From assembly GCA_019750135.1 (NCBI GenBank), contig JAIEOV010000089.1, forward strand, positions 1 through 64,000: 64,000 bases of DNA, in the 5' to 3' direction. A model generated the notes under the pieces. The model was not told the origin of the DNA. It saw nothing but the letters and a program-made list of their open reading frames with translations, and did not search any database. The position numbers were made by a program, and so were the translations under genes. This stretch comes from Reyranella sp. Its GTDB lineage: Bacteria; Pseudomonadota; Alphaproteobacteria; Reyranellales; Reyranellaceae. This document shows, one piece after another, positions 1 through 64,000 of this stretch; position 1 is the first letter of the stretch; the number at the start of each line of letters is the position of its first letter.

Positions 1-2
1 GT

Positions 3-863
3 TCCGGTGCGGCGGGAGGCGCGTCGGCTGGCGGCAGCGCCGGTGCCAGTGCCGGCACAGGTGGCGGCGGTGCTGGCAGTGGCAGCGGCGGCGGTGCCGG
101 TGCCGGCGCTTCGGGCGGCGCTTCGTCCGGGGCAGCCGGTGGGACGTCCGGCGATGCGAGCGCCGGGGTAGGCGTCGGTGGCGTCGGCAGCGGCACGAGT
201 GGCGGCGCGGGCGCGACCGCCGCGGTCGGCAGCGGACCGGCATCGGGTAATGCGAGCGTCGGGATCGGCATCGGCGGCGTTGGCGCCGGTGGCGGGGGAA
301 CAGGTGATGGCGGCGCAGGTAGCGGTGGAACTGGTGGTGTTGGAACGAGCGGCGGCGGCGTGGGTGCCGGAGGTGTCGCCAGCGTCGGTACTGGTTCAGG
401 CAACTCGGGTGTTGGCGCCGGTAGTGGCGTCGGTTCGGGCGTGGGCGTCGGCGCCTCGGGTGCCAGCGTCGGCACCGGTCCCGGCGGCGTCGGCAGCGGA
501 AGCAGCGTCGCGAACGCCATCTCGGCCCAGGAAGAAGCCATGCTGCGGCTCTATCTCAGCGACGTCGCGCCGGTCGACTCCGTCGCGGCGGGTAATCTCA
601 CCACGGTGCAGACGGCGTCGTTGCTTTATCGTTCCGGGCACAAGCGTGCCGCCAAGGAGCTGCTGTGCGAGCGGCGCGACGTCTACAACGCCTTCCGGCG
701 CACGCCGACGCCGTGCCTCGCGCGCGCGGACTGGGAGCTGAAGGAAGCGAGCGCGGCCAACACCATGTCGCGCTTCCAGCCCGGCGCGTACCGGACCCGC
801 GCGGACTGCCTGACGGCCGCCTACACCGCGCGCGTTCCGCTCGGCGCGTGCGACGGGCGGTAG
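3..863 (+). CDS. Gly/Ala/Ser-rich low-complexity protein with a short Cys-containing C-terminal domain (5' end outside the window)
   Basis: Frame stays open from base 3; long G/A/S/V repeats, then a non-repetitive tail SVANAISAQEEAMLRLYLSDVAPVDSV...LGACDGR, stop at 861-863. Confidence 0.65.
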   Translation, partial: SGAAGGASAGGSAGASAGTGGGGAGSGSGGGAGAGASGGASSGAAGGTSGDASAGVGVGGVGSGTSGGAGATAAVGSGPASGNASVGIGIGGVGAGGGGTGDGGAGSGGTGGVGTSGGGVGAGGVASVGTGSGNSGVGAGSGVGSGVGVGASGASVGTGPGGVGSGSSVANAISAQEEAMLRLYLSDVAPVDSVAAGNLTTVQTASLLYRSGHKRAAKELLCERRDVYNAFRRTPTPCLARADWELKEASAANTMSRFQPGAYRTRADCLTAAYTARVPLGACDGR

Positions 864-866
864 CTC

Positions 867-1160
867 TCAGGGATTGCAGTTGGCCTGGGCGATGACCACC
901 GCGTCCAGGCCCTGCATCTGCTCCTGCGTGAGATTGGAGGGGTCGAGCAGGTTGCCGCCCGGCTCCATCGCCTTATTGGACTTCCGCATGCCCTCGATGG
1001 CGGCTTGCTTCTTGTCTGCCGGAACCTTGGACGCGATGCATTCACACATCTTCTGAGGCGTCGTCATTGTGCAGGCCTGCATGAAAGCATCCTGCGCCTG
1101 GGCACCGCTTGCGAGCGCCGAGACGAAAGCCAAGCCGAGAGCGCAGGTGACGAAACGCAT
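867..1160 (-). CDS. Small secreted hypothetical protein with signal peptide
   Basis: MRFVTCALGLAFVSALASGAQAQ signal peptide, then a Cys-containing ~75 aa mature region. Confidence 0.7.
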   Translation of the reverse strand: MRFVTCALGLAFVSALASGAQAQDAFMQACTMTTPQKMCECIASKVPADKKQAAIEGMRKSNKAMEPGGNLLDPSNLTQEQMQGLDAVVIAQANCNP

Positions 1161-1192
1161 GGAGACTCCTCTTCGAAGGCCGCCCGATAATA

Positions 1193-1954
1193 TCAGAACA
1201 ACCAGCTGCGCAGCAGGCCGAACAGACCGGTGGCAAACAGAATGGTGAGGGCCACGTTGCGGTAGAGCCGCTCGCTGGCCAGGCCGTGGAAGGCGCGGCC
1301 GCCGACCCAGGCGCCCAGCACCATGACCGGAAACAGCACCACGGCGCGGATCAGCGCATCGACGCCGGCCACGCCGGTCGCCAGCACGATGACGATCAGC
1401 AGGAACTGCGTCAGGAAGTAATAGGTGACGATGTTGGCGCGGTTGACCTGCGGCGGATCGTTTCCCGACAGCAGGTAGAGCAGCACCGGCGGTCCGCCGA
1501 CGCTGGTGGTGGCCATCATGGCGCCCGACACGGCGCCGACCGCGACGGTGGCGGCGGTCGAGCGCCGGCCGGTGTATTTCCAGCCGGTCCACATCAGCAC
1601 GACGAAGGCCACGATGACGGCCGAGACCGCCGTCACGATGGTGCTCTTGTCGACGCTGGCCAGCAGCCAGACGCCGAGCGGCATGGCGGCGCAGGCGGCG
1701 ATGCTCATCGGCGTCAGCACCTTCCAGTCGGCGTGCCGGCGGACTTGCGGGAAGAGCTGCAGGGAGACCACCAGCTCGATCGCCACCACGGTCACCACCA
1801 TCTCGGCCGAGCCAAAGAGGATCGCGAAGATCGGCGCCATCAGCATGGCCGAGCCGAACCCGGCGAAGCCGCGCATCAAGCCGGCGACCAGGGTGACGCC
1901 GATCGCGGTCCACAAACCGACACCGGCGAACAAGGACGAAATGTAGGGGATCAT
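1193..1954 (-). CDS. TSUP family (TauE/SafE-like) membrane permease
   Basis: Multi-TM protein with 'LMRGFAGFGSAMLMAPIFAILFG' motif typical of TauE/SafE. Confidence 0.85.
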   Translation of the reverse strand: MIPYISSLFAGVGLWTAIGVTLVAGLMRGFAGFGSAMLMAPIFAILFGSAEMVVTVVAIELVVSLQLFPQVRRHADWKVLTPMSIAACAAMPLGVWLLASVDKSTIVTAVSAVIVAFVVLMWTGWKYTGRRSTAATVAVGAVSGAMMATTSVGGPPVLLYLLSGNDPPQVNRANIVTYYFLTQFLLIVIVLATGVAGVDALIRAVVLFPVMVLGAWVGGRAFHGLASERLYRNVALTILFATGLFGLLRSWLF

Positions 1955-2108
1955 TGAAGCGACTTCTCAGCACGAACCGGACACGACGACAGGCGATCCG
2001 CGGTCCGGACGGGCCGGAGCGGGATCAGCGCTTAAGTCGAAGGGTCTGCCGCTTCATCGGGCGCGAACCTTGGTCGATCCGCCCCAATCCGTCAATGAGG
2101 TCAGTCAA

Positions 2109-2492
2109 TCAAAGAGCCTGCAGTATCGCGCAGGCTGTCCAGGCAAATCCGACGGTTGTCGTGGCGAAGCTCGCGACGCGATAGGCCTTGCGCAGCGGCC
2201 CGATCTGCGGCTGCGGGTCGACCGCCCGCAGCAGGAAGAGCGAGGGATTGGTGAAGCCACCGATCACCACCAGCCAGCAGGCCTCGACCGGCAGCGGCAC
2301 GCGGATGGCATAGAGCGCCATGCAGAACAGCGCCATCATCAGCAGATCGGTATGCGCGCGGATCAGCGAGCCGTAGTCCTTGATCAACCCGGCCACCGGC
2401 TCGAACCGGATGAGACGGCAGAAGGTGGCGATCCAGGCCAGCACCAGGGCCGAGAGCAGCATGCCGGCGGCGCCGGCCAGAAGTATCTTCAT
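2109..2492 (-). CDS. Hypothetical integral membrane protein
   Basis: MKILLAGAAGMLLSALVLAWIATFCRLI..., several TM segments. Confidence 0.65.
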   Translation of the reverse strand: MKILLAGAAGMLLSALVLAWIATFCRLIRFEPVAGLIKDYGSLIRAHTDLLMMALFCMALYAIRVPLPVEACWLVVIGGFTNPSLFLLRAVDPQPQIGPLRKAYRVASFATTTVGFAWTACAILQAL

Positions 2493-2600
2493 GCGCGGCA
2501 CTATCGGCGCGACAGGCCATCGAAGTCCTTGCGATTTGAGGGTCCCGCAGTAGTCTCCCGCGCCACTTTCCGAACTTTTGCGGCGGTCCGGAGCGCCAAC

Positions 2601-3080
2601 ATGCCAAAACCGACACTCGACGCCATCGACACGCGAATCATCGCCGCGCTGCAGGCTGACGGCCGGCTGAGCAACCACCAGCTCGCCGAGCGCATCGGCC
2701 TCTCGCCCTCGCCTTGCCTGCGCCGAGTCAAGCGGCTGGAGCGCGAGGGCTACATCGAATCGTATCGCGCCGTCCTGCAGCGCGACCGCGTCGGGCTGGG
2801 CTTCACCGCCTTCGTGACCGTGAAGATCGAGGGCCATGCCGACCTGGCGGCGGATGCCCTGCAGGATGCGATCGTCGCCATGCCCGAGGTCGTGGCCTGC
2901 CACATGGTGTCGGGCGATTCGGACTATCTGCTCGAGGTCGTCGTCCCCGACCGCGAGAGCTACCAGGCCTTCCTGATCGACAAGCTCCTCGACCTGCCGA
3001 TCATCAAGGAAGTGCGCTCCAACATCGCGATCCAGCCGCTCAAGACCGCGGCGCCGCTGCCGCTCGGCCATCTCGCCTGA
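2601..3080 (+). CDS. Lrp/AsnC family transcriptional regulator
   Basis: MPKPTLDAIDTRIIAALQADGRLSNHQLAERIGLSPSPCLRRVKRLEREGYI: AsnC-type HTH plus RAM domain. Confidence 0.92.
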   Translation: MPKPTLDAIDTRIIAALQADGRLSNHQLAERIGLSPSPCLRRVKRLEREGYIESYRAVLQRDRVGLGFTAFVTVKIEGHADLAADALQDAIVAMPEVVACHMVSGDSDYLLEVVVPDRESYQAFLIDKLLDLPIIKEVRSNIAIQPLKTAAPLPLGHLA

Positions 3081-3668
3081 TCAGGCCGCGAGCTTGGCCC
3101 GCACGAAGTCGATGCGGTCCTGGCCCCAGAACAGCTCGCCGTCGACGACGAAGGTCGGCACGGCGAACACGCCCTGCTGCTCGGCCTCCTGCTGATGGCG
3201 CTTCAGTTCCGCCGGGCCCTCGCCTGAGGCAAAGGTATCGAAGCCCGCCGTATCGACGCCCGCATCGGTCAGCAGCCCCATGACCGCAGCGCGGTCCTCG
3301 TAGTCGATCTCGCGCTTGAAGAAGCGCGGATAGGCGAGGTCGATCAAGGCGCGGCCGTGGCCGCTCCTGTCGGCATAGAGCCAGGCGAGATGGACCAGCG
3401 TCTGGTCGAAGATCTTCTTCGGGCCGAGCAGCGTGATGCCGCGCTGGTTCGCGAAGCGGCGGGCGTCCAGATAGAAGTACTTGATCTTGCGCATGCCGCG
3501 CGCGATCGCCTCGGGATCGCTGAGATTGACCGCGCCGGCGATGTTGAGGGCGAAAGGCCGCAGCCGCAGCTCGACCTCGAAGTCGCGCTCGAGGTCGTAG
3601 GCCGGATCCTTTGCGAGGAAGGAGAACGGGCTGCGCAGGTCGAGCCAGAGATCGACCTTCTTCCTCAC
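3081..3668 (-). CDS. DsbA-fold 2-hydroxychromene-2-carboxylate isomerase-like protein
   Basis: WLDLRSPFSFLA N-terminus and C-terminal GVFAVPTFVVDGELFWGQDRIDFV. Confidence 0.88.
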   Translation of the reverse strand: MRKKVDLWLDLRSPFSFLAKDPAYDLERDFEVELRLRPFALNIAGAVNLSDPEAIARGMRKIKYFYLDARRFANQRGITLLGPKKIFDQTLVHLAWLYADRSGHGRALIDLAYPRFFKREIDYEDRAAVMGLLTDAGVDTAGFDTFASGEGPAELKRHQQEAEQQGVFAVPTFVVDGELFWGQDRIDFVRAKLAA

Positions 3669-4447
3669 GCGCGCCGCCTCTGTTGTCCCTCGCCCGTCTT
3701 GTCGCGCAGGCGGCGCATGCCGCGCAGCCAGCGGTCGCGGTCGAGCTTGCGCGCCATGTACTCCTTGACCTCGGGATGTGTAAGGATGAGGAAGCGCTCC
3801 TCGTCCATCGCCTCGATGACGGTCTGGGCGACGGCGTCGGTGTTCAGCACACCGTCGACCGAGGCCGCGCCGGCGCCCGCCATGCGCAGCATGTTGGTGT
3901 CGACCGCCTGCGGGCAGAGCACCGACACGGCGATGCCGCGATCGCCGTACTGGATGGCGAGATGCTCGGCCAGCGCGACGGCAGCGTGCTTGGTGACGCC
4001 GTAGGGTGCCGAGCCCATGGAGGCGAGCAGGCCCGCGGCGCTGGCGGTGTTGAGAAGATAGCCCGACTTGCGCGCGAGCATGCCCGGCACCAGGGCACGG
4101 GCGGCGTAAACGTGGCTCATGACATGGATGGCCCAGCTGTCGGCCCAGTCCTTGTCGGTCGCATCCTCGTGACCGCCGCGGCCGATGCCGGCGTTGGAGA
4201 AGAAGACGTCGACCGGCCCGAAGCGCCGCTCGGCTTCGGCGACCAGCTGCTGGATATCCGCCTCCTTCGCGACGTCGCAGGCGACCGCCAGGCCCCTGAT
4301 ATCGTCGGCGACGGCGCGCAGGCGGTCGGCATCGCGGTCGGCCACGACCACGCCCTTGGCGCCTTCCTTGGCGTAGCGCCGCGCGATCGCCTCGCCGATG
4401 CCGCCCGCCGCGCCGGTGACGACGCAGACCTTGTCCGTGACCTTCAT
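3665..4447 (-). CDS. SDR family NAD(P)-dependent oxidoreductase
   Basis: VTGAAGGIGEAIARR, NAGIG, YGVTKHA. Confidence 0.93.
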   Translation of the reverse strand: MKVTDKVCVVTGAAGGIGEAIARRYAKEGAKGVVVADRDADRLRAVADDIRGLAVACDVAKEADIQQLVAEAERRFGPVDVFFSNAGIGRGGHEDATDKDWADSWAIHVMSHVYAARALVPGMLARKSGYLLNTASAAGLLASMGSAPYGVTKHAAVALAEHLAIQYGDRGIAVSVLCPQAVDTNMLRMAGAGAASVDGVLNTDAVAQTVIEAMDEERFLILTHPEVKEYMARKLDRDRWLRGMRRLRDKTGEGQQRRRA

Positions 4448-5592
4448 CCCCACGACTCCTCGATCAACTGCACGTACTCGGCCTTCGTCGGCTGACGCGG
4501 CGTCGACTGGTGGCAATGATCGCCGAGCGCGCCGTCGGCGATCTTCTCGACAGTGTCCTGCGCCAGGCCCATGGCGCCCAGGCCCTTGGGGATGCCGAGC
4601 CGCTCATTGAGCGCGGCGACGGCGTTGGCCACGCCCGTGGCGTTCGCTTCGCTCGCCGGCAGGCCCATGACCTGCGCCACCTTCCGGTACTTCTCGCCGA
4701 CGGCGGGCTCGTTGAAGCGCAGCACGGCCGGCAGGTAGACCGCGTTCAGCGTGCCGTGATGCAGGCGATAGCCCTTGAGGCCGCCGGTCGGATGGCTGAG
4801 CGCGTGCACCGCGCCCAGGCCCTTCTGGAACACCATGGCCCCTTCCATGGCGGCCATCGCCATGTTGTAGCGCGCCTCGCGATCCGAGCCGTCCTTGGTG
4901 GCGCGCTCGACCCAGGTCCACGCCTTCTCCAGGCCGTCGAGCGCGATCGAATCGGCCGGCGGGTTGAAGACGTTGGCCAGGAAGCATTCGATATTGTGGG
5001 TGAAGGCATCCATGCCGGTGCCGGCCGTCAGATGCGGCGGCAGGCCGAGCGTCAGCTCGGGATCGATCAGCGCCAGCCGGGGGATCAGGTACGGGCTGCC
5101 GATGGCAAGCTTGCGGCCGGAATCCATGATGATGACGCCGCCGCGGCTGACCTCGCTGCCGGTGCCCGAGGTCGTGGGAATGGCAACGATCGGCGCCACC
5201 GCCGCGGTGATCTTGCCCGCGCCGCCCTCGACGAAGGAATAGGGCTGCAGCGAGGAGCCGGGATGAGTCGCCATCAGCCCGACCGCCTTGGCGAGATCCA
5301 TCGGCGATCCGCCACCGATGGCGATGATGCCGTCGCAGCCTTCTTCCTTGTAGATCTTGAGGGCGTCGCGCATCGCGGCTTCCGTCGGGTTCTCCGGCGT
5401 GCCGTCGTAGAGCGTGATCGGCATGTTGCCGGGAAGCCGCTCCTTGACCTTGGCCCACAGCCCGGCCGCGATCACGCCCTTGTCGGTCACGATCAGCGGC
5501 CGGCGGATGCCGAGAAGCTGCAGTTCGGACTCGAGCAGCTTCAGCGCCCCGAAGTCGAACTGGATACGGGTCAGGTAAGTGATGAGCGCCAT
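4444..5592 (-). CDS. Iron-containing alcohol dehydrogenase
   Basis: GGGSPMDLAKA, HALSHPTGGLKGYRLHHGTLNA metal-binding region. Confidence 0.93.
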   Translation of the reverse strand: MALITYLTRIQFDFGALKLLESELQLLGIRRPLIVTDKGVIAAGLWAKVKERLPGNMPITLYDGTPENPTEAAMRDALKIYKEEGCDGIIAIGGGSPMDLAKAVGLMATHPGSSLQPYSFVEGGAGKITAAVAPIVAIPTTSGTGSEVSRGGVIIMDSGRKLAIGSPYLIPRLALIDPELTLGLPPHLTAGTGMDAFTHNIECFLANVFNPPADSIALDGLEKAWTWVERATKDGSDREARYNMAMAAMEGAMVFQKGLGAVHALSHPTGGLKGYRLHHGTLNAVYLPAVLRFNEPAVGEKYRKVAQVMGLPASEANATGVANAVAALNERLGIPKGLGAMGLAQDTVEKIADGALGDHCHQSTPRQPTKAEYVQLIEESWG

Positions 5593-5600
5593 GTTGTTCC

Positions 5601-6434
5601 CTATGCGCGATAAAACGGCTTGTCGCCCTTGACGGTCACGCGGTAGCCCAGCCGCTTGTGCGGAAAGTAGTCCCACATCGCGTGATGCATGGCGGAGCGA
5701 TTGTCCCAAAAGGCGACCGAGTTGGGTTGCCAGGCGAAGCGGCACTGGAACTCTGGCGTCTCGCTGTGGCGATAGAGCATTTCCAGCAGCGCATCGCTCT
5801 CGCCCTTGCGCAGACCCTTGATATGCGTCGTGAAGTTGCGGTTGACGTAAAGCGCCTTGCGGCCGGTGACGGGATGCGTGCGCACCACGGGATGCTCGTT
5901 CCGGGGGAAGCCACCCTCCTTCGGCTTCTGACCGAAGCGGCCGCCATAGACCTGCGCGCCGTCATGGACGGCGATCAACCCTTCGCACAAACGCTGGATG
6001 GGCGCCGAGAGCGTGTCGTAGGCGCGATACATGTTGGCGAACAGCGTGTTGCCGCCGCCGTCCGGCGGCAGCTGCTTCATGTAGAGGATGCTGCCCATCG
6101 GCGGCTCGGGATCGCACGAAACGTCGGAGTGCCATTCCTCTCCCGCCACGAACTTCGAATGCTCGTCGGCCTTGATCACCAGGATCTCGGGATGCTCTGA
6201 TTCGGTGCGGATCGACGTCGGATGGATGTGCAGCTCGCCGAAGCGGCGGCCGAACGCCTTGTGCTGCTCGTGAGTGAGCTCCTGGTCGCGGAAGAAGATC
6301 ACCAGATTGTCCATCAACGCATCGTGGATCTCCTGGAAGACCTGGTTGCCGAGCGGCCGGGCGAGGTCGACGCCGAAGATCTCAGCGCCGATCGCGGGGG
6401 TGAGCTTTCTCACCTCGATGGTCTGGTAACCCAT
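5601..6434 (-). CDS. TauD/TfdA family Fe(II)/2-oxoglutarate dioxygenase
   Basis: EEWHSDVSCDPEPPMGSILY (HxD) and FWDNRSAMHHAMWDYFPHKRLGYRVTVKG. Confidence 0.93.
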   Translation of the reverse strand: MGYQTIEVRKLTPAIGAEIFGVDLARPLGNQVFQEIHDALMDNLVIFFRDQELTHEQHKAFGRRFGELHIHPTSIRTESEHPEILVIKADEHSKFVAGEEWHSDVSCDPEPPMGSILYMKQLPPDGGGNTLFANMYRAYDTLSAPIQRLCEGLIAVHDGAQVYGGRFGQKPKEGGFPRNEHPVVRTHPVTGRKALYVNRNFTTHIKGLRKGESDALLEMLYRHSETPEFQCRFAWQPNSVAFWDNRSAMHHAMWDYFPHKRLGYRVTVKGDKPFYRA

Positions 6435-6478
6435 TGGCTTTTCCCCACCTAATAGGGCGAGCCTACGCGAGAACGACC

Positions 6479-6958
6479 ATGAGCAACACCCTTCTCCTGC
6501 GCGCCGCGACGGCCGCCGACGCCGCGGCGATCCATGCCACCATCGCCGCCTCCTTCGAGCAGTATCGCGGCAAGCTCGAACCCGAGTCGGGCGCCTTCCG
6601 TGAAACGGTGGAGGGCATTGCCGCCGAACTGGCGCGCGAGTCCGGCGCCATCGTCGCGGAGCGGAACGGTCGCATGGTCGGCTGTGTCATGGTGAAGCTG
6701 ATGGAGGACGACCTCTATTTCGGCCGCCTGTCGGTCGTACCGGAGGCGCGCGGCCAAGGCATCTCCCGCCGCCTGGTCGAGGCGGTCGAGGACGAGGCGC
6801 GACGCCGCGAGCTCGCCGGCGTCCAGCTGGGCGTGCGCATCGTGCTCGTCGAGAACCAGAAGCTGTTCACGTCGATGGGTTATGTCGAGATCTCGCGCGA
6901 GGCGCACGAGGGCTTCGACCACCCGACCTCGATCAACATGCGCAAAGCGTTGCGCTAG
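6479..6958 (+). CDS. GNAT family N-acetyltransferase
   Basis: LRAATAADAAAIHATI ... LSVVPEARGQGISRRLVEAVEDEA. Confidence 0.9.
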   Translation: MSNTLLLRAATAADAAAIHATIAASFEQYRGKLEPESGAFRETVEGIAAELARESGAIVAERNGRMVGCVMVKLMEDDLYFGRLSVVPEARGQGISRRLVEAVEDEARRRELAGVQLGVRIVLVENQKLFTSMGYVEISREAHEGFDHPTSINMRKALR

Positions 6959-7027
6959 ATTTTTTCCTGTACCTCAAATGCCCCTCGCTTCGCTCGGGCA
7001 GCGGTTGCGGCGGGCCGGGAATTCGGA

Positions 7028-7060
7028 CGAATTAAGACAGTTGCACCCTGTCTTAATTCG
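7028..7060. repeat. 13-bp perfect inverted repeat CGAATTAAGACAG-TTGCACC-CTGTCTTAATTCG
   Basis: Direct reading; lies in a ~0.8 kb interval without a convincing CDS. Confidence 0.85.
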
Positions 7061-7746
7061 ACCAGGAAAAGCCGAGATTTTTCAGGCCTCTATCGACTTG
7101 CTGGCAATTCGGACATTTCCGCTAGTAGCTCTGCACAGGGGTTCTGATGGGCTGAATGCCCAAGAGACGACATTTAAGGCTCCTTGGCTCGAGGGCCGGT
7201 CGCGTGAATTTCGCTGGATTTCGCTAGATCCCGGATCACGGGCAAAGCCATTGAATCTTCGGCCTTTTTGAGTTTCGCTAGTTTTGCTGGCCGTTTTCAT
7301 TCAGTCGACCGAACCGCCCTTCCGGCGGCGTCGCGGGATGACGAAAGACTGGGGGCCCGGCAGGGCTGCCGCCGGGCGCGATGGTATCGGATCAACGATG
7401 CATAGAGCGGACGCCTGAAAGCACGGCGGCAGGCTCAAGATAACTCAAGTGCTCATCCGTGTCAATAACCATGGTGCGATTTTCCAAGCACCAGGGGGCC
7501 CCCCTTTGCAGTGGCTTGGCCGCCGTGCCGGGTTCTTTCATTGCGAATTTTGAGGCTCCAGGAGACCCGATATCTGGACGCCTTCGCCGCCATCAAACCA
7601 CACCCGAGTCCTTCGATCCATGTGCAGGCAATGCTGTCACCCGCGTCGGATCGAGGTCGATCGCCGTCAAAATCTCTGCGCTGAGAGTTTGGTCCGGCAT
7701 TGTCGCCATCGACGCCGCGCACCGCGCATGCCCTGGAACGCCGTTG

Positions 7747-8247
7747 TCACGGCGGCGCGAACCGGTAACGGAACGTGCAGCTCGGCGCGCCCTGCATGAT
7801 CGTCTGGGCGCGGTCGAGGGCCACCGAGTCCTCACCGACGGCCACGATGTCGAAATCGGCCGCGCAGATCAGCAGCGCGCCGAGCTCGGGCTCGCCCAGC
7901 TCGCGGAAGAACTCGGCGAAGCGGCAGCGTGTGACGTCGATGTCGAGCGCCGTCTCGTCGTGCCGCTTGATCTGGAACTCGACCTCGCGGCCGGAAACTT
8001 CGCCGAAGGCCTTCTGCAGGCCCGCCCATTTGTGTCGCGCACTACCCTCAATGCCGTCGGCGATCGCCGCGAAGAGCTGCTTCGACCAGTCGCGCAGCGC
8101 CCGCTTCACGACGGCGTCGGCCCGCTCCTTGCCCAGTTCGGCCCGCAAGGCGCGCAGCACCGGTACCAGGACCTGAGCCTGCATGCGCGTCTTGTCGAGA
8201 AGGGAGACCTCGGGGTCGACCAGGTAGTCGTCGAGGACGCCGCTCAT
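7747..8247 (-). CDS. L-2-amino-thiazoline-4-carboxylic acid hydrolase family-like protein
   Basis: DVTRCRFAEFFRELGEPELGALLICAADF; paralogous to the upstream gene. Confidence 0.7.
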   Translation of the reverse strand: MSGVLDDYLVDPEVSLLDKTRMQAQVLVPVLRALRAELGKERADAVVKRALRDWSKQLFAAIADGIEGSARHKWAGLQKAFGEVSGREVEFQIKRHDETALDIDVTRCRFAEFFRELGEPELGALLICAADFDIVAVGEDSVALDRAQTIMQGAPSCTFRYRFAPP

Positions 8248-8714
8248 GCCTTCCTCCGGAAACGGAAGTCGCAGCAGGTTCCACCCGCCATGATCGTCTG
8301 GCTGCGCTCGAGCTCGAGCCCGTCGTTGAAGCCTTCGACCATCGCATGGTCCCTGGCGCAATGGATCTGGACGCCGAGGTCATCGAGGCCGAGCTCCTTG
8401 TAGAACTCCGCGTAACGACAGCGCGTCACGTTGAAGGCGAGTCGATCGGCTGTCTGCTCGACGACCTCCAGCTCCATGCCGCCACCGCCCGCCCACAATT
8501 CCTCGGCGACGCGGCGCAGGCCTTCGATGTCGCCGCCGAACGTTGCCGCCCAGCGCGCACCGTCGCCGGCGGCAAGCGAGCGGATCGCGCCGGCAACAAG
8601 ATCGCGCGTCGGGCCGTCGCCGAACTTCTCGCGGCAGGCGGAGATGAAGGGAATGAGGACGCGGCCTTCGATCTTGCGCCGCTCCAAGTGAGTGATGGTG
8701 ATGTCGTCGGTCAT
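8244..8714 (-). CDS. L-2-amino-thiazoline-4-carboxylic acid hydrolase family-like protein
   Basis: NVTRCRYAEFYKELGLDDLGVQIHCARDHAMVEGFN; 4-nt overlap with the next gene. Confidence 0.7.
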   Translation of the reverse strand: MTDDITITHLERRKIEGRVLIPFISACREKFGDGPTRDLVAGAIRSLAAGDGARWAATFGGDIEGLRRVAEELWAGGGGMELEVVEQTADRLAFNVTRCRYAEFYKELGLDDLGVQIHCARDHAMVEGFNDGLELERSQTIMAGGTCCDFRFRRKA

Positions 8715-8837
8715 GCGCCGGACCATCGCGCCGCTCGGGCTCGCGGACAAATCAGCTGATCTGCTGCTCGAGGCATAGAAATCCTGATGCTCGCGCCGCC
8801 GCTTCCGCTCCTAATCTGCGCGGTGGAGAGGACTGCC

Positions 8838-9446
8838 ATGACCTATCGACTCCCACCCCTCAACGGCCTGCGCGCCTTCGAAGCGGCGGCGCGGCATAGA
8901 AGCTTCCGCGGCGCCGCCGACGAGCTCTGCGTGACGCCGGGCGCCGTCAGCCAGCTCGTGAAGACGCTGGAGACCGCGCTCGACACCAGGCTCTTCGAGC
9001 GCTCGGCGCGTGCCATCGCGCTCACGGCCGAGGGCAAGAAATACCTGCCGGCGATCCGGCGCGCCTTCGAGGAGATTGCCGCGGCGACCGAGGCGACGGC
9101 GCCCGGCCTGCGCGGCCGCAAGCTGCGCCTGGGCATCGCGCCCGCGCTGGACCGCGCCGACTGCCCGGTCCTGCGCCGGCTCGTCTCGCGAAAGGAGACG
9201 CCCGACATCGTCGCCCTGCGTGTCGAGGACGATCCGGACCTGCTGGCCAAGGACGGCAGCCTCGACGCCCTGCTGCGGCTTTCCGACGAGGACTGCGGCG
9301 GCCTGCATATCGATCGTGTGGCCGTGATGGGCGCCGACCGCAGCCGGCTCCCGGCGGTGTTGGTCACCCGGCCGGGAATCGCCGGCTGCCATCAGCACAA
9401 GACCCTGGTGATGCTGCTTGCACACGCCGCCCGGGAGGCTCATTAG
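8838..9446 (+). CDS. Short LysR family regulator (GcvA-like HTH, truncated effector domain)
   Basis: LPPLNGLRAFEAAARHRSFRGAADELCVTPGAVSQLVKTLETAL; only ~203 aa. Confidence 0.75.
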   Translation: MTYRLPPLNGLRAFEAAARHRSFRGAADELCVTPGAVSQLVKTLETALDTRLFERSARAIALTAEGKKYLPAIRRAFEEIAAATEATAPGLRGRKLRLGIAPALDRADCPVLRRLVSRKETPDIVALRVEDDPDLLAKDGSLDALLRLSDEDCGGLHIDRVAVMGADRSRLPAVLVTRPGIAGCHQHKTLVMLLAHAAREAH

Positions 9447-9453
9447 TCCGGCC

Positions 9454-10533
9454 ATGACCAATCGCACCCCGCTCACCGGCCCCTCGGTCTGGACCGGCGA
9501 TGAGATCAAGAATTCCAAGCGCTGGATCCGTGACTTCCCGGCCTCGGGCACAGCTGCGCTCGATACTGCCCTCGCCGCCGTGAACAAGGCCGGCCTCGAA
9601 TGGTCGCAGATCACGCGCAAGGATTTCCCGCTGAGCGGGCTCGACGGACTGCTGGCCGACATCGCCGACGAGCTGGAAAACGGCGTCGGCATCATGAAGC
9701 TGCGCGGCTTCCCGGTCGATCGCTACGACGAGAACGACCTGCGGAAGATCTACTTCGGGCTGGGCACGCATCTCGGGACGCCGGTGTTCCAGAACCGCAG
9801 CGGCGAGCTGATGCGCGCCATCCGTGATGAAGGTGCACATGTCGGCCGCACGTATGGCCAGACCAAGGACCAGAAGGGCACCACCTTCCTCTCCTCCTAT
9901 GCCCGCACGCTGACCAACGGCGGGCTGCGCTTCCACACCGATCGCACCGACGTGGTCGGGCTGCTGTGCGTGCGCCAGGCGATGAAGGGCGGCGTGAGCA
10001 CGCTCGCCTCCACGCCCGCCATCCACAACGCGATCCTCGCCAAGCGTCCCGACCTGCTCGACGCGCTGTTCACCGACTACTGGCGCAGCCGCTTCGGCGA
10101 GGAAGGCACCGGCAAGGACGGCTCGAGTACGACGAAGGAAACAGCCTATCCGCTGCCGATCTTCGGCGTGCGCGACGGCAAGTTCACTTCGCACTATTCG
10201 CTCACCTTCATCGAGGCGGCCCAACTCGCGCCCGACGTGCCGAAGCTCACCGCGGCGCAGAAGGAAGCGATCGATGTCCTGATGGCGACCGCGCAGGAGC
10301 TCTGCTTCGAGATGACCCTGGAGCCGGGCGACCTGCAGCTGATCAACAGCCACGTCACCTATCACGGCCGCACGCCGTTCGAGGACGAGGCGTCGAGCGG
10401 CCATGACCGCCTGCTGCTGCGGATCTGGCTCACCATGGCCAACAACCGCCCGCTGCCGCAGGGCCATGAGATCCTGTGGCGCAGCATCGAGGCCGGCCAG
10501 CCGCGCGGCGGCATCCAGCAGATCGCGATCTGA
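9454..10533 (+). CDS. TauD/TfdA-type dioxygenase
   Basis: GGLRFHTDRTDVVGLLCVRQA, INSHVTYHGRTPFEDE, LLLRIWLTMANNRPLP. Confidence 0.88.
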   Translation: MTNRTPLTGPSVWTGDEIKNSKRWIRDFPASGTAALDTALAAVNKAGLEWSQITRKDFPLSGLDGLLADIADELENGVGIMKLRGFPVDRYDENDLRKIYFGLGTHLGTPVFQNRSGELMRAIRDEGAHVGRTYGQTKDQKGTTFLSSYARTLTNGGLRFHTDRTDVVGLLCVRQAMKGGVSTLASTPAIHNAILAKRPDLLDALFTDYWRSRFGEEGTGKDGSSTTKETAYPLPIFGVRDGKFTSHYSLTFIEAAQLAPDVPKLTAAQKEAIDVLMATAQELCFEMTLEPGDLQLINSHVTYHGRTPFEDEASSGHDRLLLRIWLTMANNRPLPQGHEILWRSIEAGQPRGGIQQIAI

Positions 10534-10571
10534 GAGGGACGGCTCTCATGAGTGGACACATCGTTTCATGC

Positions 10572-10607
10572 TCCTCTCCCCCGCTAGGACCCTAGCGGGG
10601 GAGAGGA
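10572..10607. terminator. Probable bidirectional terminator hairpin between convergent genes
   Basis: 17-bp perfect inverted repeat TCCTCTCCCCCGCTAGG-ac-CCTAGCGGGGGAGAGGA between stops at 10533 (+) and 10633 (-). Confidence 0.65.
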
Positions 10608-10632
10608 ATGTGAGAGTCCGCTCCTTAGGCCC

Positions 10633-11691
10633 TCAGCGTCTGTTGCGCAGGCTGCCGACGATCCCGGTCGGGAAGAAATAGACGCAGAGGATGAAGGCCA
10701 CCCCGAGCCACAACAGCCAGCGGTCGGGGTGGAACAGGCTGGCGACGAAAGGCAGGCCGGCCAGGGCTTGATTGGCAATGCCCAGCAGGTCCTGAAGGTA
10801 GTTCTGGGCGAACACCAGCAGCACGGCGCCCAGCACCGCGCCGTACATCGTCCCCATGCCGCCGATCACCACCATCAGCAGGATATCGACCATGATGTCG
10901 AAGCTGAGCGTGGTGTCGGGATTGGTCTGGCTCGACCACAGCGCCAGCAGCGCGCCGGCCAGTGCCGCGACGGCCGCGGCGATGCAGCTTGCGATGGTGC
11001 GGTAGACCACGGTGCGGTAGCCGATCGCCTCGGCGCGGAAGGGATTCTCGCGGATCGCCATCAGCACGCTGCCGAACGGCGAGTTGACGACGCGCAGCAG
11101 CACCAGCACCAGGACCAGCGACGCGGCGTAGACGAGGTAGTAGTCGAGCAGGCGGCCGTTCAGGCGCACGCCGAACAGCGTGCCGTCGCTGAGGGAGAAC
11201 GAAGGCCGCAGCACGGCGGGCAGGCGGTAGTTCAGCCCGTCCTCGCCGCCCGTCAGGTCCGGCAGCTGCGAGGCCAGGATGGCGAAGGCGCTGGCCACCG
11301 CGAGCGTGATCATGGCGAAGAAGATCGTGCGCACGCGCAGGCTGAACAGGCCGATCAGGGCGGCGAGCGCGACGGCGACGATCAGGCCGGCGACGATGCC
11401 AACCGCAACAGCCGTCCATTCCGCACCCATGCGTGTCAGCGCGATCGCCACGCCATAGGCGCCGATGCCGAAGAACATGGTGTGGGCAAAGGAAACGATG
11501 CCGGTGTAGCCCAGCAGCAGGTCGAAGCTCGCCGCCAGCACGATGAAGACGCAGATCTTGGCCGCGACGTTCAACGACTTCGCGCCGGGAAACAGGAATG
11601 GCGCCACTGCCAGGCCGACCACGATCAGCACCAGGGCGATGGCGAGCCAGCGGCTGCGCGGCAGGTCGTCGGAAAGGATCGCCCGCAACAT
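10633..11691 (-). CDS. livM: Branched-chain amino acid ABC transporter permease (LivM-like)
   Basis: LLLGYTGIVSFAHTMFFGIGAYGVA; located with LivH/G/F. Confidence 0.92.
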   Translation of the reverse strand: MLRAILSDDLPRSRWLAIALVLIVVGLAVAPFLFPGAKSLNVAAKICVFIVLAASFDLLLGYTGIVSFAHTMFFGIGAYGVAIALTRMGAEWTAVAVGIVAGLIVAVALAALIGLFSLRVRTIFFAMITLAVASAFAILASQLPDLTGGEDGLNYRLPAVLRPSFSLSDGTLFGVRLNGRLLDYYLVYAASLVLVLVLLRVVNSPFGSVLMAIRENPFRAEAIGYRTVVYRTIASCIAAAVAALAGALLALWSSQTNPDTTLSFDIMVDILLMVVIGGMGTMYGAVLGAVLLVFAQNYLQDLLGIANQALAGLPFVASLFHPDRWLLWLGVAFILCVYFFPTGIVGSLRNRR

Positions 11692-11693
11692 GC

Positions 11694-12668
11694 TCACCTC
11701 TTGGCCACGGGGTAGAGGCCTTGCGGGCGCCACAGCAGGACCAGCGCCATCAACAGGATGTTGGAGCCCAGCGCCACCTTGGGCGCGATGAAGCCGATGT
11801 AGTTGGCGCTAAGCCCGACCAGCAGCGCACCGACGAAGCAACCGCCGACCGAGCCCAGACCGCCGATGATGATGACGATGAACACCAGGACGGCGACCTG
11901 CGCGCCGATCGCCGCGGTCACCGTCTCTTGATAGAGGCCCCACATGGCACCGCCCAGGCCGGCCAGCGCCGAGCCGGCGACGAAGACACCGACGAACAGG
12001 CGGCGGATGCGATAGCCCAGCGCCTCGACCATCTCGCCGTTCTCGACGCCGGCGCGGATCAGCAGGCCGATGCGCGTGCGGTTGAGCGTAACGGCGAGCG
12101 CGGCGAAGACGGCCAGCCCGACGATCACGGCCAGCACGCGATACTTCTCGATGGCGACATCGCCCAGGAGGAAGGCGCCGCGCAGCGCCGTCGGCCGCGC
12201 CAGCGTGATCTGGTCGGGGCCCCAGATCACCTTGAGGAGCTGCTCGGCCACGATCAGGCCGCCGGTCGTCACCAGGATCTGGCGCAGGTGCTGGCCGTAG
12301 ACCGGGCGAACGATCACGCGCTCGAAACCCCAGCCCAGCAGGCCGCTGACGGCCATGGCCGCCAGCACCGCGGGACCGACCGCGGCGAGATTGAGCCACA
12401 GCGAATCGACCGCCATCCAGGGCGACAGCGCCAGCATGACGCTGGCGGCCACGAAGGCGCCGACGGCGATGAAAGCGCCGTGCCCGAAATTCAGCACGTC
12501 CATCAGGCCGAAGGTGAGCGTGAGCCCCGACGCCATCACGAAGATCATCAGGCCCATGGCAAGGCCGGCGACGGTGAGCGTCACCCAGCTCGTCGGCGAG
12601 CCCACGAGCGGCAGCGCCACGGCCGCGACGGCCGGGATCAGGAGCAGCGGCAGCCAGTCCTTTTTCAC
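11694..12668 (-). CDS. livH: Branched-chain amino acid ABC transporter permease (LivH-like), GTG start
   Basis: GLTLTFGLMDVLNFGHGAFIAVGAF; VFIVIIIGGLGSVGGCFVGALLVG. Confidence 0.92.
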   Translation of the reverse strand: MKKDWLPLLLIPAVAAVALPLVGSPTSWVTLTVAGLAMGLMIFVMASGLTLTFGLMDVLNFGHGAFIAVGAFVAASVMLALSPWMAVDSLWLNLAAVGPAVLAAMAVSGLLGWGFERVIVRPVYGQHLRQILVTTGGLIVAEQLLKVIWGPDQITLARPTALRGAFLLGDVAIEKYRVLAVIVGLAVFAALAVTLNRTRIGLLIRAGVENGEMVEALGYRIRRLFVGVFVAGSALAGLGGAMWGLYQETVTAAIGAQVAVLVFIVIIIGGLGSVGGCFVGALLVGLSANYIGFIAPKVALGSNILLMALVLLWRPQGLYPVAKR

Positions 12669-13390
12669 TGGTGTTCCCCCATGCCCATTCCCAGCAGGTG
12701 CTGTTGCAGGGCGTCGTCCGCAGCAAAGGCCGCCATCGAGCCGGTGTGCGCAACCTTTCCGTCGTCCATCACCGCCACGGTGTCGCCGAGCTGGCGGGCG
12801 AAGGCGAAGTTCTGCTCGACCACCAGCAGGCTCGCCTCGCCGTCCTTCAGCTCGCGGAAGGCGTCGATCATGTTCGTGATGATGGCGGGCGCCAGGCCCT
12901 TGGTCGGCTCGTCGATCAGCAGCAGCCGGCGCGGCTCGATGATGGCGCGCGCGACGGCCAGCATCTGCTTCTGGCCGCCCGACAGGTTGCCGGCCGGCAA
13001 GGTCCAGAAGCGCTTCAACGCCTCGAAGCGCGAGAAGATCCAGTCGAGCCGCTTCTGGTCGGGTGGCCCCGAGCGCGCTGCCAGGATCAGGTTCTCCTGC
13101 ACGGTGAGGTCGGCGAAGATCGCCATGCTCTCGGGCACGTAGGCGATGCCGAGCCGCGCGATGTCGGGCGTGGCGAGCCCGGCGATGTTGCGGCCGGCGA
13201 AGCGGATCTCGCCTGCCGCAGCACGCCACAGGCCCATGATGGTTCGCAAGGTCGTGGTCTTGCCGGCACCGTTGCGGCCCAGCAGCATGGTCAATCCGCC
13301 CTCGAGCACGTCGAACTCGACGCCATGCAGGATGTGATAGCGTCCGATGTCGGTCTTGACGGCGCGCAGGCTGAGCAGAGGTTCAGCCAT
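12665..13390 (-). CDS. livF: ABC transporter ATP-binding protein (LivF-like)
   Basis: Walker A GRNGAGKTT, signature LSGGQ, Walker B LLLIDEPTKGLAP. Confidence 0.93.
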   Translation of the reverse strand: MAEPLLSLRAVKTDIGRYHILHGVEFDVLEGGLTMLLGRNGAGKTTTLRTIMGLWRAAAGEIRFAGRNIAGLATPDIARLGIAYVPESMAIFADLTVQENLILAARSGPPDQKRLDWIFSRFEALKRFWTLPAGNLSGGQKQMLAVARAIIEPRRLLLIDEPTKGLAPAIITNMIDAFRELKDGEASLLVVEQNFAFARQLGDTVAVMDDGKVAHTGSMAAFAADDALQQHLLGMGMGEHQ

Positions 13391-14144
13391 GCGCGTCTCC
13401 GGGTGCTGCCCCGCCCAAGTACGCCTCGCGCACGATATCGGAGTTGATGACCTCGGCGGGGTTGCCGTCGGCCACCAGCTTGCCCTGGTGCAGCACGACG
13501 ATGCGATCCGACAGCGAACGCACGACGTCCATCTTGTGCTCGACGAGCAGGATGGTCTTGTCACCGCGCGCCTTGATGGCGGCGATGATATCGAGCACCG
13601 TCGGCACCTCGTCGATGCTCATCCCGGCGGTCGGCTCGTCGAACATGAAGATGTCGGGCTCGAGCGCCAGCAGGATCGCGACCTCGAGCTTGCGCTGGTC
13701 GCCGTGCGGCAAGGTCGCGGCGATTGCCTCGGCACGCTCGGCCAGCGACACGGCGGCGAGATGGGTCATGGCGCGGTCGATCAGCTCGCGGTGGCCGAGC
13801 GCGCGCGAGAAGAGGTCCAGCCCTTTGCCGGACTTCACCTGCACCGCCAGGCGCACGTTCTCCAGCGCGCTGAGGTTCGGAAAGAGGTTGGTCAGCTGGA
13901 AGGCGCGGCCCAGGCCCAGCCGGCTGCGGCGTGGCGCGGCATAGCCGGTGATGTCCTCGCCGTTCAGCTTCACCTTGCCCGAGGTAGCGGGAAGCTGGCC
14001 CGAGATCAGGTTGAAGTAAGTCGTCTTGCCGGCGCCGTTGGGCCCGACGATCGACGTCAGCGTGCCGGGCTGAAAGGCGCAGCTCACGCCGTCGACGGCG
14101 GCATGCCCGCCGAAACGGATCGTCAGGTCTTCGGTGGCGAGCAT
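13383..14144 (-). CDS. livG: ABC transporter ATP-binding protein (LivG-like)
   Basis: Walker A GPNGAGKTT, Walker B DIFMFDEPTAGMS. Confidence 0.92.
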   Translation of the reverse strand: MLATEDLTIRFGGHAAVDGVSCAFQPGTLTSIVGPNGAGKTTYFNLISGQLPATSGKVKLNGEDITGYAAPRRSRLGLGRAFQLTNLFPNLSALENVRLAVQVKSGKGLDLFSRALGHRELIDRAMTHLAAVSLAERAEAIAATLPHGDQRKLEVAILLALEPDIFMFDEPTAGMSIDEVPTVLDIIAAIKARGDKTILLVEHKMDVVRSLSDRIVVLHQGKLVADGNPAEVINSDIVREAYLGGAAPGDAHG

Positions 14145-14154
14145 GGCGTCATGC

Positions 14155-14194
14155 TCTTCCGGACCGCACGCGTCCCCGCGCGCGGTCCGGAAGA
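14155..14194. repeat. Palindromic repeat, short form: TCTTCCGGACCGC-acgcgtccccgcgc-GCGGTCCGGAAGA
   Basis: 13-bp perfect stem, then one mismatch and 4 more pairs; ends shared with 50240-50308. Confidence 0.85.
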
Positions 14195-14198
14195 TAAC

Positions 14199-15392
14199 TC
14201 AACGCTTGTTCTTGATCGGCAGCTTCATCTCGTCGGCCGGGATCTCGCGCACCAGCTCGAGCAGATCCACGTTGTCCGGCGGGTCCTTCTTCATGCGCCA
14301 GTGATACATCGCCTGCAGCGCCTGGTGATCCTCCTTGCGGAAGGTCATCTTGCCCTTGGGCGTGTCGAAGGTCATGCCTTCCATGGCGGCGATCAGCTTC
14401 TCGGTGTCGGTGCCGCCCGCCTTCTTGATGCCCTCGACGATCGCCATGGCCGCGGCCATGCCGCCCGCCACGAAGAAGTCCGGCGGCGCCCCATTGTTCT
14501 TCTTCTTGTACTCGGCGACCAGCCAGTCGTTCACCGGGTTCTTGGGAAAGCCCCAGTAGTAGTAGATCGCACCCTCGAGGCCGGGGAACTGCTTCCAGCC
14601 GGCCATCACCGGCAGGATGTTGCCGCCCGGCGCTATCTCGATGCCGTATCGCTCGGGCTTGAGGTCCATCAGCTTCGGCAACGGATGGGCGCCCGCCCAC
14701 ACCACGACGACGATCTTGCGGCCCGGCTTGTCCTTCAGCGCATCGAAGATGCGCTGCGCCGAAGCCGTGAAGTCGGTGGTCTGCTGCGGGGCATACTCCT
14801 CGTGCACGATCTTGGCCTTGGAGCCGACGGCGGCCAGCGCCTGTTTCATCGAGGCGATGCCGTCGCGGCCAAAGGCATAGTCCTGCGCCAGGGTGGCGAT
14901 CGAGATGTTCTCGTCCTTGAGCGTTGCGGCCGCGGCCAGCGCGTCCTGGGTGGAGTTGCGCGCCGTGCGGAAGACATAGCGATTCCACTTGTCGCCGGTG
15001 ATCTGGTCGGCGACGGCCGGCTCGACGATCAGGACCTTCTTGTACTCCTCGGCCACCGGCAGCATGGCGAGCGCGGCAGCCGACGAAGACGTGCCCACGG
15101 CGATGTCGACCTTGTCGTCGCCATAGGCCTGCTCCAGGGCTGCCTTGGCGAGATCGGGCTTCAGCTGATCGTCCTTGAGGATGACCTGGACCTTGCGGCC
15201 ATTGATCTCCATCGTGCCCTTGGTCGCGTACTCCAGGCCGAGCATAAAGCCCGCCTCGGTCTGCCGTGCATAAGCCTCGAGCGGACCGGTCTTGCCGTAG
15301 ATCAGCGCGATCTTGATGGGTGGCTGCTGCTGGGCCGCGGCCGGCAGCGCGAGCGCCGCACCGGCGCCAACTAGAATCGAACGACGAAGCAT
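14199..15392 (-). CDS. ABC transporter substrate-binding protein (LivJ/K type)
   Basis: Signal MLRRSILVGAGAALALPAAAQQQ; KIALIYGKTGPLEAYARQTEAGFMLGLEYA. Confidence 0.92.
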   Translation of the reverse strand: MLRRSILVGAGAALALPAAAQQQPPIKIALIYGKTGPLEAYARQTEAGFMLGLEYATKGTMEINGRKVQVILKDDQLKPDLAKAALEQAYGDDKVDIAVGTSSSAAALAMLPVAEEYKKVLIVEPAVADQITGDKWNRYVFRTARNSTQDALAAAATLKDENISIATLAQDYAFGRDGIASMKQALAAVGSKAKIVHEEYAPQQTTDFTASAQRIFDALKDKPGRKIVVVVWAGAHPLPKLMDLKPERYGIEIAPGGNILPVMAGWKQFPGLEGAIYYYWGFPKNPVNDWLVAEYKKKNNGAPPDFFVAGGMAAAMAIVEGIKKAGGTDTEKLIAAMEGMTFDTPKGKMTFRKEDHQALQAMYHWRMKKDPPDNVDLLELVREIPADEMKLPIKNKR

Positions 15393-15420
15393 GAGGACAC
15401 CTCCCAAAATCGATGTCCTT

Positions 15421-16674
15421 CTAGTCGATGAGCGCCGCTTGCACCATGCCCCTGAATTGATTGCGCAGAAAGCGTGTGTCGCTCTCGTTCGCCTGCACCA
15501 TGTAGATCGCCAGCAGTTGCTCTTTGGGATCGATCCAGAACGTCGTGCCCGCGGCGCCCGACCAGCCATATTCGCCGACCGATCCCATCAATGCGGACTC
15601 GCCAAGCTTGGTGTGGACCTCGAAGCCCAATCCGAAGCCGAAGCCGTCGGGACGGCCCGGCCGGTTGCCGACATGGTCAGCGGTCATGAACTCCAGCGTC
15701 TTGCGGCCGATGATGCGCTTGCCCTGGAAGGTGCCGCCGTTGGCCAGCGCCAGGCTGAAGCGCAGATAGTCCTCCGTCGTTCCCAGCAGACCGCCGCCGC
15801 CCGATTCGTACTTCGCGCCGTCGTCCACCCTGAAGCGCGGCGTCATTGGCGGTCCGTTGGGCTTCTGCCCGGGCTGAGCCGCGCGGGCGAGCTTGCCGGC
15901 CGGCACCTGGAAGGCGGTATCGACCATGCCGAGCGGCTGGAACACGCGTTCGTTGAAGGCCTCCAGCAGCGTCTTGCCGGTGAGCACCTCGATCAGCCGG
16001 CCCTGCACGTCGACCGCCACGCTGTATTCCCAGCGGTCGCCCGGCGAGAACAGCAGCGGCACGCCGGCGAGGCGCTTCACCATCTCTTCGTTGGTCGCCG
16101 TGCGGTCGCCGATCTTGGCGTCGACGTAGGCCTTGTGGACCAGCGACGTTCCGCGCGCGCCGTAGGTCAGGCCTGCGGTGTGGCGCAGCAGGTCCTGCAC
16201 CGTCATCTGCCGCTCGGGGTCGCTCAGCCGCAGCGCCGGCCGGCCATCGACGGTGACCTCGGTGCCGACCTTCATCTTGCCGATCTCGGGCAGGTACTTC
16301 GCGACCGGGTCGCCGACCTGCAGCCGGCCCTCCTCGACCAGCTGCATCAGCACCAGGCTGGTGATCGGCTTGGTCATGGAATAGATGCGGAAGATCGAAT
16401 CGAACTTCATGGGATCGTCGGCGTCGGGCGCCCGCTTGCCCTGCACCGACACCCAGGCAACCTTGCCGCGTCGCGCCACCAGCATGACGGCGCCCGGCAT
16501 CAGCCCGTCGTCGATGTTCTTCCTGGTCGCCGCTTCAAGACGCTTGAGCTGCTCCGAGGACAGGCCGACATCCTCGGGCTTGTTTGCCATCTGCGCCGGC
16601 ATCTCGGCGCGGACCGCCGCTGGAACCAGCGCCAGCGACAACACGAGAACGCTTGCAAGACTGCGCATGCTCAT
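15421..16674 (-). CDS. Class C beta-lactamase-family serine hydrolase
   Basis: Signal peptide; IYSMTKPITSLVLMQLVEEGRL (SxxK); YSVAVDVQGRLIE. Confidence 0.92.
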   Translation of the reverse strand: MSMRSLASVLVLSLALVPAAVRAEMPAQMANKPEDVGLSSEQLKRLEAATRKNIDDGLMPGAVMLVARRGKVAWVSVQGKRAPDADDPMKFDSIFRIYSMTKPITSLVLMQLVEEGRLQVGDPVAKYLPEIGKMKVGTEVTVDGRPALRLSDPERQMTVQDLLRHTAGLTYGARGTSLVHKAYVDAKIGDRTATNEEMVKRLAGVPLLFSPGDRWEYSVAVDVQGRLIEVLTGKTLLEAFNERVFQPLGMVDTAFQVPAGKLARAAQPGQKPNGPPMTPRFRVDDGAKYESGGGGLLGTTEDYLRFSLALANGGTFQGKRIIGRKTLEFMTADHVGNRPGRPDGFGFGLGFEVHTKLGESALMGSVGEYGWSGAAGTTFWIDPKEQLLAIYMVQANESDTRFLRNQFRGMVQAALID

Positions 16675-16687
16675 GGCGTTTCTCCCC

Positions 16688-17932
16688 TCAATCGATGATG
16701 GCCGACTGCACCATCGTCCTGAACTGATTGCGCAAGGCGACGCGGTCGGGGTCGCTCACCTGCACCATGTAGATGGCGAACAGCTGCTCCTTGGGATCGA
16801 TCCAGAACAGCGTACCGGCATTGCCGGCCCAGCCATACTCGCCAACCGAGCCCGGCAAGGCCGCCTCGCCCGTCATGGTGCGCACCTCGAAGCCGAGGCC
16901 GAAGCCCAGTCCCGGTGGCCGGCCGGGACGGTTGCCGGTGTGGTCCGCCGTCATGAAGGCCAGCGTCTGCCTGCCGAGCACACGCTTGTCGGCAAGCGCG
17001 CCGCCATTGGCCAGCATGGTCGCGAAGCGCAGGTAGTCGTCCATCGTCGAGGTGAGCCCGCCGCCGCCGGATTCGTACCTGGCGCCATCGTTCACGGCGA
17101 AGCGCGCCGTCATCGGCTGGTTGTTGGGCCGCGGTCCGGGCTGGGCCGCGCGTAAAAGCTTGTCAGCCGGGACCTGGAAGCCGGTGTCGACCATGCCCAG
17201 CGGCTTGAAGACGCGCGTGCCCAATGCCTCGACGAGCTTCTTGCCGTCGACCACCTCGACCAGCCGGCCGAGCACGTCGGTCGACACGCCGTACTCCCAA
17301 CGCGCGCCCGGCGAGAACTTCAGCGGCAAGGTCGAGAGCTTGGCGACGAACTCCTCGTTGCTCATGCCGCGATCGCCGATCCTGGCATCGATGTAGGACT
17401 GGTTGACCAGGGCCGTGCCACGCGCGCCGTAGGTGAGCCCCGAGGTGTGGCGCAGCAGATCCTGCACCGTCATGGGCCGCTCGGGATCGCTGAGCTGCAG
17501 GACCGTCCGCCCATCGACGACCTTCTCGGTGCCCACCTTCATCTTGCCGATCTCGGGCAGGAACTTCGACACGGGGTCGCTGACCTGCAGCTTGCCCTCT
17601 TCAACCATCTGCATGACCGCGACGCTGACGATCGGCTTGGTCATGGAATAGATGCGAAAGATCGCGTCGGGCTTCATCGCATCGCCCGTCGCCACGTCGC
17701 GTTTGCCGAGCGTCGACACCCAGGCGATCTTGCCGCGCCGCGCCACCAGCATGACGGCGCCCGGCACCAGGCCGGAATCGACGTGCTTCTGCGTGACCTC
17801 TTCGAGGCGCTTCAACTGCGCGGAGGAAAGACCGACATCCTCGGGCTTGCCGGCCATCGGCAGCACGCCGTTCTCGGCGTGCGCCCCCGTCGCCACGAAC
17901 AACAGAGCGGCGGCGATGATGATCTTCTTCAT
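16688..17932 (-). CDS. Class C beta-lactamase-family serine hydrolase (tandem paralogue)
   Basis: IYSMTKPIVSVAVMQMVEEGKLQVSDPVSKFLPEIGKMKVG; nearly colinear with 15421..16674. Confidence 0.92.
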   Translation of the reverse strand: MKKIIIAAALLFVATGAHAENGVLPMAGKPEDVGLSSAQLKRLEEVTQKHVDSGLVPGAVMLVARRGKIAWVSTLGKRDVATGDAMKPDAIFRIYSMTKPIVSVAVMQMVEEGKLQVSDPVSKFLPEIGKMKVGTEKVVDGRTVLQLSDPERPMTVQDLLRHTSGLTYGARGTALVNQSYIDARIGDRGMSNEEFVAKLSTLPLKFSPGARWEYGVSTDVLGRLVEVVDGKKLVEALGTRVFKPLGMVDTGFQVPADKLLRAAQPGPRPNNQPMTARFAVNDGARYESGGGGLTSTMDDYLRFATMLANGGALADKRVLGRQTLAFMTADHTGNRPGRPPGLGFGLGFEVRTMTGEAALPGSVGEYGWAGNAGTLFWIDPKEQLFAIYMVQVSDPDRVALRNQFRTMVQSAIID

Positions 17933-18004
17933 GACGCTTCCTCCCAAGGAAGACGGACGAGCTTAGGGCCTGGCCCGCCCTTCCTCCAGAGGAGTCGCAT
18001 CGTC

Positions 18005-18379
18005 TCAGCCGCCGGCGTTCCCGAGATCGAGATATTCGATCACGCGGCCGTCGCCGTTCGTGTGACGAACGACAAATCGGCCCCCGGTCGGAACGGTTTC
18101 CGGGGCCACCAGGACTTCCGACTCGAGGCGCACCTGTTGCCAGGCGCTCTCGAGATCGTCGACGACGAAGATTGCGTCCACCTGGCGGGCGACGTCGAGC
18201 GCCGCGGGATCTTCGGCGCCGACCACGACCATCGGGCCGAGCCAGGAAACCGTGAACCCGGCGTGCTGGAACTCCGCCTTGAGCGGCAGTCCGAGCGCGC
18301 GCCGGTAGTGGTCGGTCGCAGCCTTCTGGGCAACGAGGTTTTCGACGACGACGGGAAAGATGACGTTGACGATGTTCAT
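18005..18379 (-). CDS. VOC/glyoxalase-fold protein
   Basis: VFPVVVENLVAQKAATDHYRRALGLPL...DGRVIEYLDLG pattern. Confidence 0.75.
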   Translation of the reverse strand: MNIVNVIFPVVVENLVAQKAATDHYRRALGLPLKAEFQHAGFTVSWLGPMVVVGAEDPAALDVARQVDAIFVVDDLESAWQQVRLESEVLVAPETVPTGGRFVVRHTNGDGRVIEYLDLGNAGG

Positions 18380-18430
18380 GAGCGGATGTCTCGTGTTGTC
18401 GATGTTGGATGCAAACCTAGGGTCGGCCTG

Positions 18431-18838
18431 ATGCAAGTCGATACTCATTCGAAAATGAGCGGCACCGCGCGCAAGCTCGGATCGTCGAACTTCCTCAATC
18501 AACAGCAGCTGGCGCAATCGTGTGTGGCCAACGAGGTGATCGGCCGTATCTCGTTGCGCTGGAAGATGTCGGTCCTCTTTGCGATCGACAGCGGCAACCG
18601 GACGTTTGCCGAGCTGAAGCGCACGCATCCGAATTTGTCGGGCCATATCCTCGCAGCCCGATTGCGCGAGCTGCGGCGTGAGGGCCTGATCACCAAGGAT
18701 GACCAGGCGAAGCAACGCCCCGTCTACACGGCAACAGTCCGCGGGTCTTCGCTGCTGAAGATCATCGGTGCCCTGTGCGTCTGGGGCGAACCGGAGCGCG
18801 AGGTTACGGCACGGTCTTCTTCGCCAGGCGTTCGTTGA
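18431..18838 (+). CDS. HxlR family transcriptional regulator
   Basis: VIGRISLRWKMSVLFAIDSGNRTFAELKRTHPNLSGHILAARLRELRREGLI. Confidence 0.85.
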   Translation: MQVDTHSKMSGTARKLGSSNFLNQQQLAQSCVANEVIGRISLRWKMSVLFAIDSGNRTFAELKRTHPNLSGHILAARLRELRREGLITKDDQAKQRPVYTATVRGSSLLKIIGALCVWGEPEREVTARSSSPGVR

Positions 18839-19202
18839 ACGAGCGGAGATCGATCACGATTCGCTGGTGGGTGCCGCTGCCGATCTCCTCCTTGCCGTCG
18901 CTTGCCGACACCTTGAAGGCGATGCGTTTTCCCTCGACACCGACCACCTCGGCCGTCGCGCGCACGTCGAGGCCTGCCGGCGTGGCCGCGAAGTGCTTGA
19001 CGTCGATTGCCGTGCCGACCGCGCTTTCGCCTGCGTCGAGGAACGGCTTGATGGCATTGAGCGCGGCGTTCTCCATCACCAGGATCATCATGGGCGTCGC
19101 GAACACCGGCGGCAGCATGGAGTCCTTGAAGCGATTGGCGAGGTGCTCGGGCTGCACCCGCAACGTCGCCGTTCCTTGGGTGCCCAGTGGAATCTGCCGC
19201 AT
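18804..19202 (-). CDS. Hotdog-fold thioesterase (FlK-like)
   Basis: PPVFATPMMILVMENAALNAIKPFLDAGESAVGTAIDVKHFAATPAG. Confidence 0.83.
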   Translation of the reverse strand: MRQIPLGTQGTATLRVQPEHLANRFKDSMLPPVFATPMMILVMENAALNAIKPFLDAGESAVGTAIDVKHFAATPAGLDVRATAEVVGVEGKRIAFKVSASDGKEEIGSGTHQRIVIDLRSFNERLAKKTVP

Positions 19203-20105
19203 TCATTCGCTCCCGTTTCCGCGCCCTTCCAGAAGGTAGCGATGGCGCTGGAAGAGCTCGACCAGCGCGTCCATGACCGCCCGCACCCGCGGCAGGGCAC
19301 GAAGGTCGCGGTGCACCAGCAGCCACTGCTCGGTCGTGATCTCGGGCAGCACGCCTCCGACGCGCCGCAGCCTCGGGTCCTGGTCGGCTAGGTAACAAGG
19401 CAGCACGCCGAGGCCCGCTCCGGAGCGCACCGCGTCGTGCAGGACGAGCCAGTTGTTGACCCGCATCTCGGGCCGCCGGCCGATCTGCTCGTGTATCCAG
19501 CGCTGGCCCGCCATGTAGCCGTGGTCGTCGTCGAACCCGATCCAGGGCAGGTCGACCAGCGCCGGCATCTCCGTGTGCTGCAACTCGAGACGGTGCCCCG
19601 CATAGACCGCGTAGGCGACGTGGCAGAGCTTGCGGGTGACGATGCCGGCAAGCTCCGGCACCTGCTCGCGGATCATGAGATCGGCCTCGCGGCGCGACAG
19701 GTTGGCAAGGGTGTGGCTCGCGACCACTTCGAACTCGATCTGCTGCAATCGGGCGCGCAGCCCCGGCAGATGGCGCGCGACCAGCACCGCCATGGCCTCG
19801 CCGGCCGACAGCCGCACCACCCCGCTCACCGTGTCGCTGAGGCCAGCGCTGCGGCGTTTGATGGAAAGCGCCGCCTTCTCCATCGCCTCGGTGTCGGCCA
19901 GGAGCTCCTCACCGGCCGAGGTCGGCACGAAGCGATCGGGCAGGCGCTCGAACAGGCGCGCGCCGATCTGATGCTCCAGCGCCTGCACGCGGCGCGACAC
20001 GGTGGGATGGCTGACGCCCAGCGCCTTGGCCGCCGTGCTGAGCGTGCCCTCGCGGGCCAGGGTCAGGAAAACGCGGAGGTCGTCCCAGTTCGCATCCATG
20101 TTCAA
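19203..20105 (-). CDS. LysR family transcriptional regulator
   Basis: NWDDLRVFLTLAREGTLSTAAKALGVSHPTVSRRVQALEHQIGARLFER. Confidence 0.93.
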   Translation of the reverse strand: MNMDANWDDLRVFLTLAREGTLSTAAKALGVSHPTVSRRVQALEHQIGARLFERLPDRFVPTSAGEELLADTEAMEKAALSIKRRSAGLSDTVSGVVRLSAGEAMAVLVARHLPGLRARLQQIEFEVVASHTLANLSRREADLMIREQVPELAGIVTRKLCHVAYAVYAGHRLELQHTEMPALVDLPWIGFDDDHGYMAGQRWIHEQIGRRPEMRVNNWLVLHDAVRSGAGLGVLPCYLADQDPRLRRVGGVLPEITTEQWLLVHRDLRALPRVRAVMDALVELFQRHRYLLEGRGNGSE

Positions 20106-20148
20106 AAATGTACACCTCTTCTTTCATTTTGTGGACTGACGAATATGA

Positions 20149-23100
20149 ATGTTCGCCCGTAGAATGATTCTCATGCACATCGAACCTCGCCTCCTCGTCT
20201 TCACCAAAGGGGTGCGCTGGCGGATCGCTGGCGCCGTCGGCATCGGCCTTCTGGCCGTCGGCCTGGGCATCGCTCGCCTTGGCCTGCTGGGCTGGCTGAT
20301 CGGCCAGGTCTTCATCGGCCGGCCGATCGCGGAGCTGGTGCCCTCGGTTCTGCTGATCGCGCTGGTCATGGTCCTGCGCGGCCTCGCCGAGCACTGGCGC
20401 GCCGTGGTGGCGCACGGCACGGCGGCACGGGTGCAGAAGAAGCTGCGCCGCATCCTCTACGACCAGGTGGCATCGCTCGGACCGGGCACGGTCGGCCGCC
20501 AGCGCTCGGGCGGCCTCACTTTGTCGATGATCGACGGCGTCGAGCAGCTCGAGACCTACTTCGGCCAGTTCCTGCCGCAGTTCCTGATCGCGCTGTTGTC
20601 GCCCATCCTGATCTTCGCCGTCGTGGCCTTCGTCGACCTCCCGGTGGCGCTGGTCATGCTGGGCTTCGCGCTGGTGGCGCTGTGGGGGCCGGCGCTGTGG
20701 CACAAGTGGGACGTCAAGAACTCACGGCGCCGACAGGTGGCCTATGCCACGTTCGCCGCCGAGTTCCTCGATTCGATCCAGGGCCTGGCGACGCTGAAGG
20801 CGTTCGGCCAGGGCAAGACGCGCGCCGACAAGCTCGAGGTCGAGGCGCGCGATCTCTTCCGCCGCACCATGTGGGTGCTGGGCACCAACTCGCTGGCGCG
20901 CGGCATCACCGACACCGCGATCGCCGGCGGCGCGGCGACGGCGCTGATCTACGGCGCCTCGCGCGTGGAGTCCGGCGCGATGTCGCTGTCGGCGCTGCTG
21001 ATCATCCTGATGCTGGGCATCGAGATCTTCCGGCCGATGCGCGAGCTCCGCAGCGTGCTGCACCAGGGCATGGTCGGCCTCTCCGCCGCGCAGGGCATCT
21101 ACCGCATCCTCGACGACAAGCCCACCGTCGCCGACGCGCCGCCGGCGCGCCTCGACAAGGCTCTGGCGCCGACCATCGAGTTCGAGGACGTGCGCTTCGC
21201 CTATCCCGGCACGCGCCGCACCGTGCATGACAGCCTGTCGTTCCGCGCCGAGGCGGGCGAACGGCTGGGCCTGGTCGGTCCGTCGGGCGGCGGCAAGTCG
21301 TCGATCGTGCGCCTGCTGCTGCGCTTCTACGATCCCGACCGCGGCCGCATCCTTTTGGGCGGTCACGACCTGCGCACGCTGCCGTTCGCCGAGATCCGCT
21401 CGCTGATCTCGGTGGTGAACCAGGACACCTTCCTGTTCCACGGCACGGTCGAGGAGAACATCCGGCTGGGCCGCCCGCAGGCGACGCAGCAGGAACTCGA
21501 GGACGCCACGCGCGCCGCCAACATCCACGACTTCATCCTGAGCCTGCCGCAGGGTTATGCGACGGTCATCGGAGAAAAGGGCATCAAGCTCTCCGGCGGC
21601 CAGCGCCAGCGCGTCGCCATCGCCCGCGCGCTGCTGCGCGACACGCCGATCCTGATACTCGACGAGGCGCTCTCCGCCGTCGATGCCGAGAACGAGGCCG
21701 TCATCCAGGAAGCGCTCGATCGCCTGATGCAGGGCCGCACCACGCTGATCCTGGCCCATCGCCTGTCGAGCGTGATCGACTGCGACCGCATCCTCGTGCT
21801 GGATGGCGGCAAGGTCGCCGAGCAGGGTCGCCACACCGCGCTGATGGCCAAGGGTGGCGTCTATGCCGGCCTGATGGCCGAGCAGGCGCGCGAGCAGCAG
21901 GCGACGGATGTCGTCGACAGCATCGCGGCGCCTCAGAAGGTGGAGTCCGTCGCCGACACGCCAGGCGGTGCGCTCAAGGTCGTCACCGAAGGCATCATCA
22001 AGGCCGAAGGCCTCACCTGGTACCAGGTGGTCGTCGCCTTGATGAAAGTGATCATGCCGTGGAAGGGCAAGCTCACCGCCACCTTCACCTTGGGCGTGCT
22101 ACGCGTCATCGCCTTCATCGGCGTCGGCGTGCTGTCGGCGTTGATCGTGCTGGCGCTCAAGAACCATCAGCCCTACGCCGGCCTCGCCATCGCGCTCGCC
22201 ATCGTAGCGCCGCTGTCGGGCATCCTGCACTGGTTCGAATCCTGGCTGGCGCACGACATGGCCTTCCGCCTGCTGGCCGAGATGCGCATCGACGCCTTCC
22301 GCAAGCTCGATGCCCTGGCGCCGGCCTACCTGGTGCGCCGGCGCACCGGTGACTTGATGGCGCTCGCCACGCACGACATCGAGCTGGTCGAGTACTTCTT
22401 CGCCCACACCGTGGCGCCCGCCTTCGTCGCCATCCTGGTGCCGGCCGCCGTCGTCGCGGTGCTGGCCTGGGCCGACGGCTGGCTGGCGGCGGCGCTGCTG
22501 CCGTTCCTGCTCGCCGTCGGCTTGAGCCCCTTCCTGATGCGCAGGCGCGTCGATCGCCTGGGCAGCCAGGCGCGCGAGGCCGCGGGCGAGCTCGGCGCCT
22601 TCGCCGTCGACTCGGTGCAGGGCCTGGGCGAGATCGTCGCCTTTCAGCAGGAAGATGCGCGCGGCAACAAGCTCGACCAGCTTTCGCAGCGCCACATCTC
22701 GCTGCGCCTGCCGTTCTTCAGCGAGCTGACGATGCAGCACGCCATCCTGGAAGTGCTGACCGGATTGGGCGGCCTCGCCGTCGTCGTGGCCGGCGCCCTG
22801 CTGGCGCAGAAGGGCGCCATCGACGCGGGCCTGCTGCCGCTGCTCACCATCCTCGCCATGGCAGCCTTCCTGCCGGTGTCGGAGATCGCCCAGATCGGCC
22901 GGCAGCTGGCCGATACGCTGGGCGCCACGCGGCGCGTCTACGCGCTGGCCAACGAGCCGATCCCGGTGCGCGACGGCGCGGGGGTGCCGCCGCGTGCCGG
23001 CGCCGCCGCACTCGCCCTCGAGAAGGTGAACTTCACTTATCCCGGTCAGACGCGCCGCGCGCTGTCCGAGGTGAGCTTCGAGATCCCGGCGGGCAAGACA

Positions 23101-23754
23101 GTGGCGCTCGTCGGCACGTCGGGCGCCGGCAAGACCACGACGGCGCAGCTCCTGATGCGCTTCTGGGATCCCGACTCGGGCCGCATCACGCTGAACGGCG
23201 CCGACCTGCGCGACTACAAGCTCGACGAGCTTCGCCGGCTGGTCGCCCTGGTCGCCCAGGACACCTACCTGTTCAACGACAGCCTGCGCGCCAACATCCT
23301 GATCGCCCGGCCCGACGCCTCGGAGGCCGAGCTGCAGGCGGCGATTCGGCACGCCTCGCTGAGCGACCTCGTCGCTGCCCTGCCTGACGGCCTCGATTCG
23401 CCGGTCGGCGAGCGCGGCACGGCGCTGTCCGGCGGCCAGCGTCAGCGTGTCGCCATCGCCCGCGCCTTCCTGAAGGACGCGCCCATCCTGGTGCTCGACG
23501 AGGCGACCTCGCATCTCGACGCCGTCAACGAGCAGGCCGTGCGCCGCGCGCTCGACCTGTTGCAGTCGGACCGAACCACCATCGTCATCGCCCATCGCCT
23601 GTCGACGGTGCGCGATGCCGACCTGATCGTGGTGCTGGACGGCGGGCGCGTTGCGGAAAGCGGCACACACGCTTCACTGCTTGCGAAAAATGGACTGTAC
23701 GCGCGGCTGGTGTCGCGCCAGCTTGCCTCGGTGTACGCGCCTGCGGCATCCTGA
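20149..23754 (+). CDS. Double-length ABC exporter in one polypeptide (TMD-NBD-TMD-NBD, CydDC-like layout)
   Basis: Two Walker A (GPSGGGKSS, GTSGAGKTT), two LSGGQ, two Walker B (LILDEALSAVD, LVLDEATSHLD) in 1201 aa. Confidence 0.93.
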   Translation: MFARRMILMHIEPRLLVFTKGVRWRIAGAVGIGLLAVGLGIARLGLLGWLIGQVFIGRPIAELVPSVLLIALVMVLRGLAEHWRAVVAHGTAARVQKKLRRILYDQVASLGPGTVGRQRSGGLTLSMIDGVEQLETYFGQFLPQFLIALLSPILIFAVVAFVDLPVALVMLGFALVALWGPALWHKWDVKNSRRRQVAYATFAAEFLDSIQGLATLKAFGQGKTRADKLEVEARDLFRRTMWVLGTNSLARGITDTAIAGGAATALIYGASRVESGAMSLSALLIILMLGIEIFRPMRELRSVLHQGMVGLSAAQGIYRILDDKPTVADAPPARLDKALAPTIEFEDVRFAYPGTRRTVHDSLSFRAEAGERLGLVGPSGGGKSSIVRLLLRFYDPDRGRILLGGHDLRTLPFAEIRSLISVVNQDTFLFHGTVEENIRLGRPQATQQELEDATRAANIHDFILSLPQGYATVIGEKGIKLSGGQRQRVAIARALLRDTPILILDEALSAVDAENEAVIQEALDRLMQGRTTLILAHRLSSVIDCDRILVLDGGKVAEQGRHTALMAKGGVYAGLMAEQAREQQATDVVDSIAAPQKVESVADTPGGALKVVTEGIIKAEGLTWYQVVVALMKVIMPWKGKLTATFTLGVLRVIAFIGVGVLSALIVLALKNHQPYAGLAIALAIVAPLSGILHWFESWLAHDMAFRLLAEMRIDAFRKLDALAPAYLVRRRTGDLMALATHDIELVEYFFAHTVAPAFVAILVPAAVVAVLAWADGWLAAALLPFLLAVGLSPFLMRRRVDRLGSQAREAAGELGAFAVDSVQGLGEIVAFQQEDARGNKLDQLSQRHISLRLPFFSELTMQHAILEVLTGLGGLAVVVAGALLAQKGAIDAGLLPLLTILAMAAFLPVSEIAQIGRQLADTLGATRRVYALANEPIPVRDGAGVPPRAGAAALALEKVNFTYPGQTRRALSEVSFEIPAGKTVALVGTSGAGKTTTAQLLMRFWDPDSGRITLNGADLRDYKLDELRRLVALVAQDTYLFNDSLRANILIARPDASEAELQAAIRHASLSDLVAALPDGLDSPVGERGTALSGGQRQRVAIARAFLKDAPILVLDEATSHLDAVNEQAVRRALDLLQSDRTTIVIAHRLSTVRDADLIVVLDGGRVAESGTHASLLAKNGLYARLVSRQLASVYAPAAS

Positions 23755-23781
23755 GGGCTCGACCAATCGAGGGAGCGCCTG

Positions 23782-24165
23782 ATGTTCAGCCACGTCACCG
23801 TCGGTACCAACGACGTCGCCAAGGCCAAGGCGTTCTATGACGGCGTCGGCAAGGCGCTGGGACTGTCGCGTCTTGCCGACTATCCCGAGGCAGCGGGCTA
23901 CGGCCGCACCGGCGGACGCCCCCAGCTCTGGATCGTGACGCCGCTCGACAAGAAGGCGGCGACCACGGGCAATGGCATCACCATCGGCCTCGACGCCACC
24001 GACCGGCCCTCGGTCGATGCCGCCTACAAGGCCGGCATGTCGGCCGGCGGCAAGGATGAAGGTGCGCCGGGCCTGCGCACGCATTATCATTCCAACTACT
24101 ACGGCGCCTATCTCAGGGATCCTGACGGCAACAAGGTCTGCGTGGTCTGCCACAAGCCAGCCTGA
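23782..24165 (+). CDS. VOC family protein
   Basis: MFSHVTVGTNDVAKAKAFYDGVGKALGL...YYGAYLRDPDGNKVCVVCH. Confidence 0.9.
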   Translation: MFSHVTVGTNDVAKAKAFYDGVGKALGLSRLADYPEAAGYGRTGGRPQLWIVTPLDKKAATTGNGITIGLDATDRPSVDAAYKAGMSAGGKDEGAPGLRTHYHSNYYGAYLRDPDGNKVCVVCHKPA

Positions 24166-24198
24166 CGGAAACGAGTACCACGGAGGCGAGGCTTCGCA

Positions 24199-25176
24199 AT
24201 GGTTCGCCTGTCGCGGCGCACCCTCTTGGCGGCACCGGCGCTGTTCGGAGGCGCCGAGGCACGCGCGCAGGGCGTCCTGCCGGCGCGCGGCGTGCGCATC
24301 ATCATCGGCTATCCGGTCGGCGGCGGCACCGATGAGATGGCGCGCGTCATCGCAGCGGCGCTGCAGCGGCGCATCACGCGTCCCGTGACCATCGAGAACC
24401 GGCCAGGGGCGGCCGGCGCGGCCGTCGGCGAAGTCCTGAAGAAGGCACCGACCGACGGCTCGGTGCTGGGCTTCATCCCGACGGCGACGCTGATCGGACG
24501 GCTGACGACCAAATCCTTCCCATTCAATCCCCAGACCGACATCATGCCGCTCACGCTGGCGGGCAGCTACGCGACGGGCTTCGCGGTGTCGCGCAAGCTC
24601 AACGTTGCTTCGCTGGCCGACTACGGCAAGTGGCTGCAGGCCGCCCCTCCCGAGGACGCCCGTTTCGGCACGACCTCGCTGCAGAGCTTCACGCACTATT
24701 TCGGCCTGATGATCGGAAAGACACTCGGCCGGAGTTTGCAGGCCGTCTATTACAAGGGCGCCTCGCCGCTGGTGGCCGACCTCGAACAGGGAAAGGTGCC
24801 CGCCGCCAGCAGTGGCCTGACGTCGCTGTTGCAGCACCATCGCGGCTCGCGGCTGCGCGTCCTCGTCAGCTCGGGTAACCAGCGCAGCAAGATGGCGCCC
24901 GACATCCCGACCGTTGTCGAGCTGGGCTATCCCGCACTCGAGCTGCACAACTGGTACGCCTTCTTCGGACCGACCGGCCTGTCGCCGGAGGTGGCGGCGG
25001 CCTGGGAAGGCGAACTCCGGGCCACGCTCGAGGCGCGCGAGACGACCGAGCTGCTGACCCAGCTCGGACTCGACGTGGAGACGTCGACCAGCGAGCAATG
25101 CGCCAAGCGACTGGCTGCCGACATGGCGCGTTGGCAGACGATGCTTGACACACTCGGCATCCAGGCGACCAATTGA
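24199..25176 (+). CDS. Bug-family (tripartite tricarboxylate) substrate-binding protein
   Basis: VRIIIGYPVGGGTDEMARVIAAALQRRITRPVTIENRPGAAGAAVGEVL. Confidence 0.9.
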   Translation: MVRLSRRTLLAAPALFGGAEARAQGVLPARGVRIIIGYPVGGGTDEMARVIAAALQRRITRPVTIENRPGAAGAAVGEVLKKAPTDGSVLGFIPTATLIGRLTTKSFPFNPQTDIMPLTLAGSYATGFAVSRKLNVASLADYGKWLQAAPPEDARFGTTSLQSFTHYFGLMIGKTLGRSLQAVYYKGASPLVADLEQGKVPAASSGLTSLLQHHRGSRLRVLVSSGNQRSKMAPDIPTVVELGYPALELHNWYAFFGPTGLSPEVAAAWEGELRATLEARETTELLTQLGLDVETSTSEQCAKRLAADMARWQTMLDTLGIQATN

Positions 25177-25207
25177 CAACCTCGGGACGGGGCTATCGGA
25201 GTGGTGC

Positions 25208-25960
25208 ATGAGCGAACCATATAAGGTGTTCTGGCAGCCTGGTTGAACCAGCTGTCTGAGACTCAAAGAGTTTCTATCGGTCCGTGGGATCGACTTCGTA
25301 TCAGTCAATGTGCTCGAAGATCCGACCGGCATGGCGGAGCTGGAACGGCTCGGCGTGCGCTCGGTGCCGGTGCTGTCGCGTGGCGACAAGTACACGTTCG
25401 GGCAGAGCACCAAGCAGATCGTCGAGTTCCTCGGCCTCGGCGAGAAGTCCGGCCCCGAGCTCTCGACCGATGAGCTGGCGGCCCGCGTCACCAAGTTCAT
25501 GGATGCCGCCCTCCAGCTGATCCCGCTGATGCCGGCCGACCGGCTCGCCACGCACGTACCGGGCCGGCCGCGCAGCTACCGCACGCTCGCCTTCCATCTG
25601 TTCCGCGTCGTCGAGGCCTTCCTCGATGCCAACGAGAACGTCACGCTGGTCCAGGCCATGTTCCGCGAGGAGCCTGCCGCCGACGCCACGACCGAGGCCC
25701 TGGTCGCCTACGGCACGAACATCCGCGATCGCTTCCGCGCCTGGTGGCAGGCCGGCGACACGGCGCCGTCGAAGACGCTGCAGACCTATTACGGCCCGCA
25801 GAGCCTACATGAGCTGATGGAGCGGACGACCTGGCACTCGGGCCAGCATGTGCGTCAATACATGATGTTGTTGGAGAAGGAAGGGGTCACCCACCACCGG
25901 CCGCTGGTCGCCACCGACTTCGCCAAGCTGCCGATGCCCCAGAACGTGTGGGACGGTTGA
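25208..25960 (+). CDS. Glutaredoxin-DinB fusion with in-frame UGA at the first Cys of CxxC (candidate selenoprotein, UxxC)
   Basis: Reads MSEPYKVFWQPG(UGA)TSCLRLKEFLSVRGIDFVSVNVLEDPTGMAELERLGVRSVPVLSRGDKYTFG...DinB-like tail; UGA at 25244-25246; frame matches the 25310..25960 ORF; CGGAG RBS-like site upstream of ATG. Confidence 0.75.
25258..25274 (+). promoter_or_regulatory. Candidate bacterial SECIS-like hairpin GAGACUC-AAA-GAGUUUC
   Basis: 7-bp stem (one G-U wobble), 17 nt in total, starts after an 11-nt spacer from the UGA; surrounding codons (AGA, AAA, TTT, CTA) look unusual for this GC-rich window. Confidence 0.5.
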
Positions 25961-25994
25961 CGCCGGCACGGCCCTCGCTTACCCATCGTTTTGC

Positions 25995-26621
25995 ATGACG
26001 GCAAAGTTTCCAGGCGAGAAGTACTCCACAGCCGGCGCGTTCCTTGCCGACTACGCATCGGCGATGGCCAAGGCGCTCAATTCCGTGCGCCCCGCAGAGC
26101 TCGAGCGCGCCGTGACGGCGATGAAGCGCGCCATCCAGGCCGACCGGATGATCTTCACCTGCGGCAATGGCGGCTCGGCGGCGATCGCGAACCACCTGAC
26201 CTGCGACTGCTCCAAGGGCATCGCCTCCAACACGACGCTGCGGCCGCGCGTCGTCAGCCTGTCGTCGACGGTCGAGCTGATCACCGCGATCGCCAACGAC
26301 ATGGCCTTTCCCGAGATCTTCGCCTACCAGCTCAAGAACGCCGCACGCCCGGGCGACGTGCTGATCACCATCTCGTCGTCCGGCGATTCCGAGAACATCA
26401 TCCGCGCCCTCGACTGGGCCGGTGAGAACGGCATGACGACGATCGCGATGTCCGGCTTCTCCGGCGGACGCAGCGCGCAGATGGCCGACATCAGCCTGCA
26501 TGTCGCCGCGGCGAACTACGGCGTCGTCGAGGACGTGCATCAATCGTTGATGCACATCCTCGCCCAGTATGTGCGGATGTCGGAGCTGCCGTCCGAGCTG
26601 GTGCAGACGCTCCGCTTCTGA
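25995..26621 (+). CDS. SIS domain protein (GmhA/phosphoheptose isomerase-like)
   Basis: IFTCGNGGSAAIANHLTCDCSKGI, DVLITISSSGDSENIIRAL. Confidence 0.9.
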   Translation: MTAKFPGEKYSTAGAFLADYASAMAKALNSVRPAELERAVTAMKRAIQADRMIFTCGNGGSAAIANHLTCDCSKGIASNTTLRPRVVSLSSTVELITAIANDMAFPEIFAYQLKNAARPGDVLITISSSGDSENIIRALDWAGENGMTTIAMSGFSGGRSAQMADISLHVAAANYGVVEDVHQSLMHILAQYVRMSELPSELVQTLRF

Positions 26622-26655
26622 TCTTTTCTGGTGCCTGAAGGACTTGCACAGGGAG

Positions 26656-26680
26656 GGAACCCCTCCTGCTCTGAAGCGTT
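26656..26680 (+). promoter_or_regulatory. EcfG-type general stress response promoter GGAAC-N16-CGTT
   Basis: GGAAC 26656-26660, 16-nt spacer, CGTT 26677-26680, ~35 bp upstream of the DUF883-like gene. Confidence 0.65.
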
Positions 26681-26714
26681 GTCTGGGCTGCCTCTACCAG
26701 CCCAGGAGCAAATC

Positions 26715-27047
26715 ATGCGCAATTCGGCGGCCCAAAACGGCAAGGATCTGGCACGGGAAATCGCGCTTCTGCGCCAGCAACTCGACGATCTGGCCGACAC
26801 GGTGAGCGGCACGGGCGGGTCGATCGTGGCCCGCGGCGAAGCAGCGATCGAGGAGACGTTGAAGTCGGCGCGCGAGCTCGTGGCCAAGTACGGCGACACC
26901 GCCAAGGCGTTCGCCGAGGACACGGCCAAGCTCAAGGAAAGAGCGACCGACACGCTTATCGAGCACACAGAGACGCGTCCGCTCACGACTTTTGCGGCGA
27001 TCGCCGGCATCGGTTTCCTGGCAGGCTGGCTTTTTCGTCGGCACTAG
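26715..27047 (+). CDS. ElaB/YqjD/DUF883-like membrane-anchored protein
   Basis: Amphipathic helical region, then TRPLTTFAAIAGIGFLAGWLFRRH C-terminus. Confidence 0.85.
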   Translation: MRNSAAQNGKDLAREIALLRQQLDDLADTVSGTGGSIVARGEAAIEETLKSARELVAKYGDTAKAFAEDTAKLKERATDTLIEHTETRPLTTFAAIAGIGFLAGWLFRRH

Positions 27048-27087
27048 TCGGCCGGCGTCCAAGCGAGTCGCAGCCCCCCGTCCCTCG

Positions 27088-27351
27088 ATGATCGGCCCTC
27101 TCCTGCGCGTGGCGGCGTCTGGCGCCGCCGCGCGTTCCCTGCGCAGCGCCGCGCATGACGCCGCGACACGCGCGATGCTGGCCATCGGCGCCGCGCTCGC
27201 CATCGGCGTCGGTGCGCTATGCCTCACCTGCTCGGCCTACATCCTTCTTGCCCGCAGCCTCGATCCAGCGGCCGCCTGGGCAATCCTTGGGGGGTTCTGG
27301 GGGCTGGCCGGTCTGCTCTACTTCACGGTCGTCAGCCGCCGGCGCGGCTGA
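27088..27351 (+). CDS. Small two-TM membrane protein
   Basis: MIGPLLRVAASGAAARSL...AMLAIGAALAIGVGALCLTCSAYILLARSL. Confidence 0.65.
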   Translation: MIGPLLRVAASGAAARSLRSAAHDAATRAMLAIGAALAIGVGALCLTCSAYILLARSLDPAAAWAILGGFWGLAGLLYFTVVSRRRG

Positions 27352-28541
27352 CGGGCGCGCGTATACACCGGCGGGCGCGCCGCTGACGCCAGCGACGGCT
27401 TGTGCGCCAGCCGGTCGCTCACCGGGCGATCGTCGGCCAGCAGGACTTCCAGCCAGCGCAGAGACGGCAGGTGGGCGGCGATCGTGCTGATCAGAATCAG
27501 CAACGGCACCGCGACGATGGCGCCGATCGCGCCCCACATCCAGCCGAGGAGGGCGATGGAAGCGAACACCGCGACCGTGTTGAGGGCGCAACGCCGGCTG
27601 ACGAACATCGGCGTCACGAGGTTGGCCTCGATGAGGTGGATGACCAGCAAGGCGGCGGGCGCGCCGACGATGCTCGGCCAGTCGTCGAAAGTGAGCAGCG
27701 CCACCAGGGCGACGACCGCAATGGTCACCGCCGAGCCGATGAACGGCACGAAGCCCGCGATGCCCATCAAGGCGCCCCAGATGATGGCGTTGGGGAAGCC
27801 CAGCAGCGCCAGCGCGACCGTCGCGCAGGCAGCGACGCCGGCATAGATCACGGCGAGCGAGAACAGGTATTGGCCGACGCGGTCGTTGATGTCGCGCATC
27901 ACCCGGGCGAGACGAACGCGCGTGTTGAACGAGGCCGGGATGCGCATGATCTGCCGCCGCGAGTTGTTGCGATGCGCGAGCAGCAGGAAGGCCAGCACTG
28001 CGGCATAGAACACCTGCAGCAGCAGGCCGGGCGTCGTGCTGGCAAGCTCGGCCATCAACGACTTCTCGCGCACCACCACCTTTTCGGGCGGCGTCACCGT
28101 GGGCGTGGTCGGCGTCGCCGCCGAGGCCGCCTGCTCGACCTGCTTGGAGACTTCCTGGACGACGGCGATCGACTTGCGCACGCCCTCGAGCTTCCGCTCC
28201 AGCGTGTAGGTCAGATAGGGCGTCTGATCGATCCAGTTGGTGAGCGCGGGAATGGAGATGGCCAGCAACGCCGCCAGTCCCGTGGCCAGCAGCAGCACCG
28301 AAGCGGCAGCCGACATCGACGGCGGCAGGTGCAGGCGCTCGAAGGTGTTGGCGACCGGTGTCAGGACGAGCGCCAGCACGATGGCGCCGGCCGTGGGGAT
28401 CAGAAAATCGCGGGCGACGTAGCCGAGGGCCGCGACGCCGCATACCGCCAGCACGATCAGGGGCCGTCGGATTGCCGAGCCACCCTGCACATGCACGATG
28501 GGAAAGCGTTTTTCTCCCGGTTCTCTGATCGCGACGCCCAC
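27318..28541 (-). CDS. AI-2E family (PerM-like) transporter, likely GTG start
   Basis: PLIVLAVCGVAALGYVARDFLIPTAGAIVLALVLTPVANTF; GFPNAIIWGALMGIAGFVPFIGSAV. Confidence 0.88.
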   Translation of the reverse strand: MGVAIREPGEKRFPIVHVQGGSAIRRPLIVLAVCGVAALGYVARDFLIPTAGAIVLALVLTPVANTFERLHLPPSMSAAASVLLLATGLAALLAISIPALTNWIDQTPYLTYTLERKLEGVRKSIAVVQEVSKQVEQAASAATPTTPTVTPPEKVVVREKSLMAELASTTPGLLLQVFYAAVLAFLLLAHRNNSRRQIMRIPASFNTRVRLARVMRDINDRVGQYLFSLAVIYAGVAACATVALALLGFPNAIIWGALMGIAGFVPFIGSAVTIAVVALVALLTFDDWPSIVGAPAALLVIHLIEANLVTPMFVSRRCALNTVAVFASIALLGWMWGAIGAIVAVPLLILISTIAAHLPSLRWLEVLLADDRPVSDRLAHKPSLASAARPPVYTRARQPRRRLTTVK

Positions 28542-28673
28542 GTCCCTATTCCATTGATGGACTTTCAACGGCCGTGCTGCACCGCGGTTGCACTCTTGTT
28601 CTGAAATTGCGTTTCTCTCTGTGGCTACAGGGGTTTGCGCAGCGCGCATGACGGCCTCTAGGCTCGCCGCACC

Positions 28674-29726
28674 ATGCCGACCTATGCCAACACCGTCCCC
28701 GTCATGGAGCGCCATCGCTTCGATGGCGCTTCGCTCGATCGCTACCTGCAGCAGCATCTCGAGGGCTATCGCGGTGGGCTGGAGGTCCGGCAGTTCGACT
28801 CCGGCCATTCCAATCCGACCTTCTTCATTGCGGCGGACATGTCGGGCGGCAAGCGGCGCGACTTCGTGCTGCGCAAGAAGCCGCCCGGCAAGCTGGTGGC
28901 GTCGGCCCACCAGGTGGATCGCGAGTTTCGTGTGATCTCGGCCCTCGCCCGGACAGACGTTCCGGTGGCGCCCGCCCGCCTGCTGTGCACCGACGATTCG
29001 GTGATCGGCCAGACGTTCTACCTGATGGAGGCCGTGCCGGGCCGCATCCTGATCGACGCCTCGATGCCCGACCAGAGCCGCGAGGAGCGCACGGCCATCT
29101 TCGATTCCATGAACGACATGCTCGCCCGCCTGCACAAGGTCGACCCGGCAAAGGTCGGGTTGGGCGACTACGGGCGCCATGGCCAGTACATCGCCCGCCA
29201 GGTGGCGCGCTGGAGCAAGCAGTACGCCGAGCTCAAGACCGAGGACATCCCGGCGATGGACAAGCTTTCGGCCTGGCTGCCCGAGAACATCCCGGCAGAG
29301 GATCCGACCACCATCGTCCATGGCGACTACCGGCTGGGCAACCTCATCGTCCATCCGACCGAGCCGCGGGTCGTGGCGGTGCTCGACTGGGAGCTCTCGA
29401 CACTCGGCCATCCGCTGTGTGACGTCGCCTACAACTGCCTGGGCTATCACCTGCCCGATCCGCCGCACGGCTTTGCCAAGGTCGACTTCGACCGCCTCGG
29501 CCTGCCGACCGAACAGGACTACGTCGCCGCCTACTGCCGGCGCACCGGACGGCAATCCATCCCGCACTGGAACTATTACCTCGCCTTCTCGCTTTATCGC
29601 TTGGCTGCCATCGCCCAGGGCGTCTATCGCCGCGGCCTGCAAGGCAATTCGTCGAATCCCGAATCGATCAAGATGAGCCGGTCCGCGCGCGAGCGCGCCG
29701 AGCTTGCGTGGAGTCTCGTGTCCTAG
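28674..29726 (+). CDS. Aminoglycoside phosphotransferase-like family (ACAD10-type) protein
   Basis: [40 protein letters not shown]. Confidence 0.92.
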
Positions 29727-29735
29727 GAGGAAGCC

Positions 29736-30722
29736 ATGAAGAAAGTCACCCGCCGCTCGACGCTCGCCCTTGTCGGCGCCGCGGCACTGGCGCCGCCGGC
29801 CACGCTGCGGGCGCAGCAGACGGGGCTGCCCGACAAGCCGCTCAAGATCCTGGTCGGCTTTCCCGCCGGCGGCGGCACCGATGTCATGGCGCGCTTCCTG
29901 GCCGAGCCGCTGAAGCAGCGCACCGGCCGCAATGTCCTGATCGACAACAAGGCGGGCGCCTCGGGCACCATTGCCGTCGAGGCCCTGAAGAACGCGGCGC
30001 CGGACGGCACCACGATCGCCTATGTGCCGTCGGCCACCATCGTCCAGAAGCTCACCATGGAATCGGTGCCGTTCGATCCCCTGACCGACATCCAGCCGGT
30101 CACGCTGGCCGGCACCGTGCAGACGGCCTTCTGCGTGTCGCCGACCATCGGCGTCAACACACTGCCCGAATACATCGAATGGTTGAAGAAGAACCCGACC
30201 CGGCAGAGCTTCGGCACCACGGCGATGGGCTCGTTCACGCATTTCTTCGGCGTCATGGCCGGGCGCGAGATCGGCATCCCGCTCGAGCCGGTGCCCTATC
30301 GCGGCGCCGCGCCGCTGGTCGCCGACCTGCAGGGTGGCCATATCGCCGCCGGCTGCGGCGGCATCACCGACTTCCTGGAGCATCATCGCGCCGGGAAGGT
30401 GAAGGTCATCTTCACCTCGGGCACCAAGCCCACCACCTCGGCGCCGGAGATCCCGACCGCCACCCAGCTCGGCTATCCCAAGCTGCAGATCCTGGGCTGG
30501 TACGTCTTCTTCGCTCCCGCCAAGACGCCGGCGCCGCTGGTCGATGCCTGGGGCAAGGAACTCAAGGGCGTGCTGGCCCTGCCCGACGTCCAGAAGAAGC
30601 TCACGGAGCTTGGCCTCGACGTCGAGACCTCCACTCCCGCCGAGTTCACCCAGCGCATGACGGCCGACCTCGCCCGCTGGAAGACGATCATCGATTCGAT
30701 CGGGTATAAGCCGACGCAGTAA
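29736..30722 (+). CDS. Bug-family substrate-binding protein
   Basis: KILVGFPAGGGTDVMARFLAEPLKQRTGRNVLIDNKAGASGTIAVEAL. Confidence 0.92.
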   Translation: MKKVTRRSTLALVGAAALAPPATLRAQQTGLPDKPLKILVGFPAGGGTDVMARFLAEPLKQRTGRNVLIDNKAGASGTIAVEALKNAAPDGTTIAYVPSATIVQKLTMESVPFDPLTDIQPVTLAGTVQTAFCVSPTIGVNTLPEYIEWLKKNPTRQSFGTTAMGSFTHFFGVMAGREIGIPLEPVPYRGAAPLVADLQGGHIAAGCGGITDFLEHHRAGKVKVIFTSGTKPTTSAPEIPTATQLGYPKLQILGWYVFFAPAKTPAPLVDAWGKELKGVLALPDVQKKLTELGLDVETSTPAEFTQRMTADLARWKTIIDSIGYKPTQ

Positions 30723-30739
30723 CCCGTAAGGAACCGCCC

Positions 30740-31489
30740 ATGCCGATCCTCAAACGCGCCGATGCCGAAATCCATTACGAGATCCACGGCGCGGGCTTTC
30801 CCGTCCTGCTCTATGCGCCGGGCGGATTGAAGTCGGAGATGAGCATGTGGGGCGGCTCGTCACCCGCTTATCCCAACGGTTTCCCGTGGATGGACCCGCG
30901 CACGGCCCTCAGCGACAAGTACACCGTGATCGCCATGGACCAGCGCAACGCCGGTCGCTCGGTGGCCGACGTCAAGCCCGACCACGGCTGGCATACCTTC
31001 GCCGCCGACCATCTCGCGCTGATGGACCATCTCGGCTTCAAGAAGTTCCACGTCATGGGCGGCTGCATCGGCGGCAGCTATTGCTTCGAGGCGATCGAGC
31101 AGGCGCCCGATCGCGTCGCCGCCGCCGTGCTGCAGAACCCGATCGGCCTGTGGGAGAACCGCGACAGTTGGGACGCCGCGGTCAAGGGCTATGGCGAAAC
31201 GGTGCGCACGCGCGATCCGTCGATCAGCCAGGAGACCATCGATTCCTTCGGCAGGAACATGTTCGGCGGCGACTTCGTGTTCTCGGTCACCCGCGAATTC
31301 GTGAAGGGCTGTCGCACACCGCTCTATCTCCAGCCCGGGACCGACAAGCCGCATCCGGCCCACACAAGCGCCGAGATCGCCGAGCTTGCCCCCAACATCG
31401 AGGTCCAGAAGGATTGGCGCGGGCCGGCGTTCCTGCAAGAATCGATCCGTCGCGTGCATGACTTTCTGGCAAGGAATACACCCAAGTGA
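30740..31489 (+). CDS. Alpha/beta hydrolase
   Basis: YTVIAMDQRNAGRS, FHVMGGCIGGSYCFE nucleophile-elbow-like region (Cys in place of Ser). Confidence 0.88.
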   Translation: MPILKRADAEIHYEIHGAGFPVLLYAPGGLKSEMSMWGGSSPAYPNGFPWMDPRTALSDKYTVIAMDQRNAGRSVADVKPDHGWHTFAADHLALMDHLGFKKFHVMGGCIGGSYCFEAIEQAPDRVAAAVLQNPIGLWENRDSWDAAVKGYGETVRTRDPSISQETIDSFGRNMFGGDFVFSVTREFVKGCRTPLYLQPGTDKPHPAHTSAEIAELAPNIEVQKDWRGPAFLQESIRRVHDFLARNTPK

Positions 31490-31851
31490 TGATACGTCGT
31501 CTTGCTCTCGCAGCGCTGCTTTCCGCTGCCGTCGTCATTCCATCCTCGGCGCAGGAGCAGACCTGGGTCGCCGTCGCCAGCGATGGTGCCGGCCTGTGGG
31601 GCATCGCCGTCGGCATGGCCACGCGCGAGGCCGCAGAACAGACGGCGCTCGGCGAATGCAGCATCTACTGCCGGGTGAAGTTCACGGCGCAGGCGCGCTG
31701 CGTGGCCTATGCCTTCAGCGAGACCGGCCGCGCTGAGGGTTTTAGCGCCGGTCCCACCCGTGCATCAGTCGAACAGCCGGCCTGGGCGGAGTGCAACGCC
31801 AACGTCCCGGCCGATTCCTGCAAGATCAAGACGGCGCGCTGCTTCGAATAA
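31486..31851 (+). CDS. Secreted DUF4189-like protein
   Basis: Signal peptide; WVAVASDGAGLWGIAVGMATREAAEQTALGECS. Confidence 0.75.
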   Translation: MMIRRLALAALLSAAVVIPSSAQEQTWVAVASDGAGLWGIAVGMATREAAEQTALGECSIYCRVKFTAQARCVAYAFSETGRAEGFSAGPTRASVEQPAWAECNANVPADSCKIKTARCFE

Positions 31852-31867
31852 TCTTCCGGTCCGCAAG

Positions 31868-32254
31868 TTACCGCTTCATCTCGATCTTGAAGACCTCGTC
31901 GAGCCACTTGCGGGCTTCGTGGAGGCTGGTGAACACCCGCACGGGTCGCTCGCCCTCTTCGGGGAGTGCCATGAGTTCGCGCACAGTGTCGCCACGCTTG
32001 CTGTCGACGACGAAAGCCAGGGGCCCGCGTTGAGCCGCCTGTGGCGAATTTCGCGCCATCACCAGAAGCTGCTTGAGACGCTCCATATCGGCGTCGGTAT
32101 TGGCCGCCGCGACGTCGAGGATCTTCCGGTAGTGCAGCGCACCCTGCTCGACGGCCTCCCGGACGGCGTTCATGAACTCCTCGGCGGAGATGGTTCCATG
32201 ACCGACGGCGACGACCAGACGGTCGTGATGGGAAATGCGAACGTGAATCGGCAT
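31868..32254 (-). CDS. STAS/SpoIIAA-like protein
   Basis: MPIHVRISHHDRLVVAVGHGTISAEEFMNAVREAVE...VFTSLHEARKWLDE. Confidence 0.65.
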   Translation of the reverse strand: MPIHVRISHHDRLVVAVGHGTISAEEFMNAVREAVEQGALHYRKILDVAAANTDADMERLKQLLVMARNSPQAAQRGPLAFVVDSKRGDTVRELMALPEEGERPVRVFTSLHEARKWLDEVFKIEMKR

Positions 32255-32318
32255 GGCGTGGCGCCGACTTAATAGGACGGCGCCGCGGTAAGATACAAGC
32301 AGTCCAAGTGCGGTTAGA

Positions 32319-32681
32319 TCAGCGCTCGTAGCCAGGCTTGCCCATCTTTGCTGCAGCGCCGGCTTGTTCTTCGGGCGCCGGGCTGGGCAACGGCTCCTTT
32401 GACTGCAGATTGTTGCGCACCTGGAGAACGCCCGGGATGGCGCAGGCATGCGCCTCGGCGCGTTGCATCTCGGCGCAATGGCGGACAGTGCCGCCCAGCG
32501 TCACCTCGCCGTTCCTGATCTCGACCTCGATCTCGTGTGAATCGAGGCCGACATCGTCGGCAAGGCAATTGCGCAGCTCGCGGGCGATGTCGGCGTCCGC
32601 ATGACGGTAACCCGCGGGCTCGCGCACCTCGGGCACATGATCCTCAGGCTCGATGCCGCTCATCTTGCGCTCTCGTGCCAT
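32319..32681 (-). CDS. BON domain protein
   Basis: DIARELRNCLADDVGLDSHEIEVEIRNGEVTLGGTVRHCAEMQRAEAHACAIPGVLQVRNNL. Confidence 0.88.
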   Translation of the reverse strand: MARERKMSGIEPEDHVPEVREPAGYRHADADIARELRNCLADDVGLDSHEIEVEIRNGEVTLGGTVRHCAEMQRAEAHACAIPGVLQVRNNLQSKEPLPSPAPEEQAGAAAKMGKPGYER

Positions 32682-32763
32682 GCCGCCCCTCCTCCAGGGA
32701 GGAACTCGTTTCGAGGCAATGGGTTGCCGGGGAACCCAGGCGGGACACTTGCCAAATAGATGA

Positions 32764-32775
32764 TTAGCGTCCTAA
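32764..32775. promoter_or_regulatory. Short dyad TTAG-CGTC-CTAA upstream of the marR-type gene, possible operator
   Basis: Direct reading, about 10 bp before the ATG at 32785. Confidence 0.35.
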
Positions 32776-32784
32776 CTTTCTGAG

Positions 32785-33243
32785 ATGCCGACCAAGCACA
32801 TCGATTTCGGTTTCCGCGTCGCCCGCATTTCCCGGCGCCTGCGCCAGGCTGTCGATGCCGAGTTGCGCGCCTATGGGCTGACCGACGCGACGTGGCGGCC
32901 GCTCGCCTATGTCGGAAAGCTGGGCGGCGGCGTGCGCCAGAAGGAGCTGGCCATGGCGCTGTCGATCGAAGGGCCGACCCTGGTCCGCCTGCTCGACAAC
33001 CTCGAGCGCCGCGGCCTGATCGAGCGGCGCGAGGACGAGACCGACCGGCGGGCCCGCGGCATCTACCTGACGCGCGCCGGCCGCGACCTCGCCGTGCGCG
33101 TGGCCAAGGTCGGCGCCGAGGTCCAGGCGCGCGCGCTTGCCAAGGTCTCACCGGCCGACCTCGACATCTGCCAGGCCGTCTTCGACAAGATCGATCGTGA
33201 ACTGGACACGCGGCTGGAAATCGCAGCACCAGCCGCCGAATAG
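32785..33243 (+). CDS. MarR family transcriptional regulator
   Basis: KLGGGVRQKELAMALSIEGPTLVRLLDNLERRGLIERREDETDRRARGIYLT. Confidence 0.92.
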   Translation: MPTKHIDFGFRVARISRRLRQAVDAELRAYGLTDATWRPLAYVGKLGGGVRQKELAMALSIEGPTLVRLLDNLERRGLIERREDETDRRARGIYLTRAGRDLAVRVAKVGAEVQARALAKVSPADLDICQAVFDKIDRELDTRLEIAAPAAE

Positions 33244-33271
33244 GCGAAGAAGAACGATTGAGGAGGAAGCG

Positions 33272-34471
33272 ATGGCTCAAGTCGTAGTGAACGAACCGAA
33301 CCGTTGGCGCCTCGAGACACCGGGCGCTTCCAGTTGGCCGCGCAGCGCGCGACCGGACGCGGCGAAGAAATACTTCATGGTGTCGGCCGACGGCCACGCC
33401 AACGAACCCGCCAACCTGTGGGTCGAGCGCATCGACGCCAAGTACCGCGATCGCCTGCCGCGCGTGATCACCGACAAGGACGGCGTGCAGTGGCGCGTCA
33501 GCGAAGGCCATCGCCCCGACCGGCTGAGGCTCTCGACCCTCGAAGGCGAGGACCAGCTGCGCAGCAAGGCCGGCGCCGAGCCGGCAGGCCGGCTCGCCGA
33601 TCACGATCTAGACGGCATCGACGTCGAGCTGATCTTCCCCAACAAGGGCCTGGCGATGTGGGCCACGCCCGATCCCGAGTTCGCCATGGCGCAGTGCCGG
33701 GTGTTCAACGACTGGGCGTGGGAGCAGTTCGCCGACCACCAGGACCGCATGATCCCGGCCGGCGCCATCGCCACCGCCGATCTCGAGGGCTCGATCGCCG
33801 AGGTGCAGCGGCTGGCCAAGCTCGGCTTCAAGTGCCTCACCCTCCCCTGCAAGCCGGTCTGGGGCGGCCATGACAGCGGCCACGTGAACTACAACCTCCC
33901 GCATTTCGATCCGCTGTGGGCGGCGATCTCCGACGCCAACCTGCCGATCACGTTCCATGTCTCGACCGGGCGCGATCCGCGCGCGGCGCGCGGCAATGGC
34001 GGCGCGGTGGTGAACTACGTCTCGCATTCGCTGTCGCCGACCATCGAGCCGGTGGCCAACCTCTGCGCCTCGGGGGTGCTGGAGCGCTTCCCCAAGATGC
34101 GCTTCGCCACCATCGAGGCCGGCATCGGCTGGGTGCCGTGGCTGCTCGACGCCATGGACGAGGCCTACAAGAAGCATCACTTCTGGGTGCGCCCCAAGCT
34201 CAAGAACCTTCCCAGCGACTACTATCGCGCGCACGGCTTCTCGTCGTTCCAGGAGGACAAGGCCGGGCTCGATCTCGCCGAGGGCCACAAGCTCGACGGC
34301 AACTTCATGTGGGCCAACGACTATCCGCACCATGAAGGCACTTGGCCGCATTCGGCGGAGGCGATCGAGCGCACCATGGGCCAGCTCTCCGACGGGGCGC
34401 GGGCGAACATCCTGGGACTGAACTGCGCCCGTTTCCTCGGCATCGACGTGCCGAAGCGCTACCGGCACTGA
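33272..34471 (+). CDS. Amidohydrolase family protein
   Basis: YFMVSADGHANEPANLWVERI ... NDYPHHEGTWPHS. Confidence 0.9.
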   Translation: MAQVVVNEPNRWRLETPGASSWPRSARPDAAKKYFMVSADGHANEPANLWVERIDAKYRDRLPRVITDKDGVQWRVSEGHRPDRLRLSTLEGEDQLRSKAGAEPAGRLADHDLDGIDVELIFPNKGLAMWATPDPEFAMAQCRVFNDWAWEQFADHQDRMIPAGAIATADLEGSIAEVQRLAKLGFKCLTLPCKPVWGGHDSGHVNYNLPHFDPLWAAISDANLPITFHVSTGRDPRAARGNGGAVVNYVSHSLSPTIEPVANLCASGVLERFPKMRFATIEAGIGWVPWLLDAMDEAYKKHHFWVRPKLKNLPSDYYRAHGFSSFQEDKAGLDLAEGHKLDGNFMWANDYPHHEGTWPHSAEAIERTMGQLSDGARANILGLNCARFLGIDVPKRYRH

Positions 34472-34485
34472 AAGGCTGACGTCCC

Positions 34486-35667
34486 GTGAGCAAACGCACC
34501 CTGCGCGGCAAGGTGGCGATCGCCGGCGTCGGCGAGACCACCTACTACAGGCACGGCAAGGCGCCGGTCTCCGAGTTCAAGCTCGCCTTGCAGGCGATCC
34601 TCGCCGCCTGCGAAGACGCCGGCATCGACCCGCGCCGCATCGACGGCTTCGCGTCCTACTCCAACGACCGCAACGATCCATCGCGGCTCGCCGCGGCGCT
34701 CGGCCTGCCGGCCCTTCGTTTCTCCAACATGAACTGGGGCGGCGGAGGCGGCGGCGGATCGGCCGCCATGGGGAATGCCGCGGCGGCTGTCGCCTGCGGC
34801 ATGGCCAATTGCGTCGTGGTGTTCCGTGCCCTGGCGCAGGGCCAGTTCCAGCGCTTTGGCGCCGCGCCGCCGGGTGGCGTTGTCTCGGGAGAAGCCGCCC
34901 TCAACGCGCCCTATGGCGTGATGTCGCCGGCCCAGCGCTATGCCATGCGGGCGATGCGCTTCCTGCACGAGAACAAGATCGAGCCCTCGGCGCAGCGCGC
35001 CATCGCGCTCGCCTCTTACCACCATGCCCAGAGCAATCCGCGTGCGGTGATGCACGGCCGGCCGCTCACCGAAGAGGCCTACGACCAATCGCGTTGGATC
35101 GTCGAGCCTTGGCGCTTGTTCGACTGTTGCCAGGAGAACGACGGTGCGGCCGCGCTGATCATCGTGCCGGCCGAGGAAGCGCGCGACTTCAAGCACAAGC
35201 CTGCCTACGTCCTGGGCTCGGCGCAGGGCTCGGAGTACCGCAACGGCGCGCGCAGCCACAATGCGCCGCTCTATGCCACCTCGAGCTTCACGACGGTGGC
35301 GCCGCAGCTCTACGACATGGCCGAGGTCAAGCCCAAGGATGTCGACGTGGTGCAGTCTTACGAGAACTTCACCGGCGGCGTGCTGATGAGCCTGGTCGAG
35401 CACGGCTTCTTCAAGGCCGAGGAGGCGAACGACTTCCTCACGCCCGCGAACCTGATGGCGCCGACCGGCAAGCTGCCGCTCAACACCTCGGGCGGCAATC
35501 TCGCCGAATGCTACATGCACGGGCTGGAGCTGCAGATCGAGGCGGTGCGCCAGATCCGCGGTGCCTCGACGGCGCAGGTGCCCAAGGTCGACGTCTCGAT
35601 GGTGATCTCCGGCCCCATGGTGACGCCGGTCTCCAGCATGATCTTCGGCACGGAGGCCACGCTGTGA
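34486..35667 (+). CDS. Thiolase-like protein (acetyl-CoA acetyltransferase family)
   Basis: VAIAGVGETTYYRHGKAPVSEFKLALQAILAACEDAGIDPRRIDGFASY; paired with a DUF35-type gene. Confidence 0.88.
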   Translation: MSKRTLRGKVAIAGVGETTYYRHGKAPVSEFKLALQAILAACEDAGIDPRRIDGFASYSNDRNDPSRLAAALGLPALRFSNMNWGGGGGGGSAAMGNAAAAVACGMANCVVVFRALAQGQFQRFGAAPPGGVVSGEAALNAPYGVMSPAQRYAMRAMRFLHENKIEPSAQRAIALASYHHAQSNPRAVMHGRPLTEEAYDQSRWIVEPWRLFDCCQENDGAAALIIVPAEEARDFKHKPAYVLGSAQGSEYRNGARSHNAPLYATSSFTTVAPQLYDMAEVKPKDVDVVQSYENFTGGVLMSLVEHGFFKAEEANDFLTPANLMAPTGKLPLNTSGGNLAECYMHGLELQIEAVRQIRGASTAQVPKVDVSMVISGPMVTPVSSMIFGTEATL

Positions 35668-36101
35668 GCAGCTACCTGCCGACTGGCCTGCCGATTCCCG
35701 TGCCCGAGAATGACGGGCTCGACAAACCCTACTGGGACGCCACGCGCCGCGGCGAGCTTGTGGTCCAGCGCTGCAAGAAATGCGGCACCTTCCAGTGGGG
35801 ACCGGAATGGATCTGCCACAAGTGCCTGTCGTTCGATATCGACTGGCACAAGGTGTCGGGCAAGGGCCGCATCTACAGCTGGGAGCGGCCGTGGCACCCG
35901 GTCCATCCCGCGCTGAAGGAGCACGGCCCCTACATCGTCGTGCTGGTCGAGCTAACCGACGCCGGCAACGTCCGCATGCTGGGCAACCTCTTGGGCGATC
36001 CCAAGCAGGAGGTCCCGATCGGCGCCGAGGTCCAGGCCGTCTTCGAGCCCCACGACGACGCCAAGCCGCCCTTCACTTTGGTGCAGTGGAAGCTGGTGTA
36101 G
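35664..36101 (+). CDS. Zn-ribbon/OB-fold (DUF35) protein, GTG start
   Basis: LVVQRCKKCGTFQWGPEWICHKCLSFDIDWHKVSGKGRIYSW. Confidence 0.9.
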   Translation: MSSYLPTGLPIPVPENDGLDKPYWDATRRGELVVQRCKKCGTFQWGPEWICHKCLSFDIDWHKVSGKGRIYSWERPWHPVHPALKEHGPYIVVLVELTDAGNVRMLGNLLGDPKQEVPIGAEVQAVFEPHDDAKPPFTLVQWKLV

Positions 36102-36108
36102 CTTCGGC

Positions 36109-36130
36109 GCGCGGACCTCCAGGTCCGCGC
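36109..36130. terminator. Hairpin GCGCGGACCT-cc-AGGTCCGCGC after the thiolase/DUF35 pair
   Basis: 10-bp perfect stem just after the stop codon; no U-tract. Confidence 0.45.
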
Positions 36131-36138
36131 TCCAATGA

Positions 36139-36154
36139 GCAACTTTTCGGTTGC
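36139..36154. promoter_or_regulatory. Dyad GCAAC-N6-GTTGC, putative ArsR operator 1
   Basis: Same half-sites and N6 spacing as 36185-36200. Confidence 0.55.
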
Positions 36155-36179
36155 GTATCAGCCCGGCATCACCTACATC

Positions 36180-36205
36180 CATAGGCAACCAGGAGGTTGC
36201 CTATG
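36180..36205. promoter_or_regulatory. 11-bp perfect dyad CATAGGCAACC-agga-GGTTGCCTATG covering SD and start codon, putative ArsR operator 2 or RNA hairpin
   Basis: Direct reading; includes AGGAGG and the ATG at 36203. Confidence 0.7.
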
Positions 36206-36667
36206 ACCGACCGCATCGAAAAGACCGTGGATCTCAAGGCGCCCGTCTCGCGCGTCTGGAAGGCGCTGACCGACCACAACGAGTTCGGCACGTGGTTCCG
36301 CGTCAAGCTCGACGGGCCGTTCGCGCCGGGCGCGCGCTCGACCGGCCACATCACCTATCCCGGCTACGAACATCTCAAGTGGGAGGCCATCGTGCAGAAG
36401 ATCGAGCCCGAGCGCTTGTTCTCCTTCAGCTGGCACCCCTACGCTATCGAGCCCGGCACCGACTACAGCAAGGAGACCCCGACCCTGGTCGAGTTCACCC
36501 TCGAGAAGACTGCGACCGGCACGCGGCTGCGCGTGGTCGAATCCGGCTTCGACAAGCTGCCGGCCCATCGCCGCGACACCGCCTTCCAGCGGAACGGCGA
36601 GGGCTGGACGATTCAGATGCAGAACATCGCCCAGCACCTCGATACGCATCCGGGCCAGCATGCCTAG
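36203..36667 (+). CDS. SRPBCC (AHSA1-like) domain protein
   Basis: MTDRIEKTVDLKAPVSRVWKALTDHNEFGTWFRVKLDGPF. Confidence 0.92.
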   Translation: MTDRIEKTVDLKAPVSRVWKALTDHNEFGTWFRVKLDGPFAPGARSTGHITYPGYEHLKWEAIVQKIEPERLFSFSWHPYAIEPGTDYSKETPTLVEFTLEKTATGTRLRVVESGFDKLPAHRRDTAFQRNGEGWTIQMQNIAQHLDTHPGQHA

Positions 36668-36992
36668 CGCCGCCGCGGCGCTGCGCACGCGCGCTTCGGT
36701 CTTCGCCGCCTTGGGCGACGAGACCCGCCTTGGCCTGCTGGCCAAGCTCACCAACGGCGAGCCGCTGTCGATCGCGCGGCTCACCGAGGGCACCCGGCTG
36801 ACGCGGCAGGCGGTGACCAAGCACCTGCGCGTGCTCGAGGAGGTGGGCGTCGTCTTCTCGGTGAAGGCCGGCCGCGAGAGCCGCTTTGCCCTCGATCCCC
36901 GCCCGATCGTGAGCGCCCAGGAATACCTCGAGCACGTGTCGCGGCAATGGGATACCGCGCTGACCAGACTCAAGGCGCTGGTCGAGGACTAG
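36660..36992 (+). CDS. ArsR family transcriptional regulator
   Basis: FAALGDETRLGLLAKLTNGEPLSIARLTEGTRLTRQAVTKHLRVLEEVGVV. Confidence 0.93.
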   Translation: MPSAAAALRTRASVFAALGDETRLGLLAKLTNGEPLSIARLTEGTRLTRQAVTKHLRVLEEVGVVFSVKAGRESRFALDPRPIVSAQEYLEHVSRQWDTALTRLKALVED

Positions 36993-37399
36993 GCAGCCTC
37001 GGCGATGTCTAAAACCTCCATCGAACGGATCTCGTCAGGCTCGCCGGCATAGATCACCAGCGCCGTCGTCTCCTCGGCGATCATGGCGCTGTGCGGCTGG
37101 CCCTTGGGATTGAGGCCGTAGCCGCCCGATCCCTGCGCGCGCTCGCCGCTCTTGGTGCTGCGTCCGCCCTGCAGCGAGAAGATGTGCTCGTCGGACAAGG
37201 CAACCGCCACGATCTTGATCAGCTTGCCCGCCGGCGGCGTCATCTTCACCAGCCAGGCGATGCCGCCACCCTCCTCGCGCCGGTCGCTCAGCACCTTGAG
37301 CTGTACGATGTCCTTGCCGTCGTAGACCGCGGCGGGTCCATAGAAAGGAACGCCCGAGGTCCAATCCATGGTCGTGTAGTCGACACGCGTCGAAGCCAT
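36989..37399 (-). CDS. Cupin-like protein
   Basis: Small beta-rich protein GKLIKIVAVALSDEHIFSLQGG...NPKGQPHSAMIAEETTALVIYAG. Confidence 0.65.
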   Translation of the reverse strand: MASTRVDYTTMDWTSGVPFYGPAAVYDGKDIVQLKVLSDRREEGGGIAWLVKMTPPAGKLIKIVAVALSDEHIFSLQGGRSTKSGERAQGSGGYGLNPKGQPHSAMIAEETTALVIYAGEPDEIRSMEVLDIAEAA

Positions 37400-37459
37400 G
37401 ATGTCCTCCTGTCATGAGACATCGACGCTAACGCCCGACTACTGACACCGTTGTGTCAG

Positions 37460-38686
37460 CTAGTTTCCCTTGAGAATCCTTGCCGCGGCGTCGGCGAACA
37501 CCTGGCAACCCAGCACGATGTCGCCGTCCGCCGTATTCTCGGTGAAATGATGCGAAATGCCGCCGATCGACGGCACGAACATCATCGCCGCCGGCAGACG
37601 CTGAGCCAGGATCTGCGCGTCATGGCCCGCACCGGAGGGCATGCGCATGTGGTCGCCGGCGGCATGCTTCTCCGCCGCCTCGTCGAGGGCTTCCTGCAGG
37701 CGCTCTTCCATGGGCGCCGGCATGGTGCGGCTGAGGTTGACGCACTCGATCCCGCACGGGCCGCGCTTGCTGTGCGCCTCGACGATCTCGAGCAGGCAGG
37801 CCTCCAGCCGCTTCAGGACCGCGACGTCGGCATCGCGGAACTGCAGGATCATCTCGGCCTTGCCGGGAATGATGGCGGGCGCGCCGGGCTCGACCGACAT
37901 CTTGCCCACCGTCCATACGCTGCGCGGACCGGCGAGCGCGGGGAAGCGCTCCATCACCTCGTTGTAGAGGCGCATCATGGCGACGCCGGCGTCCTTGCGG
38001 ATCGGCATCGGCGTCGTGCCGGCATGGTTCTGGATGCCGCTGAAGGTCAGGCGATACTGGTAGATGCCGACGATCGCCGTCACCACGCCGATGCGCTTGC
38101 CGGTGTGCTCCAGCACGCCGCCCTGCTCGATGTGCGCCTCGAGGTAGCAACGGTAGCGCCCGTCCTCCAGCTCGATGCGCGGCGTCTTGTCGAGGCCGGC
38201 GGCCTTCAGCGCGTCGCGCATGTGGCTGCCGTCGTCGCGATGGCGGGCAGCATCGATGTCGGCCTCGGTGATGCGGCCGATGAAGCTCTTGGAGCCGATC
38301 ATGCCGCCCCAGTGGCCCTCTTCATCGGCCCACGAGGCGACATCGACGGCGAGATGCGCGGTATCGGGATCCTCCGCGAGCGCGCGCGCGACCTCGAGGC
38401 CGTAGATCACGCCCATCACGCCATCGAGCCAGCCGCCCCGCGGTTGGGTGTCGGTGTGCGAGCCCATCAGCAGTCGCGGCCCGGTCTTGGGACTGCGGCC
38501 GATCACGTTGCCGACGCCGTCGATCACCGGCTCCAGCCCCGCCTCCTTCATCCGTTTGGCGAGCCAGTGCCGGCTCTCGACGTCCTGCGGCGACAGGTGC
38601 GGGCGATGCACGCCGGTCTGGTAGCGGCCGAAATCGGCAATGCGGCGCAGGTCGGCCAGAAGTCGTTCGCCATTGATGCGGGGCAT
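37460..38686 (-). CDS. M20 family Zn-dependent hydrolase (allantoate amidohydrolase/carbamoylase-like)
   Basis: GSHTDTQPRGGWLDGVMGVIYGLEV; DEEGHWGGMIGSKSFIG; HIEQGGVLEHTGKRIGVV. Confidence 0.92.
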   Translation of the reverse strand: MPRINGERLLADLRRIADFGRYQTGVHRPHLSPQDVESRHWLAKRMKEAGLEPVIDGVGNVIGRSPKTGPRLLMGSHTDTQPRGGWLDGVMGVIYGLEVARALAEDPDTAHLAVDVASWADEEGHWGGMIGSKSFIGRITEADIDAARHRDDGSHMRDALKAAGLDKTPRIELEDGRYRCYLEAHIEQGGVLEHTGKRIGVVTAIVGIYQYRLTFSGIQNHAGTTPMPIRKDAGVAMMRLYNEVMERFPALAGPRSVWTVGKMSVEPGAPAIIPGKAEMILQFRDADVAVLKRLEACLLEIVEAHSKRGPCGIECVNLSRTMPAPMEERLQEALDEAAEKHAAGDHMRMPSGAGHDAQILAQRLPAAMMFVPSIGGISHHFTENTADGDIVLGCQVFADAAARILKGN

Positions 38687-38695
38687 GGATAGGCC

Positions 38696-39961
38696 TCAGT
38701 TCAAATGCGCCGCTACCCACGCGGCCGTGGACAGCAGCCGGTCGTCCTCATGACGCAGGCCGACGAGCTGGATGCCGAGCGGCAGGCCGTTGGTCCCGGT
38801 GCCGGCCGGCAGGGTAACACAGGGCGTCCCGGCGAGCGTCCAGATCGAGTTGAAGCGCGGATCGCCGGTGAACTCGACACCGGCCGGCGCCTCGCCCGGT
38901 GCGCTGGGACAAACGAGCACGTCGACCTTGTCGAACAGGGAATCGACATGCGCCTTGAACGCGACCGACTTGCGCTGCGCGGCGACATAGCGCTCCAGGC
39001 TGACCTCGAGGCCACGCTTCAGGCCGGCCATCAGCTCGCCGCTCACCTTGTCGGGATTGCGCAGCCGCTCGTCCGCATAGTTGCGCGCGCTCTCCCAGCC
39101 CGAGATCGCGCCGTGATCGTCGAGGATATCGTTGAACGCGGGTGCGAACGCGACGTCGATCACCGCAGCACCCTTGTCGGCCAGCACGCTCACCGTGGCT
39201 CCCAACAGCTTCTTCGTGTCGGCCGAGGCCTCGTCCCAGATCGGCGTGCGGCAGAAGCCGATGCGCGGCCGCGGAATGCCGCGATCGATCGCGACCGGCG
39301 GCAGCTTCAGCACGGCGCCGCGGAACAGGGCGATGTCGTCCAGCGTGCGCGCCATCAGGCCCAGCGTGTCGAGCGAGTGGCACTGCATCTTGATGCCGAC
39401 GCGGTTGAAGTCGTTGAAGGTCGGCTTGTAGCCGATGACGCCGCAATAGGCCGCCGGCCGGATCACCGAGCCGCCGGTCTGCGTGCCGAAGGCGAGCGGC
39501 ACGTGGCCGTCGGCGACCGCGGCGGCCGAGCCCGACGACGAGCCGCCCGGCGTGTGGCCGGGATTGTGCGGATTGGTGGTCGGTCCGGGATGGCGGTTGG
39601 CGAACTCGGTGGTCACCGTCTTGCCCAGGATCACGGCGTTGGCCGTCCGGCAGAGCGCCACGCAGGCCGCGTCGCCGAACGGGATCTTGCCCTGGAAGAT
39701 CGGCGAGTTGTGCCCGGTCGGCATGTCGTGGGTGTCGATGATGTCCTTCACGCCGATGGGCACGCCGCGCAGGATGCCGTCGCGTATGACGTCGGCCGCC
39801 CGCGCCTGGGCAATGGCGAGGTCGGGATTGAGGAAGGCCCAGGCCTTCACCGTGGGTTCGCGCTCGGCGATGCGATCGAGGCAGTCGCGCGCCAGCTTTT
39901 CCGCGGTGAGCGTGCCGGCCTCGATGCGAGCAACGGCTTCCGTGGCGCTGAGCGGCTTCAC
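38696..39961 (-). CDS. Amidase
   Basis: GVPIGVKDIIDTHDMPTGHNSPI; PGGSSSGSAAAVADGHVPLAFGTQTGGSVIRPAAYCG. Confidence 0.94.
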   Translation of the reverse strand: MKPLSATEAVARIEAGTLTAEKLARDCLDRIAEREPTVKAWAFLNPDLAIAQARAADVIRDGILRGVPIGVKDIIDTHDMPTGHNSPIFQGKIPFGDAACVALCRTANAVILGKTVTTEFANRHPGPTTNPHNPGHTPGGSSSGSAAAVADGHVPLAFGTQTGGSVIRPAAYCGVIGYKPTFNDFNRVGIKMQCHSLDTLGLMARTLDDIALFRGAVLKLPPVAIDRGIPRPRIGFCRTPIWDEASADTKKLLGATVSVLADKGAAVIDVAFAPAFNDILDDHGAISGWESARNYADERLRNPDKVSGELMAGLKRGLEVSLERYVAAQRKSVAFKAHVDSLFDKVDVLVCPSAPGEAPAGVEFTGDPRFNSIWTLAGTPCVTLPAGTGTNGLPLGIQLVGLRHEDDRLLSTAAWVAAHLN

Positions 39962-41235
39962 AGCGCGCTCCTCACCCAGCCGGCGATGTCGAGCAGGGTC
40001 GTGTCCTCATGTTGTCGGCCGACGAGTTGGATGCCGACCGGCAGACCCGTCGGTCCCTTGGTGAACGGCAAGGTCACGCAGGGCATCCAGAGATAGGTCC
40101 ACAGCAGGTTGAACGTCGCCTTCCCGGTGCTGTGCAGGCCGACCGGCGCCTCGCCCAGCGCCGGCGCGGTCAGGATGACGTCGAAGTCGCTGAACAGAGC
40201 GTCCACGGCGGCACGGCACTTCTCGCCGAGCTTGCGGGCGGCGACCCAGGTCGCATAGTCGATCGCAGCACCAGCGGCGAGCTTGTCCTTCTTCAGGCTC
40301 TCGCTCAGCAGCTCGGGAAAGCGCCGCGCCTCGTCGGCATGGGCGCGCGGGCCGTCGAAGGCGCTGAGCGTCTGCTGGCCCTCGGTCATGTCGCGGACCG
40401 GCGCCGGCAGATCGATCTCGGAGACCTGCGCGCCCGCCTTGGCGAGCAGAGCCGCCGCATCGCTCACCGCCTTGGTGCCCTCGGCCGACAACTCTGCCTT
40501 GTGATGGGTGAAGCACACGGCGACGCGCGGCGGCTTGTCGAGCCTGGCGATCGGCCGGTAGGGCATGGCCATCAGCGCAGCGCGGAACAGGGCGATATCC
40601 TCGATCGTGCGGGCATAGGCGCCGATGGTGTCCAGCCATTCGGTGTTCGCCTTCATGCCGGCGGGCGCGAAATGACCGTAGCTCGGCTTGTAGGCGACGA
40701 CGCCGCAGAACGCGCCGGGCCGAATCACCGAGCCGCCGGTCTGCGTGCCGGTCGCTAGCACGACCTGGAAGTCGGCGACGGCCGCCGCCGAGCCCGACGA
40801 GGAGCCGCCCGGCGTGTGCGCAGGGTTGTGCGGGTTCTTGGTCACGCCGGGATGGCGATTGGCGAACTCCGTGGTCACCGTCTTGCCGAGCAGGATCGCG
40901 CCCTCGTTCTTGGCCAGCGCGATGGTGGCGGCATCGGCCAGCGGCTGATGCGTCTTGTAGATCGGCGAGCCGTAGGTCGTGGGCTGATCGCCGGAATCGA
41001 TGATGTCCTTCACGCCCATCGGGATGCCGTGCAGCAGGCCCTGGCGTGGTCCGCGATCGAGCACTCTGGCGCGTGCCAGGGCAGCGTCGCGTGCGAGATG
41101 CGACCAGGCGAGGACATCGGCGTCGCGTTGGTCGATGCGCTCGAGATGGGAGCGCACGATCGCCTCGGCGGTCACCGTCCCGCCCTCCAGTCGTTGCGCG
41201 AGCTCGGTGGCGCTTAGCGTGTTCGGTGCAGTCAT
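39958..41235 (-). CDS. Amidase (tandem paralogue)
   Basis: GIPMGVKDIIDSGDQPTTYGSPI; PGGSSSGSAAAVADFQVVLATGTQTGGSVIRPGAFCG. Confidence 0.94.
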   Translation of the reverse strand: MTAPNTLSATELAQRLEGGTVTAEAIVRSHLERIDQRDADVLAWSHLARDAALARARVLDRGPRQGLLHGIPMGVKDIIDSGDQPTTYGSPIYKTHQPLADAATIALAKNEGAILLGKTVTTEFANRHPGVTKNPHNPAHTPGGSSSGSAAAVADFQVVLATGTQTGGSVIRPGAFCGVVAYKPSYGHFAPAGMKANTEWLDTIGAYARTIEDIALFRAALMAMPYRPIARLDKPPRVAVCFTHHKAELSAEGTKAVSDAAALLAKAGAQVSEIDLPAPVRDMTEGQQTLSAFDGPRAHADEARRFPELLSESLKKDKLAAGAAIDYATWVAARKLGEKCRAAVDALFSDFDVILTAPALGEAPVGLHSTGKATFNLLWTYLWMPCVTLPFTKGPTGLPVGIQLVGRQHEDTTLLDIAGWVRSAL

Positions 41236-41311
41236 GGTTGGTGATGGAACAGCAAGATACATGCCGCGTCCATGGCCCCGTCCACGCTGGCGCGCTTCAT
41301 GCTTCGTGTAA

Positions 41312-41332
41312 CGGAACTTTTTGGAGGTTCCG
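41312..41332 (+). promoter_or_regulatory. Hairpin CGGAAC-tttttggag-GTTCCG around the ribosome binding site
   Basis: 6-bp dyad with GGAG in the loop, just before ATG 41334. Confidence 0.4.
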
Positions 41333-41333
41333 C

Positions 41334-42932
41334 ATGCTCACGCGTCGTGCCGCCCTGCTTGCCAGCGCCGCCCTGCCCTTCGCCCGCGCTGCCCAGGCAC
41401 AGCAGCCTTCCACTCTGCGCATCGCCATGACGCTGGCTGACATTCCCGTCACCGACGGCGCGCCCGACCAGGGCACCGAAGGCATCCGCTTCATGGGCTA
41501 CACGCTCTACGATCCGCTGGTGGCGTGGGACCTGTCGTCGGCTACCGAGCCTGCCAAGCTGGTGCCGGGCCTGGCCACCAAGTGGTACCAGGATTCCGCC
41601 GATCCGACGAAATGGATCTTCGAGCTGCGCCAGGGCGTGAAGTTCCATCACGGCGCGCCGTTCACCGCCGACGACGTCATCTTCAGCCTGGACCGCACCT
41701 TGAACGACAAGTCGCCGGTCTTCGATCGGCTGGGCCGCAGCGTGCTGATCGCGGCGGTGTGGCCGCTCGTCGGCTATCGCAAGATCGACGACTACAAGGT
41801 CGAGCTGCAGACCAACGGCGTCGATACGATCATGCCGTCGCTGCTCAACCGCTTCATGATCGCGAGCGCCGACAATTTCGAGAAGGTCGGCCGCGACTGG
41901 CAGGCCTATCGCAAGTCGCCCTCGGGCACCGGCCCATGGAAGATGAAGGCCTGGTCGCCGCGCGAGCGCGCCGAGCTCGAGCGCAACACCGGCTACTGGA
42001 ACAAGGATCGCGTCCCCAAGAGCGAGCGCATGGTGCTGCTGCCGATCCCCGACGTCTCGACGCGCTCGGCCGCGCTGCTGTCGGGGCGCGTCGACTGGAT
42101 CGAGGCGCCGGCGCCCGATTCGCTCGACAAGCTCAAGGCCGCGGGCTGCAAGATCGAGACCAACGCCATCCCGCACATGTGGCCCTATACGCTCAGCATG
42201 CTGCCCGGCGCGCCAACGGCCGACATCCGCGTGCGCAAGGCGATGAACCTCGCCATCGACCGCAACGCCATCGTCAAGGTGCTGAACGGGCTCGCCATCC
42301 CCGCCGTCGGCTGCGTGCCGCCCGATCACCCCTGGTTCGGCACGCCCTCCTTCAAGATCAAGTACGATCCGGCCGAGGCCAAGAAGCTTCTGGCCGAAGC
42401 GGGCTACGGGCCGTCGAAGAAGCTCAAGACCAAGATCGCGATATCGACCTCGGGCTCGGGACAGATGTATCCCCTGATCATGAACGAGGCGATCCAGCAG
42501 CAATGGGCCGAGGTCGGCATCGACGTCGAGTTCCAGGTGATGGACTGGAATGCGCTGCTCAACACCATGCGCCAGGGTGCCAAGTCGCCGGAAGGCCAGC
42601 AGTTCGGCGCCATCAACGTGAGCTGGAACACGATGGACCCACACAACGCCTTCATGCGTTTCGTCGACAGCCAGCAGGTCCCGCCCAAGGGCTCGAACTG
42701 GGGCTACATCAACGATCCGGAGTTCGACCGGCTCGCCAAGGAGGCACGCAGCACGTCGGATCCCGCCGAGCTCGACAAGGTGCTGGCAAAGATCAACACC
42801 AAGATGGTCGACGACGCAGTGTTCGTCTGGGTGGTCCACGACGTGTGGCCCAACGCGATCTCGAGCAAGGTGAAGGGCTACGTCCACCCCAAGAGCTGGT
42901 ACGTCGACTTCTCGCCGGTGACGGTGGGCTAA
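41334..42932 (+). CDS. Peptide/nickel-type (DppA/SBP_bac_5) ABC substrate-binding protein
   Basis: Signal peptide; FELRQGVKFHHGAPFTADDVIFSLDRTL. Confidence 0.93.
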   Translation: MLTRRAALLASAALPFARAAQAQQPSTLRIAMTLADIPVTDGAPDQGTEGIRFMGYTLYDPLVAWDLSSATEPAKLVPGLATKWYQDSADPTKWIFELRQGVKFHHGAPFTADDVIFSLDRTLNDKSPVFDRLGRSVLIAAVWPLVGYRKIDDYKVELQTNGVDTIMPSLLNRFMIASADNFEKVGRDWQAYRKSPSGTGPWKMKAWSPRERAELERNTGYWNKDRVPKSERMVLLPIPDVSTRSAALLSGRVDWIEAPAPDSLDKLKAAGCKIETNAIPHMWPYTLSMLPGAPTADIRVRKAMNLAIDRNAIVKVLNGLAIPAVGCVPPDHPWFGTPSFKIKYDPAEAKKLLAEAGYGPSKKLKTKIAISTSGSGQMYPLIMNEAIQQQWAEVGIDVEFQVMDWNALLNTMRQGAKSPEGQQFGAINVSWNTMDPHNAFMRFVDSQQVPPKGSNWGYINDPEFDRLAKEARSTSDPAELDKVLAKINTKMVDDAVFVWVVHDVWPNAISSKVKGYVHPKSWYVDFSPVTVG

Positions 42933-44303
42933 TCACTTCTGATACTGCTCGAACAGCTGCTTGATCCGTTTGGTCGCTTCGTCGGTGGCCTGTTCCGGGG
43001 TCATGTTGCGCTGCGTGATGTTGGCCTCCGCCTGTGGCCAGACCTGTTCGGATAGCACGGCCGAATAAGCCGGGTTGTAGGACATCCACCACGGCACGGT
43101 CGGCTTGGTCAGTCCCATATCCACGGCAACCTGGCGGTGCGGGTCCTTCGGATCGGTCCAGTACGGGTCGTTCTTCACGATGGAGGCCATCACCGGCAGA
43201 TAGCGGGCGCGGGTTTCCTTCAGATAGGCGTTCAGGTTTGCCGGCTGGATGAAATCGCGCAGCAACGCCTTGGCGGCGTCCACGTTCTTTGCGCCTTTGG
43301 GGATGATGGTAGGAGCAATCGCCAGCACGCTCGGCACCGGCTTTCCGTCGTTGCCCAGGGGGACGCCGGTGGTAATGATCTCCTTGTAGTAAAGATCGGG
43401 CTTGTCCATCTGCGCCGCGGCGATGGAGATGGTGGCGTTGGGCGTCATCACGATCTGTTTGGCAAAGAAGGCGTTGTTGTTGTCGACATCGCCCCAGTTG
43501 ATCGCACCCGGCGGCACATATCCTTTCTTGAACGGCGTCGTCAGCCTCTCCAGCGTCGTGATCGCCGCCTTGCGCACGGCGGGGTCGTCGATATTCAGCT
43601 TGCCATCCGGCAAGACGATGCCGACGCCGCCATAGCTGACCAGGAACTGGTGAAACAGATTGCCGGCATCCGCCTCCTTCGCCGCCATCGAATAGCCGAG
43701 GCCGAAAATCCGCTTGCCCTTGGAGCGCAGCTTGTCCTGCACGGTCTGGAAGAAATCGTAGAACTTGTCCTGCGTGCCCGGCACATCGGTCGCGGCAAAG
43801 CCGGCGTCCTGCAGCAACGGCAGCCAGTGCGAATTCATCAACGAGGAGGCTTTGGTCGGCACGCCGTAGTACGAAGATTTCTTTTGCTTGGCGTTATAGA
43901 GGCGCGCGCTGATCAGCGCGGTTTCCGTGAACTCGGCCTTCTGCGATTCCACGACATCGGACACATCCTCCAACTGATCATTCCAGGCCGCGCGCGGCAC
44001 CAGGAAGCGGTCGCCGGTGACGGTGTGCACCGCATCCGGCACGTCGCCCACCTGCATGCCGGCGATCAGCTTGGTGATCACGTCCGGCCCGTTCATGATG
44101 GTCAGATTGACCTTGGTGTTGTGCTTCTTTTCCCAGTCGGCCATCCAGGCGATCACGGCATCGTTCTCGGCCTTGTAGAAGCCCTGGGTCCACCACACCG
44201 TGAGTTCTCCGGCCGCCCTGGCGCGGCGCGGCATCACGCCCGCCCCCGCCGTGACCGCTGCCGCCACGCCAACCAATGTCCGACGCCGTGTAACGCGCTT
44301 CAT
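42933..44303 (-). CDS. Extracellular sugar-type (SBP_bac_1) ABC substrate-binding protein
   Basis: Signal MKRVTRRRTLVGVAAAVTAGAGVMPRRARA; LTVWWTQGFYKAENDAVIAWMADWEKKHN. Confidence 0.9.
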   Translation of the reverse strand: MKRVTRRRTLVGVAAAVTAGAGVMPRRARAAGELTVWWTQGFYKAENDAVIAWMADWEKKHNTKVNLTIMNGPDVITKLIAGMQVGDVPDAVHTVTGDRFLVPRAAWNDQLEDVSDVVESQKAEFTETALISARLYNAKQKKSSYYGVPTKASSLMNSHWLPLLQDAGFAATDVPGTQDKFYDFFQTVQDKLRSKGKRIFGLGYSMAAKEADAGNLFHQFLVSYGGVGIVLPDGKLNIDDPAVRKAAITTLERLTTPFKKGYVPPGAINWGDVDNNNAFFAKQIVMTPNATISIAAAQMDKPDLYYKEIITTGVPLGNDGKPVPSVLAIAPTIIPKGAKNVDAAKALLRDFIQPANLNAYLKETRARYLPVMASIVKNDPYWTDPKDPHRQVAVDMGLTKPTVPWWMSYNPAYSAVLSEQVWPQAEANITQRNMTPEQATDEATKRIKQLFEQYQK

Positions 44304-44335
44304 GTTGTTTCCTCCCTAGACGCCAATCCCCCCGC

Positions 44336-45199
44336 TCAACCCTTCACGCCCCCCATGGTCAGACCGCCATGCATCTTGCGGCGGACACCGTAGTAGATCA
44401 GCAAGGGCGGTATGGCGTAGATGATCGCCGCCGCCATCAGGTAATTCCAGGGCGCCTCGTCCCCGACCAGGAACTTGCCGAGCGCCACCGGCACGGTGAC
44501 GACCTTGCCGCCCGACAGCAGCAGGAACGCATAGAGGTATTCGTTCCACGACAGCAGCAGCGCATAGGTCCCGATCGCCACCAGGGCGGGAGCCATCAGC
44601 GGCAGGTAGATGCGGAAGAAGATCTGCGGCGGCGAGGCGCCGTCGATGCGCGCCGCCTCATCCAGCTCGAACGGGATCGAGGCGCTGTATTGCTGGAAAA
44701 TGAAGATCGCATAGGGCGTCGCGAAGGTCACTTGAACCGCGATCACCGCGATCGGATTGTTGGTCAGGCCGTATTTTCCCATGATGCCGTAGAAGGGAAT
44801 GGCCAGGAACGACATCGGGATGACGTAGGTCAGCAGCGCCGCATTGGTCAGCATCCAGCCGTTGCGGATGCGCATCCGGCTGATGGTGAAGCTGGTCAGT
44901 GTCCCGATGGCCAGGGTCAGGAACGCGACGACGATGCCGATGTAGAAGCTGTTGCCCATCTGATTCCAGAAGGTCTCGAGCAGCCAGTAGGCCTGGTGGA
45001 TCACGATGCTGAAGGCATGCGGGCTGGGCGCGACCGGGAATACGGAAGTGCTGAGCACTTCCTCCTTGTCCTGCATGGACACGCGGACGATGTTGTAGAT
45101 CGGCAGCAGCGTCCAAAGCAGCAGCACCGCCGACAGCAGCCACACGCCGATGCTGCTGCCAATGCCGGTGAGCCCGCGGGCCCGGCGCTGCGCGCTCAT
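44336..45199 (-). CDS. Carbohydrate ABC transporter permease (MalG-like)
   Basis: ELDEAARIDGASPPQIFFRIYLPLMAPALVA EAA loop. Confidence 0.93.
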   Translation of the reverse strand: MSAQRRARGLTGIGSSIGVWLLSAVLLLWTLLPIYNIVRVSMQDKEEVLSTSVFPVAPSPHAFSIVIHQAYWLLETFWNQMGNSFYIGIVVAFLTLAIGTLTSFTISRMRIRNGWMLTNAALLTYVIPMSFLAIPFYGIMGKYGLTNNPIAVIAVQVTFATPYAIFIFQQYSASIPFELDEAARIDGASPPQIFFRIYLPLMAPALVAIGTYALLLSWNEYLYAFLLLSGGKVVTVPVALGKFLVGDEAPWNYLMAAAIIYAIPPLLIYYGVRRKMHGGLTMGGVKG

Positions 45200-46116
45200 A
45201 TCGTCACCTCGCTGCGCCGCAACTGGCGCATCAGCAGGACCACCAACGGGATCAGCAAGGGCAGCGCCGTCAGCACCGTCGCCATGCCCAGGCCGGGATC
45301 GCCCAGTTCGAAGGCGTTGCGGATGCCGAGCGTCGCGAGCACATGCGTCGACAGCGCCGGCCCGCCGCCGGAGATGAAGCGCACGGCATTGAAGTCGCCC
45401 AGCGCCCAGATGGTGGAGAGCATGGTGCAGACCAGGTACATGCCGGCCATCAGCGGCAGGGTCACGTGGGTGAACTTCTGGATCGGGCTCGCGCCGTCGA
45501 CATCGGCCGCCTCATACAGCTCGAGCGAGATGGCCATGCGGCCGGCGAGGAAGATCAGGGTCCAGAAGGGCAGCCATTTCCAGATATGGCCATAGATGAC
45601 CGACCCCAGCGCGAGGTAGTGGCTGTCGAGCCAGGGCGGCCCATCGACCTGCGCCATGTGCCAGATGATGTTGTTGATCAGCCCCCACTGCCCGTTCAGC
45701 ATCCAGTTGATGCTGAGGTAGCTCGGCAGCGCCGGTATCGCCCAGGGCAGCATGAAGATCAGCAGCAGGACCTTCGTCCACCAGCCCTTGCGCATGAAGA
45801 AGCCGGAGAGCAGCAGCGCCAACAGCAATTTCAGGTTCACGCCGAACAGCAGGTAGAGCAGCGTGTTCACCACCGTACGGGGATAGACCGGATCCTCGAA
45901 CAGGGCGCGATAACTGGCCGGATCGCTGCCCAGCCACAGCCCGTAGCCGATCGGGTAGATCACGAAGGCGACGAACACCGCGACGTAGGGAGTGACGAAG
46001 GCCAGCGCCCACAGCTTGTCGGCGGCAAAGATGCCTCGTCGCCGCGCCAAGGGCGCGGCGAGGGGCGCGGTCCTCGTGGCCGCGGCCGGGCTGTCGATCG
46101 GGGTCGTAACCGCCAT
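45196..46116 (-). CDS. Sugar ABC transporter permease (MalF-like)
   Basis: ELYEAADVDGASPIQKFTHVTLPLMAGMYLV EAA loop; 4-nt overlap with the MalG-like gene. Confidence 0.92.
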   Translation of the reverse strand: MAVTTPIDSPAAATRTAPLAAPLARRRGIFAADKLWALAFVTPYVAVFVAFVIYPIGYGLWLGSDPASYRALFEDPVYPRTVVNTLLYLLFGVNLKLLLALLLSGFFMRKGWWTKVLLLIFMLPWAIPALPSYLSINWMLNGQWGLINNIIWHMAQVDGPPWLDSHYLALGSVIYGHIWKWLPFWTLIFLAGRMAISLELYEAADVDGASPIQKFTHVTLPLMAGMYLVCTMLSTIWALGDFNAVRFISGGGPALSTHVLATLGIRNAFELGDPGLGMATVLTALPLLIPLVVLLMRQLRRSEVTI

Positions 46117-46222
46117 CGTCGACTCCTTCCCAGTGGCCCCGCGTTCTGGCGCGCGGTGGCATTTCTGACAGTGAGTGTGGCAATTTGCCCAGTGCGACAC
46201 AACCCGTCTTGCGCGGGGATAC

Positions 46223-47101
46223 CTATCGCCTCTGGGACCAGCCGATATAGAGCCCGGCGCCGACGATGATGGCGGCGCCGACCCAACCCAGCACGTCGGG
46301 GAAGTTGCCGAAGAACAGGTAGCCCACGACGACCGAACCCAGGAGCTGCATGTACTGGAACGGCGTCACGATGTTGGCGGGCGCATAGTGCAGGGCGCGC
46401 GCCACGCAGTAGTGGCCGAGCGCGCCCAGGACGCCGAGACTGCAGAAATAGGCGATGTCGCGAAACGATTCCGGCGTCTTCCAGACGAACGGCAGGACGA
46501 ACATCAGGCCGAAGGCGCCGACGATCGAGCTGTAGATCGCCGACGTCTCGGGCGAATCGGTGCCGGCGATGCGCCGCGTCAGGATCTGGTAGAGCGCATA
46601 GCAGGTGGCGCTCAGCACGACGCCGAGCGAGGCCCACTGGAAGAGCTCGGTGCCCGGACGGATCACGATCAGCACGCCGACGAAACCCACGCCCAGCGCC
46701 ACCAACCGGCCGACTGTCGTGCGCTCGCCGAGCATCGGCCAGGCGAGCAGCGCCACGACCAGCGGTGCGGTCAGGCTGATCGAGGCCGCCTTGGCGATCG
46801 GGATGGTGATGATGGCGAAGAAGAACGACAGGTTCGACGTCATCAGCAGCGCCGAGCGCAGGATCTGCGTGCCGAGCCGCTGCGTGCGCAGCATGGCGAG
46901 CCCGAAGCGCGGCACGAAGGCTGCCAGCATGAACAGGATGTGGCCGAAGGCCCGGGCCCACGACACCTGCAGGGAGTCGTAGCCGCTCTCGCCCAGAAAC
47001 TTGGCGAAGCCGTTCATCACCGGGAACAGGATGCCGGCGCCGCAGATGAACAGAATGCCGGTCAGGATGTGTTGCTGACCGACGATCGTCTTGTCGTTCA
47101 A
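46223..47101 (-). CDS. DMT superfamily (EamA) transporter, probable TTG start
   Basis: GILFICGAGILFPVMNGFAKFLGES; two EamA halves. Confidence 0.85.
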   Translation of the reverse strand: MNDKTIVGQQHILTGILFICGAGILFPVMNGFAKFLGESGYDSLQVSWARAFGHILFMLAAFVPRFGLAMLRTQRLGTQILRSALLMTSNLSFFFAIITIPIAKAASISLTAPLVVALLAWPMLGERTTVGRLVALGVGFVGVLIVIRPGTELFQWASLGVVLSATCYALYQILTRRIAGTDSPETSAIYSSIVGAFGLMFVLPFVWKTPESFRDIAYFCSLGVLGALGHYCVARALHYAPANIVTPFQYMQLLGSVVVGYLFFGNFPDVLGWVGAAIIVGAGLYIGWSQRR

Positions 47102-49431
47102 CGGCGCTCGGCCTCGCGCAACGCACGCCAGACGCGCTCCGGCGTCGCCGGCATGTCGAGGGTCTCGACGCCGGCCGGCCGCAGCGCATCGAGGATGGCG
47201 GCCATCACGGTCTGCGGCGCGGCAATGCAACCCGCCTGCCCCGAGCCCTTCACGCCCAGCGGATTGGCGGCTGTCGGCCGCTCGATCAGCTCGATGTCGA
47301 ACAGCGGAAGATCGTCGGCGCGCGGCAAGGCGTAGTCCATCAGCGAGCCGCTGAGCAGCTGGCCCGACGAGGGATCGTAGACGGTGTGCTCGACCATCGC
47401 CTGGCCGATGCCCTGGGTCACGCCACCCTGGACCTGGCCCTCGGTCAGCAACGGATTGATCAAGCGACCGTAATCATCGACGGCCGTGTAGCGGACCAGC
47501 GCCACGGCGCCCGTTTCGGGATCGATATCCACCTCGGCGACATGGCAGCCGCTCGGGAAGGTGAAGACGTCGGTCATGTTCATCACGTGCACGCCCAGGC
47601 CCTTTTCCATGCCGTCCGGCAGGTTGGCCGGATCCTCCGCACTGCGCGCCAGCGTCGGCAATGCGACCGACCGGTCGCTGCCCTGAACCGCGAAACGCCC
47701 GTCGGCGAAAACGAGTTCATCCTCTGATGCTTGCAAGAGATGGGCCGCCAGCGTGCGCGCCTTGGCAAGCGTGGCATCGATCGCCTTCACGACGGCGGCG
47801 CCGCCCATGTGCATGGAACGCGCGCCGCCATGGCCTGCGCCGCTCTTCACCTGGCCGGTGTCGGCTTGGACATAGCGAACGGCCTCGATCGGCACCCCCA
47901 GCCGGTCGGCCGCGATCTGGGCGAAGGCGGTCTCATGGCCCTGGCCGTTGGACTCGGTGCCGACCGCGACCATGACCTTGCCGTCGCCCTCGAAGCGCAC
48001 TTCCGCGCCTTCGTTGGGCGCGCCGCGCGACGTCTCGAGGAAGCAGGCGACGCCGATGCCGAGCAGGCGCCCCTGCGCCTTAGCCGCCGCGCGCCGGGCG
48101 GCAAAGCCCTTGGCGTCGGCACGCGCCACGGCGGCGTCGAGGTTGGCGACGAAGCCGCCCGAATCGATCGCCATGCCGAGCGCCGTCCGATGCGGGAACG
48201 AGGAGATCAGGTTCTGGCGGCGCAACTCGGCGGGATCGCGGCCGAGCTTGCGCGCCGCCGCCTCGATGGCGCGCTCGATGATGTAGTTGGCCTCGGGCTT
48301 GCCGGCGCCGCGATAGGCGTCGACCGGCACGGTGTTGGTGAGCGCGCCGCGGATGTCGACGGCGATCGCCGGGATGTCGTAGACGCCGCCCTGCGCCGTC
48401 GAAGCGGCGACCACCGAGGCGCCCGGTCCGTTGCCCGAGAGATAGGCGCCGAGATTGGCGACCATCTTCACGTCGAGCGCCAGCAAGCGGCCGTCGGCGG
48501 CGAGACCGAGCCTTGCGGTCGCGGCGATATCGCGACCCTGCGCGCCCATGACGAACTCCTCGGCGCGATCGGCCAGCCAGCGCACAGGCCGCCCGAGCTT
48601 GCGCGCCGCGAACAGCAGCAGGATCCATTCGGGATAGAGGAAGTTCTTCATGCCGAAGCCGCCGCCGACATCGGGCGCATGCACACGGACCTTGTCGAGC
48701 GGCAGCTTGAAGATGAACTCGGCGAGCTGGCGGCGGATGCCGTGCACGCCCTGTCCGGTCAGCTCGAGATCCATCGTGTCGTTGGCCGCGTCGTAACGCG
48801 CGATGCCGGAACGCGGCTCGATCGGCGTGACGATGACACGGTTGTTCATCACATCGACCTCGACGACGTGCGCGGCCTCGACCATCGCCTTCGCCACCGC
48901 GTCGGCATCGCCGCGCTGGACGTGGTAGACGAGATTGCCTGGCGCCTCGGTCCAGATCGCCGGCGCATCGGGCGCGAGCGCCGCGATGCCGTCGACCACG
49001 GCATCGAGCGCCTCGTAGTCGACCTCGATCAGCTCGGCCGCCTCGCGAGCGATCTCGGCCCTGTCGGCAACGATGAAGGCAACCGGGTCGCCGACATGGC
49101 GCGCACGGCCGTCGGCCAGCGCCGGGCGCGGCGGCACGATCATCGGCTTCACCGCCGCCAGGCAGGGCATGTGGCCGAGCCCCTCGGCGGCGAGGTCGGC
49201 ATGGGTGTAGACGGCACGCACGCCGGCGAGTTCGGCTGCCGCCGACACCTCTATTCCCTTGATTACGGCATGGGCATGCGGCGAGCGCAGGACGTGGCCG
49301 TACAGGCAATCCGCAACCACGATATCGTCGACGTAGCGGCCTCGGCCGGTCAGGAAGCGCTGATCCTCGAGCCGGCGCAGCGATTGGCCTATCATCGGGC
49401 TAATCATCTTTTGTTGACTGCTATTGCCCAT
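47098..49431 (-). CDS. Xanthine dehydrogenase/CO dehydrogenase-family molybdopterin-binding large subunit
   Basis: GQSLRRLEDQRFLTGRGRYVDDI; DVGGGFGMKNFLYPEW; AYRGAGKPEANYIIER; GVKGSGQAGCIAAPQTV. Confidence 0.93.
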   Translation of the reverse strand: MGNSSQQKMISPMIGQSLRRLEDQRFLTGRGRYVDDIVVADCLYGHVLRSPHAHAVIKGIEVSAAAELAGVRAVYTHADLAAEGLGHMPCLAAVKPMIVPPRPALADGRARHVGDPVAFIVADRAEIAREAAELIEVDYEALDAVVDGIAALAPDAPAIWTEAPGNLVYHVQRGDADAVAKAMVEAAHVVEVDVMNNRVIVTPIEPRSGIARYDAANDTMDLELTGQGVHGIRRQLAEFIFKLPLDKVRVHAPDVGGGFGMKNFLYPEWILLLFAARKLGRPVRWLADRAEEFVMGAQGRDIAATARLGLAADGRLLALDVKMVANLGAYLSGNGPGASVVAASTAQGGVYDIPAIAVDIRGALTNTVPVDAYRGAGKPEANYIIERAIEAAARKLGRDPAELRRQNLISSFPHRTALGMAIDSGGFVANLDAAVARADAKGFAARRAAAKAQGRLLGIGVACFLETSRGAPNEGAEVRFEGDGKVMVAVGTESNGQGHETAFAQIAADRLGVPIEAVRYVQADTGQVKSGAGHGGARSMHMGGAAVVKAIDATLAKARTLAAHLLQASEDELVFADGRFAVQGSDRSVALPTLARSAEDPANLPDGMEKGLGVHVMNMTDVFTFPSGCHVAEVDIDPETGAVALVRYTAVDDYGRLINPLLTEGQVQGGVTQGIGQAMVEHTVYDPSSGQLLSGSLMDYALPRADDLPLFDIELIERPTAANPLGVKGSGQAGCIAAPQTVMAAILDALRPAGVETLDMPATPERVWRALREAERR

Positions 49432-49478
49432 GTCGCCCCGCCCGATAAGCTCCCGCCCAACCATAGGAGGGATCATTC

Positions 49479-50204
49479 ATGATCGACCTGCATTACTGGC
49501 CCACGCCCAACGGCAAGAAGGTCACTATCCTGCTCGAGGAATGCGGCCTGCCCTACAAGATCGTACCCGTCAACATCGGCCGCGGCGATCAGTTCAGCAA
49601 AGAGTTCCTGGAGATGAACCCCAACCATCGCATGCCGACGATGGTGGACCACGATCCCGTGGGTGGCGGCAAGCCGATCACGATCTTCGAATCCGGCGCC
49701 ATCATGATGTATATCGCCGAGAAGGCCGGGAAGTTCTATCCCCAGGACGTGCGCACGCGCTACGACGTGAATCAGTGGCTGATCTGGCAGATGGCCAACC
49801 AGGGACCCAAGAGCGGCGAGTGTGGCCATTTCCGTCGCGTCGACCAGGCCAAGGAAGGCGACCAGACATACGCCATCACGCGCTTCACCGACGAGGTCAA
49901 CCGGCTGTACGGCGTGCTGAACAACCAGCTCTACAAGCACAAGTACCTGGCCGGCGACCAGTACACGATCGCCGACATGATCTGCTACCCGTGGACCATC
50001 AACTGGAAGTTCCAGGGCCAGGACATCGAGGAGTTCAAGTACTTCAAGCGCTGGTTCGAGGAACTGGGCGCCAGGCCTGGGGTGCAGAAGGGCATGGCGG
50101 TCGGCGCCGACCTCTCGGTCGACAACACCAAGCTGCCGCCAGAAGAACAGGCCCGCATCCGCAAGATGCTCTACAACCAGCGCGCCCGCCCGGTACCGGC
50201 GTAG
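49479..50204 (+). CDS. Glutathione S-transferase family protein (YfcG/Ure2-like)
   Basis: MIDLHYWPTPNGKKVTILLEECGLPYKIVPVNIGRGDQFSKEFLEMNPNHRMPTMVDHD. Confidence 0.92.
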   Translation: MIDLHYWPTPNGKKVTILLEECGLPYKIVPVNIGRGDQFSKEFLEMNPNHRMPTMVDHDPVGGGKPITIFESGAIMMYIAEKAGKFYPQDVRTRYDVNQWLIWQMANQGPKSGECGHFRRVDQAKEGDQTYAITRFTDEVNRLYGVLNNQLYKHKYLAGDQYTIADMICYPWTINWKFQGQDIEEFKYFKRWFEELGARPGVQKGMAVGADLSVDNTKLPPEEQARIRKMLYNQRARPVPA

Positions 50205-50239
50205 TTGTCGGGAGGGCGCCACTTCGGTGGCACATCATG

Positions 50240-50308
50240 TCTTCCGGATCGCGAGCGTCCTCGCTCGCTCATGAATATGAGTGCGCGAGCCGCGCGTGGT
50301 CCGGAAGA
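50240..50308. repeat. Palindromic repeat, long form: TCTTCCGGA...TCCGGAAGA enclosing three smaller hairpins
   Basis: 9-bp end stems; inner GCGAGCG-TCCT-CGCTCGC, TCAT-GAAT-ATGA, GCGCG-AGC-CGCGC; ends match 14155-14194. Confidence 0.75.
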
Positions 50309-50439
50309 AAGAACGCCATCCGGTGGGTCGCACTTCATCTCGGATGGAGCTTGCCGCTCAGCCGAAAGATCTTCCCCGGGCGGGCTTGAAGCTTTCACCG
50401 GCCGCACATCTTGCTGGGCGTCGACCCGGTCGTCCTCAG

Positions 50440-50700
50440 GAATCCTCAGCTCAAGCGGCGCCGGTTCGCAGCGTGCTTCGTCGGGCGCGTCGAGATCGTT
50501 CCACCGATCCTCGCCGTCAGCCGGACCATCGGACGGCGGCCGCGGATCATTGCTCCAGTCCTGACGCCGGCGGTTGCGCAGCCAGAAGATGCAGGCGCGG
50601 ATGTCGGGCGGATGATGCACGGTGTCGATGGTGCGCGGCGCCACGTCGAAGAAGCCGGCGAGCTCGCTATCGCTGATGGCAGCAGACCCAACCCATGGCA
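50440..50700 (-). pseudogene. Decayed HTH/terminase-small-subunit-like gene with apparent internal deletion
   Basis: SAISDSELAGFFDVAPRTIDT runs directly into VHHPPDIRACIFWLRNRRRQDW; an in-frame stop lies just upstream (~50709-50720 region). Confidence 0.45.
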
Positions 50701-50841
50701 GCGCTTGCGGTCATGGCGACACAAGTCATGCCAGCAATGTCAGCATCGGCACCGGCGGTATTCCCACTCGCTGATGAATCATGAGCGAGCGGGGGCCGGA
50801 CGAGCATGAGTGGGCCTGGAAATCGGCGGTCCGCGAGAAGC

Positions 50842-51546
50842 CTAGACCTGCGTGACCTTGCCGGTCGCGAGGTCGTACACGCCGCCGACGACACTGAGCT
50901 TCTTGGCCGTCACCATGTCGGCCAAGATAGGCTTGGCCGCGAGCAGCTGCTGGACGTTGTAGCGGACGTTCGCCACGACGGCGCGCTGATAGAGATCGTC
51001 GCCCGACTGCTTCAGGGCGGGCTCGATGCCGGGCTTCATGGAGCGCACCAGGTCGGCGATATGGCCCGGCAGGTTATTGCCCTTCTGCAGGGCGTCGACC
51101 GTGGCGTTGACGGCGCCGCAACTCGTATGGCCCAGAACCATGATCACCTTGGTGCCGAGCACGGCGGCGCCGAACTCCAGGCTGGCGAGCCCCTCGGTCG
51201 TGACGAAGTTGCCGGCGACGCGCACCACGAACAGATCGCCCGGCGGCTGGTCGAAGGCGAGTTCCGGCGCAACCCGGGAATCGGCGCAGCCGAGGATCGC
51301 GGCGAATGGGGCCTGGCCACGCGCACGGGCCGCCCGAGTGGCCGAGAAGTCGCGCTCATTCATCTTGTTTGACACGTAGCGGGCGTTGCCCTCAACGAGG
51401 AGCTTCAGCGCCGCCTCCGGCGTCTCGGCAGCCCTCGCGGGTTGAGCCTGCGCCGGACCGGCTAGCGGTGCGGCGGCCATTGTTGCCAAGCCGGCACCCA
51501 ACATGGTGCGTCGAGACAATCCGGCGGCACGACAAGCGTTACACAT
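50842..51546 (-). CDS. Beta-carbonic anhydrase with twin-Arg-like signal peptide
   Basis: SRRTMLGAGLATMAAAPLAGPAQA; ILGCADSRVAPE; VLGHTSCGAVNA. Confidence 0.9.
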   Translation of the reverse strand: MCNACRAAGLSRRTMLGAGLATMAAAPLAGPAQAQPARAAETPEAALKLLVEGNARYVSNKMNERDFSATRAARARGQAPFAAILGCADSRVAPELAFDQPPGDLFVVRVAGNFVTTEGLASLEFGAAVLGTKVIMVLGHTSCGAVNATVDALQKGNNLPGHIADLVRSMKPGIEPALKQSGDDLYQRAVVANVRYNVQQLLAAKPILADMVTAKKLSVVGGVYDLATGKVTQV

Positions 51547-51655
51547 GCGCACTCCATTCACATGAACCGACGCACCCTATTCTGAAGCAGAAGCTTTACG
51601 CAATGACTGCAAATGCATATCGCAACGGCATCCCGACGCCTCGCGTTCAAGATCG

Positions 51656-52843
51656 GTGCAGTCGCCCGGGCCGTACATTCTTCTCTACGTCACCCTCTAC
51701 GCCGCGTTCGGCGTGGCGTCTCCGTATTGGCCGAAGCTGTTCGAAAGCAAGGGTCTCGCGCCGGAGCAGATCGGCTGGGTTCTCGCCGCCGCGCTGCTGA
51801 CGCGTCTCGCGGCGGGCCCGCTGGTGGCGCGGCTCGCCGACATGGTGGCCTCTCTGCGGCTCGTTCTCGCGAGCTGTATCGTCGTCGCCGCAGCAGCGGC
51901 GGCGGCATACATCTCGGCCGATACGTTCTGGCTCGTGCTCCTGATCGCGATCGTCCAAGCCGCAGCACTTGCGCCTACCACCTCGCTTGCCGATGCGCTG
52001 ACCGTCAGCGCGGCCCGCCCGCAGATGGCGGACAAGCCGTTCGAATACGGCTGGATACGGGGTGCGGCCTCAGCGGCCTTCCTCGCGGGCACTCTGATCA
52101 TTGGACAGCTCATTGGTCCCGGCGATCTCCATCCCATCATCTGGATCAACGTGATGCTGCTGGTGATGGCCGCCGCCGCGACCGCATTGCTTCCGAGAGC
52201 GCGCCTTGAATCCGCGCCTGTCACCGACCATTCGGGGCTCGTCGCCGCCAAAGTGCGCGGCCTGCTCAAGCTGCCGCCGTTCCGCATCGTCATCATCGTC
52301 TCCGCGCTGGCGTACGGCAGCCACGCGCTCTACGACGCCTTCGCCGTGATCCTGTGGAGCGCCGCCGGGCTGCAGCCGCCGGTCATCAGCGCCCTGTGGG
52401 CGGAGGCCGTGGCCGCCGAAGTCGTGGTGTTCTTCCTGATCGGGCCATGGCTGGTCGATCGGCTCGGAGTTCGCGGCGCGGCGATGCTGGCAGCCGTTGC
52501 CGGAGTCGTCCGCTGGACCGCCATGGGACTCACCGACTCCATCGCCGTGCTGGCGATTCTGCAGCCGCTGCATGGATTGACTTTCGCCCTGCTTCACCTT
52601 GTTTGCATGCGCGTCATCGGCAACGTCGTTCCGCCTGGCCTGGCCGCCACAGCCCAGGCACTCTATTCGTTCGGCGCCGGCATCGTGACGGCCGCCCTGA
52701 CCTCGTTGTCGGGAACGCTATATACCGACTATGGCGGCCTCACATTTCTGCCGATGGCAGCGCTTTGCGTCATCGCCCTGCTGTTTGCCTGGCGGGGTTT
52801 TGCGCATAGCCAGCAGCAACCTGCGGGCATGCCCGCGCCTTAG
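51656..52843 (+). CDS. MFS transporter (MFS_1-like/PPP type)
   Basis: MQSPGPYILLYVTLYAAFGVASPYWPKLFESKGLAPEQIGWVLAA. Confidence 0.85.
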   Translation: MQSPGPYILLYVTLYAAFGVASPYWPKLFESKGLAPEQIGWVLAAALLTRLAAGPLVARLADMVASLRLVLASCIVVAAAAAAAYISADTFWLVLLIAIVQAAALAPTTSLADALTVSAARPQMADKPFEYGWIRGAASAAFLAGTLIIGQLIGPGDLHPIIWINVMLLVMAAAATALLPRARLESAPVTDHSGLVAAKVRGLLKLPPFRIVIIVSALAYGSHALYDAFAVILWSAAGLQPPVISALWAEAVAAEVVVFFLIGPWLVDRLGVRGAAMLAAVAGVVRWTAMGLTDSIAVLAILQPLHGLTFALLHLVCMRVIGNVVPPGLAATAQALYSFGAGIVTAALTSLSGTLYTDYGGLTFLPMAALCVIALLFAWRGFAHSQQQPAGMPAP

Positions 52844-52848
52844 TCGTC

Positions 52849-52962
52849 ATGACGATTTGGAACCTGGTCCTCACCGGCCTAGCCGCCGTCATGATCACGG
52901 CAAGTACCGCCGTGATCGTCGGCCTCGGCGTGGTGATCTGGACGACCCGCCGGATCGATTGA
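52849..52962 (+). CDS. 37-aa single-TM small protein
   Basis: MTIWNLVLTGLAAVMITASTAVIVGLGVVIWTTRRID stop; below the ORF-track length cut-off. Confidence 0.45.
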   Translation: MTIWNLVLTGLAAVMITASTAVIVGLGVVIWTTRRID

Positions 52963-52965
52963 CGC

Positions 52966-53190
52966 TCAACCGCCCAGGCTGTCCGGCTCAGGCACTCTTC
53001 TGCCGGAATCTTCGCCCTCGGTCGTACGCGGATGCCTGCGGTGAAGGAAGACGGCCAGTTCCTCGCGCGCTCCCTTGCCGGCAGATCGTACGGCGGCTTC
53101 GAACAGGTCATGCTGGACGTACGTCGGCAACTGGCCCCAAACCTTGGCGGCGGCCTGCCCAAGGGCGGTCGTGAGCTCGTCAGGAGTCAT
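52966..53190 (-). CDS. Small hypothetical protein
   Basis: MTPDELTTALGQAAAKVWGQLPTYVQHDLFEAAVRSAGKGAREELAVFLHRRHPRT. Confidence 0.65.
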   Translation of the reverse strand: MTPDELTTALGQAAAKVWGQLPTYVQHDLFEAAVRSAGKGAREELAVFLHRRHPRTTEGEDSGRRVPEPDSLGG

Positions 53191-53228
53191 TCCATCACCT
53201 CGTCGGCGGGAGGACGGAAGAGTTTCGA

Positions 53229-54701
53229 TTATCGCCGTTTTTCCGGGGGATCTTCAAGCTCGACGCGCATCGACAGGGGCGGCGCCACCTCTTCCAGGGG
53301 CCGGCACTCCGCATTGACGCCCAGCCGCAGGGTCACCAGGGAGGCCAGGACCATCAGGAACGCCCCCAGCATGTAGCCCATCACGATCTCGGTCGGGCTT
53401 TCGCTGGCGATCAGCACCCCGAACAGCCAGGGCCCGCCGACGCCGCCCAGCAGAGTGCCGAAGGCGTAGAACAGCGCAATGGTGAGCGCGCGGATCTCCA
53501 GGGGGAAGCACTCGCCCACCGTTAGGTAGGCGGCGCTGGCCGCCGCCGAGGCGAAGAAGAAGACCACGCTCCACATCGCCGTCTGCGTCGTGGCGGTGAG
53601 CAGGCCCTCGCCGAACAGCCAGCCGGTGAGGGCCAGCAGCAGGCCCGACAAGCCATAGGTCGCGCAGATCATGGCCTTGCGGCCCACCGAATCGAATAAC
53701 GGGCCGAGCAGCAACGGGCCCAGGAAATTGCCGAGCGCGAACGGCAGGATGTAGAGCCCGACCTTGTCGGCCTCGATGCCGTAGAACCGCGTCAGCACCA
53801 GCGCGTAGGTGAAAAAGATGGCGTTGTAGACGAAGGCCTGCGCCGCCATCAGGACCAGGCCGAGCGTGGTGCGGCCGGGATAGTCGCGGAGCAGCGTGCG
53901 CGCCACCGACACCATGGTCGTGCGATGCGTATCGCCGAGCGCCAACCGCGCCGTCACCGGGGGCAAGGCCACGCCTTCGCTGGCGACGACGCGCGCTTCG
54001 ATGCCGTCGACGACGCGCGCCGCCTCGCCCGGCTGGCCATGCAGCATCAGCCAGCGTGGACTTTCAGGCAGGAAGCGCCGCAGATAGAGGATCACGAGGC
54101 CGAGCACGGCGCCGCTGCCGAAGGCCAGCCGCCAGCCCATGTCGGGCGGCAGCACGGCGGGATCGAGCAGCACCACCGAGAGCAGCGCGCCACCCGCGGC
54201 GCCGATCCAGAAGCTGCCGTTGATAGCGAGGTCGACGCGACCGCGCAGGCGCGCCGGGATCAGCTCCTGGATCGCGGAGTTGATGGCCGAGTACTCGCCG
54301 CCGATGCCCGCGCCGGTGAAGAAGCGGAACACCAGGAAGCTCCAGAAGTCCCACGAGAAGGCGGTAAGCGCGGTGGCCACCAGATAGACACCGAGCGTCA
54401 CGTTGAACAGCTTCTTGCGGCCCAGCCGGTCGGTGAGATGGCCGAAGAACAGCGAGCCCATCACGGCGCCGGCGAGGTAGGCGCTGCCGGTCAACCCGAC
54501 CTGCTCGGCGGTGAACTGCAGGCGCGGGCTGGTCTGCAGCGCCGCGGCCACCGACCCGGCCAGGGTGACTTCGAGACCGTCGAGGATCCAGGTGATGCCG
54601 AGTGCCACCACCACCAGCCGATGGAATCGGCTCCACGGCAGCCGGTCGAGCCGGGCCGGCACGTCGGTATAGGTGCCGCGGACGGATTGGTCTGGCGCCA
54701 T
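53229..54701 (-). CDS. MFS transporter (sugar/aromatic acid porter-like)
   Basis: GSLFFGHLTDRLGRKKLF; FRFFTGAGIGGEYSAINSAIQELIPARLRGRVD. Confidence 0.92.
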   Translation of the reverse strand: MAPDQSVRGTYTDVPARLDRLPWSRFHRLVVVALGITWILDGLEVTLAGSVAAALQTSPRLQFTAEQVGLTGSAYLAGAVMGSLFFGHLTDRLGRKKLFNVTLGVYLVATALTAFSWDFWSFLVFRFFTGAGIGGEYSAINSAIQELIPARLRGRVDLAINGSFWIGAAGGALLSVVLLDPAVLPPDMGWRLAFGSGAVLGLVILYLRRFLPESPRWLMLHGQPGEAARVVDGIEARVVASEGVALPPVTARLALGDTHRTTMVSVARTLLRDYPGRTTLGLVLMAAQAFVYNAIFFTYALVLTRFYGIEADKVGLYILPFALGNFLGPLLLGPLFDSVGRKAMICATYGLSGLLLALTGWLFGEGLLTATTQTAMWSVVFFFASAAASAAYLTVGECFPLEIRALTIALFYAFGTLLGGVGGPWLFGVLIASESPTEIVMGYMLGAFLMVLASLVTLRLGVNAECRPLEEVAPPLSMRVELEDPPEKRR

Positions 54702-54807
54702 TGAAGGCACATAACATTCCGACTGCACTGAAGGTTCCATAGCCGAGGGCCCTGCAACGCTGGCTTGCCCCCGCGGCGGTGCTGCCGCGAACCTCGTCTG
54801 CTATTGT

Positions 54808-56079
54808 GTGAATATGAGCGATAGTACTTTGTCGGCGGGAACGGTGCCCGCGGCGACGCCTGCAGTTTCCACGGCATCGACGGCTTCGGCCAACACCACG
54901 ACCTTTGCGGTCATCCTCTCGCTGAGCTTCTGCCATCTGCTCAACGACATGATGCAGTCGCTGGTCCCGGCGCTCTATCCCATCCTCAAGGAGAACTATG
55001 CGCTGAGCTTCGGCCAGGTCGGCCTGATCACGCTCGCCTTCCAGTGCACTGCATCGATGCTGCAGCCGCTGGTCGGTCTCTACACCGACAAGAAGCCCCA
55101 GCCCTATTCCCTCATGGTCGGCATGGGCTTCACCCTGGTCGGCCTGCTGCTGATGTCGCGCGCCGACTCCTATCCCATGATCCTGTTCGCCGCGGCGCTG
55201 ATCGGCATGGGCTCGTCGGTGTTCCATCCCGAGGCCTCGCGCGTGGCGCGCATGGCGTCGGGCGGGCGCTACGGTCTCGCCCAGTCGCTGTTCCAGGTCG
55301 GGGGCAACATGGGATCGGCGGCCGGGCCGCTGCTCGCCGCCTTCATCGTCGTACCGCACGGCCAGCACAGCATCGTCTGGTTCTCTGCCGCGGCGCTGGT
55401 GGCGATGGTCGTGCTGTTCCAGGTCGGCGGCTGGTACGCACGCCGCCAGGCCGAGCGGAAGCCCTCGGCGCGCAAAGCCGCATCCGCAACGGCAGTCCCT
55501 GCCTTGTCGAAGCGCCGCGTCGCCTTTGCCGTCGCGATCCTGGTGGCGCTGCTCTTCTCGAAGAACGTCTACAGCGCGAGCCTCGGCTCCTACTTTACAC
55601 TCTATCTAATGTCGCGGTTCGGCATCGACGTGGCGACGGCGCAGCTCTACCTGTTCGCCTTCCTGGTCGGCATCGTCGGCGGCACGATCCTCGGCGGCGC
55701 GGTGGGCGACAAGGTCGGCCGCATCCCGGTGATGTGGTTCTCGATCCTGGGCGCCCTGCCCTTCGCCCTGATGCTGCCCTATGCCAATCTCTTCTGGACG
55801 GGCGTGCTGGCGGTCCTGGTGGCCATGATCATGGCCTCGGCCTTCTCCGCCATCCTGGTCTACGCCCAGGAGCTGCTGCCCGGCCGCGTCGGGCTGGTGG
55901 CCGGCATGTTCTTCGGCTTCTCCTTCGGCCTGGGCGGCCTCGGCGCCGCCGCATTGGGCGAGCTTGCCGACTGGACCAGCATCGAGACGGTATACAAGGT
56001 CACGCCATTCCTTCTGTTGCTGGGAATCTTGACGGCCTTCCTGCCGCGCCAGCCGGGCGAGCCCAGGAATACCCATTGA
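54808..56079 (+). CDS. MFS transporter, fosmidomycin-resistance (Fsr)-like
   Basis: SFCHLLNDMMQSLVPALYPILKENYALSFGQVGLITLAFQ; GSSVFHPEASRVARMAS. Confidence 0.9.
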   Translation: MNMSDSTLSAGTVPAATPAVSTASTASANTTTFAVILSLSFCHLLNDMMQSLVPALYPILKENYALSFGQVGLITLAFQCTASMLQPLVGLYTDKKPQPYSLMVGMGFTLVGLLLMSRADSYPMILFAAALIGMGSSVFHPEASRVARMASGGRYGLAQSLFQVGGNMGSAAGPLLAAFIVVPHGQHSIVWFSAAALVAMVVLFQVGGWYARRQAERKPSARKAASATAVPALSKRRVAFAVAILVALLFSKNVYSASLGSYFTLYLMSRFGIDVATAQLYLFAFLVGIVGGTILGGAVGDKVGRIPVMWFSILGALPFALMLPYANLFWTGVLAVLVAMIMASAFSAILVYAQELLPGRVGLVAGMFFGFSFGLGGLGAAALGELADWTSIETVYKVTPFLLLLGILTAFLPRQPGEPRNTH

Positions 56080-56133
56080 AGGCGCACTGACACCCTCTAC
56101 GGATAGTAGATGATGCGCTAAACTGGGCGCCAC

Positions 56134-58548
56134 ATGGCGCTCTTGCGTAAACCCGCGTTGCAGCCGGCCGCCGCGGCACAGGCCTCGACGGCCCCGTCGA
56201 AGGCGGCAGCGCGCCGCCGAACCGGATCGCGCCTGCGCACGACGATCCGTCACAGTCTGCCCGTGCTGGGCGTGGTCATCGTGGTCGCGCTGGTCTCGGC
56301 CATCGCCTATGTCGTCTACGACGCCAACCGCCAGGGGGCTCGTACCCTCAGCAACGACCTGATCACGGCCATCGACCGGCGGGTCGGCGCCCAGATGCGC
56401 TCGTACCTCACGCCGCCTCAACAGTTCCTGGTGCTGGCCGACGCCGCGGGGGCGGGTCGCAACGCCATCGAGGCGGCGCCCGAAATGGAGCGGTTCGCGC
56501 GCTACGCCATCGGCAACATCCCGTCCGTCTCGGCCTTCAGCTACGCCGACGCCCAGGGGAACTACGTCTTCGTCGTGCGCAACGAGAAGGGCGGGTTCGA
56601 CACCAAGCTGATCGACCGGACCGAAGGCCGGCGGGTCACCTGGGAACGGCGTGACGGCAACAACAAGACGATCGCCATCGAGGAGGATCCCGGCGACACG
56701 TTCGATCCGCGCACGCGACCCTGGTTCCAGGGTGCCGAAAGCACGCGCAAGATGTTCTGGACCGAAAGCTACCTCTTCTACACGGTGCGCAAGCCCGGCC
56801 TCACGGTGGCGCTGCCGCGTTTCGACCATGACGGCAAGCTGCAGACCGTCATCGCCGTCGACATCGAGCTCGCCACGCTCTGTGCCTGGCTCGAACAGCT
56901 CCACATCGGCAGCCGCGGCCGGGCGATGATCGTCGATCCTTCGGGCCGCATCGTCGCCTATCCGGACGCCAATTGGCTGCCGGCCAATGAACCGGAGGCG
57001 AAGTCGCCGCGACTCGACGAGGTCGGCGATCCCGTGCTGACGCGCGCCTTCGACCTGCTGCGGGTCGAAGGCTACGGCCGCAAGATCCTGGACTTCGACC
57101 ATGAGCGCATCATCATCTCCTCCGAGCCGGTCCGGCGGCTGACCAGCCGCGACTGGATCGTATTGATCGTCGTGCCCGAGACCGACTTCGTGGGCTTCGT
57201 CGCCGACAGCGGCATCACCGCCCTCGTCATGTCGATCGCCGTGGTGCTGATCGTCGCCGGCCTGACCGGGCTGCTGGCCTGGCGCAACGTCCTGGCCGAA
57301 CGGCGCGCCGCCGAGGCGTCGATCCGGCAGGAGGCGCTGGAAGTCCGCACCCAGACCTTCATCGACCTGGCGCACGACGCCGTCTCCGCCGACGCGGAGG
57401 AAGCCGGCCTCGCCCGGGCGACCGAGAGCGCCGCCGCCGCCTGCTCGGCCAAGCGCGTCGCGATCTGGCGGCTGAGCCGCGACGGCCGCACCCTGACCTG
57501 CGAGGACTGCTTCGACAGCGACGTGCACGATCACACGATGGGCCTGGCGCTCCATCGCGACGAGATGCCCAACCTCTTCTCGGCGCTTGCCCAGGGAACG
57601 GCCATCGACACTACCGAAGCCGGCCAGGACAAGCGGACGTCGGAACTGTTCGCGACCTACCTGAAGCCGCTCGAGATCAGCAGCATCTATGTCGCGCCCA
57701 TCCTGATGACCGGGCGATTGATCGGCATGCTGACGATCGAGGATCCGCAGCGTGGCGATCAGGCGACGGGCCTGGCGACGTTCTGCGATGCCTTGTCGAT
57801 CCTGCTGGCGCTGCGTTTCACGGCCGCCGCGGCGCCGACGCCCGGCGCGTCGCAGGCGACGGTCGCCGCGGGGGCTGCGGCAGCGGCCCAGGAAAAGGCC
57901 GAACCCGTCGAGGTGCAGAGTAGCTTCGCCCAACGCGAGACGCGTCTCGAACGGACCCTGCTGGCCCAGAACGCGCCGATGGAAAGCCTGGTCGAGAGCG
58001 CGATCGACCGGGCGACGGTCGGCGTCATCAAGCTGCCGAACTGGACGACGGTCGCCCAGCGCCCGTCCGACAGCGGCCAGCGCACGGCGATGGACGCCAT
58101 CGTCCAGGAACTGCGGCGCACCATCGAGACGAGCGGCGTGTGCTACGCGGCCCTGCTCGACGACCAGATCGTATTGGCGGCCTTTCTGCGCGACCGCAGG
58201 TCGGTCGAGGGCAATGCGATGTGCCTGGCGACGGCGATGCTCGAGCTGCGCGACCGCCTGATCGAGCTGGAGGATCGCTGGAGCACCAGTCTCGACTTCC
58301 GCCTCGCCATCGACATCGGCACGATCATGGCCTCGACGGTCGGCACCGACCCACCGAGCCGCAACCTGTGGGGCGGCGCCATCGGCATCGCCAAGGTGCT
58401 GGCCGGCACCACGCCGCGTCGCACCATCGCGGCGTCCGAGACGGCCTACGATCTTCTGTCGAACCAGTTCCTGTTCCGCCCGCGCGGCAGCTACTTCCTG
58501 CCCGAAACCGGCAACATGCGCACCTTCGTGATGGTCGGCCGCATATGA
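56134..58548 (+). CDS. Membrane sensor: dCache-like periplasmic domain, GAF-like domain, degenerate class III cyclase-like C-terminus
   Basis: TM segments flank a cache-like region (RTRPWFQGAESTRKMFWTESYLF); C-terminal FRLAIDIGTIMASTVGTDPPSRNLWGGAIGIAKVLAGTTPRRTIAASETAYDLL. Confidence 0.8.
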   Translation: MALLRKPALQPAAAAQASTAPSKAAARRRTGSRLRTTIRHSLPVLGVVIVVALVSAIAYVVYDANRQGARTLSNDLITAIDRRVGAQMRSYLTPPQQFLVLADAAGAGRNAIEAAPEMERFARYAIGNIPSVSAFSYADAQGNYVFVVRNEKGGFDTKLIDRTEGRRVTWERRDGNNKTIAIEEDPGDTFDPRTRPWFQGAESTRKMFWTESYLFYTVRKPGLTVALPRFDHDGKLQTVIAVDIELATLCAWLEQLHIGSRGRAMIVDPSGRIVAYPDANWLPANEPEAKSPRLDEVGDPVLTRAFDLLRVEGYGRKILDFDHERIIISSEPVRRLTSRDWIVLIVVPETDFVGFVADSGITALVMSIAVVLIVAGLTGLLAWRNVLAERRAAEASIRQEALEVRTQTFIDLAHDAVSADAEEAGLARATESAAAACSAKRVAIWRLSRDGRTLTCEDCFDSDVHDHTMGLALHRDEMPNLFSALAQGTAIDTTEAGQDKRTSELFATYLKPLEISSIYVAPILMTGRLIGMLTIEDPQRGDQATGLATFCDALSILLALRFTAAAAPTPGASQATVAAGAAAAAQEKAEPVEVQSSFAQRETRLERTLLAQNAPMESLVESAIDRATVGVIKLPNWTTVAQRPSDSGQRTAMDAIVQELRRTIETSGVCYAALLDDQIVLAAFLRDRRSVEGNAMCLATAMLELRDRLIELEDRWSTSLDFRLAIDIGTIMASTVGTDPPSRNLWGGAIGIAKVLAGTTPRRTIAASETAYDLLSNQFLFRPRGSYFLPETGNMRTFVMVGRI

Positions 58549-59369
58549 TCGCTCGCGCCCAGCGCTACAACCCGCGCCCGTGGCCGCGCCGCGTGCTGGC
58601 CGCCTTCGGCGCCGCGACGATCTCCGGCACCAGGCGGCTGCTGCTGTTCATGTCGTTTGCCACGACCGTCGCCTTCGTGGCGTTTCGGCGCGAGGCATGG
58701 CGCGGCCCTGTGTCGATCGAGTTCAACCGCATGCTGCGCGAGGTAGCGGTGCGCTCGCTGTGGACCACCATCGTGACCGGCATGCTGGTGGGCTTCGCGC
58801 TGGTTACGCAGGCCGTCTACTGGCTGGCGCAGACCGGCACGACCGGCCTGGTCGGCCCGGTGATCGTCATCCTGCTGATCCGCGAGCTGGTGCCGATCCT
58901 GGTCGGCCTGATCGTGTTCGGCAGGAGCGGCACGGCAACGCTGATCGAGCTCGGCGAGGCGCAGCCCAAGGGCTGGCTCCGTTTGCTGGAGATCCAAGGC
59001 CTCGATCCGCTGGCGCTGCTGGTGCTGCCGCGCGCCGTGGCCTTCGCCATCGGCGCGTTCTGCCTGGCCACCGTGCTGCTCTGCTCGACCATGCTGACCA
59101 GCTACTTCCTGGCCTACGGGCTGCAGCTGATCGCCTACTCGGTCTGGGATTTCGCCGACGCGGTGCTGCGGGCGATGAAGATCCAGGACTTCATCGTTCC
59201 GCCGCTGAAGTGCATCATCATCGGCTACATGGTGGCGCTGACTTGCTGCTCCACCGGCCTCGGCCGCCGCGACGAATCCGATGAGCTGCAGCGGCTGGTG
59301 CCGCGCGGCTTCGTGCGCTCGGCACTGGCCATCCTGCTGGTCAACACCTTGTTCGACCTGGTGGTCTGA
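58545..59369 (+). CDS. MlaE-type ABC permease (MCE-associated)
   Basis: IRELVPILVGLIVFGRSGTATLIELGEAQPKGWLRLLEIQGLDPLALLVLPRAVAFAIG; next to an MCE gene. Confidence 0.88.
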   Translation: MIARAQRYNPRPWPRRVLAAFGAATISGTRRLLLFMSFATTVAFVAFRREAWRGPVSIEFNRMLREVAVRSLWTTIVTGMLVGFALVTQAVYWLAQTGTTGLVGPVIVILLIRELVPILVGLIVFGRSGTATLIELGEAQPKGWLRLLEIQGLDPLALLVLPRAVAFAIGAFCLATVLLCSTMLTSYFLAYGLQLIAYSVWDFADAVLRAMKIQDFIVPPLKCIIIGYMVALTCCSTGLGRRDESDELQRLVPRGFVRSALAILLVNTLFDLVV

Positions 59370-60073
59370 TGGCAGCGCGTTCCGGCCGATCGGTCCTGTC
59401 CCTCCAGGACGTCGCCCTGGCCGACGGCCAGTTCTCCGCCCATACCGCGCGCCTCGACCTCGAACTGCCGCACGGCCAGGTGGCGCTGCTCCAGGTCGAG
59501 GACGAGCACGACGCCACCATGCTGGTCGACCTCTGCCTTGGGCTCGCCGATCCCGGTGCCGGCCAGGTTCGCTTTCTCGGCGTCGACTGGACCGCCAGCA
59601 CGCCGCGCGAGCGCTTCCATCACCGACGTCGCATCGGCGCCGTGGTGCAGACCGACGTCTGGCCGTCGCACATGACGGTGCTGGAATCGATCCTGGTGGC
59701 CCGTTCCTACCATTTCAAGCAACCGCGCGCCGAGGCCATCGCCGACGCCACCGAGCTCGCGCGGCTGTTCGGCCTGCCCGGCCTGCCGGCCGGTCGGCGC
59801 GAGACCACGCCCATGCGCGCCCTGGTGCGGGCCGCCTGCGTGCGCGGATTTCTCGGCTCGCCCGACCTGATCGTGGTACAGGATCAGGTGCTCGACCAGT
59901 CTTCCGACCTCGCGGTGCCGATGGCGCAGGCGATCTCGGCGGCGTGCGACCGCGGCGCCACGGTGTTGTGGATCACCCCCAGCCTGGCGACGCAGGCCGC
60001 GCAGTTCGTCCAACCGAACCAGGCGTTCCGGCTGGGCGACCAGGGACTGGTCCGGGTGCGGAGGTCACGATGA
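59369..60073 (+). CDS. MlaF-like ABC ATPase homologue lacking Walker A, Walker B, signature and H-switch residues
   Basis: Colinear with MlaF-type NBDs (IGAVVQTDVWPSHMTVLESI) but has LQVEDEHDATML, ETTPMRALVRAACV, PDLIVVQDQVLD, LWITPS. Confidence 0.8.
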   Translation: MAARSGRSVLSLQDVALADGQFSAHTARLDLELPHGQVALLQVEDEHDATMLVDLCLGLADPGAGQVRFLGVDWTASTPRERFHHRRRIGAVVQTDVWPSHMTVLESILVARSYHFKQPRAEAIADATELARLFGLPGLPAGRRETTPMRALVRAACVRGFLGSPDLIVVQDQVLDQSSDLAVPMAQAISAACDRGATVLWITPSLATQAAQFVQPNQAFRLGDQGLVRVRRSR

Positions 60074-61065
60074 AGCGCTCGATCTTCGGCGTCTACCAGT
60101 TCGACGAGGTCGTCGGCGCAGTGGTGCTGGCCTGCATCGGCGTGTTCGTCGCGGTGCTGATCAATGCCGGCCTGCTCAAGGACTGGTTCCAGCCCTCCTT
60201 CACGCTGCGCATCCTGCTGCCCGACGAGGGCGTCTCCGGCTTGGCACCGGGCGCCGAAGTCCAGGTGCTGGGCACGCGCGCCGGCGAGGTGCGCCGCATT
60301 GTCATCGATCCCAACCAGCGCATGCACGCCGTGGCGCGCGTCGAGGACCAGATGCGGCCGTTCATCCGGCGTGACTCGGTGGTGTCGATCCGCCGCCAGT
60401 TCGGCGTCGCGGGCGCCGCCTTCATCGACATCCAGCGCGGCGTCGGGCCGGAGCTCGACTGGTCCTACGCCGTGATCGCGGCGACCACGGAACGTGGGGC
60501 GACCGATTCGCTCGGCGAGATGATCGACGAGCTGCGCAGCAAGATCACGCCCGTGATCGACGAAATTCACAAAGCGGTGCTCGCATTCAACGCCGTCGCC
60601 AGGCGCATCACAGATCCGCAGGGGCCGCTGGAGCAGACGCTGGCCTCCGCTGCCGGCATCGCGCGCAAGGTCGAGAGCGGCCAGGGCCTGGCCGGGCGGC
60701 TGATCAGCGACGACAAGCTGTCGACCGACCTCGAGGCGACGCTGGTCAGCGTGCGCGAGCTTGCCGCCCAGCTCGAGCGCACCTCCAAGGATCCGCGCAT
60801 CACCCAGATCCTGGTGAAGACCGATTCGATCTTGACCTCGCTGCAGACGACGACCCGCAATCTCGCGGCGACGACGCCGCAGATCACGCGCAGTGTGCAG
60901 GACACGACCGACGCGATGCCGGCCACCTTGCTGCAAGCCCAGATCGCCGCGCGGGAGCTGGAGCTGCTGCTCGGGCAGTTGCGCCATCACTGGCTGTTCG
61001 GCGGCGGCGGCAGCGCGCCCGCTCAGCCCTCTCGCCGCGCGCCCGCGGTCGAGGTGCGGCCGTGA
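60070..61065 (+). CDS. MCE/MlaD family protein
   Basis: VAVLINAGLLKDWFQPSFTLRILLPDEGVSGLAPGAEVQVLGTRAGEVRRIVID. Confidence 0.93.
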   Translation: MKRSIFGVYQFDEVVGAVVLACIGVFVAVLINAGLLKDWFQPSFTLRILLPDEGVSGLAPGAEVQVLGTRAGEVRRIVIDPNQRMHAVARVEDQMRPFIRRDSVVSIRRQFGVAGAAFIDIQRGVGPELDWSYAVIAATTERGATDSLGEMIDELRSKITPVIDEIHKAVLAFNAVARRITDPQGPLEQTLASAAGIARKVESGQGLAGRLISDDKLSTDLEATLVSVRELAAQLERTSKDPRITQILVKTDSILTSLQTTTRNLAATTPQITRSVQDTTDAMPATLLQAQIAARELELLLGQLRHHWLFGGGGSAPAQPSRRAPAVEVRP

Positions 61066-61973
61066 TGCGCCAGCCGCTGGCGTTGCTGTCGGCGCTGGCT
61101 CTCGCCGCCTGCGGCGGCGGCACACCGGCCGATCCCGGTCCGCCGCCCGACATCAAGCTCGACCAGGCCAACGCGGCCGGCACGCAGGCCTTGTCGATGG
61201 ACCTGCCGAGCGTGGCGGTGCGCCAGTACAAGGTGGCGCTGTCGCGCGCCTATGAACGCGACGATGCCGGCGCCATCGGCGACGTCGCCTACAATCTGGC
61301 GCTGGCGCAGATGAAGGCGGGCGATTCGAAAGCGGCCATCGCCACCGCACGCGAGGCGCGGGCCGAGCTTGTGCGGCGCCGCGCCGCGGTGCCGCCGGAG
61401 CTTATCCTGGTGCAGTCCGCCGCTTCCTATCGCACCGGCGATCTCGGCGCCGCGGCGGGCGCGGCGCAGGAGGTGATCGACAGCGGCGCCAAGGACCCCG
61501 ACGCCATACGCCGCGCCTGGTTCATTCGCGGCCTTGTCGCGGCCGACCGCAGCGATGCCACCGGCCTCGCCCAGGCGATCGCCGCCCTTGCGCCGCCGAC
61601 CAAGCAGGCCGACCTCGAAGCCGACCGTCAGGAGCTGCAGGGCCGCGCCGCCTTGCTGGCCGGCGATTCGGCCGCAGCGCTGACCCTGTTCGAGCAATCC
61701 GCCGCCAATCGCCAGCAGGCGCTCGACTACCGCGGCATGGCGCGCGCCCTGTCGCTGGCCGGCGATGCGGCCTTGCGATCCGGCCGCGCCGCCGACGCCG
61801 CCGATTTCTTCCTGCGCGCCGGGCGAAGCGCCCTGCTCCAGGGCGACACGGCGACGGCCACGCCGCTGCTGAAGCGCGCCGAGGATCTCGGCAAGCAGAC
61901 CGGCCAGACCGGAATCGTCGAGGAGGTCGCGCGGCTGCGCAGAGTGGCGGCCGCGCAGTCGGCGAAAACATAA
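61062..61973 (+). CDS. TPR-like lipoprotein
   Basis: Lipobox LSALALAACGGG; repeated helical A/L-rich units. Confidence 0.8.
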   Translation: MMRQPLALLSALALAACGGGTPADPGPPPDIKLDQANAAGTQALSMDLPSVAVRQYKVALSRAYERDDAGAIGDVAYNLALAQMKAGDSKAAIATAREARAELVRRRAAVPPELILVQSAASYRTGDLGAAAGAAQEVIDSGAKDPDAIRRAWFIRGLVAADRSDATGLAQAIAALAPPTKQADLEADRQELQGRAALLAGDSAAALTLFEQSAANRQQALDYRGMARALSLAGDAALRSGRAADAADFFLRAGRSALLQGDTATATPLLKRAEDLGKQTGQTGIVEEVARLRRVAAAQSAKT

Positions 61974-61986
61974 GCAATTCTTTGCT

Positions 61987-62844
61987 TTAGCCGAGCCCCG
62001 CAACGGCCAGACGTCCCGCCTCGGCGATGACGGTATTGCGGGCGTCGTCCGGGATCGTCGATTCCGTGTAGTAGGTCGTGATCAGGATCGGCGAACGGCC
62101 GGGCGGAAGGGCGATCGCGACGTCGTTGGCGGTGCCGTTGTTGCCGCTGCCGGTCTTGTCGCCGACCTTCCAGTCCGCGGGGATGCCGGCACGCAGGCGG
62201 CGGGCGCCCGTCTTGCTGGCCATCAGCCAGCCGATCAACTGATCGCGCGACGATGCGGACAGGGCATCTCCAATCAGCAGGCGCTGCATGGTGTCGAGCA
62301 TGGCGACGGGCGTCGTGGTGTCGCGCGGATCGCCGGGCTTTGCCTCGTTGAGTTCAGTTTCGATGCGATCGAGGCGCGTCGACCGGTCTCCCAGCGACCG
62401 CGCATAGGTGGTCAGCCCGGCCGGCCCGCCGAAGCTCGCGAGCATCAGGTTGCCCGCCGTGTTGTCGCTCAGCGTCACCGCCGCCTCGCAGATCTCCGCC
62501 ATCGTCATGCCGGCGAGGCCGACATGCTGCTTGGTCACCGGCGAATAGGTGACGAGGTCCCTGTCGGTGAAAAAGACGCGGCGGTCGAGCTTCTCCTCGC
62601 CGCGATCGACCCGGGCCAGCACGAAGGCTGCAGCCAGGAACTTGAAGGTGCTGCACAACGGGAACAGCTCCTCGGCGCGATGACCGACGCGACGGCCGCT
62701 GGCGGTATCGATCGCCGCCACCCCCAGCCGTCCGCCGTTGCGGCGCTCGAGCTCGGCAAGCCGGAATGTTGCATCGTCTGCGAAGGCTGGAAGGGCCAGC
62801 AACGGCGCCGCGAGGAAGCTGCGGCGCGCGATCGAAGCAGGCAT
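61987..62844 (-). CDS. bla: Class A beta-lactamase
   Basis: CSTFKF (S70xxK73), SDN (130 loop), ELNEA (E166), KTGSG (234 box); twin-Arg-like start MPASIARRSFLAAPLLALPAFA. Confidence 0.94.
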   Translation of the reverse strand: MPASIARRSFLAAPLLALPAFADDATFRLAELERRNGGRLGVAAIDTASGRRVGHRAEELFPLCSTFKFLAAAFVLARVDRGEEKLDRRVFFTDRDLVTYSPVTKQHVGLAGMTMAEICEAAVTLSDNTAGNLMLASFGGPAGLTTYARSLGDRSTRLDRIETELNEAKPGDPRDTTTPVAMLDTMQRLLIGDALSASSRDQLIGWLMASKTGARRLRAGIPADWKVGDKTGSGNNGTANDVAIALPPGRSPILITTYYTESTIPDDARNTVIAEAGRLAVAGLG

Positions 62845-62961
62845 GGTCTCTCCATTATTCGAAGGGATGCCTGCGTGGCCGAGCAATATGGCGTGGGAAA
62901 GGCCTTATCCGCTGCAGCGTCCCTGCGCTAAGCTCAGCGTCGCCAAAAGGGGGAATGCGTA

Positions 62962-63450
62962 ATGGTTCTGGGTATGTCGATCGAGACGTTCACCTTCGTG
63001 CACGTCGTCATCAGTCTGGTCGGCATCATGACCGGCTTCATCGTCGTCGCGTTGATGCTTCAGAGCGCACCGATCGCCGGCTGGAACGCCTTCTTCCTGA
63101 TCTCGACCATCCTGACCAGCGTCACCGGCTACTTCTTCCCGATCAAGGGACTGACGCCCGCTCATGTGGTGGGCGCGATCTCGCTGGCGATCCTGGCCGT
63201 GGCGCTGTACGCGATGTACGGCCAGAAGCTCTTCGGTCCGTGGCGCAAAGTCTATGTCGCGACGGCGGTCGCGGCGCTCTATCTCAACTTCTTCGTCGCG
63301 ATCGTCCAGTCGTTCAACAAGTTTGCGTACCTGAACAAGTTCGCGCCGACCGGTGGCGAGCCGCCCTTCGCCGTGGTGCAGGGCCTCGTGCTGATCGGGT
63401 TCATCATCCTGGGTATTGCGGCGGTGCGACGCTACCGTCCGGTCGACTGA
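62962..63450 (+). CDS. Integral membrane hypothetical protein
   Basis: About five TM segments: FTFVHVVISLVGIMTGFIVVALML... Confidence 0.75.
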   Translation: MVLGMSIETFTFVHVVISLVGIMTGFIVVALMLQSAPIAGWNAFFLISTILTSVTGYFFPIKGLTPAHVVGAISLAILAVALYAMYGQKLFGPWRKVYVATAVAALYLNFFVAIVQSFNKFAYLNKFAPTGGEPPFAVVQGLVLIGFIILGIAAVRRYRPVD

Positions 63451-63460
63451 GGAGGAAACC

Positions 63461-64000
63461 ATGCTGAAGACGGCTTTTGTCGGTCTGCTTCTCGCCGCAT
63501 CGCTCGGATCGGCGAGCGCCCAGGCCCAAACGGGCACGGTCGATCGGCTCTACGCCATGGATTGCGGCCACAATGCCGCGACCGACCAGTCGCGCTGGTC
63601 GCCGGGCGTCAATGTCGGCAAGCCGATCGAACTGTCCGACAACTGCTACCTGATCCGCCATGGTTCGGACTGGCTGTTGTGGGACACGGGCTACCCCGAT
63701 GCGATCGCCGAGAAGCCGGTCACCGGCCCGCTCGGCACGGCAACGCGGGCCAAGACGCTGGCGGCGCAGCTGGCCGAGGCCGGCGTCAAGCCGGCCGACA
63801 TCAAGTACGTCGCGGTCTCGCACCATCACGGCGACCATATCGGCAATGTCGACATGTTCCCCGACTCGACACTGTTGATGCAGAAGGCCGAGTTCGACTT
63901 CGCCTTCGCTCCCGACAAGAAGCCGCCGTTCAAGGCCGAGCGGCCGATCCGCAAGCTCGAGGGCGACCTCGACGTGTTCGGCGACGGCAGCGCCACCATC
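63461..64000 (+). CDS. Metallo-beta-lactamase-fold hydrolase, AHL lactonase-like (3' end outside the window)
   Basis: ATG 63461 after GGAGGAAACC; signal peptide; YLIRHGSDWLLWDTGYPDA; VSHHHGDHIGN metal motif. Confidence 0.88.
   Translation, partial: MLKTAFVGLLLAASLGSASAQAQTGTVDRLYAMDCGHNAATDQSRWSPGVNVGKPIELSDNCYLIRHGSDWLLWDTGYPDAIAEKPVTGPLGTATRAKTLAAQLAEAGVKPADIKYVAVSHHHGDHIGNVDMFPDSTLLMQKAEFDFAFAPDKKPPFKAERPIRKLEGDLDVFGDGSATI

Follow-up and report, generated by a model that had tools for sequence, protein, structure and literature searches.

A glutaredoxin-DinB fusion gene of Reyranella very probably encodes a selenoprotein with selenocysteine at the glutaredoxin active site

Reyranella is a bacterium of soil and water, and selenocysteine (Sec) is a rare amino acid. 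The question raised by the locus described here is whether a UGA codon in a 64,000-nucleotide stretch of Reyranella sp. DNA (the window, contig JAIEOV010000089.1) truncates a gene or is instead read as Sec in the active site of a glutaredoxin (Grx) that is joined to a DinB-like domain. We propose, with high confidence from the comparisons presented below, that this Grx-DinB gene encodes a selenoprotein in which UGA 25244 specifies Sec.

By direct reading, the gene occupies positions 25208-25960 of the forward strand, from ATG 25208 to a terminal TGA stop at 25958-25960, with a single internal TGA at 25244-25246. With this codon translated as Sec or Cys the product is MSEPYKVFWQPG-U-TSCLRLKEFLS..., a protein of 250 aa in which Sec would be residue 13, the first redox residue of a UxxC motif. 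A Shine-Dalgarno-like GGAG (25198-25201, same strand) lies 6 nt 5′ of the ATG. The open reading frame (ORF) track places the start at GTG 25310-25312, which is not conserved as a start codon, as 10 of 38 relatives have GTG at this position and the rest have GTT, GTC, GTA, or ATT. The residues between the UGA and 25310 are among the best-conserved stretches of the whole protein, and on this comparison GTG 25310 is a valine codon within the protein (Val35) and no start.

The N-terminal part of the protein (residues 7-59; 25226-25384) is matched by the Pfam glutaredoxin family PF00462 at 5e-10 and 39.8 bits, compared with a cut-off of 22.9, and it contains the active site U13-T-S-C16 with P54 at the cis-Pro position. 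It is joined to a predicted four-helix domain of the DinB/S-transferase-like type (approximately residues 82-237; 25451-25918), in which His130, His210, and His214 are the predicted metal ligands. Pfam DinB_2 gives 0.0019 and 19.1 bits on the window protein against a gathering score of 24.8, while in close relatives it reaches E≤1 in 28 of 29, with a best value of 4e-6. In an AlphaFold2 model (mean pLDDT 87.9), residues 82-237 match structures of the DinB/YfiT type (Z as high as 14.7, for 6iz2) and residues 2-80 match glutaredoxin structures with Z of about 12. Across 76 distinct sequences of the Sec and Cys forms, six residues never vary, namely U/C13, C16, and P54, which make up the glutaredoxin active site, and H130, H210, and H214, the last two of which are spaced H-x3-H on the final long helix. 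The original prediction of a glutaredoxin N-terminus with a ribosome binding site-like sequence upstream of GTG 25310 is borne out by ATG 25208, the GGAG, and the PF00462 match, as is its placement of the in-frame UGA at the first catalytic Cys of the CxxC motif (position 1 of C-T-S-C). The second Cys is intact, as it had stated, given the invariance of C16, the frame downstream of the UGA is undamaged, with no frameshift or second stop seen in relatives, and the DinB-like nature of the fusion partner is upheld by the DinB_2 matches in relatives and by the DinB/YfiT structure matches.

A whole-genome search of 61 relatives, 37 of them Reyranella, recovered the gene in 34 of the 37 Reyranella genomes, each time with a TGA as its sole internal stop and at 71-100% identity to the protein of the window, and the TGA form was also present in one genome of another family. 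When read codon by codon, every fetched Reyranella locus that covers the site has TGA. Of the three Reyranella genomes in which the Grx-DinB gene was not recovered, two that are 98-99% complete (G008 and G025) keep selB and tRNA-Sec. In a class-wide sample, a homologue was present in 32 of 385 genomes, and among the loci that were read (37-79% identity) the aligned codon is TGA in the window and 18 distant loci, TGC or TGT in 11, and nothing else. The TGA thus persists among relatives and alternates with Cys in other homologues, which was one of the checks proposed at the outset. The TGA form extends to other alphaproteobacterial families at 41-50% identity, the aligned residue in non-Sec homologues is always Cys and never Trp, Gly, or Arg, and two plasmid homologues have Cys at the Sec position. 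Outside the genus, no additional matches emerged when 398 genomes of the phylum were searched. The Sec rows cluster in the tree, in which at least two changes of state are required, and a single origin of the Sec form could still be accommodated on it. Two genomes, G341 (L129 and L130) and G004 (L012 and L128), each have Grx-DinB in both forms, with one Sec copy and one Cys copy.

The RNA immediately downstream of the UGA appears to be under selection of its own. Across 38 ungapped relatives, and with the expectation derived from the gene's own codon usage, synonymous diversity in the 17 codons that follow the UGA (+1 to +17; 25247-25297) amounts to 0.21 of the expected value (p=3e-5 by permutation), compared with 0.78 in codons +18 to +40, and the constrained stretch includes frozen codons, AGA and CTA among them, that seem atypical of a GC-rich genome. 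Within it is an apical hairpin resembling a SECIS element (25277-25293, forward strand), with a stem of 25277-25282 paired to 25288-25293 and a CGUGG loop at 25283-25287, which spans 33-49 nt after the UGA and whose loop begins at 36 nt, close to the upper end that bSECISearch accepts. Across the TGA loci the hairpin has six core pairs and a CGUGN loop with G as its second base, and every TGA locus examined retains the core pairs (6.0 of 6), even where protein identity is 41-50%, versus a mean of 2.1 of 6 in Cys loci. Among 19 distinct sequences, three of seven pairs have changed on both sides in a compensatory manner, and the covariation score of 0.292 falls to 0.015-0.089 when the partner strand is slid, such that a slide of one base is sufficient to collapse the signal. 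No hairpin covariation was seen in the Cys set, and the hairpin is absent from the chromosomal Cys homologues. The folding energy of the 57-nt region is unexceptional (z −0.72), although that of the short hairpin alone stands out (z −2.09), and hence the case for an RNA element is built on conservation rather than on stability. A proximal hairpin, GAGACUC-AAA-GAGUUUC, was considered as part of the SECIS and rejected because distant TGA loci do not share it. The SECIS-like element that was to be sought 3′ of the UGA is represented by the apical hairpin, which is present, conserved, and located in a region with RNA-level constraint.

The window's own genome encodes the machinery needed to read such a signal, and the proposed check for selA, selB, selC, and selD was positive throughout. 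Contig 128 contains selA (C128:26883-28181, 564 bits), selB (C128:24300-26147, 456 bits), and tRNA-Sec (C128:24104-24195; Rfam 72.4 bits; assigned by ARAGORN as SeC with anticodon tca, UCA) in one operon, and selD (374 bits) is found apart from it on contig 135. A gene for the alpha subunit of formate dehydrogenase (FdhA) adjoins this operon (L126, G000:C128:23500-35500) and has an in-frame UGA at genome position 33501 on the minus strand, making it a second selenoprotein gene in the genome. Because the formate dehydrogenase beside the operon carries its own in-frame TGA, Sec decoding is very probably active in this organism. In the class sample, 18 of 19 genomes that have the TGA form encode SelB, versus 3 of 13 that have Cys only (Fisher p=4e-5), an association that is not significant when counted by taxonomic family (7 of 8 versus 3 of 8, p=0.12). 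SelB was not found in one genome with the TGA gene that is 77% complete (G048), and one Reyranella genome that is 89% complete (G019) lacks matches to both SelB and tRNA-Sec. As these two adjoin each other in relatives, one assembly gap would account for both losses in the latter.

These same data bear on other ways to interpret the UGA. It could be a nonsense mutation, leaving a dead N-terminal glutaredoxin and a truncated DinB protein made from an internal start such as the GTG 25310 offered by the ORF track. A pseudogene is difficult to reconcile with a TGA that is common to 34 of 37 congeners and to several families, at identities as low as 41%, in genes that contain no further stop, and a truncated protein is at odds with the highly conserved residues from the UGA to 25310 and with a GTG that only 10 of 38 relatives possess, so we give this interpretation virtually no chance of being correct. 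Leaky decoding of UGA does occur in bacteria, and the codon might be read by a near-cognate tRNA or be reassigned to another amino acid independently of SelB, but the aligned residue is always Cys, the Grx-DinB gene itself terminates with TGA, the Sec machinery of the genome is complete, and the hairpin is confined to TGA loci, all of which make SelB-independent reading extremely improbable. A conserved UGA with a hairpin is compatible with a codon that functions mainly as a selenium-dependent regulatory stop, controlling expression of the transcript such that the full-length enzyme needs enough selenium. That the Sec is exactly at the catalytic position and that the protein is conserved as an enzyme argue against regulation as its main role, which we regard as very unlikely, although regulation could operate on top of Sec insertion. 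The insertion of Sec at UGA 25244 is the reading that we adopt in what follows.

How, then, does this protein relate to known selenoproteins? The Sec-containing glutaredoxins of Geobacter, Alkaliphilus, and Moorella (PF00462) share with it the Grx fold and a Sec in place of the first Cys of CxxC, and cGrx1 (7c10) is the best match to the window's glutaredoxin among solved sequences. The known Sec-Grx proteins have been reported from anaerobes, with a description as small oxidoreductases (PMC1794560, PMC13188914), whereas the Grx of the window is joined to DinB and its host is a member of the Alphaproteobacteria. The UXX-star selenoproteins (NF041212, NF041211, NF047338) are also glutaredoxin-like and some contain Sec, but the window protein, with its U-T-S-C motif, scores only 15-33 bits with these models compared with curated cut-offs of 66 to 325, and it falls outside NF041212 at 32.5 bits versus 66. 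The DinB/S-transferase-like superfamily, including BstA-H, mycothiol S-transferase, and mycothiol-dependent maleylpyruvate isomerase, has the same four-helix fold and three-His site (PMC5815605), from which the window protein differs by its N-terminal Grx domain. Proteins with the same architecture and 40-42% identity occur in Roseomonas, Variovorax, and Caballeronia, where they are annotated as "DinB family protein" or "glutaredoxin domain-containing protein," and they have Cys instead of Sec in those that were read (Roseomonas and Variovorax).

No model of NCBIfam 20 (June 2026) reaches its cut-off on the window protein, and Grx-DinB is absent from a 119-family census of 2026 whose entries cover Grx, UXX-star, and further Grx-like families; the families of Haft and Tolstoy (2025) were compared as they are given in the table of a 2026 review. 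Our literature searches on glutaredoxin/DinB selenoproteins and on selenoproteins of Reyranella yielded nothing relevant. Sec in a glutaredoxin is already known, and Sec in the Grx-DinB architecture was not found in the literature and databases searched. The Grx and Grx-like families reported from the Sargasso Sea and GOS metagenomes (PMC1088965, PMC2398784) could contain fragments of Grx-DinB, and for this reason priority for the family is not certain.

The likely chemistry of the enzyme can be approached through its DinB domain. The DinB-type bacillithiol transferases share conserved H67, H160, and H164 residues and lose their thiol-transfer activity in the presence of EDTA, and in two-domain members the thiol is transferred by the DinB domain, with the co-substrate likely determined by the other domain (PMC5815605). 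The three-His match to these enzymes and their two-domain division of labor lead us to propose a metal-activated thiol reaction for Grx-DinB, and, judging from fold and residues, there is about an even chance that it is a metalloenzyme dependent on a low-molecular-weight thiol. That thiol is most likely glutathione rather than bacillithiol (BSH) or mycothiol (MSH). According to our proposal, SelB with Sec-tRNA-Sec would bind the hairpin 33-49 nt 3′ of the UGA and UGA 25244 would be decoded as Sec, so that a glutaredoxin domain, with U-T-S-C as its active site, would be followed by a metalloenzyme domain of the DinB type. The latter may coordinate a divalent metal via His130, His210, and His214 that would activate the thiol, probably glutathione, for a transfer, conjugation, or isomerization reaction, while the Sec-Grx domain might present or recycle the thiol, reducing mixed disulfides by way of a selenenyl-sulfide intermediate. 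Catabolic or detoxifying chemistry seems the likeliest role.

The gene neighborhood is less informative in this regard. In Reyranella the Grx-DinB gene is usually located downstream of a fused ABC exporter, a VOC protein, and a TctC-type binding protein, and the exporter is nearby in 33 of 43 Reyranella loci. The exporter in the window has two fused halves (1201 aa; 20149-23754) and scores above the cut-offs for the thiol exporter components CydD and CydC as well as for MsbA. In distant relatives the exporter, VOC, and TctC genes are not consistently shared and neighbors are not conserved beyond the genus, and the neighborhood was therefore dropped as a clue to the substrate. The distant relatives have different neighboring genes, several of them catabolic, and the neighbors suggest small-molecule metabolism. 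In two loci (L091 and L131) a DSBA-domain gene related to 2-hydroxychromene-2-carboxylate isomerase is just upstream of the Sec gene, and in L131 a chromate transporter is downstream.

Overall, we consider it more likely than not that Grx-DinB is a selenoprotein family of Alphaproteobacteria not catalogued before, one whose Sec-glutaredoxin forms part of a metal-dependent, thiol transferase-like enzyme. In 2006, FdhA was reported as the only selenoprotein of Sec-decoding Alphaproteobacteria (PMC1794560), in 2021 formate dehydrogenase was still regarded as the primary role of Sec in this class (PMC8124441), and a 2025 report already lists three known selenoprotein genes for one alphaproteobacterium (PMC12013277). 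Gene callers can overlook the active site of such proteins, as in this case where the ORF track begins the protein 3′ of the UGA, and relatives of Grx-DinB may stand in current annotation as truncated DinB proteins. There is now a DNA-level signature with which more of these genes can be found. The occurrence of Sec and Cys forms, at times in one genome, also provides a natural comparison of the benefit of Sec in a DinB-fold enzyme. If our proposal is correct, Grx-DinB would act as a glutathione transferase or isomerase that depends on selenium, and would add a selenoprotein besides formate dehydrogenase to a class whose use of Sec is ascribed mainly to that enzyme, such that Sec in Alphaproteobacteria would also serve glutaredoxin-type chemistry within a chimeric enzyme.
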